From positions 1-64,000 of the forward strand of contig JACPOI010000051.1 in assembly GCA_016185015.1 (NCBI GenBank): DNA of 64,000 nucleotides. Direction: 5' to 3'. How positions within the stretch are numbered: the stretch's first letter is position 1; each line of letters starts with the position of its first letter. The notes under the pieces were generated by a model. That model ran no database searches, was not told the DNA's origin, and saw only the letters and a program-made list of their open reading frames with translations. Both the position numbers and the translations under genes were made by a program. This document shows, piece after piece, positions 1 to 64,000 of this stretch. The DNA is from Burkholderiales bacterium. GTDB taxonomy: Bacteria > Pseudomonadota > Gammaproteobacteria > Burkholderiales > Burkholderiaceae_C.

Positions 1-92
1 CACCCTTTGAATCACCGCATAACGTCCAGCCTCTTTGACACTCATCCATGCCCCTTTCCCGTCCATCTATGCCCCCTGTTTAAAAATAAGGG

Positions 93-132
93 GACATTTC
101 TAACTTGGATAAAGGTGACATTACCAACTTGG
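93..132. repeat. Two direct repeats, possible IS terminal repeats
   Basis: Two 16-bp units lie 24 bp apart: GACATTTCTAACTTGG at 93-108 and GACATTACCAACTTGG at 117-132, 14 of 16 positions identical. Short, multiply repeated GACATT-type units of this kind are found at the ends of some insertion sequences, notably IS21-like elements. No transposase is inside the window, so the element, if present, would lie to the left or be a remnant. The assignment to an IS end is inference; the repeat itself is seen directly. Confidence 0.4.
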
Positions 133-247
133 GCTCACAGGAATTGTGCCGATAAATCTTTTGCGGCCGGCTGACGGGTCGGCAAAATGGCCATTCCGCC
201 TTTCGGGAGGCTCTTCCTCTTCCCCCGGACTCGCCAACAACTCGAAC

Positions 248-1459
248 ATGAGATACCTGGGCAGTACCTACATCGCCGTGACCATCCTGGTCCTGACCTT
301 TGTGTTGGGGCTTTATGTCGACGTGCGCAGCGAAGACATGCACGTGCGCCATCTGGGCATCAGCACGCGCCTGGAGCGCATCGTGCGCCTGGAGCAGGAG
401 CTCACCAGCCTGCTCAGCGGCGCCGTGCTGGAGGAAAAGCTGCTGCGCGTGAGCCGCTACGACAGCGTCGACGAACACCTGACTGCCACGGTCGGTACCG
501 TGGCCGAGCTCAGCCGGGAAATGGAACTCTCGGGTGACATCTCCGTGCTGCTCGATCTGCAAAAAGGCCTGCGCACCACCGAGGCACGGTCCCTGCGCCA
601 CATGCGCTCAGGCAACTGGGGCCGGGCGCGCGCCGTGCTCTTCGAGGACGACTACGTGTTGGCCAAGAAGATCTACGAGATCACCACCGAATCCGTCATC
701 AGCGCGCTGAGCGACGAACTGGCCCAGCGCGCCCGCCGGCTGGAGCAGATGCGCCAGCTGACCTACGGCCTGCGCCTGGCGGCGCTGGGCCTGCTGCTCT
801 GGGTGGGCTGGATGTTCTCGCGCCGCCTGCGCAGCGAAGTGGCCGAGCAGGAACGCCTGCAGCAGAAGATCGTCACCACCAACGAACAGCTGGAGGTCAG
901 CGTGCGTGAGCGCACGGCCGAGCTGGAGGCCGTCAACCGCCAGCTGGCCGCGCTCAGCAGCACCGATGCGTTGACCGGCCTGGCCAACCGGCGCCGCTTC
1001 GATGAAGTGTGGGAAACCGAATGGCAGCGTGCCGCGCGCATGGGCCTGCCACTGGCCCTGGCCCTGATCGACGTGGACCATTTCAAGGCCTACAACGACC
1101 ACTACGGACACCAGGCTGGTGACGCCTGCCTGCGCGATGTGGCCTCGCTCCTGGCGGCCGAGGCGCGCCGTTCCGGCGAACTGGTGGCGCGCTACGGCGG
1201 CGAGGAGTTCGTGCTTGTGCTGCCCGGCGTCACCGCGGACGAGGCCCGCACCGTGGCCGAGCGCATCCGCGCTGCCGTGGAGGGTCGGGCCATGCCGCAC
1301 GAACATTCGCCGGTGGCCGGCTTCGTCACCATCAGCATCGGCGTGGCCTCGGCGCGCGTGCAGCGCGCCGAACAGGCCGACGTCCTGCTCAAAGAGGCCG
1401 ACGGGGCTCTCTATCTCGCCAAGCACCAGGGGCGCAACCGCGTCATGTCGGCGGCCTGA
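248..1459 (+). CDS. Membrane-bound diguanylate cyclase (GGDEF)
   Basis: Predicted to make the second messenger c-di-GMP from GTP at the inner membrane. From the ATG at 248 the 403-residue product has a first membrane segment (about residues 8-26), a roughly 145-residue periplasmic region, a second membrane segment (about 172-190), a short coiled coil (195-235) and a C-terminal GGDEF domain with GGEEF at 317-321. The inhibitory-site motif RxxD is changed to RSGE (308-311), so product inhibition may be weak or absent. A GTG at 146 extends the frame by 34 residues and has AGGA close by, but the extension is low-complexity and puts the first membrane segment far from the N-terminus, so 248 is preferred. 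The next gene also acts in c-di-GMP turnover. Confidence 0.88.
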   Translation: MRYLGSTYIAVTILVLTFVLGLYVDVRSEDMHVRHLGISTRLERIVRLEQELTSLLSGAVLEEKLLRVSRYDSVDEHLTATVGTVAELSREMELSGDISVLLDLQKGLRTTEARSLRHMRSGNWGRARAVLFEDDYVLAKKIYEITTESVISALSDELAQRARRLEQMRQLTYGLRLAALGLLLWVGWMFSRRLRSEVAEQERLQQKIVTTNEQLEVSVRERTAELEAVNRQLAALSSTDALTGLANRRRFDEVWETEWQRAARMGLPLALALIDVDHFKAYNDHYGHQAGDACLRDVASLLAAEARRSGELVARYGGEEFVLVLPGVTADEARTVAERIRAAVEGRAMPHEHSPVAGFVTISIGVASARVQRAEQADVLLKEADGALYLAKHQGRNRVMSAA

Positions 1460-1510
1460 GGCCGCCGCTGGCCTGGCGTCCGGTCCGCACCGGGAGAGGT
1501 CGCGCCGTCT

Positions 1511-4444
1511 GTGGCGCGGGCGATGGCGCCATGTACCATGGCCCCCATGGGTATCACCTTCCCCTTCCGCTGCTTCGCCAACCCTGCCGTGCGCAGCGGC
1601 TTGCTGCTGGTCTGGGGGCTGGTGCTGGCCGGTGCTCTTGTGTCGGCCCAGATGCCGCCGGGGCGGACCACCCCGGCCGTCACGGGCACGCCGGAGGTGG
1701 GCAAGCAGGTGCTACTGTTGCTGCAGCCCGGTTATGGCCGGCCCGGTGTGGATGCCTATGTCGCCAGCTTCGTGGCCACCTGGCGGCAGCTGGGTATGCC
1801 GGTGGAGAAGGTCTACGTGGAATACCTGGACCTGGCGCGCAACCCCGACCCGGCCTACCGCAAGCTCAGCCGCGAACTGCTGCTGCACAAATACGCGGAC
1901 CGCGCGCTGGACCTCGTCGTCACCTTCCAGCAGACGCCGCTCAATTTCCTGCTCGAAGAACTGCCCACCCTGAGCCCGACGGCGCCGGTGATCGCCTCCA
2001 ACGCGTCCATCAGCGCCGAGCAGGCCGCCCGCAGCGGGCGGCGCTTCCTGCGCCAGGACGTCAGCTTCGACTATGCCGGCACCCTGGACATCGCCCTCAA
2101 GCTCTTCCCCGACACCCGCAAGGTGCTGGTTCTGGGCGGCACCGGCGTGCCGGACCTGGCGGCGCGGCGTGAGCTCGAAGCCCTGGCGCCGCGCTGGCAA
2201 GGGCGGCTGCAGTTCGATTACACCAACGAGCTGAGCTACGAGCAGATCCTGCTGCGACTGGCCCAACTCCCGCCCGGCACCATCGTGCTGCGCACCACCT
2301 TCAACCGCGACGCCGCGGGCAAGACCTTCAGTTCGGCCGATGTCGGCGTGGCGTTCTCGCGCGTGACCAGCGTGCCCACCTTCTACCTGTTCGACACCCG
2401 CTTCGGCGTCGAGTCCAGCGCGGGCGGCATGATGTACGCCATCGGCACCGAAGGCGAGCGCGCCGCGCGCCTGGGCCATGACCTCGTGCAGGGCCGGCTG
2501 GTGTTGCAGCAGGCCGTCACCCCGCTACCCAGCCGCAGTGTGCCCATGTTCGACTGGGCGCAACTGCAGCGCTGGGGGGCCGACACCTCGGCGCTGCCGC
2601 CGGACAGCGTCATCATCCACCGACCGCCCAGCCTGTACGAGGAGCACCGTACCCTGGTGCTGGGCACCGGCGCCGCGCTGCTGGTGCTGTCGGGCATGGT
2701 GGTGACCCTCACCCTGCAGAACCGCCGCCGCCGGCGGGCCGAACAGCAGGCCCTGGACAGCGAGGCCAGCGTCAAGATGCTGGTGGAGAACGCGCCCGAG
2801 GCCATCGTCGTGTATGACCTGGATTCGGGCCTGTGCGTCGAAGCCAACCGCAACGCGGAAGTGCTGTTTGCCTGCCCGCGGGCCGAGATCCTGCGCTCCG
2901 ACCTCCTGCGCTTCTTCGCGCCGGATGCGGTCCAGCCCGACGGGATGTCGGTGCGGCGTTTCCTTGACACCACCCTCGCCACCCTGCCGCGCGGGCAGCA
3001 TGTGGTGCAGGAGTGCCGTGTGCGTCCGGTGGCGGGCGGCGCCGACGTGCTGTGCGAGATGAACCTGCTGCAGATGCCTTCGGACCGTCTCCGGCGACTG
3101 CGGGTGAGCTTCGTCGACATCACCGAACGGCGGGAGAACGAGGCGCGCATCCATCGCCTGGCCTTCTACGACCCCATGACGGACCTGCCCAACCGTCGTC
3201 TGCTCATGGACCGCTTGGCCATGGCGCTGCACACCGCGCAGCGTTCGGGCGCCTGCACCGCGGTGCTGTTCCTGGACCTGGACCATTTCAAGAACGTCAA
3301 CGACGCCAGCGGCCACGCGGTGGGCGATGCCCTGCTGATGCAGGTGGCACAACGCCTGAGCAGCCTGCTGCGCGAGCAGGACACGGTGGCGCGCATCGGC
3401 GGCGACGAGTTCGTCATCCTGCTGCCCCATGTGGGCGAGGAAAGCCACCCGGCCAGCCTGGTGGCGCTGGGCGTGGCCGAGAAGATCCGCAAGGCGCTGC
3501 AGCAGCCGGTGGCGCTGGGGCGCCAGGTCTATGCCTCGGGCTGCAGCATCGGCGTGACCCTGCTCACGCCGCAAAGCCGTTCGGTGGACGACCTGCTGCG
3601 CGAGGCCGACACCGCCATGTACCGCGCCAAGGCCGCCGGCCGCAATGCCATTGCCTTCTACGAGCCGGCCATGCACGCCGAGGTGCAGGAGCGGCTGGCG
3701 CTGGAGCTGGACCTCAAGCACGCCATCGGTGCCGGCCAGCTGGCCCTGCACCTGCAGACCCAGGTGGATGCGACCGGGCGGCCCTGCGGTGGCGAGCTTC
3801 TGCTGCGCTGGTTGCACCCGGCGCGCGGCTACGTTTCGCCGGCGCAGTTCATTCCCCTGGCCGAATCCACCGGCCTGATCCTGGAGCTGGGCCATTGGGT
3901 GCTGGCCCAGGGCTGCCAGATGCTGGTCACGCTGGCGCAGGCCGGGCATGCCATGCCCCTGTCCATCAACATCAGCCCGCGCCAGCTGCGCGAGCCCGAT
4001 TTCGTGGCGCAGGTGCGCCGCGCGCTGGCCGACACCGGTGCGCCGGCGGACCGGCTCATCTTCGAGGTGACCGAAGGCCACCTGGTGGAAGACGTGGACA
4101 AGATCCTGGCGCGCATGCGTGAGCTGGCGGCCCTGGGCATCCGCTTTTCCATCGACGACTTCGGCACCGGCTATTCCAGCCTGGCCTATCTGAACCGCAT
4201 GCCGCTCTACGAGCTCAAGATCGATCGCAGCTTCGTGCAGGGCCTGCCTGATGACCTGCATGCCCGCGGCATCGTCGAGACCGTGCTGTCCATCGCACGC
4301 AACTTCTCCCTGCACGTGGTGGCCGAGGGCGTGGAGACCCAGGCCCAGGCCGACTACCTGCTCAAAAGTGGCTGCCCCAGCCTGCAGGGTTACCTGTACG
4401 CGCGGCCGGTGCCGCTGCCGGACTGGCTGGCGCAGCAGGGCTGA
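1511..4444 (+). CDS. Periplasmic-sensor PAS/GGDEF/EAL protein
   Basis: A 977-residue c-di-GMP enzyme with a periplasmic ligand-sensing module. After an N-terminal hydrophobic signal/anchor (about 28-47) comes a region resembling ABC_sub_bind periplasmic binding proteins (about 60-370), a membrane helix (about 380-402), a PAS region (about 420-545), GGDEF (GGDEF at 630-634, with an intact RxxD inhibitory site, REQD, five residues before it) and an EAL domain. The EAL signature reads ELL (E762), while the downstream DDFGTGYSS motif (from 882) is intact. Both synthetic and hydrolytic activity are possible. GTG 1511 has a GGAGAGG-type ribosome site 11 bases upstream; ATG 1547 is an alternative that gives a cleaner signal sequence. 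It follows the preceding cyclase by about 50 bases. Confidence 0.88.
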   Translation: MARAMAPCTMAPMGITFPFRCFANPAVRSGLLLVWGLVLAGALVSAQMPPGRTTPAVTGTPEVGKQVLLLLQPGYGRPGVDAYVASFVATWRQLGMPVEKVYVEYLDLARNPDPAYRKLSRELLLHKYADRALDLVVTFQQTPLNFLLEELPTLSPTAPVIASNASISAEQAARSGRRFLRQDVSFDYAGTLDIALKLFPDTRKVLVLGGTGVPDLAARRELEALAPRWQGRLQFDYTNELSYEQILLRLAQLPPGTIVLRTTFNRDAAGKTFSSADVGVAFSRVTSVPTFYLFDTRFGVESSAGGMMYAIGTEGERAARLGHDLVQGRLVLQQAVTPLPSRSVPMFDWAQLQRWGADTSALPPDSVIIHRPPSLYEEHRTLVLGTGAALLVLSGMVVTLTLQNRRRRRAEQQALDSEASVKMLVENAPEAIVVYDLDSGLCVEANRNAEVLFACPRAEILRSDLLRFFAPDAVQPDGMSVRRFLDTTLATLPRGQHVVQECRVRPVAGGADVLCEMNLLQMPSDRLRRLRVSFVDITERRENEARIHRLAFYDPMTDLPNRRLLMDRLAMALHTAQRSGACTAVLFLDLDHFKNVNDASGHAVGDALLMQVAQRLSSLLREQDTVARIGGDEFVILLPHVGEESHPASLVALGVAEKIRKALQQPVALGRQVYASGCSIGVTLLTPQSRSVDDLLREADTAMYRAKAAGRNAIAFYEPAMHAEVQERLALELDLKHAIGAGQLALHLQTQVDATGRPCGGELLLRWLHPARGYVSPAQFIPLAESTGLILELGHWVLAQGCQMLVTLAQAGHAMPLSINISPRQLREPDFVAQVRRALADTGAPADRLIFEVTEGHLVEDVDKILARMRELAALGIRFSIDDFGTGYSSLAYLNRMPLYELKIDRSFVQGLPDDLHARGIVETVLSIARNFSLHVVAEGVETQAQADYLLKSGCPSLQGYLYARPVPLPDWLAQQG

Positions 4445-4534
4445 GGTACCAGGCGGGGTGCGGTCGGGCACTTTGTCCCGACTGCTTGAAGGCCATGCCT
4501 TGACACCCTGGGGCCCGCCGGGCGACCATGGGCC

Positions 4535-5611
4535 ATGCCTTCTCAAACCATCCGTTTCTGCCAGGCGCGCGACGGCGTGCGCCTGGCCTATGCCGTTGAA
4601 GGCCAGGGCCTGCCGCTGGTGCGTGCCGCGCACTTCCTGACCCACCTCGAATTCGACATCGAAACCCCGGTCTGGCGCCCCTGGCTGCAGGAACTCAACC
4701 GCGACCACCAGCTGGTGCGCTATGACGGCCGCAATTGCGGCCTGTCCGACAGCAGTGCCACCGAGCCCACGCTGGACGACTGGGTCGCCGACCTGGAGGC
4801 CGTGGTGGATGCCGCCGGGCTGGAGCGCTTCACCCTGCTGGGCTGTTCGCAAGGCTGCGCCATTTCCATCGCCTATGCCGTACGCCACCCCGAGCGCGTC
4901 AGCGCGCTTGTGCTGTTCGGTGGTTATCTGCGCGGCATCGCCAGGCGAGGGCTGACGCCCGAGCAGTTGCGCGAGGCCCGGCTCATGCTCGATCTGGTGG
5001 AACTGGGCTGGGGCCGCGAGAACCCGGCCTTCCGGCAGGTCTACACCTCGCTCTTCATCCCGGGCGGCACGCTGGAGCAGATGGAGTGGTTCAACGAACT
5101 CGAACGCCGTTCGACCACCCCGGCCAATGCCCTGCGCACGCTGCGCGCACTCAGCGATCTGGATGTGAGCGATCAGGCGCGCCAGGTGCAGTGCCCCACG
5201 CTGGTCCTGCACGCGCGCGGCGATGCCCGCGTACCCTTCGAGGAGGGGCGACGGGTGGCCGGCGCCATACCCGGCGCGCAGTTCGTGCCGCTGGAGGGCC
5301 GCAACCACGTGCTGCTGCAAGACGAGCCTGCCTTCGCGCCATGCATGGAGCACATCCGCGACTTCATGGCGCGCCACGGCCAGGACCCATCGGTCCCCCG
5401 GCTGGACCTGACGCCGCGCGAGGACGAGCTGCTGGAGCTGCTGGCCCATGGCCTGGACAACCTGCAGATCGCTGCCCGCCTGGGCCTGGCCGAGAAGACC
5501 GTGCGCAACAAGGTCAGTGCCGTCTTCGACAAGTTGCAGGTGGAAACCCGCTCCCAGGCCATCGTCAAGGCGCGCGTGGCGGGGTACGGGCTCAAGGCCC
5601 TGCCGCGCTGA
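4535..5611 (+). CDS. Alpha/beta hydrolase fused to LuxR-type HTH domain
   Basis: A 358-residue fusion of an alpha/beta-hydrolase (residues 1 to about 280) and a LuxR/FixJ-type helix-turn-helix (about 290-355, starting at LTPREDELLELLAHG). The hydrolase keeps a plausible catalytic triad: Ser105 in GCSQG, Asp230 and His258. The architecture suggests a cytoplasmic regulator whose hydrolase domain binds or cleaves a small ligand and so controls DNA binding. The ligand and target genes are unknown. Start ATG 4535 lacks a strong ribosome site. It stands alone between a c-di-GMP enzyme and a tiny ORF. Confidence in both domains is high; the regulatory role is inference. Confidence 0.85.
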   Translation: MPSQTIRFCQARDGVRLAYAVEGQGLPLVRAAHFLTHLEFDIETPVWRPWLQELNRDHQLVRYDGRNCGLSDSSATEPTLDDWVADLEAVVDAAGLERFTLLGCSQGCAISIAYAVRHPERVSALVLFGGYLRGIARRGLTPEQLREARLMLDLVELGWGRENPAFRQVYTSLFIPGGTLEQMEWFNELERRSTTPANALRTLRALSDLDVSDQARQVQCPTLVLHARGDARVPFEEGRRVAGAIPGAQFVPLEGRNHVLLQDEPAFAPCMEHIRDFMARHGQDPSVPRLDLTPREDELLELLAHGLDNLQIAARLGLAEKTVRNKVSAVFDKLQVETRSQAIVKARVAGYGLKALPR

Positions 5612-5716
5612 AGTCGCGCGGCGGGACTGGTGTCCCGGGGCGGGGCCGGGACGCCTGTCCTCTGTACAGGTCGCCCCGGTGGCGGTGCAATGGAGCCATC
5701 ACCACCGGAGACCGCC

Positions 5717-5869
5717 ATGCACCACATTCCCGCCCTTGCCAGCCAACCCGTTTCCCTGAAAGCTGCCTTGCGCCAGGCCGCCCGTGCCCTGTCCTCCTGG
5801 GGCCGGTGCCAGTGGCTGGCGCTGTGCGCCCGGGCCGAGCGCCCGGGCCGTCAGGTGCCCTACTACTGA
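5717..5869 (+). CDS. Small 50-residue hypothetical protein
   Basis: A short ORF beginning MHHIPALASQPVSLKAALRQ and ending RPGRQVPYY. A GGAG ribosome site lies 6 bases before the ATG. The composition (Ala/Leu/Arg-rich, with an amphipathic helix near residues 12-40) resembles small DUF1127-like basic proteins, but I do not recognise the family. It may be a real small protein or chance coding; the well-placed ribosome site is the main support. Confidence 0.4.
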   Translation: MHHIPALASQPVSLKAALRQAARALSSWGRCQWLALCARAERPGRQVPYY

Positions 5870-5954
5870 AGCGCGCAGTACAGCCGGCCGTGCCATCTCA
5901 CGGCCCGGCAGGCCCAGGCGCACAATCGGGCCCTGAACACGCCCAGGGGGTCTG

Positions 5955-7427
5955 ATGCGCCATGCCTTGATCCATCACCGCACCGATCTGTCGACGATCG
6001 CCAGCTGGGCCATGTTCAGCCGCGGCCTGCAGCCCGAGTTCCCGCCGGCCGTGCAGCAGCAGGTGGCTAGGCTCAAGGGCCCGGCGCAGGAGCAGGACAG
6101 CCGCATCCGCGACCTCACCGCGCTGCCCTGGTGCTCCATCGACAACGACGACTCGCACGACCTCGACCAGCTCACCGTGGGCGAGGCGCTGCCCCACGGC
6201 CGCGTGCGCCTGTTCGTGGCCGTGGCCGACGTCGACGCGCTGGTGAAGAAGGGCTCGCCGATCGACGAGCATGCGCGCATCAACACCACCTCGGTCTACA
6301 CCTCGGCGCGCGTCTTTTCCATGCTGCCCGAGCGCCTGAGCCACGACCTCACCTCGCTCAACCCCGATGAAGACCGCCTGGCCGTGGTCTGCGAAATGGA
6401 ATTCAGCGACGACGGCATCATGACGGCCTCCGTCCTCTACCGCGCCCGCGTGCGCAACCAGGCGCAGCTGGCCTATGACGCGGTGGCTGCCTGGATCGAG
6501 GCCAAGGGCGAGCTGCCGGCCGCCGCCCACCGCATCGCCGGCATGGATGCGCAGCTGCGCCTGCAGGACGACCTCGCGCAGAAGCTGCGCGTGCTGCGCC
6601 GCGCCGAAGGCTCGCTGGAGTTCGAGACCTTCCAGCCGCGCGCACTGTTCGACGGTGAGCGCATGACCGACATCCGCCTGCAGCCGCACAACCGCGCGCG
6701 CCAGCTGATCGAGGAATTCATGATCGCCACCAACGGTTGCACCGCGCGCTACCTGGCGGCACAGGGTGCGGCCTCGCTGCGCCGTGTGGTGCGCTCGCCG
6801 GAGCGCTGGCTGCGCATCGTCGAAGTGGCGCAGGGCTACGGCACGACGCTGCCGCATGAACCCGACGCGCGTGCGCTGGAAGCCTTTCTGGCCCGACAGC
6901 ACCGGCTGGACCCGCTGCGCTTTCCGGACTTGTCGCTGGTCATCGTCAAACTCATGGGCTCGGGTGAATACGTGGTGGAGCGCACGCAAGGCCCGCCCAT
7001 CGGCCACTTCGGCCTGGCCGTGCAGGACTACATGCACTCCACGGCGCCCAACCGTCGTTACCCGGACCTGATCACGCAGCGCCTGCTCAAGGCGGCGCTG
7101 GCCGGCGAGCGGCCGCCATATTCCAACGAAGAACTGGCCGAGCTGGCGGCGCACTGCACCGCGCAGGAAGACGCCGCGCAGAAGGTGGAGCGGCAGGTGC
7201 GCAAGTCCGAAGCGGCGCTGCTGCTGCATGACCGCATCGGCCAGCGTTTCGACGCCCTGGTCACCGGCATCAGTGCGAGCGGCACCTGGGTGCGCATCTT
7301 CGAGCCGCCAGCCGAAGGCCGCCTCACGGGCGAGTTGCCCGAACTGCGGGTGGGTCAGCAGCTGCGCGTGAAGCTGGTGTCCACCTCGGTGGAGCGCGGG
7401 TTCATCGACTTCGTGCCCGCGCATTGA
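5955..7427 (+). CDS. RNase II-family (RNB domain) ribonuclease
   Basis: Predicted 3'-5' exoribonuclease of the RNase II/R superfamily, 490 residues. It lacks the N-terminal cold-shock domains of E. coli RNase II and enters the RNB domain almost directly (about 50-385). The metal-binding cluster reads D63, D69, D71, with Gln72 where E. coli RNase II has a fourth Asp (D210). The later signature STAPNRRYPDL (about 362-371) matches the conserved RNB Arg/Asp motif. The C-terminus (about 420-490) looks like a short S1-type RNA-binding barrel. An AGGGGG ribosome site sits just upstream of ATG 5955. Its substrate could be mRNA or rRNA fragments; this is not decided by sequence. Confidence 0.88.
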   Translation: MRHALIHHRTDLSTIASWAMFSRGLQPEFPPAVQQQVARLKGPAQEQDSRIRDLTALPWCSIDNDDSHDLDQLTVGEALPHGRVRLFVAVADVDALVKKGSPIDEHARINTTSVYTSARVFSMLPERLSHDLTSLNPDEDRLAVVCEMEFSDDGIMTASVLYRARVRNQAQLAYDAVAAWIEAKGELPAAAHRIAGMDAQLRLQDDLAQKLRVLRRAEGSLEFETFQPRALFDGERMTDIRLQPHNRARQLIEEFMIATNGCTARYLAAQGAASLRRVVRSPERWLRIVEVAQGYGTTLPHEPDARALEAFLARQHRLDPLRFPDLSLVIVKLMGSGEYVVERTQGPPIGHFGLAVQDYMHSTAPNRRYPDLITQRLLKAALAGERPPYSNEELAELAAHCTAQEDAAQKVERQVRKSEAALLLHDRIGQRFDALVTGISASGTWVRIFEPPAEGRLTGELPELRVGQQLRVKLVSTSVERGFIDFVPAH

Positions 7428-7436
7428 GCCGGGGGA

Positions 7437-8375
7437 TCAGCCCTTCCCGCCGGCTGGAACCAGGCAGGGGCGTTCCCACCGCACGCGCTTCTTCGAGAGC
7501 TCGGAGATCAGCGCGTTCACCAGCGGCTTGCCGCCCTGAAAGGGCAGGTACAGGCCGACCACACGGGGTGACTTGACGGTCTCGTCCGCGTAGAGCAGGG
7601 CCTTGATGGAGCCGACAGCGACGATGGCGTTCTGGGCCGTCGTGCGATTCAGTTCGCTCTGGATGGGCAGGGCGGCGGCAATGGCCTTGCCGTTGATGCC
7701 CAGGGTCTGCACGATCAGCGAGCCGCGCAGGCGGGAGGCCTCCGCCTCCGCACCGATGACCCCGATGCCGGAGATGTTGGTGTCTCCGCTGATCACGTAG
7801 ACGTTGGCCGAGACGCGCAGCCCCACGCCCACGTAGACCGGGATGTTGTACTCGGCCATGAAGGCCTTCTCCTCCGGACTGGCGATGGCCTTGTCGTCGG
7901 CGCGGCTGACGTCGTAGACCTCCGAGCCGGCCTCGTAGTCCGTGCCGGCGGACTGGAACAGGTTGACCGGCTCCAGCTGATGGGACTGTTTGTGCCGCAT
8001 CATCTTGCGAATGCGGATCGGCACGTTGATGGTGTCGGCGTTGATGAAGTCCACCGTCACGCGGTAGGTTTCGCCGCTGGCCGTGACCTTGGAGGCGCCA
8101 AAGGTCACACCGCCCGAGGTGTCGAAACGTTCGACCAGCATGCGCACCGCGTTGTCGGGCAGCGCATCGAGCAGCTGTCCCCGGCTGCTGCCGGTCTTGC
8201 AGCCTTCGCCCGCCACGGTTTCCACCGGAAAGGGGTCGATCGGAATGTAGGTGAAACCGGATTCGGTTTCACCGCTTGTGGGCGGCGTGCCGATGGGGGT
8301 CATGGCGCCGGGCACGAGGGTGCCGCAGCCGCTCAGTCCGGCGATCAGCAAGGCGTAGAGGGTGTATTTCAGCAT
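7437..8375 (-). CDS. Predicted lipoprotein of unknown function
   Basis: A 312-residue protein starting MLKYTLYALLIAGLSGCGT, with an LSGC lipobox giving a lipidated Cys at residue 17, so it is probably anchored in the inner or outer membrane. The rest is a soluble beta-rich domain with no motif I can name. A perfect AGGAGG ribosome site precedes the ATG at 8375, which is why the longer frame reaching 8714 is rejected. It is convergent with the RNase gene (only 9 bases apart) and lies downstream of hppD on the same strand. Function unknown. Confidence 0.75.
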   Translation of the reverse strand: MLKYTLYALLIAGLSGCGTLVPGAMTPIGTPPTSGETESGFTYIPIDPFPVETVAGEGCKTGSSRGQLLDALPDNAVRMLVERFDTSGGVTFGASKVTASGETYRVTVDFINADTINVPIRIRKMMRHKQSHQLEPVNLFQSAGTDYEAGSEVYDVSRADDKAIASPEEKAFMAEYNIPVYVGVGLRVSANVYVISGDTNISGIGVIGAEAEASRLRGSLIVQTLGINGKAIAAALPIQSELNRTTAQNAIVAVGSIKALLYADETVKSPRVVGLYLPFQGGKPLVNALISELSKKRVRWERPCLVPAGGKG

Positions 8376-8481
8376 GGCTCCTCCTGGTGGTGTGAGGTCA
8401 CGCCGGCATGCTTTCCAGCGTGACCGGGCTGCCACTGTGAACTTCCAGGAGCGACTTGTCCATCCCCGGATCATGGGATGC

Positions 8482-9558
8482 CTATTGGGGCTGCAAGGCC
8501 CCGCGGCGGATCTGGTCGCGTTCCAGACTCTCGAACAGGGCCTTGAAGTTGCCCTCGCCAAAACCCTCATCGGCCTTGCGCTGGATGAACTCGAAGAACA
8601 CCGGCCCCAGCAGCGTCTCCGAGAAGATCTGCAGCAGCAGGCGCGGCCGGCCGTCCTTCGTGGAACCGTCGAGCAGGATGCCGCGCGCCTGCAGTTCGGG
8701 CACCGGCTCGCCATGGCCGGGCAGGCGCTCGGCCAGCATGTCGTAGTAGATGTCGTTGGGCGCGGTCATCAGGGGAATGCCGGCCAGCTGCAGTGCGTCC
8801 ACGCTCTCGATCAGGTTGTCGGTCAGCAGGGCGATGTGCTGGATGCCTTCGCCGCTGAACTTCATCAGGTACTCCTCGATCTGGCCCGTACCCCGGCCGG
8901 ACTCTTCGTTCAGCGGAATGCGGATCAGCCCGTCAGGCGCCGTCATGGCGCGGCTGGTCAGGCCCGTGTACTCGCCCTGGATGTCGAAGTAGCGGATCTC
9001 GCGGAAGTTGAAGATGCGCTCGTAGAAGGCGCCCCAGAAGGCCATGCGGCCGCGGTACACGTTGTGCGTCAAGTGATCGATCACCTTGAAACCATGGCCA
9101 CGCGGGTGGCGGTCCACGCCCTCGATGAATTCGAAGTCGATGTCGTAGATGCTCTTGCCGTCCTCGAAACGGTCGATCAGGTAGAGCGGCGCCCCGCCGA
9201 TGCCCTTGATGGCCGGCAGGCGCAACTCCATGGGGCCGGTGGGCACCTCCACCGGCTGCGCGCCCAGCTCCAGCGCGCGGGCATAGGCCTGGTGCGAATC
9301 GCGCACACGGAAGGCCATGGCGCAGGCGCTGGGGCCGTGTTCGGCGGCGAAGTAGCCGGCCAGGCTGCGCGGCTCGCGGTTGACGATGAAGTTGATGTGG
9401 CCCTGGCGGTAGAGCAGCACGTCCTTGCTGCGGTGGCGTGCCACCAGGGAAAAGCCCATTTTCTCGAACAGGGGCTCCAGGGTGTTGGGGGCGGGTGAGG
9501 CGAATTCCACGAACTCGAAGCCGCACAGGCCCATGGGATTGTCGAACAGATCAGCCAT
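8482..9558 (-). CDS. hppD: 4-hydroxyphenylpyruvate dioxygenase
   Basis: Converts 4-hydroxyphenylpyruvate to homogentisate in tyrosine catabolism; a cytoplasmic non-heme Fe(II) enzyme of the vicinal-oxygen-chelate fold. The 358-residue length is normal for the bacterial enzyme. The three iron ligands are visible: His162 in DHLTHNV, His241 in IQHIAL and Glu323 in FFEF. Start ATG 9558 has GGAGA upstream; the longer open frame to 9723 is not needed. The homogentisate dioxygenase gene is not in this window. A 335-bp divergent region separates it from ccoG. Confidence 0.96.
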
Positions 9559-9798
9559 GAGAGGTCTCCAGAAAAAATGATCAGCAGGCGTGCCGGTGCA
9601 CGCCACGGCAGGGAGGCTCAGCTTCGTGCTGGCGGCGCGCAGGGCCGCCCGCGGGTGCTGCGTGCCAGGTGCTGGCCGATGATTAGGAACTGGATGGACA
9701 TGGCGGATCTTGGCTGGGCACAAGGTTAACGGATTCAGGGGGCCAGCGCCAGGGCCTGCCCGATGTGAACATCCCGGCCACGCCCCGGGTCTTTTAAA

Positions 9799-9815
9799 CC
9801 CTGCATGATGCAGGG
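9799..9815. promoter_or_regulatory. Perfect 17-bp palindrome, candidate operator
   Basis: CCCTGCAT and ATGCAGGG flank a single G at 9807. It lies about 240 bp upstream of hppD and 80 bp upstream of ccoG. No gene ends here, so a terminator role is unlikely; a repressor or activator site is more plausible. The cognate protein is unknown. Confidence 0.45.
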
Positions 9816-9842
9816 ATGTCTGCGCCCTGGGTGCGTCTTCAT

Positions 9843-9865
9843 AAGATTTAAAATTGATATATCTT
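9843..9865. promoter_or_regulatory. Candidate NsrR-type operator upstream of ccoG
   Basis: A 23-bp AT-rich imperfect palindrome with outer arms AAGAT and ATCTT (extended by T/A to 25 bp). It matches the published NsrR consensus in 15 of 22 fixed positions by my count. A weaker FNR-like reading (TTGAT-N4-CTTAA at 9854-9867) overlaps it. It lies about 28 bp before the ccoG start codon, and a similar 23-bp element precedes the RIC gene at 12170-12192. Confidence 0.4.
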
Positions 9866-9893
9866 AAAGAGGCGTGCCTGTCCTGCCCCCCCC

Positions 9894-11342
9894 ATGACCG
9901 ATCCCATTCCCCCCCGCATCATCCCCATCCAGCCCCAGGCTCCGGACCCGGAGCTTTTGGTCTCGCTCTACGAGAAGCAGAAGAAGATCTACCCCCGTGC
10001 CGTCAGCGGCTGGTTTGCCCGCTGGCGCTGGACCATGGTCTGGCTCACCCAGCTCGTGTTTTACGGTCTGCCCTGGTTGCAGTGGAACGAACGCCAGGCC
10101 GTGCTGTTCGACCTGACCGAACGGCGCTTCTATGTGCTGGGCCTGGTGCTGCATCCGCAGGACTTCATCTACCTCGCGGCGTTGCTGGTGATCTCGGCCA
10201 TGGCCCTGTTCTTCTTCACGGCGGTGGCCGGGCGCCTGTGGTGTGGCTACGCCTGCCCGCAGACGGTCTACACCGAGATGTTCCTCTGGGTGGAACGCCA
10301 CACCGAAGGCGACCGCAGCGCGCGCATGCGCCTGGACGCAGCCCCCTGGAGCGTGCAGAAGATCGCCCGCAAGGGCGGCAAGCAGGTCTTGTGGCTGCTC
10401 ATCGGTCTCTACACCGGCTTCACCTTCGTCGGTTACTTCACGCCCATCCACACCCTGGCGGCGGAGGCCGCCGCCTTGTCCTTCTCGCCCTGGGAATGGT
10501 TCTGGGTGCTGTTCTACGGTTTCGCCACCTACGGCAACGCCGGCTACCTGCGCGAGCAGGTCTGCAAGTACATGTGCCCCTACGCCCGCTTCCAGAGCGC
10601 GCTGATCGACATGGATTCGCTGGTCATTGCCTACGACAGCCAGCGTGGCGAGGCGCGCGGCTCGCGTTCGCGCCAGGCCGATCCCAAGGCCCTGGGCCTG
10701 GGCGACTGCATCGACTGCACCCTGTGCGTGCAGGTCTGCCCCACGGGCATCGACATCCGCCAGGGCCTGCAGAACGAATGCATCGCCTGCGCCGCTTGCA
10801 TCGATGTCTGTGATGACGTCATGGACAAGATGGGCTACCCCCAGGGCCTGATCCGCTATTCATCGGGCAACGCCATCATCAAGTCCTGGTCGCCCGCGCA
10901 GATGCTGCGCCGTGTCTGGCGCCCGCGGGTGCTGATCTATGGTGTCTTGCTGCTGGCCATGAGCCTGGCCTTTGTGGTCAGCCTCTCGCTGCGTCAGGGT
11001 TTTGTGGTCGACGTCATCAAGGACCGCGGCGCCATGGCGCGTGTGGTGGGGCAGGGCGTGGTGGAGAACGTCTACCGCATGCAGATCACCAATGGCAGCG
11101 AACACCCGCAGCACTACCGCATCGGCGTGGCCGGGCTGGAGGGGCTGGCCATCGTCACGCCCACCGAACTGGCGGTCGACGCGCTGGACATCGGCACCCT
11201 GCCGCTGCGCCTGACCTTGCCGCCCGAAACCGCCCAGGCCCACCCGGGCCAGGCCCAGCCCATCGTCTTCACCGTCACCACGGTGCAGGAAGGCGAGGAG
11301 AAGACCACGCGGGTGAAGTCCACTTTCCTGGTGCCGCGCTGA
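9894..11342 (+). CDS. ccoG: Cytochrome c oxidase accessory protein CcoG (FixG/RdxA)
   Basis: A 482-residue inner-membrane iron-sulfur protein needed for copper delivery and maturation of cbb3-type cytochrome oxidase. There are several membrane helices (about 38-60, 85-115, 160-185, 195-215 and 335-360), the conserved [14 protein letters not shown] motif after the second, two ferredoxin-type clusters ([14 protein letters not shown] and [12 protein letters not shown], about 275-310) and a periplasmic C-terminal domain. The ccoNOQP and ccoHIS genes are not nearby, so it is a stand-alone copy. The ribosome site before ATG 9894 is weak. An AT-rich palindrome just upstream suggests oxygen- or NO-responsive control. 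Confidence 0.94.
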
Positions 11343-11353
11343 GCCCAAAAGAA

Positions 11354-11381
11354 GCCCGGCCGACCCGCAGGCCGGCCGGGC
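11354..11381. terminator. GC-rich hairpin between convergent ccoG and RIC genes
   Basis: GCCCGGCC (11354-11361) can pair with GGCCGGGC (11374-11381). Read on the minus strand the stem is followed by TTCTTTTGG, so it best serves the RIC gene and may be bidirectional. Confidence 0.6.
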
Positions 11382-11393
11382 GCTCGTCCGGCT

Positions 11394-12125
11394 TCAGCTG
11401 CAGCCGCAAGCCGATCCCGAGCCGCAGCCCTGTGCCGGCTGGGGCGTCTCGAACTGCGGAAACAACACGTTGTTCTCCAGGTGGATGTGGTTGATCAGGT
11501 CTTCGTTGAGCTGGGCGATGCCGGCGTAGAGCGCGCGCCAGGTGTTGCAGGCGCCCTGGGGCGGGGTGGCGTCGTTGGTCAGGGTGGCCAGGCGTTCCAG
11601 CGCCTCGCCGTGGTCCACGTGCTCGTGCCGCATCATGCCGATGGGCTGCACCACGAAGGCGTTGCCGCCGGCCTTGAGGATCGGGAAGAGGATCTGCTCC
11701 TCCTTCATCATGTGCGAGAGCAGCTCCTGCTCCATGTCCTCCAGGAAATCGGCCAGCCCGGCGGGCACGTCCGGGTTCTCGCGGTGCACGGCCTCTACCC
11801 GGCGCGCCATGCGGATCAGCTCGGGCAGCTGGGCGCGGTGCACCTCGTGGTAGCGGGACAGGATGTGGTCGATCAGTGCGCCCGGCTCGCTGGCGGCCGG
11901 CATCGTGCTGGGGCGTTGCAGGGCGCCCAGTTCTTCCATCAGGGCGGGCAGGTTCAGGCCCTTGTCGGCCGCGGCATCGCGCAGGCTGATCTGGCCGCCG
12001 CAGCAGAAGTCCAGCTTCAGGCGGCGGAACACGGCGGTGGCACCGGGCAGCTGCACGGCGATCTGGCCTATGGCCTGGTCGGCGCTCAGGGTGTCGGGGG
12101 CGGTGGTTTCCAGTCGGGCGTTCAT
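11394..12125 (-). CDS. ytfE: RIC-family iron-sulfur cluster repair di-iron protein
   Basis: Cytoplasmic protein of the YtfE/ScdA/DnrN family, which repairs Fe-S clusters damaged by nitric oxide or peroxide. The 243-residue product has the N-terminal ScdA-type domain with the CC pair in FCCGG (about residues 45-49) and a C-terminal hemerythrin-like four-helix region with di-iron ligands in HEVHR, HMMKEEQ, HEHVDH and HIHLEN. Its C-terminal tail GCGSGSACGCS is Cys-rich, which is unusual. ATG 12125 is preferred over GTG 12128 because a GGAG lies 7 bases before it. An extended AT-rich palindrome (12161-12201) precedes it; this family is a classic NsrR target. Confidence 0.92.
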   Translation of the reverse strand: MNARLETTAPDTLSADQAIGQIAVQLPGATAVFRRLKLDFCCGGQISLRDAAADKGLNLPALMEELGALQRPSTMPAASEPGALIDHILSRYHEVHRAQLPELIRMARRVEAVHRENPDVPAGLADFLEDMEQELLSHMMKEEQILFPILKAGGNAFVVQPIGMMRHEHVDHGEALERLATLTNDATPPQGACNTWRALYAGIAQLNEDLINHIHLENNVLFPQFETPQPAQGCGSGSACGCS

Positions 12126-12160
12126 CACATTACTCCATGTCTGTATGAGGTGCAGCCATT

Positions 12161-12201
12161 ATCAATTTAAAGAAATACTTTGTATATATCTTCAAATTGA
12201 T
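12161..12201. promoter_or_regulatory. 41-bp imperfect palindrome, candidate NsrR operator of ytfE
   Basis: Outer arms ATCAATTT (12161-12168) and AAATTGAT (12194-12201) are perfect complements. An inner element (12170-12192) with AAGA and TCTT arms shares the same centre, 12181. I count 15 of 20 paired positions overall. The inner 23 bp matches the NsrR consensus at 16 of 22 positions on the minus strand. It lies about 36 bp upstream of the ytfE start. Confidence 0.5.
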
Positions 12202-12264
12202 CTGACGCAAATTTCAGCCATTTGGGGCGGATGCCCCTGGAGCGCGCAGGGAAATCGTGGGACT

Positions 12265-13692
12265 TCAGGCCGACCCGGGCGCGGGCCGCACCATCAGGGC
12301 CGGGTTCACCCAGCGGTCGAAGTCCGCTGCGCTCACATGGCCCAGCGCCAGCGCCGCCTCGCGCAGGGTGCAACCGTCCTGATGGGCGCGTTTGGCGATG
12401 GCCGCAGCGCGGTCATAGCCGATGTGTGGGGTCAGGGCCGTCACCAGCATCAGCGAGCGGTCCAGCAGGGCCTGGATGCGCTCGCGGTTGGCCGTGATGC
12501 CGCGCACACAATGTTCTTCGAAGCTGCTCATGCCGTCGGCCAGCAGACGGATGCTCTGCAGCAGGTTGTGGGCGATCAGTGGCTTGTAGACATTGAGTTC
12601 GAAGTTGCCCGAAGCGCCGCCCAGGGTGATGGCCACGTCGTTGCCCATGACCTGGCAGCAGAGCATGGTGAGCGCTTCGCACTGCGTGGGGTTCACCTTG
12701 CCCGGCATGATGGAACTGCCCGGCTCGTTCTCGGGGATCCCGATCTCGCCCAAGCCCGAGCGCGGGCCCGAGGCCAGCCAGCGCACGTCGTTGGCGATCT
12801 TCATCAGCGCCACGGCCAGCGTCTTGAGCGCGCCATGCACAGCCACCGCGCCATCGTGCGCCGCCAGCGCGGCAAACTTGTTGAGGGCACTGGTGAAGGG
12901 CAGCTGCGCGCCGCGCGCCAGCTCGGCCGCCACGCGCTGCCCGAACTCGGGGTGGGTGTTCAGGCCCGTGCCCACCGCCGTGCCGCCAATGGCCAGCGGG
13001 TAGATCGAGGCCAACGTCGCGGTGATCAGCGCTTGGGCATGCACCAGCTGCGCCGCATAGCCCGAGAACTCGTCGCCCAGCGTCAGCGGCGTGGCGTCCT
13101 GCAGGTGGGTGCGGCCGATCTTCACGATGCCGCCGAAGGCCTCGGCCTTGACCGCCAGCGTCTTGCGCAGCCGGGCCAGCGCCGGCAGCAGCGACACGGA
13201 GATGCTGTGCGCTGCCGCCAGGTGCATGGCCGTGGGGAACACGTCGTTGGACGACTGGCCCAGGTTCACGTCGTCGTTCGGGTGCACCAGGCGGGCGGCG
13301 CCGCGCGGGCCGCCCAGCAGCTCGGAAGCCCGGTTGGCCAGCACCTCGTTCATGTTCATATGGCTTTGCGTGCCCGAACCGGTCTGCCAGAGCGAGAGCG
13401 GGAACTCGGCGTAGTGCTCGCCGTCCAGCACCTCTTCGGCCGCACTGGCGATGGCCATGGCCTTGTCGGGCGCGAGCAGGCCCAGCTCCAGGTTCACGCG
13501 GGCGCTCGCCAGCTTGACCATGGCCAGCGCCTGCACCATCTCCACCGGCATGCGCTCGGTGGAGATCTCGAAGTAGGCCAGCGAGCGCTGCGTCTGCGCC
13601 CCCCAGAGCCGCCCGCTAGGCACCTCGATGGGGCCGAAGCTGTCGTGCTCGGTGCGTGTGGGCGCGGGGGGAGGAAATATGCCGAGGGACAT
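12265..13692 (-). CDS. fumC: Fumarate hydratase class II
   Basis: Reversibly hydrates fumarate to L-malate in the TCA cycle; a cytoplasmic homotetramer without an iron-sulfur cluster. The 475-residue product carries the superfamily signature [16 protein letters not shown], the [13 protein letters not shown] motif and [14 protein letters not shown], all typical of class II fumarases rather than aspartase (the length and the NEPGSS context fit fumarase). It is divergent from the small DUF2789 gene and lies upstream of ytfE on the same strand with a 139-bp gap that contains the ytfE palindrome. Confidence 0.95.
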
Positions 13693-13812
13693 GGTGATGC
13701 TCCCGTGCTGCGGTGGGTCATTCCACCGTCACCATTGTGCGCCGCGCCAGATGCGGGTTCAATACAGCCTGTGCCCCCGCTACTGCCGGGTACGGCCGGA
13801 AAGGAAACTGTC

Positions 13813-14055
13813 ATGTCGCCCCATTACCACCAGTTCTGTGAACTGTTCGCCCAGCTGGGCCTGCCCGCCGATGTGCCCAGCATCGCTGCCTTCATCCAGA
13901 GCCATTCACCGCTGCCCCCCGCCATCCGGCTGGAAGACGCACCCTTCTGGACACCGGCCCAGGCCGCGCTGCTGCGCGAGCAGCTGGTGGACGATGCCGA
14001 CTGGGCAGAAGTCACCGATCAGCTCAACCTGGCCCTGCGCGCCGCCCGGCCCTGA
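13813..14055 (+). CDS. DUF2789 family protein
   Basis: An 80-residue protein starting MSPHYHQFCELFAQLGLPAD and ending with a helix rich in Leu/Ala. The pattern of a short helix, the central LPPAIRLEDAPFWTPAQAALL segment and DDADWAEVTDQL matches the uncharacterised DUF2789 family of proteobacteria. AAGGA precedes the ATG by about 7 bases. It is divergent from fumC and 91 bp upstream of the DUF1993 gene. No biochemical role is known to me. Confidence 0.8.
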   Translation: MSPHYHQFCELFAQLGLPADVPSIAAFIQSHSPLPPAIRLEDAPFWTPAQAALLREQLVDDADWAEVTDQLNLALRAARP

Positions 14056-14146
14056 CACCTCCCGCGGCAAAGCCCTTGCGCCAGCAGGTGCTGGCCAGCG
14101 GCACCACAATGCGCGCTGTTTCATCGCCATCACCCCGGAGACTTCC

Positions 14147-14653
14147 ATGAGCATTTCCATGTACCAGGCCAGCTTGCCGCGTTTCATCAACATCCTTGGC
14201 AACCTCAGCGCCATCCTGGACAAGACCCAGGCCCATGTGGAAGCCAAAAAACTGGACGAGACCTCGCTGACGGGTTTCCGCCTCTACCCCGACATGCTGC
14301 CCATGGCCCGCCAGATCATGATCGCCACCGACACCGCCAAGGGCCTGGTCGCTCGCCTGGCTGGTGTGGAGATCCCGGTCTACGAAGACACGGAGAAGAC
14401 GATTCCCGAGCTCAAGGCCCGCATCGCCAAGACCATCGCCTACCTGCAGAGCTTCAAGCCCGCGCAGATCGATGGCACTGAAGACAAGGAGATCGTCATC
14501 AAGCGCGGCGACAAGGAAACCCGTTACACCGGCATGCAGTTCATGCTGGGCCACGCCGTGCCCAACTTCTACTTCCACGTCACCACCACCTACGCCATCC
14601 TGCGCCACAACGGCGTGGAGATCGGCAAGCGCGACTACCTCGGCAACCCCTGA
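14147..14653 (+). CDS. DUF1993 family protein
   Basis: A 168-residue cytoplasmic protein beginning MSISMYQASLPRFINILGNL. The N-terminal helix, the GFRLYPDMLPMARQI segment and the C-terminal LGHAVPNFYFHVTTTYAILRHNG with conserved His residues fit DUF1993, a helical-bundle family related to the DinB/YfiT fold. It could bind metal through these His residues, but no activity is assigned. A GGAG ribosome site lies 7 bases before ATG 14147. It is followed by a perfect terminator hairpin. Confidence 0.82.
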   Translation: MSISMYQASLPRFINILGNLSAILDKTQAHVEAKKLDETSLTGFRLYPDMLPMARQIMIATDTAKGLVARLAGVEIPVYEDTEKTIPELKARIAKTIAYLQSFKPAQIDGTEDKEIVIKRGDKETRYTGMQFMLGHAVPNFYFHVTTTYAILRHNGVEIGKRDYLGNP

Positions 14654-14670
14654 GGCGTCCGCGTGATCCC

Positions 14671-14704
14671 AAACAGAACGGGGCCATCAGGCCCCGTTCT
14701 GTTT
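14671..14704. terminator. Strong bidirectional terminator hairpin
   Basis: AAACAGAACGGGGCC (14671-14685) and GGCCCCGTTCTGTTT (14690-14704) form a perfect 15-bp stem with loop ATCA. It ends the DUF1993 gene and, read on the other strand, the ModA-like gene. Confidence 0.9.
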
Positions 14705-14722
14705 GATGTCTGGTATGGTTTT

Positions 14723-15481
14723 TCACTGCACCGGTTGCATGCCCTTGGCGCGGATGGTCTGTGCCGCCTCCGTGCCGGTGAGGTTGGCCAGGAAGGCCAA
14801 CGCGGCCTGAGGGTGGCTGCTGCGCGCGCTCACGGCGCCGGCATAGGTGGTGTAGTTCTGGATGGCCTCGGGCAGAGGCGCCACCAGCTGGGCGCCCTGC
14901 ACGGGCAGGATCTCGCTGATCTGGTGGATGGCCAGGTCGGCCTCGCCGCTCACCAGCTTGTCGGCCACCAGGCCGCCGGGCACCAGCACGGCCTTGGCAC
15001 GCACGGCCTCGGCAATCCCCATGCGCTGAAAGAGACCGTCCAGGTAGATGCCGCTGGAGCCGCCGGCGGCCGGGTCGATATAGGCGACCTTGCGCGCGGC
15101 CAGCACGGCCTGCTTGAAGTCTTCCACGCTGGCCATGGGCGGTTGTGGGGCGCCGGCCTTCACGGCCACACCGATGGCTACTTTGGCCAGGGGGGCTACG
15201 CTGCTGGCCGTTACCTTGCCCTCGGCGGCCAGGGTCTTGAGGCCGGCCGGGGTGAGTACCAGCACGTCAAAGCTTTCACCGGCGCCGATGCGCTTGGCCA
15301 GCGCACCCGCGGTGTCGTTCTGCACCTCCACCTTGTGGCCGGTGCGCGCCTCGAAGGCCGGCACCAGGGCCACCACCACCTGCTTGAAGGCGCCCGTGGT
15401 CAGCACCCTGATCGTGTCGGCCTGGGCCAGGGTGGCCGTGAGGGCCAGGGTGGGCAGCAGCAGAGCAGAGAGCAGTCGCAT
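14723..15481 (-). CDS. ModA-like periplasmic substrate-binding protein
   Basis: A 252-residue exported binding protein with a signal peptide (about 1-21, cleavage near LAQA-D). The fold pattern IRVLTTGAFKQVVVALVPAF and FDVLVLTPAGLKTL resembles the molybdate-binding ModA/AcfC branch of type II periplasmic proteins. No permease or ATPase gene is adjacent, so it is an orphan: the ligand could be molybdate or another oxyanion, or it may have a sensing role. A 21-bp palindrome lies 60 bp upstream of its start. Confidence 0.8.
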   Translation of the reverse strand: MRLLSALLLPTLALTATLAQADTIRVLTTGAFKQVVVALVPAFEARTGHKVEVQNDTAGALAKRIGAGESFDVLVLTPAGLKTLAAEGKVTASSVAPLAKVAIGVAVKAGAPQPPMASVEDFKQAVLAARKVAYIDPAAGGSSGIYLDGLFQRMGIAEAVRAKAVLVPGGLVADKLVSGEADLAIHQISEILPVQGAQLVAPLPEAIQNYTTYAGAVSARSSHPQAALAFLANLTGTEAAQTIRAKGMQPVQ

Positions 15482-15540
15482 GTTGAATCCCTTGTGCAGG
15501 AGGTGGTGGAGGCATTCTAGGGAGCCAGCGCCTTGCGGTC

Positions 15541-15561
15541 TATCCGGTTCACTACCGGATA
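15541..15561. promoter_or_regulatory. 21-bp palindrome upstream of the ModA-like gene
   Basis: TATCCGGT (15541-15548) and ACCGGATA (15554-15561) are perfect 8-bp arms around TCACT. It does not resemble the ModE box. It is placed like an operator for the minus-strand ModA-like gene, but could also be a hairpin downstream of etfD. Confidence 0.4.
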
Positions 15562-15583
15562 CGCCCTCGTCTGGCCCAACGCA

Positions 15584-15615
15584 AACGGGGCCGGACTTTG
15601 CCGTCCGGCCCCGTT
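15584..15615. terminator. Terminator hairpin of etfD
   Basis: AACGGGGCCGGAC (15584-15596) pairs perfectly with GTCCGGCCCCGTT (15603-15615) across loop TTTGCC, 20 bp beyond the etfD stop codon. Confidence 0.8.
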
Positions 15616-15635
15616 CTTGTTGACGCTTCAGCGCA

Positions 15636-17321
15636 TCACATGCCGCTGTAATTCGGTCCGCCGCCGCCTTCAGGCGTGACCCAGACGATGTTCTGCGTGG
15701 GGTCCTTGATGTCGCAGGTCTTGCAGTGCACGCAGTTCTGCGCGTTGATCTGCAGGTGGTCGCTGTCGTCGGCGTTCTTGACGAACTCGTAGACGCCGGC
15801 CGGGCAGTAGCGGCTTTCGGGGCCGGCGTACCTAGCCAGGTTGATGCTCACGGGCACGCTGGCGTCCTTGAGCGTCAGGTGGGCCGGCTGGTCTTCGGCG
15901 TGGTTGGTGTTGCTGATGAACACGCTGCTCAGGCGGTCGAAGGTGAGTTTGCCGTCCGGCTTGGGGTAGGCGATGGGCGCGCACTCGGCCGCGGGTTTGA
16001 GGCGGGTGTGGTCGGCTTCCTTGCGGTGGATGGTCCACGGCGGGGTCTTGATGCCGATCTTGGGCAGGAACCAGTTCTCGATGCCGGTCATGATGGCGCC
16101 GATGAGGTTGCCCTTCTTGAACCACTGCTTGAAATTGCGGGATTTGTGCAGTTCGTCGTAGAGCCAGCTCTGCGCGAAGTTGACCGGGTAGGCGTTCACC
16201 TCGTCATGGGCGCGGCCGCCGGTCACGGCGTCGTAGATGGCCTCGGCGGCCAGCATGCCGCTCTTGATGGCGGCGTGGCTGCCCTTGATGCGGCTGGCGT
16301 TGAGGTAACCCGCGTCGCAGCCCACCAGGGCACCGCCGGGGAAGACCACCTTGGGCAGGCTCAGCAGGCCGCCGGCGGTGATGGCACGCGCGCCGTAGCC
16401 GATGCGCTTGCCGCCTTCGATGTGCTTGCGGATGGCGGGATGGGTCTTCCAGCGCTGCATTTCCTCGAAGGGGCTGAGCCAGGGGTTCTGGTAGTCCAGG
16501 CCGGTGACAAAACCCAGGGTGACCTTGTTGCCTTCCAGGTGGTAGAGGAAACCACCGCCATAGGTGCTGTTGTCCATGGGCCAGCCGGCGGTGTGCACCA
16601 CGCGGCCGGGCTGGGCTTTTTCTGCGGGCACTTCCCACAGTTCCTTGACGCCCAGGGCGTAGCTCTGCGGGTCCTTGCCCTCGTCGAGCTTGTACTTCGC
16701 GATGATCTGCTTGCCCAGGTGGCCGCGCGCGCCCTCGGCGAACACGGTGTACTTGGCGTGCAGTTCCATGCCGAGCTGGAAGCCGTCATGCGGCTGGCCG
16801 TCCTTGCCGATGCCCAGGTTGCCGGTGGCCACGCCCTTGACGGAACCATCGTCGTTGTAGAGCACCTCGGCGGCGGTGAAGCCAGGGAAGATCTCCACGC
16901 CCAGGGCCTCAGCCTGCTCGCCCAGCCATTTGGTGAGCACACCCAGGCTGATGACGTAGTTACCGTCGTTGTGGAAGCAGTCGGGTACCAGGAAGTTGGG
17001 GGTGCGCTTGGCCCCGGTCTCGCTCAGGAACAGCACGTCGTCGCCGGTCACGGGCTGGTGCAGGGGGGCGCCCATCTCTTTCCAGTTGGGGAAGAGTTCG
17101 CCCAGGGCGATCGGGTCCATCACCGCGCCGGAGAGGATGTGGGCGCCGGGTTCGCCGCCTTTTTCCAGCACGACGACCGAGACGTCCTGGCCTTTTTCAG
17201 CGGCCAGCTGCTTGAGGCGGATGGCCGTGGACAGGCCGCCGGGGCCGCCGCCGACGACGACCACGTCGTATTCCATGGCCTCGCGGGGGCCGAACTGGGC
17301 AAGGATCTCTTCGTTCGTCAT
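15636..17321 (-). CDS. etfD: Electron transfer flavoprotein-ubiquinone oxidoreductase
   Basis: Membrane-associated FAD and 4Fe-4S enzyme that passes electrons from ETF to ubiquinone, linking acyl-CoA dehydrogenases to respiration. The 561-residue product has an N-terminal FAD-binding GGGPGGLSTA motif (about 24-33), the ETF-QO middle region with quinone-binding segments, and a C-terminal cluster domain with NCVHCKTCDI (about residues 532-541). The length is typical. The partner genes etfAB are not in the window. It is divergent from an SDR gene with a strong palindrome between them, which suggests shared control by fatty-acid availability (inference). Confidence 0.95.
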   Translation of the reverse strand: MTNEEILAQFGPREAMEYDVVVVGGGPGGLSTAIRLKQLAAEKGQDVSVVVLEKGGEPGAHILSGAVMDPIALGELFPNWKEMGAPLHQPVTGDDVLFLSETGAKRTPNFLVPDCFHNDGNYVISLGVLTKWLGEQAEALGVEIFPGFTAAEVLYNDDGSVKGVATGNLGIGKDGQPHDGFQLGMELHAKYTVFAEGARGHLGKQIIAKYKLDEGKDPQSYALGVKELWEVPAEKAQPGRVVHTAGWPMDNSTYGGGFLYHLEGNKVTLGFVTGLDYQNPWLSPFEEMQRWKTHPAIRKHIEGGKRIGYGARAITAGGLLSLPKVVFPGGALVGCDAGYLNASRIKGSHAAIKSGMLAAEAIYDAVTGGRAHDEVNAYPVNFAQSWLYDELHKSRNFKQWFKKGNLIGAIMTGIENWFLPKIGIKTPPWTIHRKEADHTRLKPAAECAPIAYPKPDGKLTFDRLSSVFISNTNHAEDQPAHLTLKDASVPVSINLARYAGPESRYCPAGVYEFVKNADDSDHLQINAQNCVHCKTCDIKDPTQNIVWVTPEGGGGPNYSGM

Positions 17322-17438
17322 GGCGGCTGCTTTCGTATGAAGTCGCTTGATAATGGGGCTGTCCCGGGGCCGGATGTTAGGGGTAAACGCTCATCCGGCC
17401 TGTCGGATTTGCGACTGATTTTATTCCGGTTTGAGATG

Positions 17439-17462
17439 AAAATAGAACGGTCGTTCTATTTT
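17439..17462. promoter_or_regulatory. 24-bp palindrome, TetR-type operator candidate
   Basis: AAAATAGAACG (17439-17449) and CGTTCTATTTT (17452-17462) are perfect 11-bp complementary arms around GT. It sits 28 bp before the SDR start and about 120 bp from etfD. Size and symmetry fit TetR-family regulators of fatty-acid genes. No regulator gene is adjacent. Confidence 0.6.
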
Positions 17463-17490
17463 GTTTGGGTTGACTCAGAAAGGGCCTGTC

Positions 17491-18273
17491 ATGGCTTACA
17501 GCATCGATCTCTCCGGCCGCGTGGCCTTCATCACCGGCGCCTCGGGCGGTCTGGGCGCCCAGTTTGCGCGCACCCTGTCGCGGGCCGGCGCGGCCGTGGT
17601 GCTGGCGGCGCGCCGCATCGAGAAGCTCAAGGAGTTGCGCGCGCAGATCGAGGGCGAGGGGGGCGACGCCCATGTGGTGGAGCTGGACGTGACGGACATC
17701 GGCTCCATCAAGTCGGCGGTGGCGCACGCCGAGACCGAGGTGGGTTCCATTGACATCCTCATCAACAACTCGGGTGTGAGCACCACGCAGCGCATCGTGG
17801 ACGTGACGGAAGAAGACTACGACTTCGTGCTGGACACCAACACCAAGGGCGCCTTCTTCGTGGCGCAGGAAGTGGGCAAGCGCATGCTGGCGCGCGCCAA
17901 GGGCGCGGCACCGGGCACGTTCACGGGCGGGCGCATCGTGAACATCGCCTCCATGGCCGGGCTCAAGGTGCTGCCGCAGATCGGCGTGTACTGCATGAGC
18001 AAGGCCGCCGTGGTGCACATGACCCGCGCCATGGCCATGGAGTGGGGCAAGTTCGGCATCAACGTCAATGCGCTGTGCCCGGGGTACATCGACACCGAGA
18101 TCAATCATCACCACTGGCAGACCGAGCAGGGCCAGAAGCTCATCGCCATGTTGCCGCGCAAGCGCGTGGGCCAGCCGGCCGACCTGGACGCGGTGCTGGT
18201 GATGCTGTGCTCCAACGAGAGCCACTTCATCAACGGCGCGGTGATCCAGGCCGACGACGGCTTCGCGGTCTGA
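17491..18273 (+). CDS. SDR family NAD(P)-dependent oxidoreductase
   Basis: A 260-residue classical short-chain dehydrogenase/reductase. It shows the cofactor motif TGASGGLG (about 16-23), the structural NNSGV motif, catalytic Ser in NIASMAG and YxxxK (GVYCMSKAA), and the PG motif CPGYIDTEIN. Such enzymes reduce 3-ketoacyl groups or oxidise hydroxyacyl-CoA; the divergent ETF-QO gene points to fatty-acid or related acyl-CoA metabolism, but the substrate is not proven. ATG 17491 is chosen because AAAGGG lies 8 bases upstream; a TTG at 17461 lies inside the palindrome and is rejected. Confidence 0.9.
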   Translation: MAYSIDLSGRVAFITGASGGLGAQFARTLSRAGAAVVLAARRIEKLKELRAQIEGEGGDAHVVELDVTDIGSIKSAVAHAETEVGSIDILINNSGVSTTQRIVDVTEEDYDFVLDTNTKGAFFVAQEVGKRMLARAKGAAPGTFTGGRIVNIASMAGLKVLPQIGVYCMSKAAVVHMTRAMAMEWGKFGINVNALCPGYIDTEINHHHWQTEQGQKLIAMLPRKRVGQPADLDAVLVMLCSNESHFINGAVIQADDGFAV

Positions 18274-18407
18274 GGCCTGTGGGCGCCAGGCGTTGGCTCC
18301 CCCTTATTCCTGATTGTCAGGCGTCCCGATTGCCGATATAACAGGCGCGACGACCTCAAGACCAACAACAAGCGGCATTGCCACATGAGTCTCCGCGCCT
18401 CGCTCGC

Positions 18408-21400
18408 ATGAACCAGCCCCTACAGAGCGGTGGCGCCTCGCATACCCTGAACCGGGTGACCAATGTGGTCATCGCCCTGGTTCTGCTGCTGTTTGTCTTC
18501 TACGCCATCGATTCCTGGCAGAAGGTCAAGGCCCGGGAAGACCAGCACATGGAGTCCATCCTGGTGCTCATGGCGAGGACGCTGGACACCTATTTCCTCT
18601 CCAAGCAGGCCGGCATGCTGACCCTGGCCGAGAGCATCGACAAGCTGCCCGGCGGTCCGGGCAACCGGGCCGGCATGCAGCACCTGCTGGAGGACTACAA
18701 GAAGCACCGGCAGGACATCAGCCTGGCTTTCGTCACGGACATGCGCGGCCAGTTTCTGGCCTCGTCCCATACCCGCGAGCTGGGCCAGCTCCCGAGCATC
18801 GGCGAGCAACCCTCCTTCCAGGTCTTCCTGTCGGAGTACGACAACACACGTGGCATCTACCTGGGGCGGCCGCAGCTGGGGATGCTGTCGGGGCAATGGG
18901 CTTTCTCGCTGCGTTATGTGCTGCGTGACCGCACGGGCAAGGGGGTTGCCGTGCTGACGGACGTGTTTCCCACGGACTTCCTGGTCTCGGTGTGGAAAGA
19001 GGTGCCCGTGGTCGAGCGGCTCGTGGTGGGCGTCATGCGGGACGATGGCTACCTGCTGTCGCGCTACCCTCTGCCCCCGACGATCCGCAAGGAAGACGTG
19101 TTCGGCAAACCCCGCACGGGGGCGCTCTACAGCTACCTGAAGCGGCATGACTTCCCGTGGTATGGGCGGGTGACGGGGCCCACCGCGCTCTCCGGCGGGG
19201 ACGACTTCGTGAACGTCTTCTACCGGCTGGAGAGCTTCCCGTTGACGGCCTTCGTGGCCCAGCCCGAGCACCAGATCGTCTACCTGTGGTTCGCGGGTAT
19301 CGGGACTCCGCTGGTCATGCTGATCCTGTTGCTGGTGTCGATCAAGCTGGTCTCCTGGAAACTGGTCGAACAGGCGCGTAGGAGCGAAGCCGAAAGAATG
19401 GCCGCCGATGCGGCATTGCGCGCAAGCGAGGCCGAGCAGCGCTTCCTGATCGACAACCTGATGACGGGCGTGGTCGTCCATGACGCGGCCGGCACCGTCC
19501 TGCGCTGCAACAACGAGGCCAGCAAGCTGCTGGGCCTGACCTTCGAGCAGATGACGGGCAAGCATCTGATCGATCCGGCCTGGCGTTTCCTCAACGAGGA
19601 CGGCAGCACCATGCCGGTGACCGACTACCCGGCTTCGCGGGTGCTGACGACCCGCCAGCCCGTCAAGGACCTCGTGGCCGGCATCGTGAGAGCGGAGGGC
19701 GCCGACATCAGCTGGGTGCTGTGCCGTGCCGATCCCTGGATGGGGGCCGCCGGTGAGCTCGACCAGATCGTCGTGACCTTTGTCGACATCACCATGCGGC
19801 GCAAGCTGACGTCGGAACTGGAGGACCGCGAGCTGAAGTTCAAGGCCCTGTTCGAAAACAGCATGGACGCCGTGCTGCTGACCGTGCCCGATGGTCGGGT
19901 GCTGGCTGCCAACCGGGCGGCGTGCCAGCTCTTCGGGCTGAGCGAGGCGCAGATCATCGCCAGGGGGCGGGCGGGCCTGACGGACGCCGCCGATCCCCGG
20001 CTCCATGAACTGCTGGTGAAGCGGGCGGAGGCGGGCCGGGCGGGCGGCCTGCTGACCATGATCCGCGGCGATGGCAGCCGGTTCACGGTGGAGATCAGCT
20101 CCAGTCTCTACGAGGACAGCCAGGGCGGCCGCTACAGCAGCATGATCCTGCGCGACATGAGCGAGCGGCTGCGCAGCCAGGCCGAGCTGGAGGCCGCCAA
20201 CACCGAAATGCGCCGCATCAACGAGCAGCTGGCCGAAGTCGCCCACTTCGACATGCTGACCCACCTGCCAAATCGGGTGCTGCTGTCGGACCGCCTGCAG
20301 CAGGCCATGGCGCAATCCGCGCGGCGGGACAAGTCCGTGGGCATCGCCTTCCTGGACCTGGACGGTTTCAAGGAGATCAACGACCGGTACGGGCACGCCA
20401 CCGGTGACGAGTTCCTGGTGGTCATCTCCAAGCGGCTCAAGTCGGTGCTGCGCGACGGCGACACGCTGGCGCGCATCGGGGGCGACGAGTTCGTCGCCGT
20501 CATGACGGACCTGGCGAGCGAGCAGGACTGCGAGCCCCTGCTGCGCCGGTTGCTGCAGGTCGCGGCCGAGCCGGTGCAGATCGACGGCCACCCGCTCCAG
20601 GTGTCGGCCAGCATCGGTGTCACCCTCTACCCGACGGACAGTTCGAGCTCAGAGCAGCTGGTGCGCCATGCCGACCAGGCTATGTACCTGGCCAAGCAGG
20701 CCGGCAAGAACCGTTACCACGTCTTCGACGTGGTGAACGATGCCGCCATCCGGACCAAACGCGAGAGCCTGGAGCAGATCAAGGCCGCCTACCGGCGCCG
20801 GGAGTTCGTGCTGTTCTACCAGCCGCAGGTCAATATGGACTCCGGGGAGGTGGTTGGCATGGAGGCCTTGATCCGCTGGCTGCATCCGCAGCGCGGCCTG
20901 CTGGGGCCGGGCATTTTCCTGCCGGTGATCGAGGACCAGGAGCTGGCGATCGCCATCGGCGAGATGGTGCTGGAGATGGCCCTGGTGCAGATGGAGCAGT
21001 GGCAGGGTATGGGACTGCCGCTGCCCGTGAGCGTGAACGTGTTCTCCCGACAGTTGCAGCAGGAGGATTTCGTGCAGAAGCTGCAGGCGCTGCTGGCGGC
21101 GCACCCGTCCGTCCCGCCCGCGCGGCTGGAACTGGAGATCGTCGAGACCAGCGCGCTGCAGGACATTCCCCAGGTCTCCAGCCTCATGCACGCCTGCGCC
21201 GAGTTGGGCGTGCGCTTTGCGTTGGACGACTTCGGCACCGGCTACTCGTCCCTGACCTACCTGAAGAAGCTGCCCGCCCAATTGCTGAAGATCGACCAGA
21301 GCTTCGTGCGCGACATGCTGGAAGACCGGGACGACCTGGCCATCGTCGAGGGTGTGATCGGCCTGTCCAAGGCCTTCAACCGCAAGGTGATCGCCGAGGG

Positions 21401-21554
21401 CGTGGAGACCGTGGCCCACGGCCGCATGCTGCTTTCCCTCGGGTGCACGCTGGGCCAGGGGTATGGCATCGCGCGGCCCATGCCGGCCACGGATGTGCCG
21501 CGCTGGCTCAGCCAGTGGCAGGCGCAGCAGCCTTGGGCCCGGCGGCTGGGCTGA
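18408..21554 (+). CDS. dCache/PAS/PAS/GGDEF/EAL c-di-GMP enzyme
   Basis: A 1048-residue inner-membrane protein. Membrane helices near residues 20-40 and 295-320 bracket a periplasmic double-Cache-like sensor. Two PAS domains follow (about 350-475 and 485-600), then GGDEF (GGDEF at 691-695, preceded by an intact RDGD inhibitory site) and EAL (E819 in MEALIRW, with DDFGTGYSS present). All key residues of both catalytic domains are present, so it may be bifunctional and switched by ligand. ATG 18408 is used because it places the first membrane helix sensibly; no strong ribosome site is seen. It lies 134 bp after the SDR gene. Confidence 0.92.
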   Translation: MNQPLQSGGASHTLNRVTNVVIALVLLLFVFYAIDSWQKVKAREDQHMESILVLMARTLDTYFLSKQAGMLTLAESIDKLPGGPGNRAGMQHLLEDYKKHRQDISLAFVTDMRGQFLASSHTRELGQLPSIGEQPSFQVFLSEYDNTRGIYLGRPQLGMLSGQWAFSLRYVLRDRTGKGVAVLTDVFPTDFLVSVWKEVPVVERLVVGVMRDDGYLLSRYPLPPTIRKEDVFGKPRTGALYSYLKRHDFPWYGRVTGPTALSGGDDFVNVFYRLESFPLTAFVAQPEHQIVYLWFAGIGTPLVMLILLLVSIKLVSWKLVEQARRSEAERMAADAALRASEAEQRFLIDNLMTGVVVHDAAGTVLRCNNEASKLLGLTFEQMTGKHLIDPAWRFLNEDGSTMPVTDYPASRVLTTRQPVKDLVAGIVRAEGADISWVLCRADPWMGAAGELDQIVVTFVDITMRRKLTSELEDRELKFKALFENSMDAVLLTVPDGRVLAANRAACQLFGLSEAQIIARGRAGLTDAADPRLHELLVKRAEAGRAGGLLTMIRGDGSRFTVEISSSLYEDSQGGRYSSMILRDMSERLRSQAELEAANTEMRRINEQLAEVAHFDMLTHLPNRVLLSDRLQQAMAQSARRDKSVGIAFLDLDGFKEINDRYGHATGDEFLVVISKRLKSVLRDGDTLARIGGDEFVAVMTDLASEQDCEPLLRRLLQVAAEPVQIDGHPLQVSASIGVTLYPTDSSSSEQLVRHADQAMYLAKQAGKNRYHVFDVVNDAAIRTKRESLEQIKAAYRRREFVLFYQPQVNMDSGEVVGMEALIRWLHPQRGLLGPGIFLPVIEDQELAIAIGEMVLEMALVQMEQWQGMGLPLPVSVNVFSRQLQQEDFVQKLQALLAAHPSVPPARLELEIVETSALQDIPQVSSLMHACAELGVRFALDDFGTGYSSLTYLKKLPAQLLKIDQSFVRDMLEDRDDLAIVEGVIGLSKAFNRKVIAEGVETVAHGRMLLSLGCTLGQGYGIARPMPATDVPRWLSQWQAQQPWARRLG

Positions 21555-21579
21555 CGGTCGCGGCGCGGCCCGGCGTTTC

Positions 21580-21593
21580 TTGATCCTCGTCAA
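21580..21593. promoter_or_regulatory. FNR/ANR-type box upstream of the Lon-like gene
   Basis: TTGATCCTCGTCAA matches the TTGAT-N4-ATCAA consensus at 9 of 10 fixed positions, and flanking C and G extend the dyad. It is centred about 41 bp before the start codon at 21628, suggesting activation under low oxygen. Confidence 0.6.
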
Positions 21594-21627
21594 GCCAGGC
21601 CCGGCCCGGCGGCGCACAATAGCCGCC

Positions 21628-24051
21628 ATGCCGATCATCCAAGTTCCGCCCGCCGAGTTGCGCCTGGCCGTCGACGCCAAGGCGCTGGGGTTTGCCGACA
21701 CCTCCGAACTGCTGGGCCAGCCGCTGCCCTGGATCGGCCAGGGGCGGGCCGAACAGGCGGCGCGTTTCGGCCTGCAGATGGATGCGCCGGACTACAACCT
21801 CTTCGTGCTGGGTGAGGTGGGCAGCGGGCGCACCACGCTGCTGGCGCAGATGATGCGCGAGGTGGCGGCCGGCCGGCCGGTGCCGCCCGACCTGTGCTAC
21901 CTGCACAACTTCGACGCGCCCGAGCACCCACGCGCCTTGCGCATGCCGCCCGGCCAGGGCCGCCAGCTGCGCAGCCTGATGCAGCAGCTGATCAAGACGC
22001 TGCAGGCGGAGATCCCCAAGCAGCTGGGCGGAGGAGACTTCCGCGCCGAGAGCGATCGCCTGCAGAAGACCTACAAGGCCGAGGACGTGCGCGCCTTCGC
22101 CGAACTCGACGCCTACGCCGAGGCGCGCAGTTTTGCCATCATCCGCGACGAGGGGCACCTGGTGCTGACGCTGCGCGACGAGAAGGGCGAGCCCATGACC
22201 GAAGGCAAGCTGCTGGCGCTGCCGAAGGAAAAGCGCGCCGAGACGGACCGGCTCGAAGAAGAATTGCGCGGCGAGATCACCCGCTACCTGGAGCGGACGC
22301 GCGCGCTGGAGCGTGTGCTCAACGAGGGCCTGGCCGCGCTGCGCCGCCAGGTGATCAAGCCGCTGCTGGAGCACGAGCTGCAGGAGATCCGCAACGAGCT
22401 GCGCAAGCAGATCAAGGACACGGTCAAGCTGGGTAGCTACCTGGACCAGGTGGCGCACGACGTGCTGGAAAACCTGGAGTTGTTCCAGCCGGGCGACAAC
22501 GACGAGGATGGCGTGCGCGCCGAGGCGCTGGCCAGCGTGCTGGTGCGCTACAGCGTGAACCTGGTGGTGGACAACCACGGTCGCGAGGGCGCGCCGGTGA
22601 TCGTGGAAGACAACCCGCTGTTTCGCACCCTGTTCGGCAGCGTCGAGTACCAGAACGAGAACGACGTGCTGGTCACGGACTATTCGCGCATCCGTGCGGG
22701 CAGCCTGCTGCGGGCGCACGGCGGCTTCATCATGCTGCACCTGCGCGACCTGCTGGCCGACGAGCCGGTGTGGGAGAAGCTGCGCCGTTTCCTGCGCAGC
22801 GGGCGCCTGCAGATCGAGGAGCCGGGCATGCTCTACGCGCCAATTGCCGCGGTGTCGCTGCAGCCCGAGCCGGTGGACGTGCACGTGAAGATCATCCTGG
22901 TGGCCTCGGTTGAGGAGTACTACGCCGTGCAGGAGGGCGACCCGGAGTTCGCGCGGCGTTTCCGCTGCAAGGTGGACTTCGCCGAAAGCTTCACGGCCAA
23001 TGCCCAGACGCGCCGCGCGACCGCCATCTTCGTGGCCCATACCTGCCGCAAGCTGGGCCTGCCGCACTTCAGCGCACCGGCCGTGGCCGCGCTGCTGGAG
23101 GAGGCCCATCGCGAGGCCGAGGACCAGGCGCGCCAGAGTGCCATCTTCGCGCACAGCGAGGCCCTGGTGATGGAAGCCGCCGCCATGGCGCGCGCACGTG
23201 GCGCGGCGCTGGTGGAGGCCGTCGACGTGCTGGCCGCACAGCGCTCGCGCATACACCGCCACGACTACCCCGAGCAGCGTCTGCAGGAGACCATCACCGA
23301 TGGCGAGCGCCTGCTCGATGTGGACGGCGAGAAGGTGGCGCAGGTCAACGGCCTGACCGTGGTGGACCTGGGCGACTACCGCTTCGGCTTTCCCGTGCGG
23401 GTGACGGCGCGCACGCACGCAGGCGACGAAGGGTTGCTCAACATCGAGCGCGAGGTGGAGCTTTCGGGCCCCATCCACGACAAGGGCGTGCTTATCCTCA
23501 ACAGTTACCTGGCCGCGCTGTTCGCCCACATCGCACCGCTGGCGCTCAACGCGGCGGTGGTGTTCGAGCAGGAGTACAGCGGGGTGGAGGGCGACTCGGC
23601 CTCCTGCGCCGAGTTCTACGCCCTGCTGTCCTCGCTCTCGGGCCTGCCGCTGCGGCAGGGCATTGCCGTGACCGGCGCGGTGAACCAGCACGGCGAGATG
23701 CTGCCGGTGGGCGGCATCAACGAGAAGATTGAAGGGTATTTCCGCAGCTGCGAACTCATCGGCCTCACGGGCCGCCAGGGCGTGCTGATCCCGCGCCGCA
23801 ACCGCCGTCACCTCATGCTGGAACGCCGGGTGGTGGAGGCGGTGGAGCAGGGGCGTTTCCAGATCTGGACGGCCGACAGCGCCGGCGAGGGCATGGAACT
23901 GCTTTGCGGCCAGCGCTTTGGCGAACTCGGTGCCGGCGGCTACCCGGCCGATACGGTGCTGGGCCGCGCTCAGAAGACGCTGCAGGACTACCGCAAGGCC
24001 TGCCAAGCTTCGGGCGCCAAACCCGAACGCCGGCCACGCACACTGAAGTAG
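21628..24051 (+). CDS. Lon-like ATP-dependent protease (AAA_32 type)
   Basis: An 807-residue protease without the N-terminal substrate-binding domain of classical Lon. An ATPase region fills the first 600 residues; its Walker A motif is GEVGSGRTT (from residue 62), with Arg68 in place of the usual Lys. The C-terminal Lon proteolytic domain has catalytic Ser657 in GDSAS and Lys700 in NEKIEGYF. Their 43-residue spacing equals that of E. coli Lon (Ser679/Lys722). Related stand-alone proteases such as Pseudomonas AsrA are stress-linked. The extra upstream frame (to 21463) overlaps the previous gene and is rejected. An FNR-type box precedes it. Confidence 0.9.
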   Translation: MPIIQVPPAELRLAVDAKALGFADTSELLGQPLPWIGQGRAEQAARFGLQMDAPDYNLFVLGEVGSGRTTLLAQMMREVAAGRPVPPDLCYLHNFDAPEHPRALRMPPGQGRQLRSLMQQLIKTLQAEIPKQLGGGDFRAESDRLQKTYKAEDVRAFAELDAYAEARSFAIIRDEGHLVLTLRDEKGEPMTEGKLLALPKEKRAETDRLEEELRGEITRYLERTRALERVLNEGLAALRRQVIKPLLEHELQEIRNELRKQIKDTVKLGSYLDQVAHDVLENLELFQPGDNDEDGVRAEALASVLVRYSVNLVVDNHGREGAPVIVEDNPLFRTLFGSVEYQNENDVLVTDYSRIRAGSLLRAHGGFIMLHLRDLLADEPVWEKLRRFLRSGRLQIEEPGMLYAPIAAVSLQPEPVDVHVKIILVASVEEYYAVQEGDPEFARRFRCKVDFAESFTANAQTRRATAIFVAHTCRKLGLPHFSAPAVAALLEEAHREAEDQARQSAIFAHSEALVMEAAAMARARGAALVEAVDVLAAQRSRIHRHDYPEQRLQETITDGERLLDVDGEKVAQVNGLTVVDLGDYRFGFPVRVTARTHAGDEGLLNIEREVELSGPIHDKGVLILNSYLAALFAHIAPLALNAAVVFEQEYSGVEGDSASCAEFYALLSSLSGLPLRQGIAVTGAVNQHGEMLPVGGINEKIEGYFRSCELIGLTGRQGVLIPRRNRRHLMLERRVVEAVEQGRFQIWTADSAGEGMELLCGQRFGELGAGGYPADTVLGRAQKTLQDYRKACQASGAKPERRPRTLK

Positions 24052-24627
24052 TTACTTCTTCTCCCTGGGCACGCGGCCCAGCAGATAGAACTCGGGGTTG
24101 GGCTGCATGTTGCTGAACGAGGCCATGCGGTTGGACAGTCCGAAGAAGGCCGTGATGGCGGCGATGTCCCAGGCGTCCTCGTCGTTGAAGCCGTGGGCGT
24201 GCAGGGCGCTGAAGTCGGCTTCATCGATCTCGTGCGAGCGCTGGCAGACCTTCATGGCGAAATCCAGCATGGCCCGCTGGCGCGGCGTGATGTCGGCCTT
24301 GCGGTGGTTCACGGCCACCTGGTCGGCCACCATCGGCTTTTTCTCGTAGATGCGCAGGATGGCGCCATGCGCCACCACGCAGTACAGGCAGTGGTTGGCC
24401 GCGCTGGTGGTGGTGACGATCATCTCGCGCTCGCCCTTGGTGAGGCCCGAGTCCTCCTTGAGCATGAGCGCGTCGTGGTAGGCGAAGAAGGCTCGCCATT
24501 CGGCCGGGCGGCGCGCCAGTGCCAGGAAGACGTTGGGGATGAAACCGGATTTCTCCTGCACCTCCAGGATCCGCGCGCGGATGTCCTCGGGCAGGTCCTT
24601 GAGTTCGGGATGGGGGTAGCGGTTCAT
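24052..24627 (-). CDS. AhpD-like peroxidase-related protein
   Basis: A 191-residue protein of the carboxymuconolactone decarboxylase/AhpD superfamily. It has the redox motif CLYCVVAH (CxxC with the downstream His, about residues 80-87), which in AhpD supports peroxide reduction. The N-terminal region MNRYPHPELKDLPEDIRARI and the NVFLALARRP segment are typical of the uncharacterised peroxidase-related branch. Its stop codon abuts the stop of the Lon-like gene with no spacer. It is predicted to be a cytoplasmic oxidoreductase; the electron donor is unknown. Confidence 0.85.
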   Translation of the reverse strand: MNRYPHPELKDLPEDIRARILEVQEKSGFIPNVFLALARRPAEWRAFFAYHDALMLKEDSGLTKGEREMIVTTTSAANHCLYCVVAHGAILRIYEKKPMVADQVAVNHRKADITPRQRAMLDFAMKVCQRSHEIDEADFSALHAHGFNDEDAWDIAAITAFFGLSNRMASFSNMQPNPEFYLLGRVPREKK

Positions 24628-24683
24628 GCGGTCTCCGGCGGCTTTTGGGTCATTATCCGCGCGGCCGGCCCGGACCAGGCGCT

Positions 24684-27600
24684 TCAGGGGCCCGGTGGTC
24701 GGTAATCCCGCAGCCAGTCCGGGAAGGCGTCGGCCGGCATGGGGCGGGCGATGAAATAACCCTGGGCGATGTCGCAGCCCAGTGCCGCCAGCTGCTCCCA
24801 GTGCTCGCGGGTTTCCACGCCCTCGGCCACCACCTTGCGACCGATGTCGTGGGCCAGGTCGATGGTGGAGCGCACGATGAGCTGCGAGTCCTTGCTCACC
24901 GGCATGTCGTGCACGAAGGACTGGTCGATCTTGATGTAGTCCACCGGCAGCTTCTGCAGGTAGCTCAATGAGGAATAGCCGGTGCCGAAGTCGTCGATGT
25001 AGAGCGGGATGCCCTGTGCGCGCAGGCCCTGCAGCACGCGCAGCGCGAACTCGGCGTCCTCCATCACCGTGCTTTCGGTGATCTCGACTTCGAGCAGCCC
25101 GGGGGCCAGGTTCCAGGTGGCCTGCAACTGCCGGATCTGTTCGATCAATTTTTCGTCGCGCAGGTTGCGCGCCGAGAGATTGACGGCGATTGGCAGTGCG
25201 CAGCCCTGGCGACTCCAGGCATGGTTCAGGCGAAATGCGGTTTCCATGACCCAGGTCGTCAGCGGCCGGATCAGGCCGGTGTGCTCGGCCAGTTCGATGA
25301 ATTCACCCTGCGGGATCAGGCCGCGCGTGGCGTGACGCCAGCGCACCAGCCCTTCGGTACCGCACACGCGGCCGGTGGCGATTTCGACCTTGGGCTGCAG
25401 GTAGAGTGCCAGGTCGCCGCCCTCAATCGCACGGCGCAGTTCACCGGCAAAGGTCAGGCGCTGCGCAGGGTTGGGGTTGAGCAGCGGATCGAAGACGGCG
25501 TGTCCCAGCCCGCGTCGCTTGGCCTGGCGCATGGCCATGTCCATGTGGCGGAACAGGTCGTGCGGGCTCGACCCGTGGGCGGGAAACAGCACGACCCCGA
25601 TCTTCACCAGCATGTCGAGCGCGATGTCGGCGATCGCGAACGGCGGGGCCAGCGCTTTTTCAAGCTCGCGGACCAGCGCCACGGCGGCATCGGCCTCGCC
25701 GCCGGGCAGCAGCACGGCGAACTCGTCGCCGCGCAGGCGTGCCACGGTGGTGCCGGCGGGTACGGCGCGGCTCAGGCGCGTCCCGAAATCGCGCAGCAGC
25801 TGGTCGCCGTGGCTGAAGCCGAGCGCGTCGTTGATCTCGCTCAGGCGTTCGATATTGGTCTGGAGCAGGGCAAAGGGCTGGCCGGTGTGCTGACCCTCAC
25901 GGACGGCGCGGGTCAGCACTTCGGTGAACTGCGTCTCGTTGGGCAGCCCGGTCAGGGCGTCGTGGTGTGTCAGGTGGTGCAGCGCTTCCTGCGTGCGCCG
26001 CTGCTCCTGCCGCGCGCGCATGGTGGCGATGCCGAAGGCCAGGTCGTCGGCCAGCTCGGTCAGCAGGCTCACTTCCTTGTCGGTGAAGGCGTCGGCGCTG
26101 TTCGAGTAGATGGACAGGGCGCCGATCACCTTGCCGCCGACGTGCAGCGGGCAGGCCAGCCCGGAGACCACGCCGTGCAGGTGCGTGCGCCAGGGCGCGT
26201 AGGCCGGGTTGCTGGGCAGGTCGCGCGCCACGGCGGGCTGGCCGCTGCGCACCGCGATGCCGATGACGCTGTGGCCGCGCGCGTTGTCGCCCCAGCTCGG
26301 CTGCAGGGCGGCCAGGGCCTGGCTGCCACCGAGAAAACCGCTCTGCGCCTTCAGTCGCATGGAGCGCTGCTCGTCGTCATTGCAGTACCAGACCGCGGCA
26401 TAGCGGTAGCCGCCGGAGGTTGCGATCACCTCGCACATGCTGTCGAGCAGGTCCTGCTTGGCAGCGGCGCGCACCATGGTGCGGTTGCCAGCGCTGAGCG
26501 TGCGCAGCGCCCGGCTGACGTGTTCGAGGTCATCGAAGCGCTCGGCCAGTTCGCGGTTGAGCTTGCCGATCTCTGCCTCGGACAGCTTGCGTTCGCTAAT
26601 GTCGGTGCCCAGCACGTAGTAGCCGCAGATCTGCCCGGGGCCTTCGTAGCGGGGGACGTAGCTGATGGCCTGCCAGACGTCCGGGAAGGGTTCCCAGTCG
26701 TAGCTCTGGGGATGCCCCTGCATCACTTGCGCGATCCTGGGGGCGGCGACGGCGTAGCGCTCCTCGCCCAGGATTTCGCGCACGGTGTAGCCCGTGAGGT
26801 CGGCGCGATTCGGGGCAAAGCGTTCCCGGTACTGGTCGTTGACATAAACGTAGCGCTGCGCGGCATCGACATAGGCGATCAGCACGGGGACGGCACTGAT
26901 GATGCTGCGCAGATGCCTTTCGCTCTCGCGCAGTTGCGTCGTGCGTTCCTGCACGCGCTGCTCCAGCAGTTCGTTCTGCTGGCGGATCATCTGCTGCGCC
27001 TGGCGTTCGGCGCTCACGTCGCGGAAGACCAGCACGACGCCGTCGATCCGGCCGGCCGCATCGCGTATCGGCGCTGCGCTGTCGGCGATCGGATGCTCAT
27101 GCCCGTCGCGTGCGATGAGCGCCGTGTGGTTGGCCAAGCCCTGGATTTCGCCCGTGGTGAGCACCCTGGTGACCGGCACCTCGGCGGGCTCGCGGGTGCT
27201 TTCATGGATGATGCGAAAGACGTCCGTGATCGGGCGTCCCAGCGCCTGGGCTTGCGGCCAGCCGGTGAGCTGCTCGGCCACCGGGTTCATGCGTGTGACG
27301 CGCCCCTGCGTGTCGGTGACCAGCACGGCGTCACCGATCGAATGGAGCGTGGTGGACAGGTTGGCCTCGCTCTCGACCACGGCGTGCCGATGGGCCTCGG
27401 TCACGCGCAACTGGCGGCGGATCAGCGCGTAGGTGGTCGCCAGCAGACCCAGCAGCAGCAGCGAGGCCAGCACCCCGGTCAGCACCATGTGCTGGCGAGC
27501 GTCCTGGTAGTCGGCGTTGCGCTGTTCCAGCAGGTCCAGTTCCTGGGCTTCCATTTCGCGCAGCAGGCGGTAGGTGCGCGTGCGGGTCTCCAGCAGGGGT

Positions 27601-28043
27601 GCGGTGGCCACGTAGGCATTGGCCGCGGCCGCTCCCTGCAGCTTGCGCAGCTGTTCCACCTGCCGGGAAATCGCCAGGCGCTCGTCGATGACCTGGCGCA
27701 AGCGCGACCAGCGTTCACGCTGGAGGGTGTTGTCGGAGGTCAGCGCCTGCAGCGTGTTCAGCAGGCTTTCGCGGCCCTGGATGGTCTCATCGCGTTCGGC
27801 CAGCCGCGCCGGGTCGCCCGAGATCCGGAAGCTCTGGGTGCTGAATTCGATCTGGAGGGTGTCGCTGCGGATACGGGCCAGGCTGTCGATCACGGCGTGG
27901 GTGTGCGTGACCCATTGAACGGCCTCGGCGGCATCGTGTGCCACCTTCCAGGTGGCGATCGCCAGGCCGATGACCACGAGCATGGCAGCGGCGAAAGCGC
28001 TCAGTACCTTGGTTTCAAAGCTGGAGCGAGGGCCCACAGGCAT
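24684..28043 (-). CDS. CHASE3-like/PAS/GAF protein with degenerate GGDEF and EAL domain
   Basis: A 1119-residue membrane sensor. Two membrane helices (about 15-35 and 200-222) bracket a helical CHASE3-like periplasmic domain; two PAS domains (about 245-370 and 400-520), a GAF domain (about 545-690), a GGDEF domain and an EAL domain follow. The GGDEF signature is RGDEF (Arg771), and the inhibitory RxxD is absent (PAGT). The EAL signature is EGL (Glu897), while DDFGTGYSS is intact. The likely output is c-di-GMP hydrolysis modulated by GTP binding (inference). ATG 28043 is chosen for its AGGGAG ribosome site and the following membrane helix; the longer frame overlaps the upstream gene. Confidence 0.9.
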   Translation of the reverse strand: MPVGPRSSFETKVLSAFAAAMLVVIGLAIATWKVAHDAAEAVQWVTHTHAVIDSLARIRSDTLQIEFSTQSFRISGDPARLAERDETIQGRESLLNTLQALTSDNTLQRERWSRLRQVIDERLAISRQVEQLRKLQGAAAANAYVATAPLLETRTRTYRLLREMEAQELDLLEQRNADYQDARQHMVLTGVLASLLLLGLLATTYALIRRQLRVTEAHRHAVVESEANLSTTLHSIGDAVLVTDTQGRVTRMNPVAEQLTGWPQAQALGRPITDVFRIIHESTREPAEVPVTRVLTTGEIQGLANHTALIARDGHEHPIADSAAPIRDAAGRIDGVVLVFRDVSAERQAQQMIRQQNELLEQRVQERTTQLRESERHLRSIISAVPVLIAYVDAAQRYVYVNDQYRERFAPNRADLTGYTVREILGEERYAVAAPRIAQVMQGHPQSYDWEPFPDVWQAISYVPRYEGPGQICGYYVLGTDISERKLSEAEIGKLNRELAERFDDLEHVSRALRTLSAGNRTMVRAAAKQDLLDSMCEVIATSGGYRYAAVWYCNDDEQRSMRLKAQSGFLGGSQALAALQPSWGDNARGHSVIGIAVRSGQPAVARDLPSNPAYAPWRTHLHGVVSGLACPLHVGGKVIGALSIYSNSADAFTDKEVSLLTELADDLAFGIATMRARQEQRRTQEALHHLTHHDALTGLPNETQFTEVLTRAVREGQHTGQPFALLQTNIERLSEINDALGFSHGDQLLRDFGTRLSRAVPAGTTVARLRGDEFAVLLPGGEADAAVALVRELEKALAPPFAIADIALDMLVKIGVVLFPAHGSSPHDLFRHMDMAMRQAKRRGLGHAVFDPLLNPNPAQRLTFAGELRRAIEGGDLALYLQPKVEIATGRVCGTEGLVRWRHATRGLIPQGEFIELAEHTGLIRPLTTWVMETAFRLNHAWSRQGCALPIAVNLSARNLRDEKLIEQIRQLQATWNLAPGLLEVEITESTVMEDAEFALRVLQGLRAQGIPLYIDDFGTGYSSLSYLQKLPVDYIKIDQSFVHDMPVSKDSQLIVRSTIDLAHDIGRKVVAEGVETREHWEQLAALGCDIAQGYFIARPMPADAFPDWLRDYRPPGP

Positions 28044-28167
28044 TTGTTTTGACTCCCTGTGCTTCTGGGGCAGGCACTGGGGAAATTCTGCCACTTGGGT
28101 GCCGGGTGCCCGCCAGATCAACCCTGCTGGGTTTCCGGGTATGCCTGCGCAGGGGCAAGCCCTCGCC

Positions 28168-29655
28168 TCAGGCTTCCAGGTCGGTGAAGGCGCTGTTGCG
28201 GCCCGACGCCTTGGCGCGGTAGAGCGCCCGGTCGGCCCGGCGCAGCAGCGATTCGGCGTTTTCGCCCTCGCGCCACTGGGCCAGGCCGGCACTGATGGTG
28301 ATGTGCTGGGGCAGTCCCGGGGTGTGTAGGGCCGCCACGGCCGCGCGCATGCGCTCCACCAGTGTCACGGCCGCGCTAATGCCGGTCTCGGTCAGCAGCA
28401 CCACGAATTCCTCGCCGCCCAGGCGCATGACGTGGTCGCTCTGGCGCACATTGGCCACCAGGCTGTCGGCCACCTGGCGCAGCACCGTGTCACCGACGTC
28501 GTGGCCATAGGTGTCGTTGACCAGCTTGAAATGGTCCAGGTCGAAGTAGACGGCCGTGAGGGCCCGGCGGTAGCGCTGGGCCCGCAGGATTTCGTCGTCC
28601 AGGCGGAGCTCCAGCATGCGGCGGTTGCCGACCCCGGTCAGCGGGTCGGTCAGCGTCAGGTGTTCCAGCGTGCGGCGTACGGTCGCCTCGCCGCGCATGC
28701 AGCGCAGCAGGGTGATGCCCAGCAGCACGAAGGCGATCGAGATGAAGAGCGCGACAGATATGAGGATCAGCGTGTGCATGCGCCATTCGCGCAGCAGATC
28801 GTCGAGCGAGGCGGTGACGGCCACCACCAGCGGATAGTCCTGCACGCGGGTGAAGGCCACGGCGCGGGACAGGCCGTCGACCGGGCTGCGTTCGGATTGG
28901 TAGAACCCCCGGGGCAGCATGCCCATGTTCCGCTGCCACATCGCGCTCTTCGCGACGTTGGAGCCGATGATCTTGTCGTCCATCGGGCTGCGGAAGAGAA
29001 AGAGGCCGTCGTCCCGGATGATGGCGATGGTGCCCTGGGGCTGGATGCGCTCGGCCTCGAAGGTGCCGGCGATGCGGTCGAGTTCGATGGCGGCAAAGAG
29101 GACAGCGACGTCGCCGCCGGCCCGGGTCACCGGAATGGAAATCGGGATGCCCAGCTTGCCGGTGACGCGGCTGATCACCGGCTGGGCCACGTAGAGGCCG
29201 CGGGTCTTGTCGTTGAACTGGGCCTGAAAGTAGTCGCGGTCGGCGACATTGGTCCGGTTGGTCTGGCCCCGGTCGGGGATGTAACGCAGCGTGCCGTCAC
29301 GCGTGACCATGCGGATGTCGATCAGCTTGTCGGAGGCCTCGCGCAGGTTCTCGACCAGCCGGATGAAGCCGGGCGCCTTGCCGGGGTCCTGGTCGGGGTG
29401 CTCGGCCATCCAGAGGCTGGCCACGGTGAGGGAAGTCTCCGCCTGCTTGAAGAGGTTGCGGGTCTGCTCATGGACCGCGGTGGTGAGCTGCTCCAGCACC
29501 TGCGCATTCGCTGCCAGGGTGCTGCTGCGTTCCCACCAGGACCAGAAGCCGACGAAGCCCCAGAGGCAAAGCAGCAGGCCACCGACCAGCCCGTAGACCA
29601 GGCGATGGTTGACCCCGCTCGACGGCGAGATCAGCCAGTCTTTGAGACGCTGCAA
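28168..29655 (-). CDS. dCache-type membrane diguanylate cyclase
   Basis: A 495-residue membrane diguanylate cyclase. Helices near residues 20-40 and 290-312 flank a periplasmic Cache-like ligand domain; the cytoplasmic GGDEF domain has GGEEF at 413-417 and an intact inhibitory site (RQSD) five residues before it, so activity with product feedback is expected. The start is a TTG at 29655 with AGGAG seven bases upstream; there is no in-frame ATG before the first membrane helix. It is 124 bp upstream of the PAS/GAF/EAL gene on the same strand, so the two may be a synthesis/degradation pair. Confidence 0.88.
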   Translation of the reverse strand: MQRLKDWLISPSSGVNHRLVYGLVGGLLLCLWGFVGFWSWWERSSTLAANAQVLEQLTTAVHEQTRNLFKQAETSLTVASLWMAEHPDQDPGKAPGFIRLVENLREASDKLIDIRMVTRDGTLRYIPDRGQTNRTNVADRDYFQAQFNDKTRGLYVAQPVISRVTGKLGIPISIPVTRAGGDVAVLFAAIELDRIAGTFEAERIQPQGTIAIIRDDGLFLFRSPMDDKIIGSNVAKSAMWQRNMGMLPRGFYQSERSPVDGLSRAVAFTRVQDYPLVVAVTASLDDLLREWRMHTLILISVALFISIAFVLLGITLLRCMRGEATVRRTLEHLTLTDPLTGVGNRRMLELRLDDEILRAQRYRRALTAVYFDLDHFKLVNDTYGHDVGDTVLRQVADSLVANVRQSDHVMRLGGEEFVVLLTETGISAAVTLVERMRAAVAALHTPGLPQHITISAGLAQWREGENAESLLRRADRALYRAKASGRNSAFTDLEA

Positions 29656-29825
29656 ACCGGAACTCCTAACGACGTGCTCTTGTTCTTCCGGGCGCCTGTG
29701 GCGCTCTGCAGAATGTCCCTGAAACTTGTATACACTTTAATGCATATCCCCGGTCGCGTCGAGCCGGCCCGGCCCCGCCGGGTGCCAAAGTGATGAAGAA
29801 GTCACACCCGCTTCAGGCCGCGCTG

Positions 29826-30476
29826 TCAGGCCTGCAGCTGTTCCGATTCAACGATGTCTTCCCCCGGCTGCCCGCGCAGCACGCCGGCCAGCAGGGCCTG
29901 GGCGATGCGTGTCGCCGGCACGGCCCGGTAACGGCGCGGGATCAGCGGGTGCAAGGCGCGCGCGACGGCCAGGCCGATGCGCTCGCCCGGGCGCGATGCC
30001 TCGCGCTCGGCGTCGATCAGGGAAGGGCGCACCACGGTGTAGACCGGGTAGCCCAGGGCGCGGATGCCGTCTTCGGCCTGAGCCTTGGTGCGCAGGTAGA
30101 AATTGCCCCGCAGGCTCGCGCCCAGCGAGGAGTTGAGTGCGTAGCGGCTGGCACCGCCCGCGCGGGCCAGCCGGCCCACCGCGATGGGCAGGTCGCGGTC
30201 GATCGCGGCAAAGGCCGCCTGCGAGCCGGCGGTCTTGATCGTGGTACCCAGGGTACAGATGACGGCATCCACCTGCCACCAGGGCGCATCGGCGGGCAGG
30301 GTGGCGAAGTCGAGCACCGGGTTGAGCAGCTTGGGGTGGGCAGGCAGGGGCCGGCGCGTGGGGGCGACGACCTGATGAAAACGCGGGTCGGCCAGCGCGG
30401 CCGTCAGCACCTCGCGGCCGACGGCGCCGGTGGCGCCGACCAGCAGCAGGCGAAGCGGTGGGGTGGGGGTGGTCAT
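29826..30476 (-). CDS. TIP30/HTATIP2-like NAD(P)-binding protein
   Basis: A 216-residue atypical SDR with the N-terminal nucleotide-binding motif GATGAVG (about 13-19), a segment of the form VICTLGTTIKTAGSQ, and a YxxxK-like FYLRTKAQAE. This pattern matches the bacterial relatives of human TIP30/HTATIP2, also called oxidoreductases of the NAD-dependent epimerase type. The substrate is unknown. It begins 7 bases after the PAS-LuxR gene and is likely co-transcribed with it. Confidence 0.82.
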   Translation of the reverse strand: MTTPTPPLRLLLVGATGAVGREVLTAALADPRFHQVVAPTRRPLPAHPKLLNPVLDFATLPADAPWWQVDAVICTLGTTIKTAGSQAAFAAIDRDLPIAVGRLARAGGASRYALNSSLGASLRGNFYLRTKAQAEDGIRALGYPVYTVVRPSLIDAEREASRPGERIGLAVARALHPLIPRRYRAVPATRIAQALLAGVLRGQPGEDIVESEQLQA

Positions 30477-30483
30477 GGCGTGA

Positions 30484-31038
30484 TCAGCCGGCGGTGAGCT
30501 TGTGCACGAGGTCGGCCGTGGTGCTGGCCTTGTACTTGCGCATCAGTCGGGCGCGGTAGATCTCCACCGTACGGTAGCTGATGGCCAGGGCCTTGCCGAT
30601 CTCCTTGGAGGTCAGGCCTTCGAGCAGATGGGCAGCGACCTCGCGTTCGCGTGCCGTGAGCTCGGCCTTGACGGGGCGGCGCGAGCTGAGGTCTTCGAAG
30701 GTCCAGATGCCGGCGCCGTGCGGCTCGGCCGGGTCCAGCGCGCGGCCGGTCACGTGGCACCAGAACACCTCCCCCTTGAAACGGCCGTCAACCCGCTTCA
30801 TGATGCGGTCATCGGCATAACTGCCCTGGCGGTTCATGATGGGGGTGATGCGCGCGCCGGTGCGTTCGAACTCGTCGGCGCTGGGGTAGAGCACGAGGAA
30901 GGACTGGCCCACCAGTTCTTCGCGGCTGCTGCCGAACATCTCGCAGACATGCCGGTTGCAGTCCATGATGATGCGGTTGCGCGAGAGCACCATGCCGATG
31001 GGGGCGTATTCGAAAGCGAGTCGGTAGTCGATGTCCAT
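30484..31038 (-). CDS. PAS-LuxR transcriptional regulator
   Basis: A 184-residue regulator with an N-terminal PAS sensor (about 5-115, beginning YRLAFEYAPIGMVLSRNRII) and a C-terminal LuxR/FixJ helix-turn-helix (about 122-182, LTAREREVAAHLLEGLTSKEI). There is no receiver domain, so the PAS domain should sense a ligand or redox state directly. It is divergent from scoAB; a 22-bp palindrome in the 89-bp gap is a good candidate binding site, which makes it the probable regulator of CoA-transferase expression (inference). Confidence 0.9.
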   Translation of the reverse strand: MDIDYRLAFEYAPIGMVLSRNRIIMDCNRHVCEMFGSSREELVGQSFLVLYPSADEFERTGARITPIMNRQGSYADDRIMKRVDGRFKGEVFWCHVTGRALDPAEPHGAGIWTFEDLSSRRPVKAELTAREREVAAHLLEGLTSKEIGKALAISYRTVEIYRARLMRKYKASTTADLVHKLTAG

Positions 31039-31059
31039 AAGGGCTGCATTCTAGGCATA

Positions 31060-31081
31060 ACTACGTATTCCGATAAGTAGT
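31060..31081. promoter_or_regulatory. Palindromic site between PAS-LuxR gene and scoAB
   Basis: A 22-bp dyad with arms ACTAC and GTAGT; 8 of 11 positions pair. It is centred about 57 bp from the scoA start and 32 bp from the regulator start, fitting a site for the adjacent LuxR-type protein. Confidence 0.45.
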
Positions 31082-31127
31082 ATCGTTGCCGATTTGCTGC
31101 TTCAAAGATTTTTAAAAGGAGAACAGC

Positions 31128-31832
31128 GTGAACAAGGTGTACCCGAGTGCAGCCAAGGCCATCGAAGGCGTGATCCGCGACGGCCAGCTGCTGGCTGTGG
31201 GCGGCTTCGGCCTGTGCGGCATCCCCGAAGCCCTGATCGACGCCGTGCGCGACAGCGGCGCCAAGAATCTCACCGCCATTTCCAACAATGCCGGCGTGGA
31301 CGACTTCGGCCTGGGCAAGCTGCTGCAGACCCGCCAGGTCAAGAAGATGATTTCCAGCTACGTGGGCGAGAACAAGGAGTTCGAGCGTCAGTACCTGGCC
31401 GGCGAGCTGGAGCTGGAGTTCACGCCCCAGGGCACGCTGGCCGAGAAGCTGCGCGCCGGCGGCGCGGGCATCCCGGCGTTTTTTACCAAGACCGGCGTGG
31501 GCACCATCGTGGCCGAAGGCAAGGAGCTGCGCGACTTCGACGGCGAGACCTATGTGATGGAGCGTGCCCTGCTGCCCGACGTGGCGCTGATCAAGGCCGA
31601 CATCGCCGACCGCTCGGGCAACCTGCGCTTCAACCTGACGGCGCGCAACTTCAACCCGGCCGCCGCCATGGCCGGCAAGATCTGCATCGTGGAGGTGGAG
31701 CGCATCGTCGCCACCGGCGAGCTGGCGCCTGACGACATCCACCTGCCGGGTATCTACGTGCACCGCATCGTGCACAACCCCACGCCCGAGAAGCGCATCG
31801 AGAAGCGCACCACCCGCGACCGTAAAGTTTGA
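31128..31832 (+). CDS. scoA: 3-oxoacid CoA-transferase subunit A
   Basis: Alpha subunit of succinyl-CoA:3-ketoacid CoA transferase (SCOT), which moves CoA from succinyl-CoA to acetoacetate or a similar 3-oxoacid. The 234-residue product shows the [16 protein letters not shown] motif near residue 25, the [15 protein letters not shown] segment and the C-terminal PGIYVHRIV typical of the A subunit. It uses GTG 31128, with a strong AAGGAG ribosome site. The B subunit follows 10 bases downstream. The substrate range cannot be fixed from sequence, but the pair closely follows the SCOT pattern rather than Pca/Cat enzymes. Confidence 0.93.
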
Positions 31833-31842
31833 GGAGACGAAC

Positions 31843-32481
31843 ATGCCCTGGAACCAAGACCAAATGGCCGCGCGTGCGGCGCAGGAGCTGCAGGACGGCT
31901 TCTATGTGAATCTCGGCATCGGCATCCCGACGCTGGTGGCCAATTTCGTGCATGACCACATCGAGGTGTGGCTGCAGTGCGAGAACGGCATGCTGGGCAT
32001 CGGCCCCTTCCCCTATGAGGACGAGGTGGACGCCGACCTGATCAACGCCGGCAAGCAGACCGTCACCACCATCAAGGGCTCGGCCATCTTCGGTAGCCAC
32101 GAGAGCTTCGCCATGATCCGCGGCGGCAAGATCAACCTGTCCATCCTGGGCGCCATGCAGGTCAGCGGCAAGGGCGACCTGGCCAACTGGATGATCCCCG
32201 GCAAGATGGTCAAGGGCATGGGCGGTGCCATGGACCTGGTGGCCGGCGTGCCGCGCTGCATCGTGCTGATGGAACACGTGGCGAAGAAGAAGGACGGCAC
32301 GGAAGACTTCAAGATCCTGCCCGAATGCACGCTGCCGCTGACCGGCAAGGCCGTCATCGACCGCATCATCACCGACCTGGGGGTGATGGACATCACACCG
32401 CAAGGCCTCAAGCTGGTGGAGCTGGCCCCGGGCGTGACACGCGAATTCATCCAGTCCAAGACGGGCGTGCCGCTGGTCTGA
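31843..32481 (+). CDS. scoB: 3-oxoacid CoA-transferase subunit B
   Basis: Beta subunit of the same enzyme, 212 residues. The catalytic glutamate that forms the enzyme-CoA thioester is Glu47 in [12 protein letters not shown]. The [11 protein letters not shown] segment near residue 25 and the C-terminal [14 protein letters not shown] are typical. ATG 31843 follows a GAGGAG ribosome site. The operon ends at a strong terminator. Confidence 0.95.
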
Positions 32482-32498
32482 GCGGCGACTGCACCAGG

Positions 32499-32523
32499 AA
32501 AAGGCCCCGTCGGGGCCTTTTTT
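32499..32523 (+). terminator. Rho-independent terminator of scoAB
   Basis: AAAAGGCCCC (32499-32508) pairs with GGGGCCTTTT (32512-32521) across GTC and is followed by more T, ending the scoAB transcript 18 bp after the stop codon. Confidence 0.93.
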
Positions 32524-32643
32524 CATGGGTGTTTCCCGAAACGCGGAATTGGCCCGTGATTGGACCGCTCCTGCCCCCATTGCCCGGCCCGGGATCCACC
32601 ATCATGAAGATCGACCGCCGACGTCCGTCCGGACACGAACCCC

Positions 32644-32958
32644 ATGCGTTTGAGAAACAGTTTTTGGGCCCTGCTGGGCCAGTCCGAAACCGAGGCCCCC
32701 GAGGCGGTGGTGGAGCGCGTGCGTGATGCCATGCTGCGCGCTCTGGTCGAGCAGCTCGGCCAGGATGCTCAGGAGCTCAGGCAGCAAGTGCACTTGGCGC
32801 GCGATATCGAAAGCCTGTGGTACTTGCGCCCGGAGATCATGAACGCCATGGCGGCGCGGCGCGGGGAAGCCAGGGCGCGCGCTTGCATGACGGGGCTGAC
32901 CGCCCTGTTCAAGGACCATCATCCCGGCGCTGCTTCGTCGCGTTTCAGCGCCTTTTAG
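32644..32958 (+). CDS. Hypothetical protein, 104 residues
   Basis: A mostly helical soluble protein starting MRLRNSFWALLGQSETEAPE, with no signal peptide and no motif I recognise. Residues 20-60 could form a coiled coil, and LWYLRPEIMNAMA near residue 58 looks like a conserved core. The ribosome site is poor. It lies alone between the scoAB terminator and a histidine kinase gene (72 bp gap) on the same strand. I give no function. Confidence 0.6.
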   Translation: MRLRNSFWALLGQSETEAPEAVVERVRDAMLRALVEQLGQDAQELRQQVHLARDIESLWYLRPEIMNAMAARRGEARARACMTGLTALFKDHHPGAASSRFSAF

Positions 32959-33030
32959 GCGGGCTGCAAGAGTGGCGGGCGGCCAGGGACCCGATATGAT
33001 CGGCCGGAACTTTTCCTGGTCTCGACTGAC

Positions 33031-34779
33031 GTGCCCAATCCCGCTTTCCCCACGACGCTTGCCCCGCAGGGCCGACCGGATGCCCTGCGGCGCGGGTATC
33101 TCGTTGTCTTTTTCGTCCTGCTGATCCTGGGTGGCGCCTGGACGGCGGTGCTGATCGACCTGCGCTTCAAGCGTGAGGAAACGCTGCAAGCCGAGGTGCG
33201 GCAGAACGCCAACCTGGCCCAGGCGCTGCAGGAGCAGACGCTGCGGGTCCTGGCCACCACCGACCAGGCCATGCTGCGCATGCGCGACAGGGTCCTGGCC
33301 GGCAGCTTCAGGGAAGAGGACTATGCGCGCATTGCCAACGAGACCGGGCTGGTGCCCGACATCCTGACCCAGCTGTCCTATGTCGGCGCTGACGCACGTT
33401 TCGTCGGCAGCAACCTGGACCCGACCGGTCAGAAGACCGGTCATGTGGACCTGTCCGAGCGCGAGCACATCCGGGTGCATCTGCGGCCCGAGCTGGAGCG
33501 CGACGCGTCCGGGCAGACCACTCAGGATGGGCTGTTCATCGGCAAGCCGGTGCTCGGCAAAGTCTCGGGCAAATGGACCATCCAGCTCACGCGCAGGATC
33601 ACGGGCCCCGACGGCACGGTGCAGGGCGTGATCGTGGCCTCGCTCAACCCGGGCTATTTCGAGGAGGTCTACGGCAAGGTGCAGCTGGGCGGGCTCGGTG
33701 TGGTGACACTGGTGGGGGATGACCTGGTCGTGCGGGCTCGTGTCATCGGCGGTGTGTCCAAGGGCATGGGGACGGTGTTGCAGGCGACCGGCTTCTGGGC
33801 GCTGCAGCCCCGGCCCGATGCGGGGGCCGAAGTCCGGCCCAGCGGTATCGACGGGGCCGAACGCATCCTGGCGCATCAGCGCGTGGGGCAGTATCCCCTG
33901 CTGATCCTGGTCGGCACAACGACCGAAGCGGCCCTGGAGACCTGGCGTGCCACACGCTCCCTCACCTTGCTGCTGACCGCCTTGTTCAGCGTGGCGGTGT
34001 TCGGTGGCGCGGTGCTGCTGCTCGGCAGCCTGCGCTGGCTGGAGGCCAAGAACCGTGCCCTCGAACTCAGTGAGGCCCAGGCCCAGTCGGCCAACCAGGC
34101 CAAGACGGAATTCCTGGCGGCCATCTCGCATGAGTTGCGCACGCCGCTGACCAGCATCCGGGGCTTTTCCGAGCTCATGGAGCAGCGCCTGGAAGACCCG
34201 CGTTATCGTGAGCAGGCGGGCCTGATCCGCAAGGCGGCCGAGCATCTGAATGCCCTGCTCACCGAGATCCTGGACCTGAGCAAGGTGGAGGCGGGGGCCA
34301 TGACCCTGCACCCGGAGCCCCAGGTGCTGGCCGAGCTGCTGCAGTCCACCGTGGATTTCTTCGCCGTGAGCGCGGCAGCCAAGGGCTTGAAGCTGGAGCT
34401 CAGGATCGCCCCCGGGGCGCCGGCTGTGCTGGTCTGCGATGGCCTGCGCCTCAAGCAGATCCTCAACAACCTCCTGTCCAACGCGATGAAGTTCACGCCG
34501 GCCGGTGCGGTCACGCTTGAGCTGGACGCCACGCCCGAGAGCGTCCGTGTGCACGTGGTCGACACCGGGCCGGGGATTGCGCCGGAGATGCAGGAACTGA
34601 TTTTCGAGCGCTTTCGCCAGGGCAACAGCCGCGTGAGCTACGAGCACGGCGGCACGGGGTTGGGCCTGGCGCTTTCGCGGGCCCTGGCCCTGCTCATGGG
34701 CGGGACCCTGACGGTCGAGTCGCAGCCGGGTCAGGGCGCCCGCTTCACCTTGAGCCTTCCGCGCGGCGCAGCGCGCTGA
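33031..34779 (+). CDS. Sensor histidine kinase with dCache-like periplasmic domain
   Basis: A 582-residue membrane kinase. Helices near residues 22-42 and 310-332 flank a periplasmic Cache-like domain similar in plan to the diguanylate cyclases of this window. The HisKA domain has the phospho-acceptor His367 in SHELRTP; the ATPase domain shows the N box ILNNLLSNAMKF, G1 DTGPGIAPE and G2 HGGTGLGLAL. There is no receiver domain and no adjacent response regulator gene, so it is an orphan kinase whose partner lies elsewhere. The GTG start at 33031 has only a weak ribosome site. Confidence 0.92.
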   Translation: MPNPAFPTTLAPQGRPDALRRGYLVVFFVLLILGGAWTAVLIDLRFKREETLQAEVRQNANLAQALQEQTLRVLATTDQAMLRMRDRVLAGSFREEDYARIANETGLVPDILTQLSYVGADARFVGSNLDPTGQKTGHVDLSEREHIRVHLRPELERDASGQTTQDGLFIGKPVLGKVSGKWTIQLTRRITGPDGTVQGVIVASLNPGYFEEVYGKVQLGGLGVVTLVGDDLVVRARVIGGVSKGMGTVLQATGFWALQPRPDAGAEVRPSGIDGAERILAHQRVGQYPLLILVGTTTEAALETWRATRSLTLLLTALFSVAVFGGAVLLLGSLRWLEAKNRALELSEAQAQSANQAKTEFLAAISHELRTPLTSIRGFSELMEQRLEDPRYREQAGLIRKAAEHLNALLTEILDLSKVEAGAMTLHPEPQVLAELLQSTVDFFAVSAAAKGLKLELRIAPGAPAVLVCDGLRLKQILNNLLSNAMKFTPAGAVTLELDATPESVRVHVVDTGPGIAPEMQELIFERFRQGNSRVSYEHGGTGLGLALSRALALLMGGTLTVESQPGQGARFTLSLPRGAAR

Positions 34780-34859
34780 ACAGCCGACAGGACGGACCCG
34801 GAACGCTGTTCAGGAAGGCCCGACCCCGAGGATTTGGCGACGTTGCGCGTGGGGACGGC

Positions 34860-35282
34860 TCAGCCGATCCAGCGCACGCCACCTTGCACGATTTCATCGA
34901 AGAAACCGCGCAGCGACGACGGGCTCATGCTGTAGGGATCGAACTCGGATTTGCGCGAGTACTTCAGGAAGATCTGGCGGTTCTCGGCGATCGAAGAGAT
35001 CAGGCCCATGTTCCAGTTGCTGAAGCGGCGCGAGGCGATCTCGCCGAAGTCCAGGATGGACGGCTCGGTGTGGCGGCTGTCCTTGAGGATGCGCAGATAG
35101 ACCTTGTTGACCACGTCACGGTCGCCTTCGAGCTGCTGCAGGAAGATGCCGTTGGCCAGGCACAGCGCACCCGTCACGCCGACGGCCGCGTTGTTGCGCT
35201 GCGAGGCCTGCAATATGTCTTTGACGTCGGCCGGGCCGAGGATCTGGGAAGAGTGGCTGGCGTAGGTCAGCTGGATCAGCAT
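34860..35282 (-). CDS. Short BLUF-domain blue-light photoreceptor
   Basis: A 140-residue stand-alone BLUF protein that binds FAD. The key photocycle residues are visible: Tyr7 (in LTYASHS), Asn31 and Gln49 in FLQQLEG, with the same 18-residue Asn-Gln spacing as PixD, plus Trp90 in the NWNMG segment. The remaining 40 residues form the C-terminal helices seen in short BLUF proteins, which signal through protein partners. It is convergent with the histidine kinase and close to several c-di-GMP genes; a functional link to either is inference. Confidence 0.92.
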   Translation of the reverse strand: MLIQLTYASHSSQILGPADVKDILQASQRNNAAVGVTGALCLANGIFLQQLEGDRDVVNKVYLRILKDSRHTEPSILDFGEIASRRFSNWNMGLISSIAENRQIFLKYSRKSEFDPYSMSPSSLRGFFDEIVQGGVRWIG

Positions 35283-35450
35283 GGGGTCGTCTCCTGTTGG
35301 GGCCGATTATCAGGAAGGGGAATAGCCCTTGCCGATGCCGTACTACATGTGAAAAAAATCACGCCGGTGCTGTAGCCCATGTGAGCCTTTCACAGGGGGG
35401 CTGCCTCCATCGCGGCCTGCCGCGGGCCGGTGGATGTTCCGGCGACGCGG

Positions 35451-36224
35451 TTAGCCGGCTTGCCTGATCTCCCAGCCGATGCGCGAGAACTCCTGCTGGA
35501 GCTGGGCGCGCACCTCGGGGGCAAAGTTCTCCAGCGGACGGCTTAGTCGCAGTTCATCAACATCGAGGCGCTGGTTCTTGCGGGCAAAGAGAATGCTGTT
35601 GCTTTTCTCCTTGGACGGAACTTCCAACACATGGCTGTCGAACGCCAGCCGCAGACGCCCCGTGTACATGCCGTGATCGGGGTGGTCGTGGTGCAGGTTG
35701 ACGACCAGGACACCGCCGGGCGCGAGTGCCCGGAAGCAATCGTCATAAAAGCGTTGCGAACACAGGCTGGCTGACTGTCCCTGGCCATCGAAGCCGTCCA
35801 CCAGCAGCACGTCGTAGCGCTCGGCGCTGGCATCGGGCAGAGTGCGGACAAAGTCGGCCCCGTCGGCGCAGATGATGCGCAGGCGTTCATCATCCTCGGG
35901 TACTTCGAACTCGCGGCGCAGCGCGATGACATGGGGGTTGATCTCGATCACCGTCAGCCGCGCTGCGGGCAGGTGCCGGTGGCAGAACTTGAGCAGCGAC
36001 CCGCCGCCCAGCCCGATCATGGCAATGCTGGCCGGCTGGCTGTCCAGCAGCAGGAAGCCCATCATGGTGCGGGTGTAGTCCACGTCCAGCTGCGTGGGGT
36101 GCTCGCTGCACATGCGGCTTTGCAGCTGGTCGAGGGTGAAGTACAGGGACTTGTGGCCGTCCGCCGTAAAAACAAACGGCGCATCGAACTCGGGTTCGGA
36201 TGCGCCGGATGGTGTGCTAGCCAT
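35451..36224 (-). CDS. Spermidine synthase-like methyltransferase-fold protein
   Basis: A 257-residue protein with the Rossmann nucleotide-binding motif IGLGGGSLLKF (about 69-79), the acidic ribose-binding VIEINPHVIAL and the DVLLVDGFDGQGQ segment of the polyamine synthase family. It has a short N-terminus, and the catalytic Asp context typical of SpeE (DSTDP) reads DGFDG, so true putrescine aminopropyltransferase activity is doubtful. No speD is adjacent. Lone genes of this type are common in proteobacteria and are mostly uncharacterised. Confidence 0.8.
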   Translation of the reverse strand: MASTPSGASEPEFDAPFVFTADGHKSLYFTLDQLQSRMCSEHPTQLDVDYTRTMMGFLLLDSQPASIAMIGLGGGSLLKFCHRHLPAARLTVIEINPHVIALRREFEVPEDDERLRIICADGADFVRTLPDASAERYDVLLVDGFDGQGQSASLCSQRFYDDCFRALAPGGVLVVNLHHDHPDHGMYTGRLRLAFDSHVLEVPSKEKSNSILFARKNQRLDVDELRLSRPLENFAPEVRAQLQQEFSRIGWEIRQAG

Positions 36225-36234
36225 GGAAGCTGAG

Positions 36235-36308
36235 TGGAGCGGGTGATGGGAATCGAACCCACGTTATTTGCTTGGGAAGCAAGAGTCCTACCATTGAACG
36301 ACACCCGC
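36235..36308 (-). tRNA. tRNA-Gly (anticodon CCC)
   Basis: The minus strand gives a 74-nt cloverleaf with encoded CCA: acceptor stem GCGGGTG/CACCCGC, D-arm, anticodon loop TTCCCAA (anticodon CCC, reading GGG codons), and T-arm TGGGTTCGATTCCCA. The outermost anticodon-stem pair is a C-A mismatch, as far as I can fold it by eye. It lies between two protein genes on the same strand. Confidence 0.95.
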
Positions 36309-36322
36309 GATAGTGCGTGATT

Positions 36323-36811
36323 CTAGCGCGAGGCCGGCAGCGGCAGTTCGCCGCTGGTTTCGAAGCGGTGGCTGTGAAAGAGCGGGCCCGATAGCTTGCC
36401 GCGCAACTGGTAGCGCATGATGGGGCTGCGCTCGCCGCTGGCCAGCGATAGGGCCTGGCGCACGACGGCCATGGCGTTGATCGTCACCGGCACGCTGAGC
36501 ATCGCCTCGCTGAAGCGGGGCACGCTGCCCCGGGCGTCGATCACGCCGTCGGCGTATTTCCGCTCGTCCACATTGATTTCGACATAGGCGCCGTCGTACT
36601 CGAGCGGGGTGTCGCTGGGGTTCACGATGTGCAGCTTGACCAGCAGGCGGAACTCCGGCCCCAGCGTGGGCAACGGCTCGATGCCGACCACATCGATCTT
36701 GGGGGCGCTGTCCGGCGCCACCGTGGCGCAAGCGGCCAGCAGCAGGGGCAGGGCGGCCAGCGCCAGACGGCGGCCGATCCGCACCAGGGCAACAGCGATG
36801 GTGGTGGTCAC
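36323..36811 (-). CDS. LEA/WHy-type lipoprotein
   Basis: A 162-residue exported lipoprotein: hydrophobic signal followed by an LAAC lipobox (Cys near residue 26), then a beta-sandwich domain with VKLHIVNPSDTPLEYDGAYVE, the pattern of LEA type 2 (water-stress/hypersensitive response, WHy) domains. Bacterial members bind envelope components and protect against stress; the exact role is unknown. It starts with GTG 36811, whose bases overlap the gabD stop (GTGA), so translation is probably coupled to gabD. Confidence 0.8.
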   Translation of the reverse strand: MTTTIAVALVRIGRRLALAALPLLLAACATVAPDSAPKIDVVGIEPLPTLGPEFRLLVKLHIVNPSDTPLEYDGAYVEINVDERKYADGVIDARGSVPRFSEAMLSVPVTINAMAVVRQALSLASGERSPIMRYQLRGKLSGPLFHSHRFETSGELPLPASR

Positions 36812-38292
36812 TTGAGGATGTCGCCCAGGCAGAGGTACTTCAGCTCCACGTAGTCGTCCATGCCGTGGTGCGAGCCCTCGCGGCCCAGGCCGGACTGCTT
36901 GACGCCGCCGAAGGGCACGTGTTCGGTGGCCAGCACGCCGACGTTGATGCCCACCATGCCGTACTCCAGCGCCTCGCTCACGCGGAAGATGCGGCCGACG
37001 TCGCGGGTGTAGAAATAGGTGGCCAGGCCGAAGATGGTGTTGTTGGCCGCGGCGATGACTTCCTGCTCGGTCTTGAAGCGGAACACCGGCGCGAAGGGGC
37101 CGAAGGTTTCCTCGGTGGCACACAGCATGCTGGCGTTGGCCTCCGAGATGACGGTGGGCTCGAAGAACTGGCCCTGCAGTTTCTTGCCGCCGGTGATCAC
37201 CTTGCCACCCTTGGCCACGGCGTCGGCCACGTGGCGCTGTACCTTCTCCACGGCGGCGTCCTCGATCAGCGGGCCTTGCGACACGCCGTCCTCGAAGCCG
37301 TTGCCGACCTTGACGGCCTTGACCTTGGCGGCGAACTTCTGCACGAACTGGTCGTACACGCCTTCCTGCACGTAGATGCGGTTGGCACAGACGCAGGTCT
37401 GTCCGGCGTTGCGGTACTTGCTGGCCATGGCGCCCTCGACGGCGGAGTCGATGTCGGCATCGTCAAACACGATGAAGGGCGCATTGCCGCCGAGCTCCAG
37501 CGAGAGTTTCTTGACGGTGGGGGCGCTCTGCTGCATCAGGATGCGGCCCACTTCGGTGGAGCCCGTGAAGCTGATGTGGCGCACCACGTCGCTGGCGCAG
37601 AAGACCTTGCCCACGGCAATCGAGTTGTCGCCGTCGGCGGTGAGCATGTTGAGCACACCGGCCGGGATGCCGGCGCGGATGGCCAGCTCGGCCGCGGCCA
37701 GGGCCGTGAGCGGCGTGAGTTCGGCCGGCTTGATGATGACCGGGCAGCCCGCGGCCAGCGCCGGGGCCACCTTGCGCGTGATCATGGCCAGCGGGAAGTT
37801 CCAGGGCGTGATGGCGGCGCAGACGCCGATGGGCTGCTTGATGACCATCAGGCGGCGGTTGTTGTCGAACTGCGGCAGGGTCTCGCCGTTGACGCGCTTG
37901 GCTTCCTCGGCGAACCACTCGACGAAGCTGGCGCCGTAGGCCACCTCGCCCTTGGCTTCGGGGAAGGGCTTGCCCTGCTCGGCCGTCATGATGCGGCCCA
38001 GGTCTTCCTGGTTGGCCATCAGCAGGTCGAACCATTTGCGCAGGATGATGCTGCGCTCCTTGCCCGTCTTGGCGCGCCAGGCTGGCCAGGCGGCATTGGC
38101 CGCCTGGATGGCGAGTTCGGCATCGGCCGGGCCCAGGTTGGCCACGTCGGCCAGCTTGCGTCCGTTGGACGGGTCCAGCACGTCGAAACGCGTGCCGGTG
38201 GCGCCCTTGACCCACTGGCCGTTGATCAGCGCGTCGGTCTTGAGCAGGGTGGGGTCCTTGAGCAGGGCCAGGGGGGAGGTCTTCATGTCCAT
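36808..38292 (-). CDS. gabD: NAD(P)-dependent succinate-semialdehyde dehydrogenase
   Basis: Oxidises succinate semialdehyde to succinate, the last step of GABA breakdown; cytoplasmic tetramer of the aldehyde dehydrogenase superfamily. The 494-residue product has the catalytic Cys in [11 protein letters not shown], the glutamate in [11 protein letters not shown] and the TPWNFPLAM motif. Its overall pattern ([28 protein letters not shown]) closely follows GabD. ATG 38292 is preferred to the longer frame to 38361. It overlaps the lipoprotein gene by 4 bases and is divergent from alaS. Confidence 0.92.
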
Positions 38293-38398
38293 GGTGTCTC
38301 TCTGCGGTGGTTTTATCTGGGATGACGGACGATTCTGCCAGCATGCATGCCGCAAGGACATCTCGGGGGCGACAGGCGGCCATTCCGATCCTGAAACT

Positions 38399-38404
38399 TA
38401 TAAT
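38399..38404 (+). promoter_or_regulatory. Candidate -10 element of alaS
   Basis: A perfect TATAAT lies about 77 bp upstream of the alaS start codon. No good -35 hexamer is visible at the usual spacing, so the promoter call is tentative. Confidence 0.4.
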
Positions 38405-38480
38405 CGATAGTTCAAATAAATCAAGCAGTTACGTGCGCGCCGCGATCCCCCAGGGAGCGAGCGCACGGTCCAGGAAAACC

Positions 38481-41104
<2,624 letters not shown>

Positions 41105-41105
<1 letters not shown>

Positions 41106-41647
41106 TGCAGCGTCGCGACCTCCTGGGCCTGACCCTGGCCACGCTGGCCGGTCCGGCGCTGGCCCAGCGCGGTTATGACGTGACCCCCTGGCCAGCCAGG
41201 CAACCGGTGCCCGCTCTGCGGGCGCTCGATTTGCAGGGCAAGACCTGGACCCTGGCCGACCTGCGCGGCCGCGCCGTGGTGCTGAACTTCTGGGCCACTT
41301 GGTGCCCGCCGTGCCGTGCCGAGATGCCCTCGCTGCAGCAGCTGGCCGAGATCTACGGCCCCGAGCAGTTGCTGGTGCTGGCGGTCAATGTCGGCGAAGG
41401 CCCGCGGCGCATCACCCAGTACCTGCAGTCCAGTGGCCTGGAACTCACCGTACTGCTCGACCCGCAGAGCGAGGCCACCAAGGCCTGGGGCGCCAATGTG
41501 CTGCCCACCACCATCCTGATCGACGCTGAAGGGAGCCCGCGTCAGCGCGTGCGTGGTGAGGTGGACTGGTCCGGTCGCGAGGCCTCGGCCCTGGTCGAGC
41601 CGCTCCTGCGCGGCAAGCCCCAGCGCGCCAGCGGCGTTTCGACGTAA
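41105..41647 (+). CDS. TlpA-like thiol-disulfide oxidoreductase
   Basis: A 180-residue exported thioredoxin-fold protein with the active-site motif CPPC at residues 67-70 ([14 protein letters not shown]) and the cis-Pro loop VLPTTILID. The N-terminus has a twin-arginine-like pattern ([12 protein letters not shown]), suggesting Tat or Sec export and a periplasmic reducing role, for example in cytochrome c or copper-protein maturation. ATG 41105 shares one base with the alaS stop, so it is translated by re-initiation. Its last 106 bases overlap the 3' end of the opposite acyltransferase gene. Confidence 0.9.
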
Positions 41648-42654
41648 CGCTCGAAAGCCCAGGCCAGCGCCATGCTGGCCAGCCAGTAGCCGAGCACGAC
41701 GCAGGCCAGCGTGGCGGCGCTCGTAGCGCCCAGCTGTGCATAGAAGGCATTGACGAGCATGAGCACGGGGAAGTGGATCAGGAAGAGCGCATAGGACGTC
41801 TGTGCGCCGCGGTGCAGCAGCTGCCGCAAGGGCGCAGGCAGCGGATGCTCCCGTCGCGGAAAGCGGTGCCGATGCCATACGAGGGCACCCAGCAGCAGGG
41901 CCACGACCAGCGCCAGGGCAATGCGTTCACGGAACTCCAGCCAGAGCGCAGCGATGCCGATCAGCGCCAGCAAGCCCAGCGCGGCCAGCGGGTGGCGCGA
42001 GCGCCCGGCCCACCAGGCCGCAGCGCCCAGGCCATAGGAGCCGAAGAAGTACAGGGCCCAGGGCTCCAGCTCGGGCTGGCGGTTGAAGAGCAGCAGCGAG
42101 ACCAGCATCAGGCCCAGCACCAGCAGGACCGTCACGGTCTTGCTGGCATCCAGCCGATAGCCCAGGCGCATGAGCACGGCCAGCAGCAGGAAGAGCTGGA
42201 AGTCGATGGCCACATACCAGGTGCCGGCCGACAGGGCTTCGATGTCCAGCACGTCCTGCAGCAGCAGGGCATGGGCCAGGACCTGGCCCCAGCCCGGTGC
42301 GGCCGGCACAAATTCGTCATTCAGAACCAGCCGTGTCAGCGCCGCACCGGCCACGGCCAGCAGCAGGGCGGCGAAGAAAGGCAGGACCAGGCGCTGGTAG
42401 CGTCGTACCAGGGCCATGCGCAAGGAGGACTGGGCGCTGGCCATGGGCCCCAGGTGCTGCACTGCGAGGAACCCGCCCAGCACCAGGAAGAGCTGGACCG
42501 CCATGCGGGCGTAGTCGTAAAGCCAGCCGCCGACGGTGGGTGCCGTGCGGTGCAGGGCCTCGGCCAGCGGACCGTAGGCTGACAGATGGTGCAGGACGAT
42601 GAGCTGCGCGCCCAGGGTCTTGAGACCGTCGACAAAGGTGTGCCGAACCTGCAT
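41542..42654 (-). CDS. Acyltransferase 3 family membrane protein
   Basis: A 370-residue integral membrane protein with about ten predicted helices and the N-terminal acyltransferase-3 pattern: [18 protein letters not shown], with the HH pair near residue 22, and a later [10 protein letters not shown] segment. Such proteins O-acetylate polysaccharides, lipid A or Nod factor-like glycans in the inner membrane. There are no glycan biosynthesis genes nearby. It is the downstream gene of the Tgl-like protein on the same strand (17-bp gap), so the two may form an operon. Confidence 0.85.
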
Positions 42655-42671
42655 GCGTCTGCGCGTGACGC

Positions 42672-43847
42672 TCAGGTCCTGGGGATGGGCATGTCCGACG
42701 TACCGGGGCGCACCCAGCGCGCGAACTCGCGCGTGGTGTCCATGCAGCCACCGGCTTCGGTGTAGACGCCGCGTGGCTCGCGCCAGCGGGTCATGCGCGC
42801 CATGACCTGCGCCAGCTCGTCCGGGTTGGCGAGCGTGGCCTCGATCATGGGTTCGATGCGGACCTCGTCGATCTGCGATTCACCTTGGTCGTCGCGGTAC
42901 AGGCCGTGGCGCCAGTGGTAGATCTCGACGCATTTGCGGGTGAGGGTGTAGGGCTGATGCTGTTTCCAGAAATTGGTGAACAGGCCGTTGCCCAGGTACA
43001 TGACCCAGGACCCCTCGAAACCGCAGGCGTCGGCCGAGGCCTCGTCGGGGTTGCGGAACCAGACGCGGTCGCCCGGCACGTAATACAGCGGCGGTACCGG
43101 TGCGTCCATCGAGCCCTGCTCGCGCAGGAAGACGGAGTGGAACTCCTCGGACATGATGGCGCGCTGGCGCCAGACGTCCTGCAGGCGCTCGAACAATTCG
43201 GCGTTGCTGCGCGACAGTTCCTGGGCGATGCCCAGCAGGGTCACGTATTCGGTGGCGCGGTAGCAGGAGAAGGAGTAGAGCCGGCCCGAGATTTCGGGCT
43301 GCGTGGTCTTGACCAGCGCGTCAATCAGCGGCACGTCCGGCAGCAGGGTGAAGCCCCGGTCTTCGTGGTAGGTCCAGCAGTCCTGGGGGCGCTCGGCGGC
43401 TGCGGTGTCGAAGGCCAGCGTGGTGCGGCGCGCGGCCTGCACGATGTTGCGGCGGATGTGGATGGCCGACTCGAATTCGTCCAGGCTGGGGAAGTCCAGG
43501 CCGGTCGGGCTCATGAGCAGGGTCACCAGGATCTCGCGCTGCAGGTCGGTATCGCTGTCCAGCGTGCGCAAGCCCAGGGTGCCGGCCAACCGCATGGTGT
43601 TGTGGCCCGGTGCCCAGGCCTGTCGGGCGGGGTGGTCCAGCCAGAGCCGCACCCCATGGCCCAGCGGGCCATGGCCGGGTTCGGCATGGATCTGCGCGGC
43701 CAGGTCGCTGGCGCCCAGCCGCTCCAGGACGACACGGCGCACACTTTCGGTGCTGTGGCTGCCCACGCCGCGCAGCAGGATGCCGCGACTGGCAAGCCCT
43801 TGCCCTGTCTGCTCCATCGTGTTGAAGGTCTCCAGCAGCTTTCTCAT
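42672..43847 (-). CDS. Tgl-like (protein-glutamine gamma-glutamyltransferase family) protein
   Basis: A 391-residue protein whose residues about 125-300 align by eye with Bacillus Tgl, the spore-coat transglutaminase: [16 protein letters not shown], the segment around [27 protein letters not shown] and [10 protein letters not shown] followed by [12 protein letters not shown]. Cys195 corresponds to the catalytic Cys of Tgl (in YAFECATA). The neighbouring catalytic Glu is replaced by Ser194, and the second Glu (in GENV) by Ser280, so cross-linking activity may be lost or altered. The N-terminal 120 residues are extra. No signal peptide is seen, so it is probably cytoplasmic. ATG 43847 is chosen; the longer frame upstream is non-conserved. 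Function unknown. Confidence 0.62.
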
Positions 43848-43866
43848 AGAAGTGACGGTCAATATA

Positions 43867-43895
43867 CCCCAAGGTTCGTGGGGTTTAGCTTGGGG
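43867..43895. promoter_or_regulatory. Inverted repeat in the divergent transglutaminase promoter
   Basis: CCCCAAG (43867-43873) and CTTGGGG (43889-43895) are perfect arms with 15 bases between. The site lies 20 bp upstream of the Tgl-like gene and 125 bp upstream of the opposite gene; a shared operator is possible. Confidence 0.4.
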
Positions 43896-44019
43896 ATTAC
43901 TCCGGGGTGGGGTGGGCCCGATAATCTCGACTGTCACGGCATCCCAGCCGTGCGCACGCCGTTCCGGAGCACCTTGACCTGCGCCGGCGGCGTTCACACA
44001 CCATGACGGAGCTCTCTTG

Positions 44020-45132
44020 ATGACCACCGAACGTCGAACCTTCCTGAAGAACGCGGCAGCCCTGTCGGCCGCCTACACGCTGCCGGCCCTGGGCCTGGCG
44101 CAGACCGCGCCGGCGCAGCGCCAGTTCAACCCCCAGCCCGGCGCCTGGCGCACTTTTGAGGTGACGACCCGCGTCGACATCCAGCAGGCCGAAGGCGCCA
44201 CCCGCGTCTGGCTGCCGGTGCCCTCGGTCGATGCCGACTGGCAGCGTTCGCTGGGCAACAGCTATGCCAGCAATGGCCAGGCCCGCATGGGCAGCGACGC
44301 GGTCTATGGTGCCCGGCTGCTGCAGGTGGACTTCACGCCCGGCGAGAAAAAGCCCTGGGTCGAACTGACCAGCCGCATCCAGACCAACAACCGCGCCGTC
44401 AACTGGGCGGCCAAAAAGCCGGCCCCCGAGGCCGCTGCCAATCTCCAGTTCTGGACCCGGCCCACGGCCCTGCTGCCCACCGACGGCATCGTGCGCAAGA
44501 CCGCGCTGGAAGCCACGCGCGGCGCCCGGACCGACGCCGAGAAGGCGAAGAAGATCTACGACTGGGTGGTGGCCAACACCTGGCGCGAACCCAAGGTGCG
44601 CGGCTGCGGCGAGGGCGACATCAAGACCATGCTGGAGACCGGCAACCTGGGCGGCAAGTGCGCCGACCTGAACGCGGTTTTCGTCGGCCTGTGCCGTGCC
44701 GTGGGCCTGCCCGCGCGTGACGTCTACGGCCTGCGCCTGGTGCCTTCGGCCTTCGGCTACAAGGAACTCAGCGGCAACCCGGCCAGCCTCAAGGGCGCGC
44801 AGCACTGCCGCGCCGAGGTCTATCTCAAGGACCATGGCTGGGTGGCCATGGACCCGGCCGACGTGGCCAAGGTCATGCGGCTGGAGACGCCGCAGTGGAT
44901 CAAGAACACCACCGACCCGGTGGTGGCGCCCGTCAACCAGGCCCTGTTCGGCGGCTGGGAAGGCAACTGGCTGGCCTGGAACATGGCGCATGACGTGGCG
45001 CTGCCCGGCGCCAAGGGCCCCAAGCTGGGCTTCCTGATGTACCCGGTGGCCGAGACCGCCGAAGAGCGCCTGGATTCCTATTCGCCCGACGCCTTCAAGT
45101 ACCATATCACGGCGCGCGAACTCACGGTCTGA
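44020..45132 (+). CDS. Exported transglutaminase-like (papain-fold) protein
   Basis: A 370-residue secreted protein with a Tat-type signal (ERRTFLKNAAALSA) and a transglutaminase-like core domain. The catalytic triad is intact: Cys214 in GGKCADLN, His262 in AQHCRAEVYL and Asp278 in VAMDPAD. Bacterial members of this fold are mostly peptidases or amidases rather than cross-linking enzymes, so a periplasmic cysteine hydrolase is likely. ATG 44020 has GGAG eight bases upstream; a TTG at 44017 is rejected. It is divergent from the Tgl-like gene. Confidence 0.88.
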   Translation: MTTERRTFLKNAAALSAAYTLPALGLAQTAPAQRQFNPQPGAWRTFEVTTRVDIQQAEGATRVWLPVPSVDADWQRSLGNSYASNGQARMGSDAVYGARLLQVDFTPGEKKPWVELTSRIQTNNRAVNWAAKKPAPEAAANLQFWTRPTALLPTDGIVRKTALEATRGARTDAEKAKKIYDWVVANTWREPKVRGCGEGDIKTMLETGNLGGKCADLNAVFVGLCRAVGLPARDVYGLRLVPSAFGYKELSGNPASLKGAQHCRAEVYLKDHGWVAMDPADVAKVMRLETPQWIKNTTDPVVAPVNQALFGGWEGNWLAWNMAHDVALPGAKGPKLGFLMYPVAETAEERLDSYSPDAFKYHITARELTV

Positions 45133-45153
45133 GTCCGCTGCGACGGGATAAAA

Positions 45154-45176
45154 AAAGGGCGCCATCGGCGCCCTTT
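45154..45176. terminator. Bidirectional terminator between convergent genes
   Basis: AAAGGGCGCC (45154-45163) and GGCGCCCTTT (45167-45176) form a perfect 10-bp stem with loop ATC; additional A residues precede it, giving a T run on the minus strand. It serves both the transglutaminase-like gene and the binding-protein gene. Confidence 0.88.
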
Positions 45177-45214
45177 GCAATTCCCTCCGGAGAACTCCCT
45201 CCCAACCTCACCCA

Positions 45215-46357
45215 TCAGTTACGCAGCCGCCCGTTGCGCGTGACCATGGCCAGTTCCACGTACTTGCTGCCGTGGTTCTGCTCGGGCCCGTAATGCACGG
45301 TGTAGCCGCCGACGTCATAGCTGCCCAGGGTGCGCAGCGCGGCCAGCGTGGCCTTGGCGTCGCCGACGCGCTTGCTGCGGCGCATGGCCTCGGCCAGCAC
45401 CTTGGCGCCGATGCAGGCCTCCAGATGCGTGCTGTTCATGGGTTTGCTGATGCCGGCGTCCAGCAGGGCCTTGCCGCACTCGCGGATGATGGGCAGCGAG
45501 GCCGAGGCGTTGGGCACCACCTGCGAAATGGAGGCGCCGGCGCCGGCCGCACCGGCGGCGTCGATGTACTGCTGCGCCCCGACGAAGGACAGGCTGGACA
45601 TGGGCACGTAGAGGCCGCGTGCGGTCAGCTGCTTGCTGATGTCGGCCGCGGGACCGGAGAGCACGGTGTTGATGATGACCTCGGGCTGCAGGGCGACCAG
45701 CGCATCCATCTTGGCGGCGTCGATCCTGGCATTGCGCTGCAGCGCGAAGGCCTTGGGCGTCTTGCCCTGGCGCACCAGGTAGTCGGTGACCACCGCCAGG
45801 TTCTGCACGCCGACCTCGTCGTCGTAGTGCACCACCACTACCTGTTTCATGCCCAGGCTCATCCAGAAAGTCAGCATCTTCTCCAGCTCGTCGCCATAGG
45901 AGGCGCGCAGCGTGTAGACCACCGGGCTGGGCTTGCGCACCGGGTTGGCGCCGGAGAAGGGCGCATAAAAGAGCACACCGGCCTTCTCGGCCTGGGGCAT
46001 GGCGTCCAGGCTCAGCGTCGCCGAGCCGTAGCCGAACAGGGCCACCAGGCCCTTGGTCTGCAGCAGTTTGCTGGTGTTCTCGCCGGCGATCTTGCGCTGG
46101 TTCTGGTCGTCCAGGGTGAGCAGCTCGACCGGGGCCCCGGCCACGCCGCCCTGGGCGTTGAGCATCTTGAAATAGGCCAGCGCACCGTCGCGGATGTCCT
46201 GGCCGAAGACGGCGTTGCTGCCGGAGATCGGTGCCGACTGGCCGACGACCCAAGCGTTCTGGGCGTGGGCGCTGGTGTGCAGCAAGCCGCCCAGCGTCCA
46301 CAGCAGAGTGGCCAGGCCCAGGCGCTTGAAGTGTCGAGTGAACATGTGCGGTCCCAT
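45215..46357 (-). CDS. ABC-type branched-chain amino-acid-like binding protein (copy B)
   Basis: A 380-residue periplasmic protein of the LivJ/Peripla_BP_6 type with a signal peptide ending near SAHA-QNA. The start of the mature protein (NAWVVGQSAPISGSNAVFG) and the DDQNQRKIAGENTSKLL segment are typical of ligand-binding type I folds for amino acids or aromatic acids. It is highly similar to the upstream gene, roughly three quarters identical by eye, so the pair is a tandem duplication. No permease or ATPase genes are adjacent. ATG 46357 lies within an inverted repeat that could hide the start codon; ATG 46345 is an alternative. Confidence 0.88.
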   Translation of the reverse strand: MGPHMFTRHFKRLGLATLLWTLGGLLHTSAHAQNAWVVGQSAPISGSNAVFGQDIRDGALAYFKMLNAQGGVAGAPVELLTLDDQNQRKIAGENTSKLLQTKGLVALFGYGSATLSLDAMPQAEKAGVLFYAPFSGANPVRKPSPVVYTLRASYGDELEKMLTFWMSLGMKQVVVVHYDDEVGVQNLAVVTDYLVRQGKTPKAFALQRNARIDAAKMDALVALQPEVIINTVLSGPAADISKQLTARGLYVPMSSLSFVGAQQYIDAAGAAGAGASISQVVPNASASLPIIRECGKALLDAGISKPMNSTHLEACIGAKVLAEAMRRSKRVGDAKATLAALRTLGSYDVGGYTVHYGPEQNHGSKYVELAMVTRNGRLRN

Positions 46358-46438
46358 GGAAAACTTGATGCTTCCATGGTGAGCCTGAACTTGTTTCAGG
46401 ACTAGGGCCGAAACGGAAACACCTGTGTGCAGGTGTTT
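46354..46438. repeat. Three inverted repeats between the tandem binding-protein genes
   Basis: CCATGGAA (46354-46361)/TTCCATGG (46372-46379) covers the start of copy B. CCTGAA (46384-46389)/TTCAGG (46395-46400) and AAACACCTG (46417-46425)/CAGGTGTTT (46430-46438) follow. On the minus strand these could form three successive hairpins after copy A that reduce or adjust expression of copy B. Confidence 0.55.
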
Positions 46439-46464
46439 AGCCGCGTAAGCAATTGTTTCTTGCT

Positions 46465-47577
46465 TCAGTTGCGCAGCTTGCCGCCGCGCGTGACCATGCC
46501 CAGTTCCACGTACCTGCTGCCGTGGTTCTGCTCCGGTCCGTAGGTCACCGTGAAGCCGCCGGTATCAAAACTGCCCAGATTCCTCAGGGCAGCCAGCAGG
46601 GCCTTGTGGTCGCCGGGTTTCTTGCTGCGGCGCATGGCCTCGGTCAGCACCTTGGCGCCGATGCAGGCTTCCAGGTGCGTGCTGTTCATGGCCTTGGTGA
46701 CGCCGGACTCCTGCAGGGCCTTGCTGCATTCGCGCACGACGGGCAGCGACGCACCGGTGCTGGGCACCACCTGGGAGATGGACACACCGGCGCCGGCATC
46801 GCCGGCGGCGTCGATGTACTGCTGCGCGCCGACGAAGGACAGGCTGGACATGGGGATGTACATGCCGCGCGCCACCAGCTGCTTGCTGATCTCGGCGGCC
46901 GGGCCGGAGAGCACGGTGTTGATGATGACCTCGGGCTTGAGCGCGGCCAGCTGTGTGAAGCGGGCGTCGTCCAGCTTGGCATTGCGCTCCAGGGCGAAGG
47001 CCTGCGGCTGCTTGCCCTGGCGCGCCAGGTAGTCCTTGACGACGCCCAGGTTCTGGATGCCGACCTCGTCGTCGTAGTGCACCACCACCACCTCTTTCAT
47101 GCCCAGCCCGGTCCAGAAGGCCAGCATCTTCTCCAGCTCGTCGCCGTAGGAGGCGCGCAGCGTGTGCACCACGGGGCTGGACTTGCGCACGGGGTTGGCA
47201 CCGGAGAAGGGGGCGAAGAAGAGCATGCCGGCCTTCTCGGCCTGGGGCATGGCGTCCAGGCTCAGCGTGGCCGAGGCGTAGCCGAACAGCGCCACCAGGT
47301 TGCGGTTCTGTAGCAGCTTGGTGGTGTTCTCGCCGGCGATCTTGCGCTGGTTCTGGTCATCCAGCGTGATCAGTTCGATGGGTGCGCCGCCCACGCCGCC
47401 CTGCGCATTGACCATCTTGAAATACGCCAGGGCGCCGTCGCGGATGTCCTTGCCGAAGACGGCATTGCTGCCGGAGAGCGGTGCCGATTGGCCGACGACC
47501 CAGGCGTTCTGGGCCGATGCTGTCGTGCCGATCAAGGTTCCCAACGCGCACAGCAGCGCGGATATGGTTGTACGCAT
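46465..47577 (-). CDS. ABC-type branched-chain amino-acid-like binding protein (copy A)
   Basis: A 370-residue periplasmic binding protein with a signal peptide ending at TASA-QNA. It is the upstream member of the tandem pair and keeps the same core: NAWVVGQSAPLSGSNAVFG, VALFGYASATLSLDAMPQAEKAG, and the Cys pair in RECSKAL and LEACIGAK. The divergence between copies is spread over the whole length, so the duplication is not recent. The ligand is unknown; transport would require a permease encoded elsewhere, or the protein may feed a sensor. Confidence 0.9.
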   Translation of the reverse strand: MRTTISALLCALGTLIGTTASAQNAWVVGQSAPLSGSNAVFGKDIRDGALAYFKMVNAQGGVGGAPIELITLDDQNQRKIAGENTTKLLQNRNLVALFGYASATLSLDAMPQAEKAGMLFFAPFSGANPVRKSSPVVHTLRASYGDELEKMLAFWTGLGMKEVVVVHYDDEVGIQNLGVVKDYLARQGKQPQAFALERNAKLDDARFTQLAALKPEVIINTVLSGPAAEISKQLVARGMYIPMSSLSFVGAQQYIDAAGDAGAGVSISQVVPSTGASLPVVRECSKALQESGVTKAMNSTHLEACIGAKVLTEAMRRSKKPGDHKALLAALRNLGSFDTGGFTVTYGPEQNHGSRYVELGMVTRGGKLRN

Positions 47578-47637
47578 AAGCCATCACTCATAAAAGTGCC
47601 GCTAGAGCTTGCGACTGATTTCTATGATGACAGATTT

Positions 47638-48852
47638 TTACGCTTCGGCTATTGCGTTGCTGCTTATGAACGTATCTACCTGTGTGTCGGTGTAACCAAA
47701 TTCCTTGAGCAGCTCGCGTGTGTGCTGGCCCAGCAGGGGGGCTGGACGCGTGACCTGCGCCGGGGTGGCGGAGAAATGGATGGGGCAGCCCAGGGCGCGT
47801 GTCAGCCCGGCCTGCGGGTGGTCCAGCTCCACCACCATGCCGCGTGCCAGGGTCTGCGGGTGGCTCAAGGCTTCGCCCACGGTGTGCACCGGCCCGGCCG
47901 GCACGCCCGCGTTGTCGAACGCAGACTGCCACTCGGCGCGCGTGCGTGTGCGCAGCACGGCGTTCATCAGCGCCACCAGTTCCTCGCGGTGCGCCATGCG
48001 GTCGCTGTTGGTGGCAAAGCGTGCATCGGTGCGCCACTCGGGGTGGCCCAGCACCTCGGCGATGCGCTCCCAGTTGGCCTGGTTGGCGCCGCCGATATTG
48101 ATCCAGCCGTCGCTGGCCTCGAAGGCCTGGTAGGGCGCTGTCAGGATGTGGGCCGAGCCCGTGGGCTCGCTCGATTTGCCATTGGCGAAGAAGATGGCGG
48201 CGTGCCAGTAGAGCTGCTGCAGCGCGGCGTCACTGAGCGAGGTGTCGACGATCTGGCCCTCACCCGTCTTGAGCTTGTGCACATAGGCCGCGACGATGCC
48301 CAAAGCGCCCAGGATGCCGGCGTTCATGTCCGACACCGCATTGCCGTTCTTGGCCGGTGCGCCGCCGGGCTCGCCGGTGATGGACATCAGGCCGGCGAAA
48401 CCCTGGGCGATCAGATCGAAGCCGCCTTTGTTGGCGTAGGGTCCGTTGCGGCCGTAACCCGTGATGGCGCAGTAGATCAGGCCCGGGTTGACCTTCGCGA
48501 GTTCCTCGTAGCCCAGGCCCAGCTTGTCCATGGTGCCGCCGCGGAAGTTTTCCACCAGCACGTCGGACTTCTCGACCATGCGCAGCAGCACGGCCTTGCC
48601 GTCGGCATGCTTGAGGTCGATAGCGATGCCGCGCTTGTTGCGGTTCATCATCATGAAGGGAGCCGAGACGCCGTTGACGAGCGGGTCGCGGTAGGCGCGT
48701 GCATCGTCGCCACCGGGCAGCTTCTCGACCTTGATCACATCGGCGCCCATATCGGCCAGCAGTTGGCCGCAGGTCGGGCCCGACATGATCTGCGTGAGTT
48801 CGAGCACGCGCAGGCCGTGCAGCGGGCCGGGACGTGTGGTCTTGTTGGTCAT
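47638..48852 (-). CDS. CaiB/BaiF family III CoA transferase
   Basis: A 404-residue CoA transferase that swaps CoA between carboxylic acids. It begins with the family's LHGLRVLELTQIMSGPTCGQLLADMGADVIKVE pattern (split here at residues 11-43), and has the catalytic Asp in NAVSDMNAG (about residue 168) and the GYGRNGPYA segment. The substrate is unknown. ATG 48852 shares its A with the stop codon of the upstream crotonase gene (TGATG), indicating translational coupling; a GTG at 48855 is rejected. The pair probably activates and processes one acyl-CoA intermediate. Confidence 0.9.
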   Translation of the reverse strand: MTNKTTRPGPLHGLRVLELTQIMSGPTCGQLLADMGADVIKVEKLPGGDDARAYRDPLVNGVSAPFMMMNRNKRGIAIDLKHADGKAVLLRMVEKSDVLVENFRGGTMDKLGLGYEELAKVNPGLIYCAITGYGRNGPYANKGGFDLIAQGFAGLMSITGEPGGAPAKNGNAVSDMNAGILGALGIVAAYVHKLKTGEGQIVDTSLSDAALQQLYWHAAIFFANGKSSEPTGSAHILTAPYQAFEASDGWINIGGANQANWERIAEVLGHPEWRTDARFATNSDRMAHREELVALMNAVLRTRTRAEWQSAFDNAGVPAGPVHTVGEALSHPQTLARGMVVELDHPQAGLTRALGCPIHFSATPAQVTRPAPLLGQHTRELLKEFGYTDTQVDTFISSNAIAEA

Positions 48853-49643
48853 CACTTTCCTTTCCAGGCCGGGGGGCGCTTCTCGACGAAGGCGCTCACG
48901 CCTTCGCGGAAGTCGGCGCTGCCATAGGCGGCGCGCACCAGGTCTTCGCCCTCGGGCAGGCTGTGCACGGTCAGGCGGCGCAGGCCTTCCTTGCTGACGC
49001 GCTGCGTCACCGGGGCCAGGGCTGCAAGCTTGCCCGTGAGGCGTGACACGGCCGCATCCAGTTCGGCCGGCGCGCTCATTTCCTGCAGGTAACCGCAGGC
49101 CAGGGCCTCGTCGGCGTTGATCATCTCGGCCAGCAGCAGCATGCGCTTGACACGCTGCATGCCGAAGGCCGCACTCAGGCGCGCCAGGTTGCTCACCGAC
49201 AGGCAGTTACCCAGGGTCTTGGCAATCGGCACGCCGAACTTGGCCGTGGGCGTGGCGATGCGGAAATCGCAACCCGTCGCGATGGCCACGCCGCCGCCTA
49301 CGCACCAGCCCTCGACCACGGCCAGCGTGGGCATGGGCAGACTGCCCAGCAGCTCCATGCAGGCATCGATCTGGCGCTCGTAGGCGACACCGTCCTCGCC
49401 GCCTTTCGCGCCGTTGCCAAAGTTCTGGAACTGCGCGATGTCGGTGCCGGCCACAAAGGCCTCGCCGCCGGCGCCGCGGAACGTGACAACACGCACGTCG
49501 GGCGCGTCACGCAGCTGGCGGCAGATTGCCATCAACTGCTCGTACATGGCCCAGGTCATCGCATTGCGCGCCTGGGGGCGGTCAAACAGCACCGAGGCCA
49601 CGCCGGCCTCAATGTTCAGGTGGACTTGGCCGGTGTCACTCAT
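48852..49643 (-). CDS. Enoyl-CoA hydratase/isomerase family protein, atypical active site
   Basis: A 263-residue crotonase-fold protein. The oxyanion-hole segments are present (AFVAGTDIAQF near 62-72 and CVGGGVAIATGCD near 114-126). However, the two catalytic glutamates of enoyl-CoA hydratase are missing: Ala120 stands where E144 (rat numbering) would be and Ile140 where E164 would be. It may therefore be an isomerase, hydrolase or lyase on a CoA ester rather than a hydratase. It is coupled to the CoA-transferase gene downstream and separated from the Bug gene upstream by a repeat element. Confidence 0.88.
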   Translation of the reverse strand: MSDTGQVHLNIEAGVASVLFDRPQARNAMTWAMYEQLMAICRQLRDAPDVRVVTFRGAGGEAFVAGTDIAQFQNFGNGAKGGEDGVAYERQIDACMELLGSLPMPTLAVVEGWCVGGGVAIATGCDFRIATPTAKFGVPIAKTLGNCLSVSNLARLSAAFGMQRVKRMLLLAEMINADEALACGYLQEMSAPAELDAAVSRLTGKLAALAPVTQRVSKEGLRRLTVHSLPEGEDLVRAAYGSADFREGVSAFVEKRPPAWKGK

Positions 49644-49730
49644 GGGGAAGGGAGGAGGAAGAGAAGTGGGCGTGAGGGGACGTCAATCGCGGGACGCCGT
49701 GGAACCGGCTTCGCCGGGCCACTGGCGTCG

Positions 49731-49768
49731 CCCCCTTGAGGGGGAGGCGGCACCAGCCGCCTCGGGGG
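49731..49768. repeat. GC-rich nested hairpin intergenic repeat
   Basis: CCCCC (49731-49735) with GGGGG (49740-49744), then GAGGCGG (49744-49750) with CCGCCTC (49757-49763), followed by GGGGG (49764-49768). The hairpins can also nest. Elements of this CCCCCTTGAGGGGG type recur between genes in Comamonadaceae genomes (from memory). It occupies the 128-bp gap before the crotonase gene. Confidence 0.6.
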
Positions 49769-49771
49769 TGT

Positions 49772-50749
49772 TCAACTCTCTACCGTGACCTTGGCATCCT
49801 TGATGATCTTGCCCCACTTCAGCTGCTCGGCGCGGATGAACTCGGCAAACTGCTGAGCCGTGCCGCCGCCGTCTTCGGCGCCGTACAGGTCCAGCTTTTC
49901 CTTCACGTCGGGCATGGCCAGCACCTTGTTGATGTCTTCGTTCATGCGCTGGGCCATGGCGGCCGGCATCTTGCCCGGGCCCACCAGGCCATACCAGGTG
50001 GTGGCCTCGAAGCCGGGGAAGCCGGACTCGGACATGGTCGGCACCGTGGGGTGACCCGAGGCGCGCTTGGCCCGCGTCTGGGCGATGGCGCGCACCTTGC
50101 CGCTCTTCACGTGCGGGGTGGCGGCCGTCATGGTGTCGAAGGAGTAGTGGATCTGGCCGCCGATCAGGTCGACCAGCATGGGGCCGGAGCCCTTGTAGGG
50201 CACGTGCAGCGCATCCACGCCGGCGGCGAGCTTGAAGGACTCCATGGCCAGGTGCTGGGCCGAACCCTGGCCGGCCGAGCCGAAGCTGACCTTGCCCGGG
50301 TTGGCCTTGCAGTGCGCCACCACGTCGGCCACGGTCTGGGCCGGCAGGCTGGTGTTGGCGATCAGCAGGTTGGGCGTGACGCCCACCAGCGTCAGCGGCG
50401 TGAAGTCGCGCTCCACCACATAACCCAGCTTGGGCATGAGGCCAGGCGCGAGGGCGTGGCTGTTGATGTGGGCCATCAGCAGGGTGTTGCCGTCGGCTGG
50501 GGCCTTGGCCACGAAGTCGGCCGCGATGACACCGGAGGCACCGGCCTTGTTCTCGATCACGACCGTGGTGTTCCACATGGCCTGCAGTTTCTGGCCGACG
50601 ATGCGGGCCAGCACGTCGGTGCCGCCGCCCGGTGCGAAGCCCACGATGATGCGCACCGGCCCGCCGGGCAGGGTCTGCGCCTGGAGCATGGGGGCAGCCA
50701 GGGTGGCTGCAGTGGCCGCCGTGGCCGTGACGAAGGTTCTGCGTTTCAT
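49772..50749 (-). CDS. Tripartite tricarboxylate transporter binding protein (Bug/TctC family)
   Basis: A 325-residue periplasmic solute receptor. It starts MKRRTFVTATAATAATLAAP with a Tat-like signal, and carries the Bug pattern VRIIVGFAPGGGTDVLAR (about 32-49) and the HVPYKGSGPMLVDLIGGQI segment (about 180). Such proteins bind carboxylates; the membrane subunits TctAB are not present here, as is common for this expanded family. A GAGGAGA ribosome site precedes ATG 50749. It lies between the aminotransferase and the crotonase/CoA-transferase pair on the same strand, so its ligand probably belongs to that pathway. Confidence 0.92.
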   Translation of the reverse strand: MKRRTFVTATAATAATLAAPMLQAQTLPGGPVRIIVGFAPGGGTDVLARIVGQKLQAMWNTTVVIENKAGASGVIAADFVAKAPADGNTLLMAHINSHALAPGLMPKLGYVVERDFTPLTLVGVTPNLLIANTSLPAQTVADVVAHCKANPGKVSFGSAGQGSAQHLAMESFKLAAGVDALHVPYKGSGPMLVDLIGGQIHYSFDTMTAATPHVKSGKVRAIAQTRAKRASGHPTVPTMSESGFPGFEATTWYGLVGPGKMPAAMAQRMNEDINKVLAMPDVKEKLDLYGAEDGGGTAQQFAEFIRAEQLKWGKIIKDAKVTVES

Positions 50750-50790
50750 GGTGTGTCTCCTCGGGTCGTTGTAGAAATTCTGCTGGCCGG

Positions 50791-52026
50791 TCAGGCGGCC
50801 TTGCGCTGCGGCACGGCGGCCGGGTGGCCGGCGTAGTAGTCCATGATGGCCTGCACACCCGAGCCGGCCAGCTTCACGCCGCCGAGCTTCAGGCCCATTT
50901 CGCAGGCGGCAATGGTGCCGATCAGCGTGAGATCGTTGCTGTCGCCCAGGTGGCCGATGCGGAACATGCGGCCCTTGATCTTGCCCAGGCCCGTGCCCAG
51001 CGAGCAGTCGAAACGCTCGTAGACGATCTTGCGGATGGCGTCGGCGTCCACGCCCTCGGGTGTCATCACACCGGTCAGGATGGGCGAGTACACGCCCGCG
51101 TCGGCGCACTGGATGGGCAGGCCCCAGGCGTTCACCGCGGCGCGCACGCCGGCGGCCCAGCGCTGGTGGCGCGCCAGCACGGCCTCCAGGCCCTGGCCCA
51201 GGATCATGTCGGCCGCTTCGCTCAGGCCGTACATGAGGTTGGTGTTGGGCGTGTAGGGCCAGTAGCCCGTCTTGTTCATCTCGATGATTTCGTCCCAGGC
51301 CCAGAAGCTGCGCGGAAGCTTGGCGGTCTTGCTGGCCTCGATGGCCTTGGGCGAGAGCGCGTTGAAGCTCATGCCCGGCGGCAGCATCAGGCCCTTTTGC
51401 GAGCCGCTGATGGAGACGTCCACGCCCCATTCGTCGTGGCGGTAGTCGGCCGAGGCCAGGCCCGAGATGGTGTCCACCAGTAGCAGGGCCGGGTGCTTGG
51501 CGGCGTCGATCGCCTTGCGCACGGCAGCGATGTTGCTGGTCGCGCCGGTGGAGGTTTCGTTGTGCACCACGCACACGGCGCGGATAGCGTGGCCCGTGTC
51601 GGCCTTCAGGCGCTGCTCGATCAGCTCGGCCGACACGCCGCGGCGCCAGCTGGCGGGCACGCCGTTGTCGGTACCGGGCAGGGCGATGACTTCGGCCTTC
51701 AGGCCCAGGCGCGTGGCCAGGCGGTTCCAGAGGAAGGCGAAGTGGCCGGTCTCGTACATGAGCACGTGGTCGCCGGGCGAGAGGGTGTTGGTCAGCGCGG
51801 CTTCCCAGGCGCCGGTGCCCGAGGCCGGGTAGATGATGACCGGGTGTTTGGTCTGGAAGATCTTCTGGATGTCGGCCAGGATCTTCAGGCCCATGGCGCC
51901 GAATTCGGGGCCGCGGTGGTCGATGGTGGGCAGGCTCATGGCGCGCAACACGCGGTCGGGCACGGGGGAGGGGCCCGGAATCTGGAGGAAGTGGCGGCCG
52001 GTGGGGTGGAAATCGGTGGTCAGCAT
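50791..52026 (-). CDS. Class V aminotransferase (serine/alanine-glyoxylate type)
   Basis: A 411-residue PLP enzyme. The PLP lysine is in SGSQKGLMLPPG (about residue 202), with TSTGATSNI and LLVDTISGLASAD in the expected positions. The sequence follows serine-glyoxylate aminotransferases, which make hydroxypyruvate and glycine. It is the first gene of the minus-strand catabolic cluster and is divergent from a GntR gene, with an operator-like site 30 bp upstream. Its pairing with a 2-hydroxyacid dehydrogenase suggests glycolate/glyoxylate or related metabolism (inference). Confidence 0.9.
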   Translation of the reverse strand: MLTTDFHPTGRHFLQIPGPSPVPDRVLRAMSLPTIDHRGPEFGAMGLKILADIQKIFQTKHPVIIYPASGTGAWEAALTNTLSPGDHVLMYETGHFAFLWNRLATRLGLKAEVIALPGTDNGVPASWRRGVSAELIEQRLKADTGHAIRAVCVVHNETSTGATSNIAAVRKAIDAAKHPALLLVDTISGLASADYRHDEWGVDVSISGSQKGLMLPPGMSFNALSPKAIEASKTAKLPRSFWAWDEIIEMNKTGYWPYTPNTNLMYGLSEAADMILGQGLEAVLARHQRWAAGVRAAVNAWGLPIQCADAGVYSPILTGVMTPEGVDADAIRKIVYERFDCSLGTGLGKIKGRMFRIGHLGDSNDLTLIGTIAACEMGLKLGGVKLAGSGVQAIMDYYAGHPAAVPQRKAA

Positions 52027-52055
52027 GGCAAATCAGAGGTAAAGGACAGACGCAT

Positions 52056-52131
52056 TTTTTGCATACAAAATTTGTTTGTCAACCAGAAAGACCCTAAAAT
52101 CGCTTGAAATCACGATCTTTTTGAATACAAA
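52056..52131. promoter_or_regulatory. Two matching GntR-type operator sites
   Basis: TTTTTGCATACAAA (52056-52069) and TTTTTGAATACAAA (52118-52131) differ at one position and each contains TTTG-N4-CAAA dyad symmetry, the form used by FCD-type GntR regulators. The first is 30 bp from the aminotransferase start; the second ends 9 bp before the gntR start. Joint autoregulation and control of both operons is likely. Confidence 0.65.
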
Positions 52132-52139
52132 GCATATCC

Positions 52140-52820
52140 ATGGCTGAAATCCTGTCCATGCCCACGGCCCTGCACGGGCAGGTCACCCAGCGCCTGCGCC
52201 AGCTGCTGGTGGAGGGCCAGATCGCCCCCGGCGCCAAGCTCAACGAGCGCGAGTTGTGCGAGCAGATGAAGGTCTCGCGTACCCCGCTGCGCGAAGCCAT
52301 CAAGACCCTGGCTGCCGAAGGCCTGGTGGAGTTGCTGCCCAACCGCGGCGCCATTGCCGTGGAGCTGAGCGAGGCCGACATCCTCAACACCTTCGAGGTC
52401 ATGGCCGGGCTGGAAGGCCTGTCGGGCGAACTGGCGGCGCAACGCATCACGCCTGAGGAACTGGCCGAGATCGAGGCCATGCACTACGAGATGAAGGCTG
52501 CCTATACCCGGCGCGATCTCTCGGCCTATTACCGGCTCAATGCCGCCATCCACCGCGCTTTCAACGCCGCGGCGCGCAACCCGGTGCTCACCGCCACCTA
52601 CCAGCAGGTCAACGCCCGGCTGCAGGCCCTGCGCTTCCGCTCCAACCAGGATGGTGAGAAATGGGCGCGCGCCATGCAGGAACACGACCGCATGATCGAA
52701 GCCCTGCAAAAACGCGACGGCGCCGCCCTGCGCACCGAACTCGTCGCCCACCTGGGCCACAAGCGCGATGTGGTGGTTGAACAGATGCGCACGGCCCAGG
52801 CCGTGAACGCGAAAAACTGA
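52140..52820 (+). CDS. GntR family regulator (FCD domain)
   Basis: A 226-residue repressor/activator with an N-terminal winged helix (about 12-75, including ERELCEQMKVSRTPLREAIK) and a C-terminal FCD ligand domain (about 85-215) with metal/ligand His residues in INRAFN-like HRAFNAAARN and HLGH. FCD regulators bind small carboxylates. It is divergent from the aminotransferase cluster and 8 bp upstream of the YdiJ-like gene, so it most likely controls both. ATG 52140 has only a modest ribosome site. Confidence 0.92.
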   Translation: MAEILSMPTALHGQVTQRLRQLLVEGQIAPGAKLNERELCEQMKVSRTPLREAIKTLAAEGLVELLPNRGAIAVELSEADILNTFEVMAGLEGLSGELAAQRITPEELAEIEAMHYEMKAAYTRRDLSAYYRLNAAIHRAFNAAARNPVLTATYQQVNARLQALRFRSNQDGEKWARAMQEHDRMIEALQKRDGAALRTELVAHLGHKRDVVVEQMRTAQAVNAKN

Positions 52821-52828
52821 GTACCGAT

Positions 52829-55800
52829 ATGAATGCACCCCTGCCCGCCAGCGTGACGCAAACCTCTGCCAGCCAGACCTACGAGTCTGTCTCCCGCCTC
52901 AGCAACGAAGTCGCCGGCCGCCTGGCCGCGCGCCTGCGCGCCGAGACCAAGGGCGAGGTGCTGTTCAGCCCGGCCGACCGCGGCCGTTACGCCACCGATG
53001 CCTCGATCTACCAGGCCATGCCCGTGGGTGTGTTCCTGCCGCGCGAGGCCGCCGACGTGCGTCTGGCCATCGACATCTGCCGTGACCTGAAGGTCCCCAT
53101 CGTGCCGCGCGGCGGCGGCACCAGCCAGTGCGGCCAGACGGTGGGTGCGGGGCTGGTCATCGACCACAGCAAACACATGCGCAAGATCCTCGACGTCAAC
53201 GTCGAGCAGCGCACGGCCCGTGTGGAGCCCGGCCTGGTGCTGGACCACCTGAACGCCGACCTCAAGAAACACGGCCTCTGGTACCCGGTGGACGTGTCCA
53301 CCAGCGCGCAGGCCACGCTGGGCGGCATGGCCGGCAACAACTCCTGCGGCAGCCGCTCCATTGCCTACGGCAATATGGTGCACAACGTCATCGGCGCCCA
53401 GGCCTGGCTGGCCGACGGCGAGCTGCTGACCTTCGGCCGCTACGACACGGCCAGCGGCCGCGTGAAACAGATCGGCGACTACGTGCGCGGCCTGGCCGGC
53501 CTGCACCGCGACGAGATCGAGGCGCGCTGGCCCAAGGTGCTGCGCCGTGTGGCCGGCTACAACCTGGACATCTTCCACAACCAGAACGAGAAGCCCTACA
53601 CCAGCGACGGCTCGGTCAACCTGGCGCACCTGCTCATCGGCAGCGAAGGCACGCTGGCGCTCACGCGTTCGCTCTGCCTGCAGCTCAGCGAACTGCCGCG
53701 CGCCAAGGTGCTGGGCGTGGTGAACTTCCCCACGTTCTACCAAGCGATGGACAGTGCCCAGCACATCGTCAAGCTGGGCCACAACATGCGGGGCGGGGCG
53801 CTCACGGCCGTGGAGCTGGTCGACCGCACCATGATCGAGCTCTCGCTGCAGAACCCGGCCTTCGCCCCCACCATCCGCACCGCGCTCTCGCCTGCCATCA
53901 GCGGTGGCAAACCCGAAGCCGTGCTGCTGGTGGAGTTCTCCGGCGCGAGCAAGGCCGACATCGCGCCCAAGATCAAGGAACTGGTGGACCTGATGGGCGA
54001 GCTGGGCTTGCCTGGCAGCGTGGTGGAGATGATCGACGACGCCCCGCAGAAGAACCTGTGGGAAGTGCGCAAGGCCGGCCTGAACATCATGATGAGCCTG
54101 CGCGGTGACGGCAAACCCGTGAGCTTCATCGAAGACTGCGCCGTGCCCCTGGTGCACCTGGCCGAATACACCAACGCGCTCACCGAGGTCTTCAGCAAAT
54201 ACGGCAGCCGCGGCACCTGGTACGCCCACGCCTCGGTCGGCACCCTGCACGTGCGGCCCATCCTCGACATGCGGCGTGGTGGTGCGGCCAAGATGCGCGC
54301 CATTGCCGAAGAGGCGAGTGAACTGGTGCGCAAGTACAAGGGCGCCTACAGCGGCGAGCACGGCGACGGTCTGTGCCGCGGCGAATGGATCGAGTGGCAG
54401 TTCGGCCCGCGCCTCACGCAAGCCTTCACCCAGATCAAGGAGTACCTGGACCCCGCCAAGCTGCTCAGCCCCAAGCGCATGATCGACCCGCCCAAGATGG
54501 ACGACACCACGCTGATGCGCTTCCCGCCCAGCTACAAGGTCGTGCCGATCCAGCCCGCGCTGGACTGGAGCGCCTGGAACGTGCAGGCCGACCCGGTGAC
54601 CGAAGTGACCACCGCCCCCGGCACCGGCGGCGACCCGGCCCAGGGCCTGGCCAAGGCCGTGGAGATGTGCAACAACAACGGCCACTGCCGCAAGTTCGAC
54701 GCCGGCACCATGTGCCCGAGCTACCGCGTCACACGCGACGAGCAGCACCTCACGCGCGGCCGCGCCAACACCCTGCGCCTGGCGCTCTCCGGCCAGATCG
54801 AGGGGCTGGACGGCAAGGACGCCTTGACCAGCGAAGTCGTGCGCGAAGCGATGGATCTCTGCGTGAGCTGCAAGGGCTGCAAGCGCGACTGCCCCACCGG
54901 CGTGGACATGGCCAAGCTCAAGGTCGAGTTCCTGCAGCACTACAAGGCCAAACACGGCCACACGATCAAGGACAAGCTCGTCGGCCAGCTGCCCGACTAC
55001 GCACGCCACGCCGCGAAGATCGCCCCTGTGCTCAACCTGCGCGACAAGCTGCCGCTCATGGCCCAGCTCAGCGAAAAGCTCTTCGGCTTCTCCGCCAAAC
55101 GCGGTCTGCCGCAATGGAAGAGCCGGCACTTCTTCAACACGCCCGTGCAGAGCGCCACGCGTGAAGAGGTGCTCACCGCCCTGAAACCCGTGGTGCTCTT
55201 CGTCGACACCTTCAACGGCTTTTTCGAATCCGAGAACGCCCACGCCGCGCTGTTGGTGCTGCAGGCCGCCGGCTACACCGTGCACGTGGCGACCAAGGTG
55301 CAGGATGACGGCAAGCACCTCTGCTGCGGCCGCACCTTGCTCTCCGCCGGCATGGTGGACCAGGCCAAGGTGAAAGCGCGTGAGGTCGTGGAGAGCCTCT
55401 TGCCGTTTGCGGAAAAGGGCATCGCCATCGTCGGCCTGGAACCGTCTTGTCTGCTCACGCTGCGCGACGAGCTGCTGGTTATGGGCCTGGGCGAACCCGC
55501 GCAGGCCATCGCCAAGCAGGCGCTGCTGTTCGAAGAATTCCTGGCCCGCGAGGCCAAGGCCGGCCAGCTGGAAGCGTTCAAAGTCAAACTCAAACCCGTG
55601 AGTCAGCCCGTGCTGCTGCACGGCCACTGCCACCAGAAGGCCTTTGCCGCCGTCACGCCCGTGATGGAAGTGCTGTCATTGATTCCCGGCGCCAAGCCCG
55701 AACTCATCGAGTCCAGCTGCTGCGGCATGGCCGGCAGCTTCGGCTACGAGGCCGAGCATTACGAGGTCTCCATGCAGATGGCCGAGGCCAATCTGCTGCC

Positions 55801-55927
55801 TGCGGTGCGCGCCAAGGCGGATGCGATAGTCGTGGCCGACGGCACCAGTTGTCGCCACCAGATCGCGGATGGCGCGCAGCGCGAAGCGGTGCACGTGGCG
55901 AAGCTGTTGGCGGGGCAGTTGGGCTAG
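52829..55927 (+). CDS. ydiJ: YdiJ-like FAD/FeS D-2-hydroxyacid dehydrogenase
   Basis: A 1032-residue membrane-associated oxidase. The N-terminal FAD-binding (PCMH-type) domain has PRGGGTSQCGQTVGAG near residue 92 and GGMAGNNSCGSRS near 168; the GlcD-like cap follows. Ferredoxin-type clusters lie in CNNNGHCRKFDAGTMC and CVSCKGCKRDCPTG (about 612-690), and the C-terminus has Cys-rich motifs GHCHQ and ESSCCGMAGSFGYE. The layout and length match E. coli YdiJ, reported as a D-2-hydroxyglutarate dehydrogenase; lactate or glycolate are other options. It is co-transcribed with gntR. Confidence 0.92.
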   Translation: MNAPLPASVTQTSASQTYESVSRLSNEVAGRLAARLRAETKGEVLFSPADRGRYATDASIYQAMPVGVFLPREAADVRLAIDICRDLKVPIVPRGGGTSQCGQTVGAGLVIDHSKHMRKILDVNVEQRTARVEPGLVLDHLNADLKKHGLWYPVDVSTSAQATLGGMAGNNSCGSRSIAYGNMVHNVIGAQAWLADGELLTFGRYDTASGRVKQIGDYVRGLAGLHRDEIEARWPKVLRRVAGYNLDIFHNQNEKPYTSDGSVNLAHLLIGSEGTLALTRSLCLQLSELPRAKVLGVVNFPTFYQAMDSAQHIVKLGHNMRGGALTAVELVDRTMIELSLQNPAFAPTIRTALSPAISGGKPEAVLLVEFSGASKADIAPKIKELVDLMGELGLPGSVVEMIDDAPQKNLWEVRKAGLNIMMSLRGDGKPVSFIEDCAVPLVHLAEYTNALTEVFSKYGSRGTWYAHASVGTLHVRPILDMRRGGAAKMRAIAEEASELVRKYKGAYSGEHGDGLCRGEWIEWQFGPRLTQAFTQIKEYLDPAKLLSPKRMIDPPKMDDTTLMRFPPSYKVVPIQPALDWSAWNVQADPVTEVTTAPGTGGDPAQGLAKAVEMCNNNGHCRKFDAGTMCPSYRVTRDEQHLTRGRANTLRLALSGQIEGLDGKDALTSEVVREAMDLCVSCKGCKRDCPTGVDMAKLKVEFLQHYKAKHGHTIKDKLVGQLPDYARHAAKIAPVLNLRDKLPLMAQLSEKLFGFSAKRGLPQWKSRHFFNTPVQSATREEVLTALKPVVLFVDTFNGFFESENAHAALLVLQAAGYTVHVATKVQDDGKHLCCGRTLLSAGMVDQAKVKAREVVESLLPFAEKGIAIVGLEPSCLLTLRDELLVMGLGEPAQAIAKQALLFEEFLAREAKAGQLEAFKVKLKPVSQPVLLHGHCHQKAFAAVTPVMEVLSLIPGAKPELIESSCCGMAGSFGYEAEHYEVSMQMAEANLLPAVRAKADAIVVADGTSCRHQIADGAQREAVHVAKLLAGQLG

Positions 55928-56078
55928 GCGGGCTGGCTCGCTTTACTGCGGCATAGTGCTTGACAGTCTGTCTTCGACCCATAGGCGCCATGGGTCCGAA
56001 GGGCGAGCAGACGTTCGTCGATTTTGACCAAGAATGGTTCTACGATGTGCGCTGGGGACCCAATGACAGGCCAAACCT

Positions 56079-56810
56079 ATGCACGAGCAAGAACTTGAGA
56101 AGATCATCGGCACCCTTCGCGAGATGGAAGGTCGCTTTGAGCAGTCGACCACTGCTACGGCATCGCACTTGAACAGTGCTGACCGCGCTTCCTTCAAACG
56201 TCTAATGCTGGAAGCCAAGGGAATCTTGGGCGCAGCGTTAGGCCTCAATGATTTTGGGGTCCCGTTGCTTCTGATGACAAACCTTCCCGGATACGGCGTA
56301 CTCAATCCGCCATCGATCGAGCAGCTCCACGAGGCTATTGGACTGATTGAAGGCGGGCTCAATCAAGTGCGCCGCAAGATCAGTCAGGTTGGCAAGCCAA
56401 ACGGTGCTCCGTCGAAAGCAGCATATGTCGACCCGACGCGCATTCTGCAATTGCGTAGCATCAAATCACACCAATGGGACCTGAAACGCCTGGTGCGTCT
56501 GCTTGAAGAATTGAATTCTGCGCACGAGCACGAACTGCATATGGCGTCTGCAATGCTTGTCCGAGCCGTAGTCGATCACGTGCCTCCTATCTTTAATGCA
56601 AAGAACTTCTCCGAGGTTGCAAACAACTATCCAGCGCCTCGATCATTTAGCGATCAAATGCGGCAGTTGGACACATCGCTGAGGAAGATCGCTGACATGC
56701 ATCTACATCAGCCAGTACGGAAAGCGGAGGCACTTCCACTTGCGCCACAGGTGGATTTCCGTGGCGCTCTCGATGTATTGCTTTCTGAGGTGGTTCGGTT
56801 GCTTCAATAG
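56079..56810 (+). CDS. Low-GC hypothetical protein, possible HEPN-like C-terminus
   Basis: A 243-residue protein with visibly lower GC and different codon use from its neighbours. The N-terminal 110 residues are helical, with LHEAIGLIEGGLNQVRRKI; the C-terminal 100 (LRSIKSHQWDLKRLVRLLEE to the end) are also helical and contain SLRKIADMHLH. That is an R-x5-H pattern as in HEPN ribonuclease or nucleotide-binding domains. I recognise this C-terminal pattern only from uncharacterised proteins. There is no partner gene. It is probably acquired DNA inserted between ydiJ and uspA. The ribosome site is weak. Confidence 0.65.
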   Translation: MHEQELEKIIGTLREMEGRFEQSTTATASHLNSADRASFKRLMLEAKGILGAALGLNDFGVPLLLMTNLPGYGVLNPPSIEQLHEAIGLIEGGLNQVRRKISQVGKPNGAPSKAAYVDPTRILQLRSIKSHQWDLKRLVRLLEELNSAHEHELHMASAMLVRAVVDHVPPIFNAKNFSEVANNYPAPRSFSDQMRQLDTSLRKIADMHLHQPVRKAEALPLAPQVDFRGALDVLLSEVVRLLQ

Positions 56811-56982
56811 GAGTTCGCGGGCCTGGACCCTGGAACCAAAGATCGAGCGGCAACATTTAGTTTGCTTGCGAATGACTATTGATGGTCGTTAGGAGTCGTT
56901 TCGTGGGTGATGAGGTTGGCGGCGGCCGCAGATCGCCCTAAGATGCAAGTACCGCAGTGCATTCAATCTGAGGAGACTCGCC

Positions 56983-57420
56983 ATGTACAAACGCATCTTG
57001 TTGGGCTACGACGGCTCCGAATCCGGGCAGCAGGCCCTGCTGGGCAGCCGCGAGATTGCGCAGTGGAGCCAGGCCGAGCTGGTGCTGGTGGCCGTGATGC
57101 CGCTGCCCATCGCTTCTCTTGGTCCCGAGGGCGGGCTCTACGACCCCAAGGTGGAGGAGATCGAGCGGGAGCGTTACCGCCTCATCCTTGAAGCCGGGGT
57201 GGAGCGCCTGGCGCAGTCGGGTTTGCAGGCACGCGGTGAGGTGCTCAGCGGTGACCCGGTGCACGAGCTGGCCAAGGCCGCCGGCCGTCTGCGGGCCGAT
57301 CTGATCGTGCTGGGGCACCAGCACCAGGACAGTTGGGCGGCGCGCTGGTGGCGCGGCTCGGTGTCCAAATCGCTGATCGAGCATGCGCCCTGTAGCGTGC
57401 TGGTGGTGATCACGCACTGA
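56983..57420 (+). CDS. Universal stress protein UspA family
   Basis: A 145-residue cytoplasmic stress protein starting MYKRILLGYDGSESGQQALL, with the conserved D in YDGSESG and a C-terminal GSVSKSLIEHAPCSVLVV. The ATP-binding G-2x-G-9x-G(S/T) motif is incomplete (GHQHQDSWAARWWRGS), so nucleotide binding may be weak. An AGGAGA ribosome site precedes ATG 56983. It is followed directly by a long-hairpin repeat element. Confidence 0.92.
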   Translation: MYKRILLGYDGSESGQQALLGSREIAQWSQAELVLVAVMPLPIASLGPEGGLYDPKVEEIERERYRLILEAGVERLAQSGLQARGEVLSGDPVHELAKAAGRLRADLIVLGHQHQDSWAARWWRGSVSKSLIEHAPCSVLVVITH

Positions 57421-57562
57421 GAACTTGCGAATAAATCTACTGCGCGACCCGATCGCCGCGTTGGGCGGTGCTCGGAATCCTCACGTACCGGAAGTACGTT
57501 CCGGTTCCTGCGCTCCGTCCGCCTTGCGCTCGGGCCGCTCGCTACGATTTCTTCACAAGTTC
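57421..57562. repeat. About 142-bp long-hairpin intergenic element
   Basis: The ends are 11-bp imperfect inverted repeats: GAACTTGCGAA (57421-57431) and TTCACAAGTTC (57552-57562), 10 of 11 matching. The complementarity continues inward for most of the element, for example GACCCGA with TCGGGCC, and closes at ACCGGAA-GTACG-TTCCGGT (57487-57505). The whole can fold into one long hairpin, like REP/MITE-type repeats of Burkholderiales. A second 18-bp dyad (57562-57579, CTGAGCGG/CCGCTCAG) overlaps its right end. Confidence 0.7.
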
Positions 57563-57598
57563 TGAGCGGGACCGCTCAGCCGCGCAGCAACGCGCCCT

Positions 57599-58588
57599 TC
57601 AGTCGTTGGCCTTGAAGCCGGTGGCGCGCACTACCTCGGCCCAGCGTGCGGTCTCGGCGGCGATGGTGGCGGCAAAAGCGTCACCGTATTCCTGCGGCAC
57701 ATCGAAACCCTGGGCTTCCAGCCGGGCACGGTAGTCACCATCGGCCTGCGCCTTCTGCGTGGCGGCGGCGATGGCGTCGAGCACCGGCTTGGGCGCGGCG
57801 GCCGGTGCCAGCAGGCCGAACCAGATGGTGGTGTTGAGTTCCTTGTAGCCCAGCTCGGCCAGCGTGGGCACCTGCGGCAGGTGGCGCGAACGCTGCGGGC
57901 TGGTCACGGCGATGGGATTGAGCCGGCCCGACTGCACGTGCGGGATCACCGACTGCAACTGGGCGAAACCCAGCGGCACCTGGCCGCCCAGCAGGTCGGT
58001 GGTCTGCGGGCCCGAGCCCTTGTAGGGGATGTGGGTCATGTCCAGCTTGAAACGCTGGCTGAGCTGATAACCCAGGAATTGCGAGGGCGTGCCCGGGCTG
58101 AAGGAGGCATAGGCGGCCTTGCCGGGGTTCGCGGCCGCCCACTTGACGAGCTCGGGCAGTGTGCGGGCCGGCACCGAGGGATGGGCAACGAGCACCAGCG
58201 GCGCTTCCACGCCCTTGGCGATCGGCTTGAAGCCCGCTTGCTGCCAGCGCTGGTTGGGATAGACCGAGGGGTTGATGGTCATCATGGCTTGGGTGCCGAT
58301 CCACAGCGTGTGGCCGTCGGGCTGCGCCTTCTGCACGAACTCGGCGCTGATGTTGCCGTTGGCGCCCGGCTTGTAGTCCACGAGGAAGGTGCCACCCGTG
58401 ACCTTGCCCAGTTGCTGGGCCAGGGCGCGCGCATAGGCGTCGATGGCGCCGCCGGGCGGCGTGCCGACGATGAGCGTGACCGGCTTGCTGGGCCAGACGG
58501 GGGCTTGCGCGCTGGCGGCCCAGGGGCTGAGCAGGCAGGCGCCGGTCAGGGCCAGCACCAGGCGGCGGGCACGGTGGATGGGGTTCAT
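57599..58588 (-). CDS. Bug/TctC-type substrate-binding protein
   Basis: A 329-residue periplasmic solute receptor with a signal peptide (about 1-28, ending ASAQA) and Bug pattern KPVTLIVGTPPGGAIDAYAR (about 35-54), VDYKPGANGNISAEFV and HIPYKGSGPQTTDLLGGQV (about 193). It follows a second Bug gene and the sulfatase gene on the same strand, with 33 bp to the next. A GAGGAGA ribosome site precedes ATG 58588. The ligand may be a carboxylate or aryl sulfate breakdown product of the same locus (inference). Confidence 0.92.
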   Translation of the reverse strand: MNPIHRARRLVLALTGACLLSPWAASAQAPVWPSKPVTLIVGTPPGGAIDAYARALAQQLGKVTGGTFLVDYKPGANGNISAEFVQKAQPDGHTLWIGTQAMMTINPSVYPNQRWQQAGFKPIAKGVEAPLVLVAHPSVPARTLPELVKWAAANPGKAAYASFSPGTPSQFLGYQLSQRFKLDMTHIPYKGSGPQTTDLLGGQVPLGFAQLQSVIPHVQSGRLNPIAVTSPQRSRHLPQVPTLAELGYKELNTTIWFGLLAPAAAPKPVLDAIAAATQKAQADGDYRARLEAQGFDVPQEYGDAFAATIAAETARWAEVVRATGFKAND

Positions 58589-58621
58589 GCGGGTCTCCTC
58601 GATCGTCTTTTTCAGGTGCGC

Positions 58622-59590
58622 TCAGTCCAGCTTGAGCTTGATGCGGCGGGCCACTTCGCCCCAGCGTTGCGTGTCCTGCGCCAAGCGGGCGGTGGCTTCA
58701 GCGGCATCGCCGGCCACCACGACCTGGTCCGACTGCGCGAGCCGCTCCACCAGCTCCGGGTTCTTGAGCGCCACGGCCATGGCGTCGTGCATCTTCTGCA
58801 CGATGGCGGCGGGCGTGTTCTTGGGTGCGAACAGCACCAGCGAGAAGGTGGCGTCGAAGCCGGGGTAACCGGCCTCGGCCACGGTGGGCACGTCGGGCAG
58901 CAGCGGCGAGCGCTTGGCGCCCGAGACGGCCAGCGCCACCAACTTGCCCGCCTTCACATGCGGCAGCACGGTGGGACCGGCGAGGAAGCCGCATTCCACC
59001 TGGCCGCCCAGCATGTCCTGCACGGCGGGAGCGGGGCCCCTGTAGGGCACGTGCGTCATCTGGATGCCGGCCGCGGTACTGAACAGTTCGGTGGTGAGGT
59101 GGCCGGGCGAGCCGGCGCCGCCCGTGGCGTAGGTCATGGCCGTGCTGCGTGCCTTCTTCACCAGCTCGGCCACTGTCTTGACGCCGACGCCGGGATAACA
59201 CACCAGGGTCTGGCTGAAGGCGCTGGCGCGGATCACCGGCAGCAGGTCCGCGGCCTTGTAGGGCATCTTCTCGTAGACGTGCGGGTTGACCGTGAGCGTG
59301 GTATCGGTGGTCCACAGCCAGGTGTAGCCGTCCGGTGCGGCGCGCACGGCCTCGGCCGTGCCGATGTTGCCGTTGGCGCCCGGCTTGTTGTCAATGACCA
59401 GGGGCTGCTTGAGGATCTCCTGCACCTTGGGTGCGGCACCACGCAGCACGATGTCGCTCGGGCCCGCCGGTGGCAGGGGCACGATCACGCGGATGGGGCG
59501 CTCGGGCCAGGACTGGGCCGCCGCGTGGGGCGCGGCCAGGGCGAGCAGCAGGGCCGCGGCCAGGGCGGGCAGGGGGGTGGTTCGGTTCAT
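58622..59590 (-). CDS. Bug/TctC-type substrate-binding protein
   Basis: A 322-residue periplasmic solute receptor paralogous to its downstream neighbour but well diverged. It has a signal peptide (ending HAAA-QSW), RPIRVIVPLPPAGPSDIVLR (about 30-49), IDNKPGANGNIGTAEAV and HVPYRGPAPAVQDMLGGQV. ATG 59590 has a GAGGAGA ribosome site. It lies 36 bp from the sulfatase gene, so the three minus-strand genes form one likely operon. Confidence 0.92.
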   Translation of the reverse strand: MNRTTPLPALAAALLLALAAPHAAAQSWPERPIRVIVPLPPAGPSDIVLRGAAPKVQEILKQPLVIDNKPGANGNIGTAEAVRAAPDGYTWLWTTDTTLTVNPHVYEKMPYKAADLLPVIRASAFSQTLVCYPGVGVKTVAELVKKARSTAMTYATGGAGSPGHLTTELFSTAAGIQMTHVPYRGPAPAVQDMLGGQVECGFLAGPTVLPHVKAGKLVALAVSGAKRSPLLPDVPTVAEAGYPGFDATFSLVLFAPKNTPAAIVQKMHDAMAVALKNPELVERLAQSDQVVVAGDAAEATARLAQDTQRWGEVARRIKLKLD

Positions 59591-59626
59591 GGGGTCTCCT
59601 CGTCGTTGTGTGTATAGGGTGCCTGG

Positions 59627-60949
59627 TCAGCGCTGCGGCATGTCCTTGACCGAGTAGCCCAGGCTGACGGTGGCGTCCTCGGGGATGGCGGGCACGGTAG
59701 CCTCCCACCGCAGCCATTCCTCGCGCATGCGGGCCAGGCGCTCGGGCTCGCGCGCCGCCAGGTTGGCGCGCTCGCGGGCGTCTTGCGTGATGTTGAACAG
59801 GTACTCATGCTCGTCCACCTTGAGGTACTTCCAGGGGCCTTGGCGCAGGGCGCGCTGGTGGCGGTGGTTCATGCGCCAGTACAACGGGCGCTCGAAGGTG
59901 TCGGACGGTTTGCGCAGCACGCGTGCCAGCGAGACACCGTCGATGGGGAAGTCGGGCGAGGGGTGTGCACCACCCACGTCCAGCAGGGTGGCCGACCAGT
60001 CCATGGTCATGCAGTGCTGGTCGCTGGTGCTGCCGGCGGGGATGACACGCGGCCAGTGGGCGATCCACGGCACGCGGATGCCGCCTTCGGTGAGGTCCAT
60101 CTTGCCGCCCACCAGCGGCCAGTTGTCGGAGTAGCGTTCGCCGCCGTTGTCGCTGGTGAAGACGATCAGCGTGTTGTCCAGCAGGCCCTGTGCGCGCAGC
60201 GCGGCCACCAGCTTGCCGATGCCTTCGTCCATGTGGTGGATCATGCGGCGGTAGGTCTCCACGCTGCCGCCGTGCAGGTGGAAGAGGTTGTCTTTCACCT
60301 CCTCGGCCAGGTGCGTGTCGTCGCGGGTTTCCCAGGGCCAGTGGGGTGCGGTGTAGTGCAGGCTGAGGAAGAAGGGCTGGCCGCCGCGCGCGACTTCGGC
60401 GCGGCGCTGCACGTAGTCCACGGCGCGCTGCGACAGCAGGTCTGTCAGGTAGCCCACTTCGTGGTGCTCTTCCTCGCCGACGTAGAGGTCGTGGTCGCCC
60501 TTGCCCGAGCAGTGCGAGAAGTAGTCCACCCCGCCGGCCATGATGCCGTAGAACTCGTCGTAGCCCGAGCGCAGCGGCCCGAAGCTGGGCGGGTAGCCCA
60601 GGTGCCACTTGCCCACAAGCGCGGTGGCGTAGCCGGCGTCACGCAGCAGCGAGGGCAGGGTGGGCAGTTCGGGCGGCAGGCCCAGGCGCGGGTTGCCCTT
60701 GCTGCGGCTGTTGATGGGTTCTTCCATGCCGCCGCGCAGGCGGTACTGGTAACGCATGGTGATCAGCGCGAAGCGGGTGGGCGAGCACACGGGCGAGTTC
60801 GAATAACCCTCGGTCAGGCGCAGGCCGCCGGCGGCCAGGGCGTCGATGTTTGGCGACACCGGGCCGAACTGGGCGTTGCGCCCGCCGTAGCAGCCGAGGT
60901 CCGCAAAGCCGAGGTCGTCGGCGACGATATAGATGATGTTGGGTGCCAT
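59627..60949 (-). CDS. Sulfatase (Cys-type, formylglycine-dependent)
   Basis: A 440-residue sulfatase of the alkaline-phosphatase superfamily. Metal-binding Asp11 and Asp12 lie in IVADDLGFADLG, and the formylglycine motif is CSPTR with Cys55 and Arg59. The later GKWHLG and TSDNGGERYSDN segments are intact. No signal peptide is seen, suggesting a cytoplasmic enzyme acting on an imported sulfate ester. Maturation requires a formylglycine-generating enzyme not encoded here. ATG 60949 is chosen over a TTG at 60967; neither has a good ribosome site. It is first in an operon with two Bug genes and divergent from a LysR gene. Confidence 0.92.
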   Translation of the reverse strand: MAPNIIYIVADDLGFADLGCYGGRNAQFGPVSPNIDALAAGGLRLTEGYSNSPVCSPTRFALITMRYQYRLRGGMEEPINSRSKGNPRLGLPPELPTLPSLLRDAGYATALVGKWHLGYPPSFGPLRSGYDEFYGIMAGGVDYFSHCSGKGDHDLYVGEEEHHEVGYLTDLLSQRAVDYVQRRAEVARGGQPFFLSLHYTAPHWPWETRDDTHLAEEVKDNLFHLHGGSVETYRRMIHHMDEGIGKLVAALRAQGLLDNTLIVFTSDNGGERYSDNWPLVGGKMDLTEGGIRVPWIAHWPRVIPAGSTSDQHCMTMDWSATLLDVGGAHPSPDFPIDGVSLARVLRKPSDTFERPLYWRMNHRHQRALRQGPWKYLKVDEHEYLFNITQDARERANLAAREPERLARMREEWLRWEATVPAIPEDATVSLGYSVKDMPQR

Positions 60950-60975
60950 GGAGGTGAAACTTAACAAAGGTCAAG

Positions 60976-60990
60976 CTATTCGTAAAATAG
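60976..60990. promoter_or_regulatory. LysR-type box in the sulfatase/LysR divergent promoter
   Basis: CTATT-CGTAA-AATAG is a 15-bp dyad that includes the T-N11-A pattern of LysR sites. It lies in the 71-bp gap, 27 bp from the sulfatase start and 31 bp from the lysR start. Confidence 0.5.
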
Positions 60991-61020
60991 TAGTTTGATT
61001 GTTTGGATTTAAATATTTCT

Positions 61021-61947
61021 ATGGACCCGCGCCACCTCATCCAACTCTCGACTATCCTGGAATGCGGCTCGCTCAGCAAGGCCAGCCAGATCCTGCACCT
61101 GACCCAGCCCACGCTGACGCACAGCATGCAGGCGCTGGAGGTGCAGGCCGGCGGGCAGCTGTTCGAGCGCAGCCGTTTCGGGGTGCGCAGCACGGCCCTG
61201 GGCGAGGTGCTGGCGCGTGAGGGCCGGGCCATCGCGCGGCGCCTGCGCGACGCCGACGAGGCCTGTGCGCGGCATCGCAGCGGCTTTCGCCACAGCATCC
61301 GGCTGGGCACCGGGCCGCTGGTGGGCCTGGCCTTCGTACCCGGCCTGGTGGCCGCGCTGGCTGCCGCGCAGCCGCGTTACGCCCTGACGATCCAGAGCGA
61401 CCGGCCCCACCTGCTGGTGGACCAGCTGGTCGACGGCCGGCAGGACTTCGTGATCGCGCCGTCCTGGCTGGACAAGCCGCCACCCGGCGTGGAGCGTTTC
61501 CTGCTCGTCGAGGACGAGATAGGCATCTTTTGTGGCGAGGGCCATCCGCTGCTACAGGCCGGCGGGCTGGCGCAGGCACCGGGGCTGGAACTGGAGTGGG
61601 TGAGCCTGGGCACGGCATCGCCCTTCGACCAGAACGTGCGCGAGATGCTGCAGCAGGCCGGGGTGGACAAGGCGCGTCCTGGCATCACCCTGGTCGGCGA
61701 CGGTTCCATGCTGCTGCGCATCCTGGCGCAGGGGCGGCACCTGTCGGTGCTGCCCAAGTACCCGATGCGTCTGCTGGGGCCCGGTTCCGGTGTGCGCGAG
61801 CTGGAGGTCGCTGTGCGCCCCATGCCGCGCAACATCTACCTGTGGTGCCGCACGGAGTTGCTGGAAGATGCGTCGCTGGTGCGGCTCAAGGACTTCATCC
61901 TCAGCCACGCAGCGTCCACAGTGAGTGGGGACGCTGCCGGCGGGTGA
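61021..61947 (+). CDS. LysR family transcriptional regulator
   Basis: A 308-residue regulator. The N-terminal winged helix-turn-helix (about 3-62: HLIQLSTILECGSLSKASQI, then LTQPTLTHSMQALE) is followed by a LysR-type substrate-binding domain (about 90-300). It is divergent from the sulfatase operon with a LysR-type box between, and so probably controls it in response to a sulfated compound or its product. ATG 61021 is preferred to TTG 61003. Confidence 0.92.
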   Translation: MDPRHLIQLSTILECGSLSKASQILHLTQPTLTHSMQALEVQAGGQLFERSRFGVRSTALGEVLAREGRAIARRLRDADEACARHRSGFRHSIRLGTGPLVGLAFVPGLVAALAAAQPRYALTIQSDRPHLLVDQLVDGRQDFVIAPSWLDKPPPGVERFLLVEDEIGIFCGEGHPLLQAGGLAQAPGLELEWVSLGTASPFDQNVREMLQQAGVDKARPGITLVGDGSMLLRILAQGRHLSVLPKYPMRLLGPGSGVRELEVAVRPMPRNIYLWCRTELLEDASLVRLKDFILSHAASTVSGDAAGG

Positions 61948-61963
61948 CGGGCGCGCCGCCCGC

Positions 61964-62857
61964 TCAGCCGCGCAGCAGCGCGGCGATCTGCTGGTCTTTT
62001 TCTTCCCAGATGGCTGCCAGCCAGCGGTGGAACTGGCCGCGGAATTCCGAATCGTCCTCGTAATCCCCCGTGCAGAACTCGGCCGGAATGGGCAGCTGGC
62101 GCGCGCGCACGATCACCTTGGGTGTGCGGCCGCAGAGGAACTGCCAGAAGGTGGGGGCGCCATTGGGGTAGACGATGGTCACGTCGATCATGGCGTGGAA
62201 CTGGTCGCCCATGGCGTTGAGCGCCAGCGCCAGCGCGCCGGCCTTGGGCTTGAGCAGGTGGGTGTAGGGCGAGCCGGAGGACTGGTGCTTGGCCGCAGTG
62301 AAACGCGTGCCTTCGGCAAAGTTCATCACGCTGGTGGGCACGCGCGCGAACTTCTGGCAGGCACGGCGCGTGGTCTCCCGGTCTTGCCGGCGCAGGTCCG
62401 GGTTCTTGCGCAGGGCGGCCTTGCCGTGCCGGCGCATGAAAGGAAAGTCCAGCGCCCACCAGGCCAGGCCGATGACCGGCACGTAGATCAGCTGCTGCTT
62501 CAGGAAGAACTTCAGCATGGGGATGCGCCGGTTCATCACGTGCTGCAGCACGAAGATGTCCACCCAGGACTGGTGGTTGCAGTTCACCAGGTACCAGCCC
62601 TGGTAGGGCAGCTCGGCCACGCCCTGCACATCCCAGCGGGTTTTCTGTGTGAGCCGCATCCAGCCGCTGTTGAAGGCGATCCAGGCGGTGGCGATGGCGT
62701 TGAGGATCGGGTCGATGGCTTGCCGCACGGCCTGGAAGGGCAGCACCAGCTTGACCAGCGCGAACAGGAACAGCAGCGAGCACCAGAAGAGCGTGTTGAT
62801 CGCCAGCAGCAGGGAGGCGAGGATGCCTTTGACAATGGAAGGCAGGAAACTGAGCAT
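61964..62857 (-). CDS. PlsC-family 1-acylglycerol-3-phosphate acyltransferase (YihG-like)
   Basis: A 297-residue membrane acyltransferase for phospholipid synthesis or remodelling. It has N-terminal hydrophobic helices (about 10-40), the catalytic HX4D motif (His95 and Asp100 in NHQSWVD) and the acceptor-binding FAEGTR motif (about 172). The size and the long PFMRRHGKAALRKNPDLRR segment resemble E. coli YihG. ATG 62857 is used; the longer frame upstream is non-conserved. It is convergent with lysR and divergent from the last gene. Confidence 0.9.
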   Translation of the reverse strand: MLSFLPSIVKGILASLLLAINTLFWCSLLFLFALVKLVLPFQAVRQAIDPILNAIATAWIAFNSGWMRLTQKTRWDVQGVAELPYQGWYLVNCNHQSWVDIFVLQHVMNRRIPMLKFFLKQQLIYVPVIGLAWWALDFPFMRRHGKAALRKNPDLRRQDRETTRRACQKFARVPTSVMNFAEGTRFTAAKHQSSGSPYTHLLKPKAGALALALNAMGDQFHAMIDVTIVYPNGAPTFWQFLCGRTPKVIVRARQLPIPAEFCTGDYEDDSEFRGQFHRWLAAIWEEKDQQIAALLRG

Positions 62858-63086
62858 GGCAGGTAGAGGTGGGCGGAGGACAGGCCAGGTGATGGCCCGG
62901 ACGCCGCCGCAGATGAATCGGTAGGCACATTGTGCGTCTTGTGCGGGCTTCTGGCACTGCGCTAGATCATCATTTGACGGATTTCCCCTGATGTAAGGCG
63001 GGTGGCAGCGAGCCGGCACATAATCGCAGGCAAGAGGCCGGGGCCAGGGCTCCGGTCGGGTTGGGCTGACTATTCAAGAAGTGCAG

Positions 63087-64000
63087 ATGAAACGTCTGGA
63101 TGATTTCCGTATGCGCCTGGGTCGCCAGGAACTGGTACCCATCATGATCGGGGGCATGGGGGTGGACATCTCCTCCGCCGACCTCGCCGTGGAGGCCGCC
63201 CGCCTGGGCGGGGTGGGGCATATCTCCGATGCCATGGTCAAGACGGTGAGCGACCGTCGCTACAAGACCAAGTTCGTCAAGGCCAAGCAGGCGCAGTACC
63301 AGTACAACGTGGAGTCGGCGGACAAGTCGGCCGTGAAGTTCGACCTGGGCGACCTGGCCGAGGCCACGCGCCTGCACGTGGGCAACACCATGGCACGCAA
63401 GACCGGCAGCGGCCAGATCTTCATCAATTGCATGGAAAAGCTCACGATGAACGGGCCCAAGGAGACGCTCAGCGTGCGCATGAACGCCGCGCTGGACGCG
63501 GGCATCGACGGCATCACGCTGGCGGCCGGCCTGCACCTGGGCTCTTTCGCGCTGATCGAGGGCAACCCGCGTTTTCGTGACGCCAAGCTGGGCATCATCG
63601 TCTCTTCGCTGCGTGCGCTGCAGCTCTTCCTGAAGAAGAACAGCCGTCTGAACCGCCTGCCCGACTACGTGGTGGTGGAAGGCCCGCTGGCCGGCGGCCA
63701 CCTGGGCTTCGGCATGGACTGGGCCCAATACGACCTGGCCACCATCGTGGCCGAGATCCTGGCCTACCTGAAGACCGAGCAGCTCGACATTCCCGTCATC
63801 CCCGCGGGTGGCATCTTCACCGGCAGCGATGCGGTGCGTTTCATGGAGATGGGCGCGGCCGGCGTGCAGGTGGCCACGCGCTTCACCGTCACCAAAGAGT
63901 GCGGCCTGCCCGACGACATCAAGCAGGAATACTTCAAGGCCAACGAAGAGGACATCGAAGTCAACGAGATCTCGCCCACCGGCTACCCCATGCGCATGAT
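63087..64000 (+). CDS. Nitronate monooxygenase-like protein (3' end outside window)
   Basis: An open frame from ATG 63087 to the window edge, at least 304 residues. It shows the flavin-binding TIM-barrel pattern of the nitronate monooxygenase (2-nitropropane dioxygenase) family: PIMIGGMGVDISSADL near the N-terminus, VVVEGPLAGGHLGFG and PVIPAGGIFTGSDAV, followed by GVQVATRFT with FMN phosphate-binding residues. It probably oxidises nitronates or reduces a quinone-like substrate using FMN. GTG 63081 is an alternative start. The C-terminus is missing because the window ends. Confidence 0.88.
   Translation, partial: MKRLDDFRMRLGRQELVPIMIGGMGVDISSADLAVEAARLGGVGHISDAMVKTVSDRRYKTKFVKAKQAQYQYNVESADKSAVKFDLGDLAEATRLHVGNTMARKTGSGQIFINCMEKLTMNGPKETLSVRMNAALDAGIDGITLAAGLHLGSFALIEGNPRFRDAKLGIIVSSLRALQLFLKKNSRLNRLPDYVVVEGPLAGGHLGFGMDWAQYDLATIVAEILAYLKTEQLDIPVIPAGGIFTGSDAVRFMEMGAAGVQVATRFTVTKECGLPDDIKQEYFKANEEDIEVNEISPTGYPMRM

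What the first reader, a model, noticed from the sequence alone, without database searches (positions are those of the whole stretch)
42672..43847. Tgl-like transglutaminase homologue with both catalytic glutamates replaced
Residues 125-300 align by eye with the Bacillus spore-coat transglutaminase Tgl, a family mostly known from spore formers. Cys195 matches the catalytic Cys, but the two assisting Glu positions are Ser194 and Ser280. A proteobacterial member with a 120-residue N-terminal extension may have a new activity or act as a binding protein.
Basis: partly seen in the sequence, partly recalled or inferred. Interest (0 to 1): 0.75.

Follow-up and report, generated by a model that had tools for sequence, protein, structure and literature searches.

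The report
Tgl-like enzyme with a shifted glutamate
A protein-crosslinking enzyme family known from bacterial spores has a conserved branch in bacteria not known to form spores, in which the catalytic cysteine stays but the acid that helps it appears to have moved two positions along the chain, which suggests an active enzyme with a changed job rather than a dead copy.

Summary
The gene lies on the minus strand (43847→42672, 391 aa). It matches Pfam TGL (E=1.6e-33), and its AlphaFold model (pLDDT 90) has two PDB matches below E=1e-3, both Bacillales Tgl enzymes. Cys195 aligns with the catalytic Cys; Ser194 and Ser280 align with Glu115 and Glu187. This is no local oddity: 73 of 73 aligned relatives (72 distinct) keep Ser194-Cys195 and Glu278-Gly-Ser280-Trp281; one truncated relative outside that set has Ala194.

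In the Cys-bearing TGL proteins I could read, a Glu sits at the 187 or the 185 site, never both; one (Niallia) has neither. A sister clade keeps the same Glu-Gly-Ser (15 of 15), and one Cys-less clade lost Glu278 and Ser280 in 5 of 5, one keeping Asp.

I read it as an active Cys–Glu enzyme with the acid shifted two residues, cytosolic, more likely an amidase or acyl-transferase than a protein cross-linker. No activity or atomic distance was measured. New variant of a known kind.

The parts
42672..43847 (-). TGL-family gene, 391 aa, ATG start
   Evidence: the close relatives L002-L008 also begin with M-R-[KR]-L at this Met
43554..43799 (-). N-terminal extra domain, residues 17-98 (strand-helix-helix-strand-strand-helix-helix)
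   Evidence: AlphaFold pLDDT 86.5, pTM 0.71; best PDB match E=0.41, none significant; weakly constrained, dN/dS 0.32-0.87 for residues 17-95 in 6 comparisons
42780..43556 (-). Tgl (NlpC/P60-like) domain, residues 98-356
   Evidence: Pfam PF20085 E=1.6e-33; Foldseek 7c9j 1.0e-7 and 4p8i 4.5e-7
43263..43265 (-). Cys195 codon, catalytic cysteine equivalent, first residue of helix 195-214
   Evidence: invariant 73 of 73
43266..43268 (-). Ser194 codon, replaces Glu115
   Evidence: Ser in 73 of 73; Ala in one truncated relative outside that set, L111
43014..43016 (-). Glu278 codon, proposed replacement acid (site of Bacillus Arg185)
   Evidence: 73 of 73; 15 of 15 in the sister clade; Q, Q, D, G, G in the five Cys-less proteins
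43008..43010 (-). Ser280 codon, replaces Glu187, on strand 279-286
42675..42779 (-). C-terminal tail, residues 357-391, with the motif Gly-Gly-Cys-x-Asp-x-x-Arg-Glu (366-374)
   Evidence: Cys368 72 of 73, Asp370, Arg373 and Glu374 73 of 73; dN/dS 0.04-0.14 over 35 codons
41542..42654 (-). Next gene on the same strand, 17 bases downstream, membrane acyltransferase (Acyl_transf_3), possible operon partner
   Evidence: Pfam PF01757 E=3.6e-20; next to the TGL gene on the same strand in 15 of 47 loci, the window's own included

Best explanation
It is an active cytosolic cysteine enzyme of the Tgl fold. Cys195 attacks a carboxamide or ester carbonyl to form a thioester, as in Tgl. The acid/base partner is no longer Glu187 or Glu115 but Glu278, two residues earlier at the strand edge, with Ser280 filling the old acid position. 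The thioester is then resolved by water or by a specific nucleophile, so the product is more likely a hydrolysed or singly transferred acyl group than a protein-protein cross-link. Shown: fold, homology, Cys position, invariance, and the either/or pattern of the acid in the proteins examined. Inferred: that Glu278 reaches Cys195, that the protein is active, where it acts, and that its substrate is not a Gln/Lys protein pair.
For: Cys195, Glu278 and Ser280 are each invariant in 73 of 73 aligned relatives (72 distinct), down to 44% pairwise identity in the core. One more relative, L070, has the same motifs. A sister clade, in which another residue is commonest at 31 of 61 main-clade near-invariant positions, keeps Cys195, Glu278 and Ser280 in 15 of 15 (my count of its list). 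Proteins with Glu at the 187 site carry Q, Q, S, R, M or A at the 185 site: 7c9j, L048, L057, L058, L109, L110 (the last five placed by eye on the motif). The Cys-less clade lost Glu278 (Q, Q, D, G, G) and Ser280 (T, T, L, R, R) in 5 of 5 but kept Trp281, Ser194, Arg373 and Glu374. [quoted passage not shown] Cys195 begins a helix and Ser280 lies on strand 279-286 in the model. His200, whose Ala variant showed no detectable activity in Bacillus Tgl and which the same paper calls important for substrate interaction rather than essential to catalysis, has no conserved counterpart here, which argues for a changed substrate.
Against: No coordinates of the model were available, so the Cys195-Glu278 distance is not measured, and the Foldseek superpositions on 7c9j and 4p8i have rmsd 10.4 and 10.8 A over 226 and 251 columns, so the models fit only in part. 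The Cys-less proteins form one clade of one genus, so their loss of Glu278 is probably one event, one of them keeps an Asp there, and the loss is not specific: 13 of 61 near-invariant positions changed in all five. In the sister clade Glu278 is one of 21 of those 61 positions kept in 15 of 15. Glu200, Glu243, Glu308, Asp268, Asp370 and Glu374 are also invariant in the main clade. The dN/dS of the Tgl domain is in the range of neighbouring genes (0.05-0.38 in 8 valid comparisons), so constraint alone does not single it out. Niallia has neither Glu185 nor Glu187 but has Glu115. No substrate, partner or phenotype is known.
Confidence: 0.5

Rival explanations
1. It is a true protein cross-linking transglutaminase that simply uses Glu278 in place of Glu187, making Gln-Lys isopeptide bonds on cytosolic proteins.
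For: Same fold and family; catalytic Cys kept; Bacillus Tgl itself tolerates loss of Glu187 with about 60% activity (PMC6490927, passages).
Against: Positions whose Ala variants had no detectable activity (Glu115, His200) or only residual activity (Asn188) in Bacillus Tgl are Ser194, no conserved His, and Trp281 here. NCBIfam's Tgl equivalog model scores 38 bits against a cut-off of 307. No spore coat substrate is expected in these bacteria (general knowledge).
Confidence: 0.2
2. It is a non-catalytic binding or scaffold protein that keeps the Tgl pocket.
For: Both known acids are gone. A Cys-less clade of one genus keeps the fold signature and the N-terminal domain, so the scaffold may have a role without the Cys.
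Against: Cys195 is invariant in 73 of 73 and 15 of 15 in the sister clade, which would be odd for a pure binder; the Tgl domain has dN/dS 0.11-0.25 in 6 comparisons.
Confidence: 0.15
3. Cys195 is catalytic but its partner is not Glu278: it is His237, Asp268 or the C-terminal Cys368/Asp370/Glu374 motif folding over the pocket.
For: His237 is kept in 72 of 73, Asp268, Asp370 and Glu374 in 73 of 73. The tail is as constrained as the core (dN/dS 0.04-0.14). Asp268 is also kept in 15 of 15 of the sister clade and lost in all five Cys-less proteins, so it tracks the Cys as well as Glu278 does.
Against: The sister clade has Glu at the His237 site in 15 of 15 and mostly other residues at Cys368 (Leu 11), Asp370 (Leu 6) and Glu374 (Val 10 of 15). 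In the five Cys-less proteins Glu374 is kept in 5 and Cys368 and Asp370 in 1 (L114), so the tail does not track the Cys. For Asp268: it is also present in 7c9j and Niallia beside the usual acids, so it is not a replacement special to this clade.
Confidence: 0.12

Closest known systems
Bacillus subtilis spore-coat transglutaminase Tgl (PDB 4p8i, 4pa5)
   Same: Fold, position of the catalytic Cys, Pfam TGL membership
   Different: Glu115 to Ser194, Glu187 to Ser280, Asn188 to Trp281, Arg185 to Glu278, no conserved His at the His200 site, about 100 extra N-terminal residues and a conserved C-terminal motif
Geobacillus stearothermophilus transglutaminase (PDB 7c9j)
   Same: Best sequence and structure match
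   Different: Has Glu-Cys and Gln-Gly-Glu-Asn at the active site
eCIS_core-TGL fusion proteins in genomes of the same order (L048, L109)
   Same: TGL domain with the catalytic Cys
   Different: Keep Gly-Glu-Asn at the 187 site; fused to an eCIS_core domain (PF13699); possibly injected cargo. An eCIS toxin with a DUF4157 and a transglutaminase-like domain (EAT14) is described in PMC11297309 (passages)
Sister TGL clade with signal-peptide-like N-termini by eye (L051-L053, L055, L056, L059, L100-L108)
   Same: Cys195, Glu278, Gly279, Ser280 in 15 of 15
   Different: Gly at the 194 site in 15 of 15, Asn at the 281 site in 14 of 15, another residue commonest at the Cys368 and Asp370 sites

Membership tests
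Pfam TGL (PF20085) | Score above the curated cut-off | tested here: met
   116.4 bits against 23.7, residues 98-356
Pfam TGL (PF20085) | Tgl fold | tested here: met
   Model pLDDT 90.4; only 7c9j and 4p8i below E=1e-3 in PDB, TM-score by target 0.65 and 0.62, by query 0.36 and 0.40, rmsd 10.4 and 10.8 A
Functional Tgl transglutaminase (EC 2.3.2.13) | Catalytic Cys116 | tested here: met
   Cys195, 73 of 73
Functional Tgl transglutaminase (EC 2.3.2.13) | Glu115 (Ala variant without detectable activity, PMC6490927 passages) | tested here: not met
   Ser194 in 73 of 73, Ala in L111
Functional Tgl transglutaminase (EC 2.3.2.13) | Glu187 of the Cys-Glu dyad | tested here: not met
   Ser280 in 73 of 73; a Glu stands two residues before it
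Functional Tgl transglutaminase (EC 2.3.2.13) | His200 at the back (Lys-side) entrance | tested here: not met
   No conserved His between 288 and 300; ungapped counting puts Phe293 there, the mixed alignment has a gap
Functional Tgl transglutaminase (EC 2.3.2.13) | NCBIfam Tgl equivalog NF002869 above cut-off | tested here: not met
   38 bits against 307
Functional Tgl transglutaminase (EC 2.3.2.13) | Amine incorporation or Gln-Lys cross-linking activity | not testable with these tools
   needs purified protein

The most novel reading that the evidence does not exclude
The catalytic carboxylate of a papain-like (NlpC/P60-type) Cys-Glu enzyme has hopped two residues along the same strand (Arg-Gly-Glu to Glu-Gly-Ser), once, at the base of a Gram-negative branch, creating a cytosolic and a secreted enzyme family with a new Cys-Glu geometry and a reaction other than protein cross-linking, and one genus that turned the cytosolic enzyme into a Cys-less pseudoenzyme.
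Probability: 0.3. Interest if true: 0.65.

Novelty: new variant of a known kind. Interest (0 to 1): 0.48.

Why it matters
Tgl was described as a small, structurally simple transglutaminase with two partly interchangeable acids (PMC6490927, passages). A conserved clade that keeps the Cys but has neither acid, and instead an invariant Glu two residues away, is a natural test of which geometry the chemistry needs. It also marks an uncharacterised enzyme, present in 31 of 299 genomes of the family sample and 32 of 399 of the order sample (my tallies of the main clade), that would be labelled 'protein-glutamine gamma-glutamyltransferase' by its Pfam match.

Tried and rejected
Functional partner from gene neighbourhood: in 47 loci, the window's own (L001) and one identical pair (L008, L021) included, the TGL gene is followed on the same strand by Acyl_transf_3 in 15 (in 4 of these the script called it an overlap, because frames were extended upstream) and has it divergent in one more (L035). 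A Transglut_core gene stands on the opposite strand upstream in 12. Many of these loci hold only about 1 kb of flank, so both counts are lower bounds. Elsewhere the neighbours are unrelated genes (histidine phosphatase, release factor domains, chaperonin, AlgH-like, histidinol dehydrogenase and others; 17 neighbour families scanned by one representative each among the 20 proteins; for the order). No constant partner, so no pathway is claimed.

Mobile-element origin: no match in 72,556 plasmid records at E 0.01 and none in viral contigs by six peptide patterns.

Identity of the N-terminal domain: Foldseek on its own model gave nothing better than E=0.41; the weak winged-helix-like and ribosomal hits are not used. 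A profile of the domain finds it in the Cys-less proteins but in only 1 of the 15 sister-clade proteins (L059, 7e-5).

Co-occurrence of the two clades: 4 of 7 genomes with the sister clade also hold the main clade (31 of 299) in the family sample, 3 of 9 (32 of 399) in the order sample (my tallies; hypergeometric P 0.003 and 0.03). Relatedness is not controlled, so it is not used.

dN/dS yardsticks (4 neighbouring genes in L002, L003, L007): Transglut_core 0.16-0.26, substrate-binding protein 0.16-0.38, CaiB-like 0.05-0.15. The CaiB value for L007 (1.08) is invalid (that locus is cut and the wrong frame was matched) and is dropped. The acyltransferase (0.45-0.54) involves copies only about 54-60% identical.

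Tree: 45 rows chosen by hand (19 main, 14 sister, 5 Cys-less, 7 Glu187-type or Bacillaceae); the trait's own columns were left in, five Glu187-type rows have long branches and nine rows an odd composition, so 'one shift' is only the simplest reading (support 96/87; main clade alone 78/79, main plus Cys-less 100/99).

Script faults: one search stopped with an error and was redone; the L051 line is in a wrong frame and is not used.

Papers: searches (2 of 2 listed; 20 of 89 listed; 8 of 8; 8 of 34; 10 of 10; 1 of 1) listed no work on this clade; in 39 and 54 the rest of the list was not seen. PF20085 is named in one paper of the library (PMC10318531, passages read). The 2015 Tgl structure paper is not held; its residue data come from passages of PMC6490927. 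PMC9689123 and PMC11297309 were seen as passages only.

Full report
What is there. The finding's frame lies on the minus strand, window 43847 to 42672, 391 residues plus stop. The ATG at 43847 is supported by the closest relatives L002-L008, which begin with the same Met-Arg-(Lys/Arg)-Leu. Pfam TGL matches residues 98-356 at E=1.6e-33. phmmer against the PDB finds the transglutaminase 7c9j at 4.5e-6 (Geobacillus stearothermophilus). A profile of 46 sequences finds 7c9j at 9.6e-12 and B. subtilis Tgl 4p8i at 2e-4. The genome gave one match to the TGL model.

The substitutions. In these alignments Phe-Ser194-Cys195 lies over Phe-Glu-Cys of both 7c9j and 4p8i (Glu115-Cys116 in B. subtilis numbering), and Phe-Glu278-Gly-Ser280-Trp281 over Trp-Gln-Gly-Glu-Asn of 7c9j; the 4p8i alignment does not reach the second site, and that B. 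subtilis has Trp184, Arg185, Glu187 and Asn188 there is from PMC6490927. From passages of that paper: Tgl has a dyad Cys116-Glu187, in which Glu115 can stand in for Glu187; [quoted passage not shown] that of Glu187 keeps about 60%; that of Asn188 has residual activity; [quoted passage not shown] In the window protein Glu115, Glu187, Asn188 and His200 are replaced or absent; Cys116 is kept.

Is it a local mutation? No. One scan of genome contigs gave 15 relatives; those with a named genus are Curvibacter, Hylemonella and Polaromonas, two are titled only 'uncultured beta proteobacterium'. The closest, 93% identical, is Curvibacter, from which I infer that the window's order is Burkholderiales. 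Searches with the Pfam model matched 39 of 299 genomes of the same family (26 of 141 genera), 40 of 399 of the order (26 of 159 genera), and 4 of 398 of the phylum, all four in the same order. A profile search with A1 over the class matched 1 of 274, the window's own genome. I aligned the main-clade relatives that came as loci: 73 rows, of which L008 and L021 are identical in the core. Ser194, Cys195, Glu200, Glu278, Gly279, Ser280 and Trp281 are the same in 73 of 73; pairwise identity in the core goes down to 44%. Two further main-clade members were not in that alignment: L070 has the same motifs, and L111, cut by its contig end before Glu278, has Ala at 194 and Cys at 195. So Ser194 is nearly invariant, Cys195 invariant, and Glu278/Ser280 invariant wherever they could be read.

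A carboxylate at either of two sites. Looking only at sites 185 and 187: Glu at 187 with another residue at 185 occurs in 7c9j (Q), L048 (Q), L057 (S), L058 (R), L109 (M) and L110 (A) (all but 7c9j placed by eye on the motif). Glu at 185 with Ser at 187 occurs in the main clade (73 of 73) and in a sister clade, 15 of 15. I found no Cys-bearing protein with both. The protein of Niallia has neither (Arg and Val) but keeps Glu115. In the sister clade another residue is commonest at 31 of the 61 near-invariant main-clade positions, among them 194 (Gly in 15 of 15); 21 of the 61 are kept in 15 of 15, among them Cys195, Asp268, Glu278, Ser280, Glu308 and Arg373 (my count of its list). L050, a broken member of that clade with an in-frame TGA, was left out of these counts; its second piece also reads Glu-Gly-Ser-Asn.

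A natural Cys loss. In one genus (g92) 5 of 9 genomes hold a TGL protein and none of the 5 has the Cys: it is Ser, Gly, Gly, Pro, Pro. Glu278 is Gln, Gln, Asp, Gly, Gly; Ser280 is Thr, Thr, Leu, Arg, Arg; Asp268 is lost in all 5. Of the 61 positions 27 are kept in all five and 13 lost in all five. The five are one clade (100/97), so this is probably one event, supportive but not independent replication. That the N-terminal domain is retained in them suggests that the scaffold can be of use without the Cys.

Structure. AlphaFold2 on the 46-row alignment gives pLDDT 90.4 and pTM 0.91. Foldseek finds two solved structures below 1e-3, 7c9j and 4p8i (TM-score by target 0.65 and 0.62, by query 0.36 and 0.40, rmsd 10.4 and 10.8 A), so the fold is the same but the whole-chain fit is loose. 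Cys195 is the first residue of helix 195-214 and Ser280 lies on strand 279-286, with Glu278 just before the strand. The distance Cys195-Glu278 is not measured.

Constraint. Pairwise Nei-Gojobori estimates for 6 relatives give dN/dS 0.11-0.25 for the Tgl domain, 0.32-0.87 for residues 17-95 and 0.04-0.14 for the last 35 residues. Neighbouring genes give 0.05-0.38 in 8 valid comparisons, so the Tgl domain is constrained like an ordinary working gene, not more. The C-terminal motif Gly-Gly-Cys-x-Asp-x-x-Arg-Glu is as constrained as the core; Cys368 is kept in 72 of 73 and Asp370, Arg373, Glu374 in 73 of 73. Its role is open.

Surroundings. The next gene, 17 bases downstream on the same strand, is a membrane acyltransferase of the Acyl_transf_3 family, adjacent in 15 of 47 loci and divergent in one more. 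A gene with a Transglut_core domain starts divergently upstream (44017), seen in 12 of 47 loci. In the other loci the neighbours change. The consensus scan saw no sigma-70 promoter at 43780-44080, but a sequence GGGTATATT just before the start codon recurs in 12 of 74 loci, the window's own included, all but a few of them close relatives, and in different reading frames, so it is probably a DNA element such as a -10 box.

How it most likely works. Inferred: Cys195 forms a thioester with its acyl substrate; Glu278, at the tunnel's front entrance, acts as the acid/base that Glu187 or Glu115 provides in Bacillus; Ser280 hydrogen-bonds in the old acid site. With Trp281 in place of Asn188 and no His200, both substrate doors of Bacillus Tgl are changed, so I expect a hydrolase or a transferase with another acceptor. 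There is no signal peptide by eye, so the substrate is taken to be cytosolic. The rivals are a true cross-linker with a shifted acid, a pure binder, and a Cys enzyme with another partner residue, of which Asp268 is the hardest to exclude.

Compared with what is known. It is a member of the Pfam family and fold by test. It fails the residue tests for a functional Tgl transglutaminase and the NCBIfam equivalog cut-off (38 against 307 bits). PMC10318531 (passages) describes migration of active-site residues in papain-like proteins and, in the passages seen, mentions TGL with its Bacillus example only. My paper searches listed nothing on this clade; two of the lists were cut, and the library holds only open-licence papers.

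Noticed in passing
window 44017-45132 (+): A Transglut_core protein, with a weak sub-cut-off twin-arginine signal hit, starts divergently next to the TGL gene; two transglutaminase-like genes side by side, in 12 of 47 loci.
   Followed up: partly
window 41542-42654 (-): The acyltransferase next to the TGL gene is only about 58% identical to its counterpart in Curvibacter L002, while the genes around it are 92-97% identical: fast divergence or replacement.
   Followed up: no
window 43847-43880 (-), just before the TGL start: A GGGTATATT element recurs shortly before the start codon in 12 of 74 loci, read in different frames, and occurs once in the whole window on either strand; perhaps a -10 box of a very short leader.
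   Followed up: partly
L048:2701-5484, L109:1236-2588: TGL domains fused to an eCIS_core domain (PF13699), with the Gly-Glu-Asn site intact, in genomes of the same order; they look like contractile-injection cargo.
   Followed up: partly
L112-L116 (genus of G268): Five TGL proteins without the catalytic Cys; candidate pseudoenzymes.
   Followed up: partly
L050:3915-5201: A sister-clade gene interrupted by an in-frame TGA in G099, whose genome also holds an uninterrupted main-clade gene.
   Followed up: no
window 45215-46357 and 46465-47577 (-): Two tandem ABC substrate-binding proteins, 79% identical to each other: a duplication.
   Followed up: no
window 55001-58000: G+C drops to about 0.59-0.61 against 0.64-0.70 elsewhere, over mostly short ORFs; a possible insertion.
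   Followed up: no
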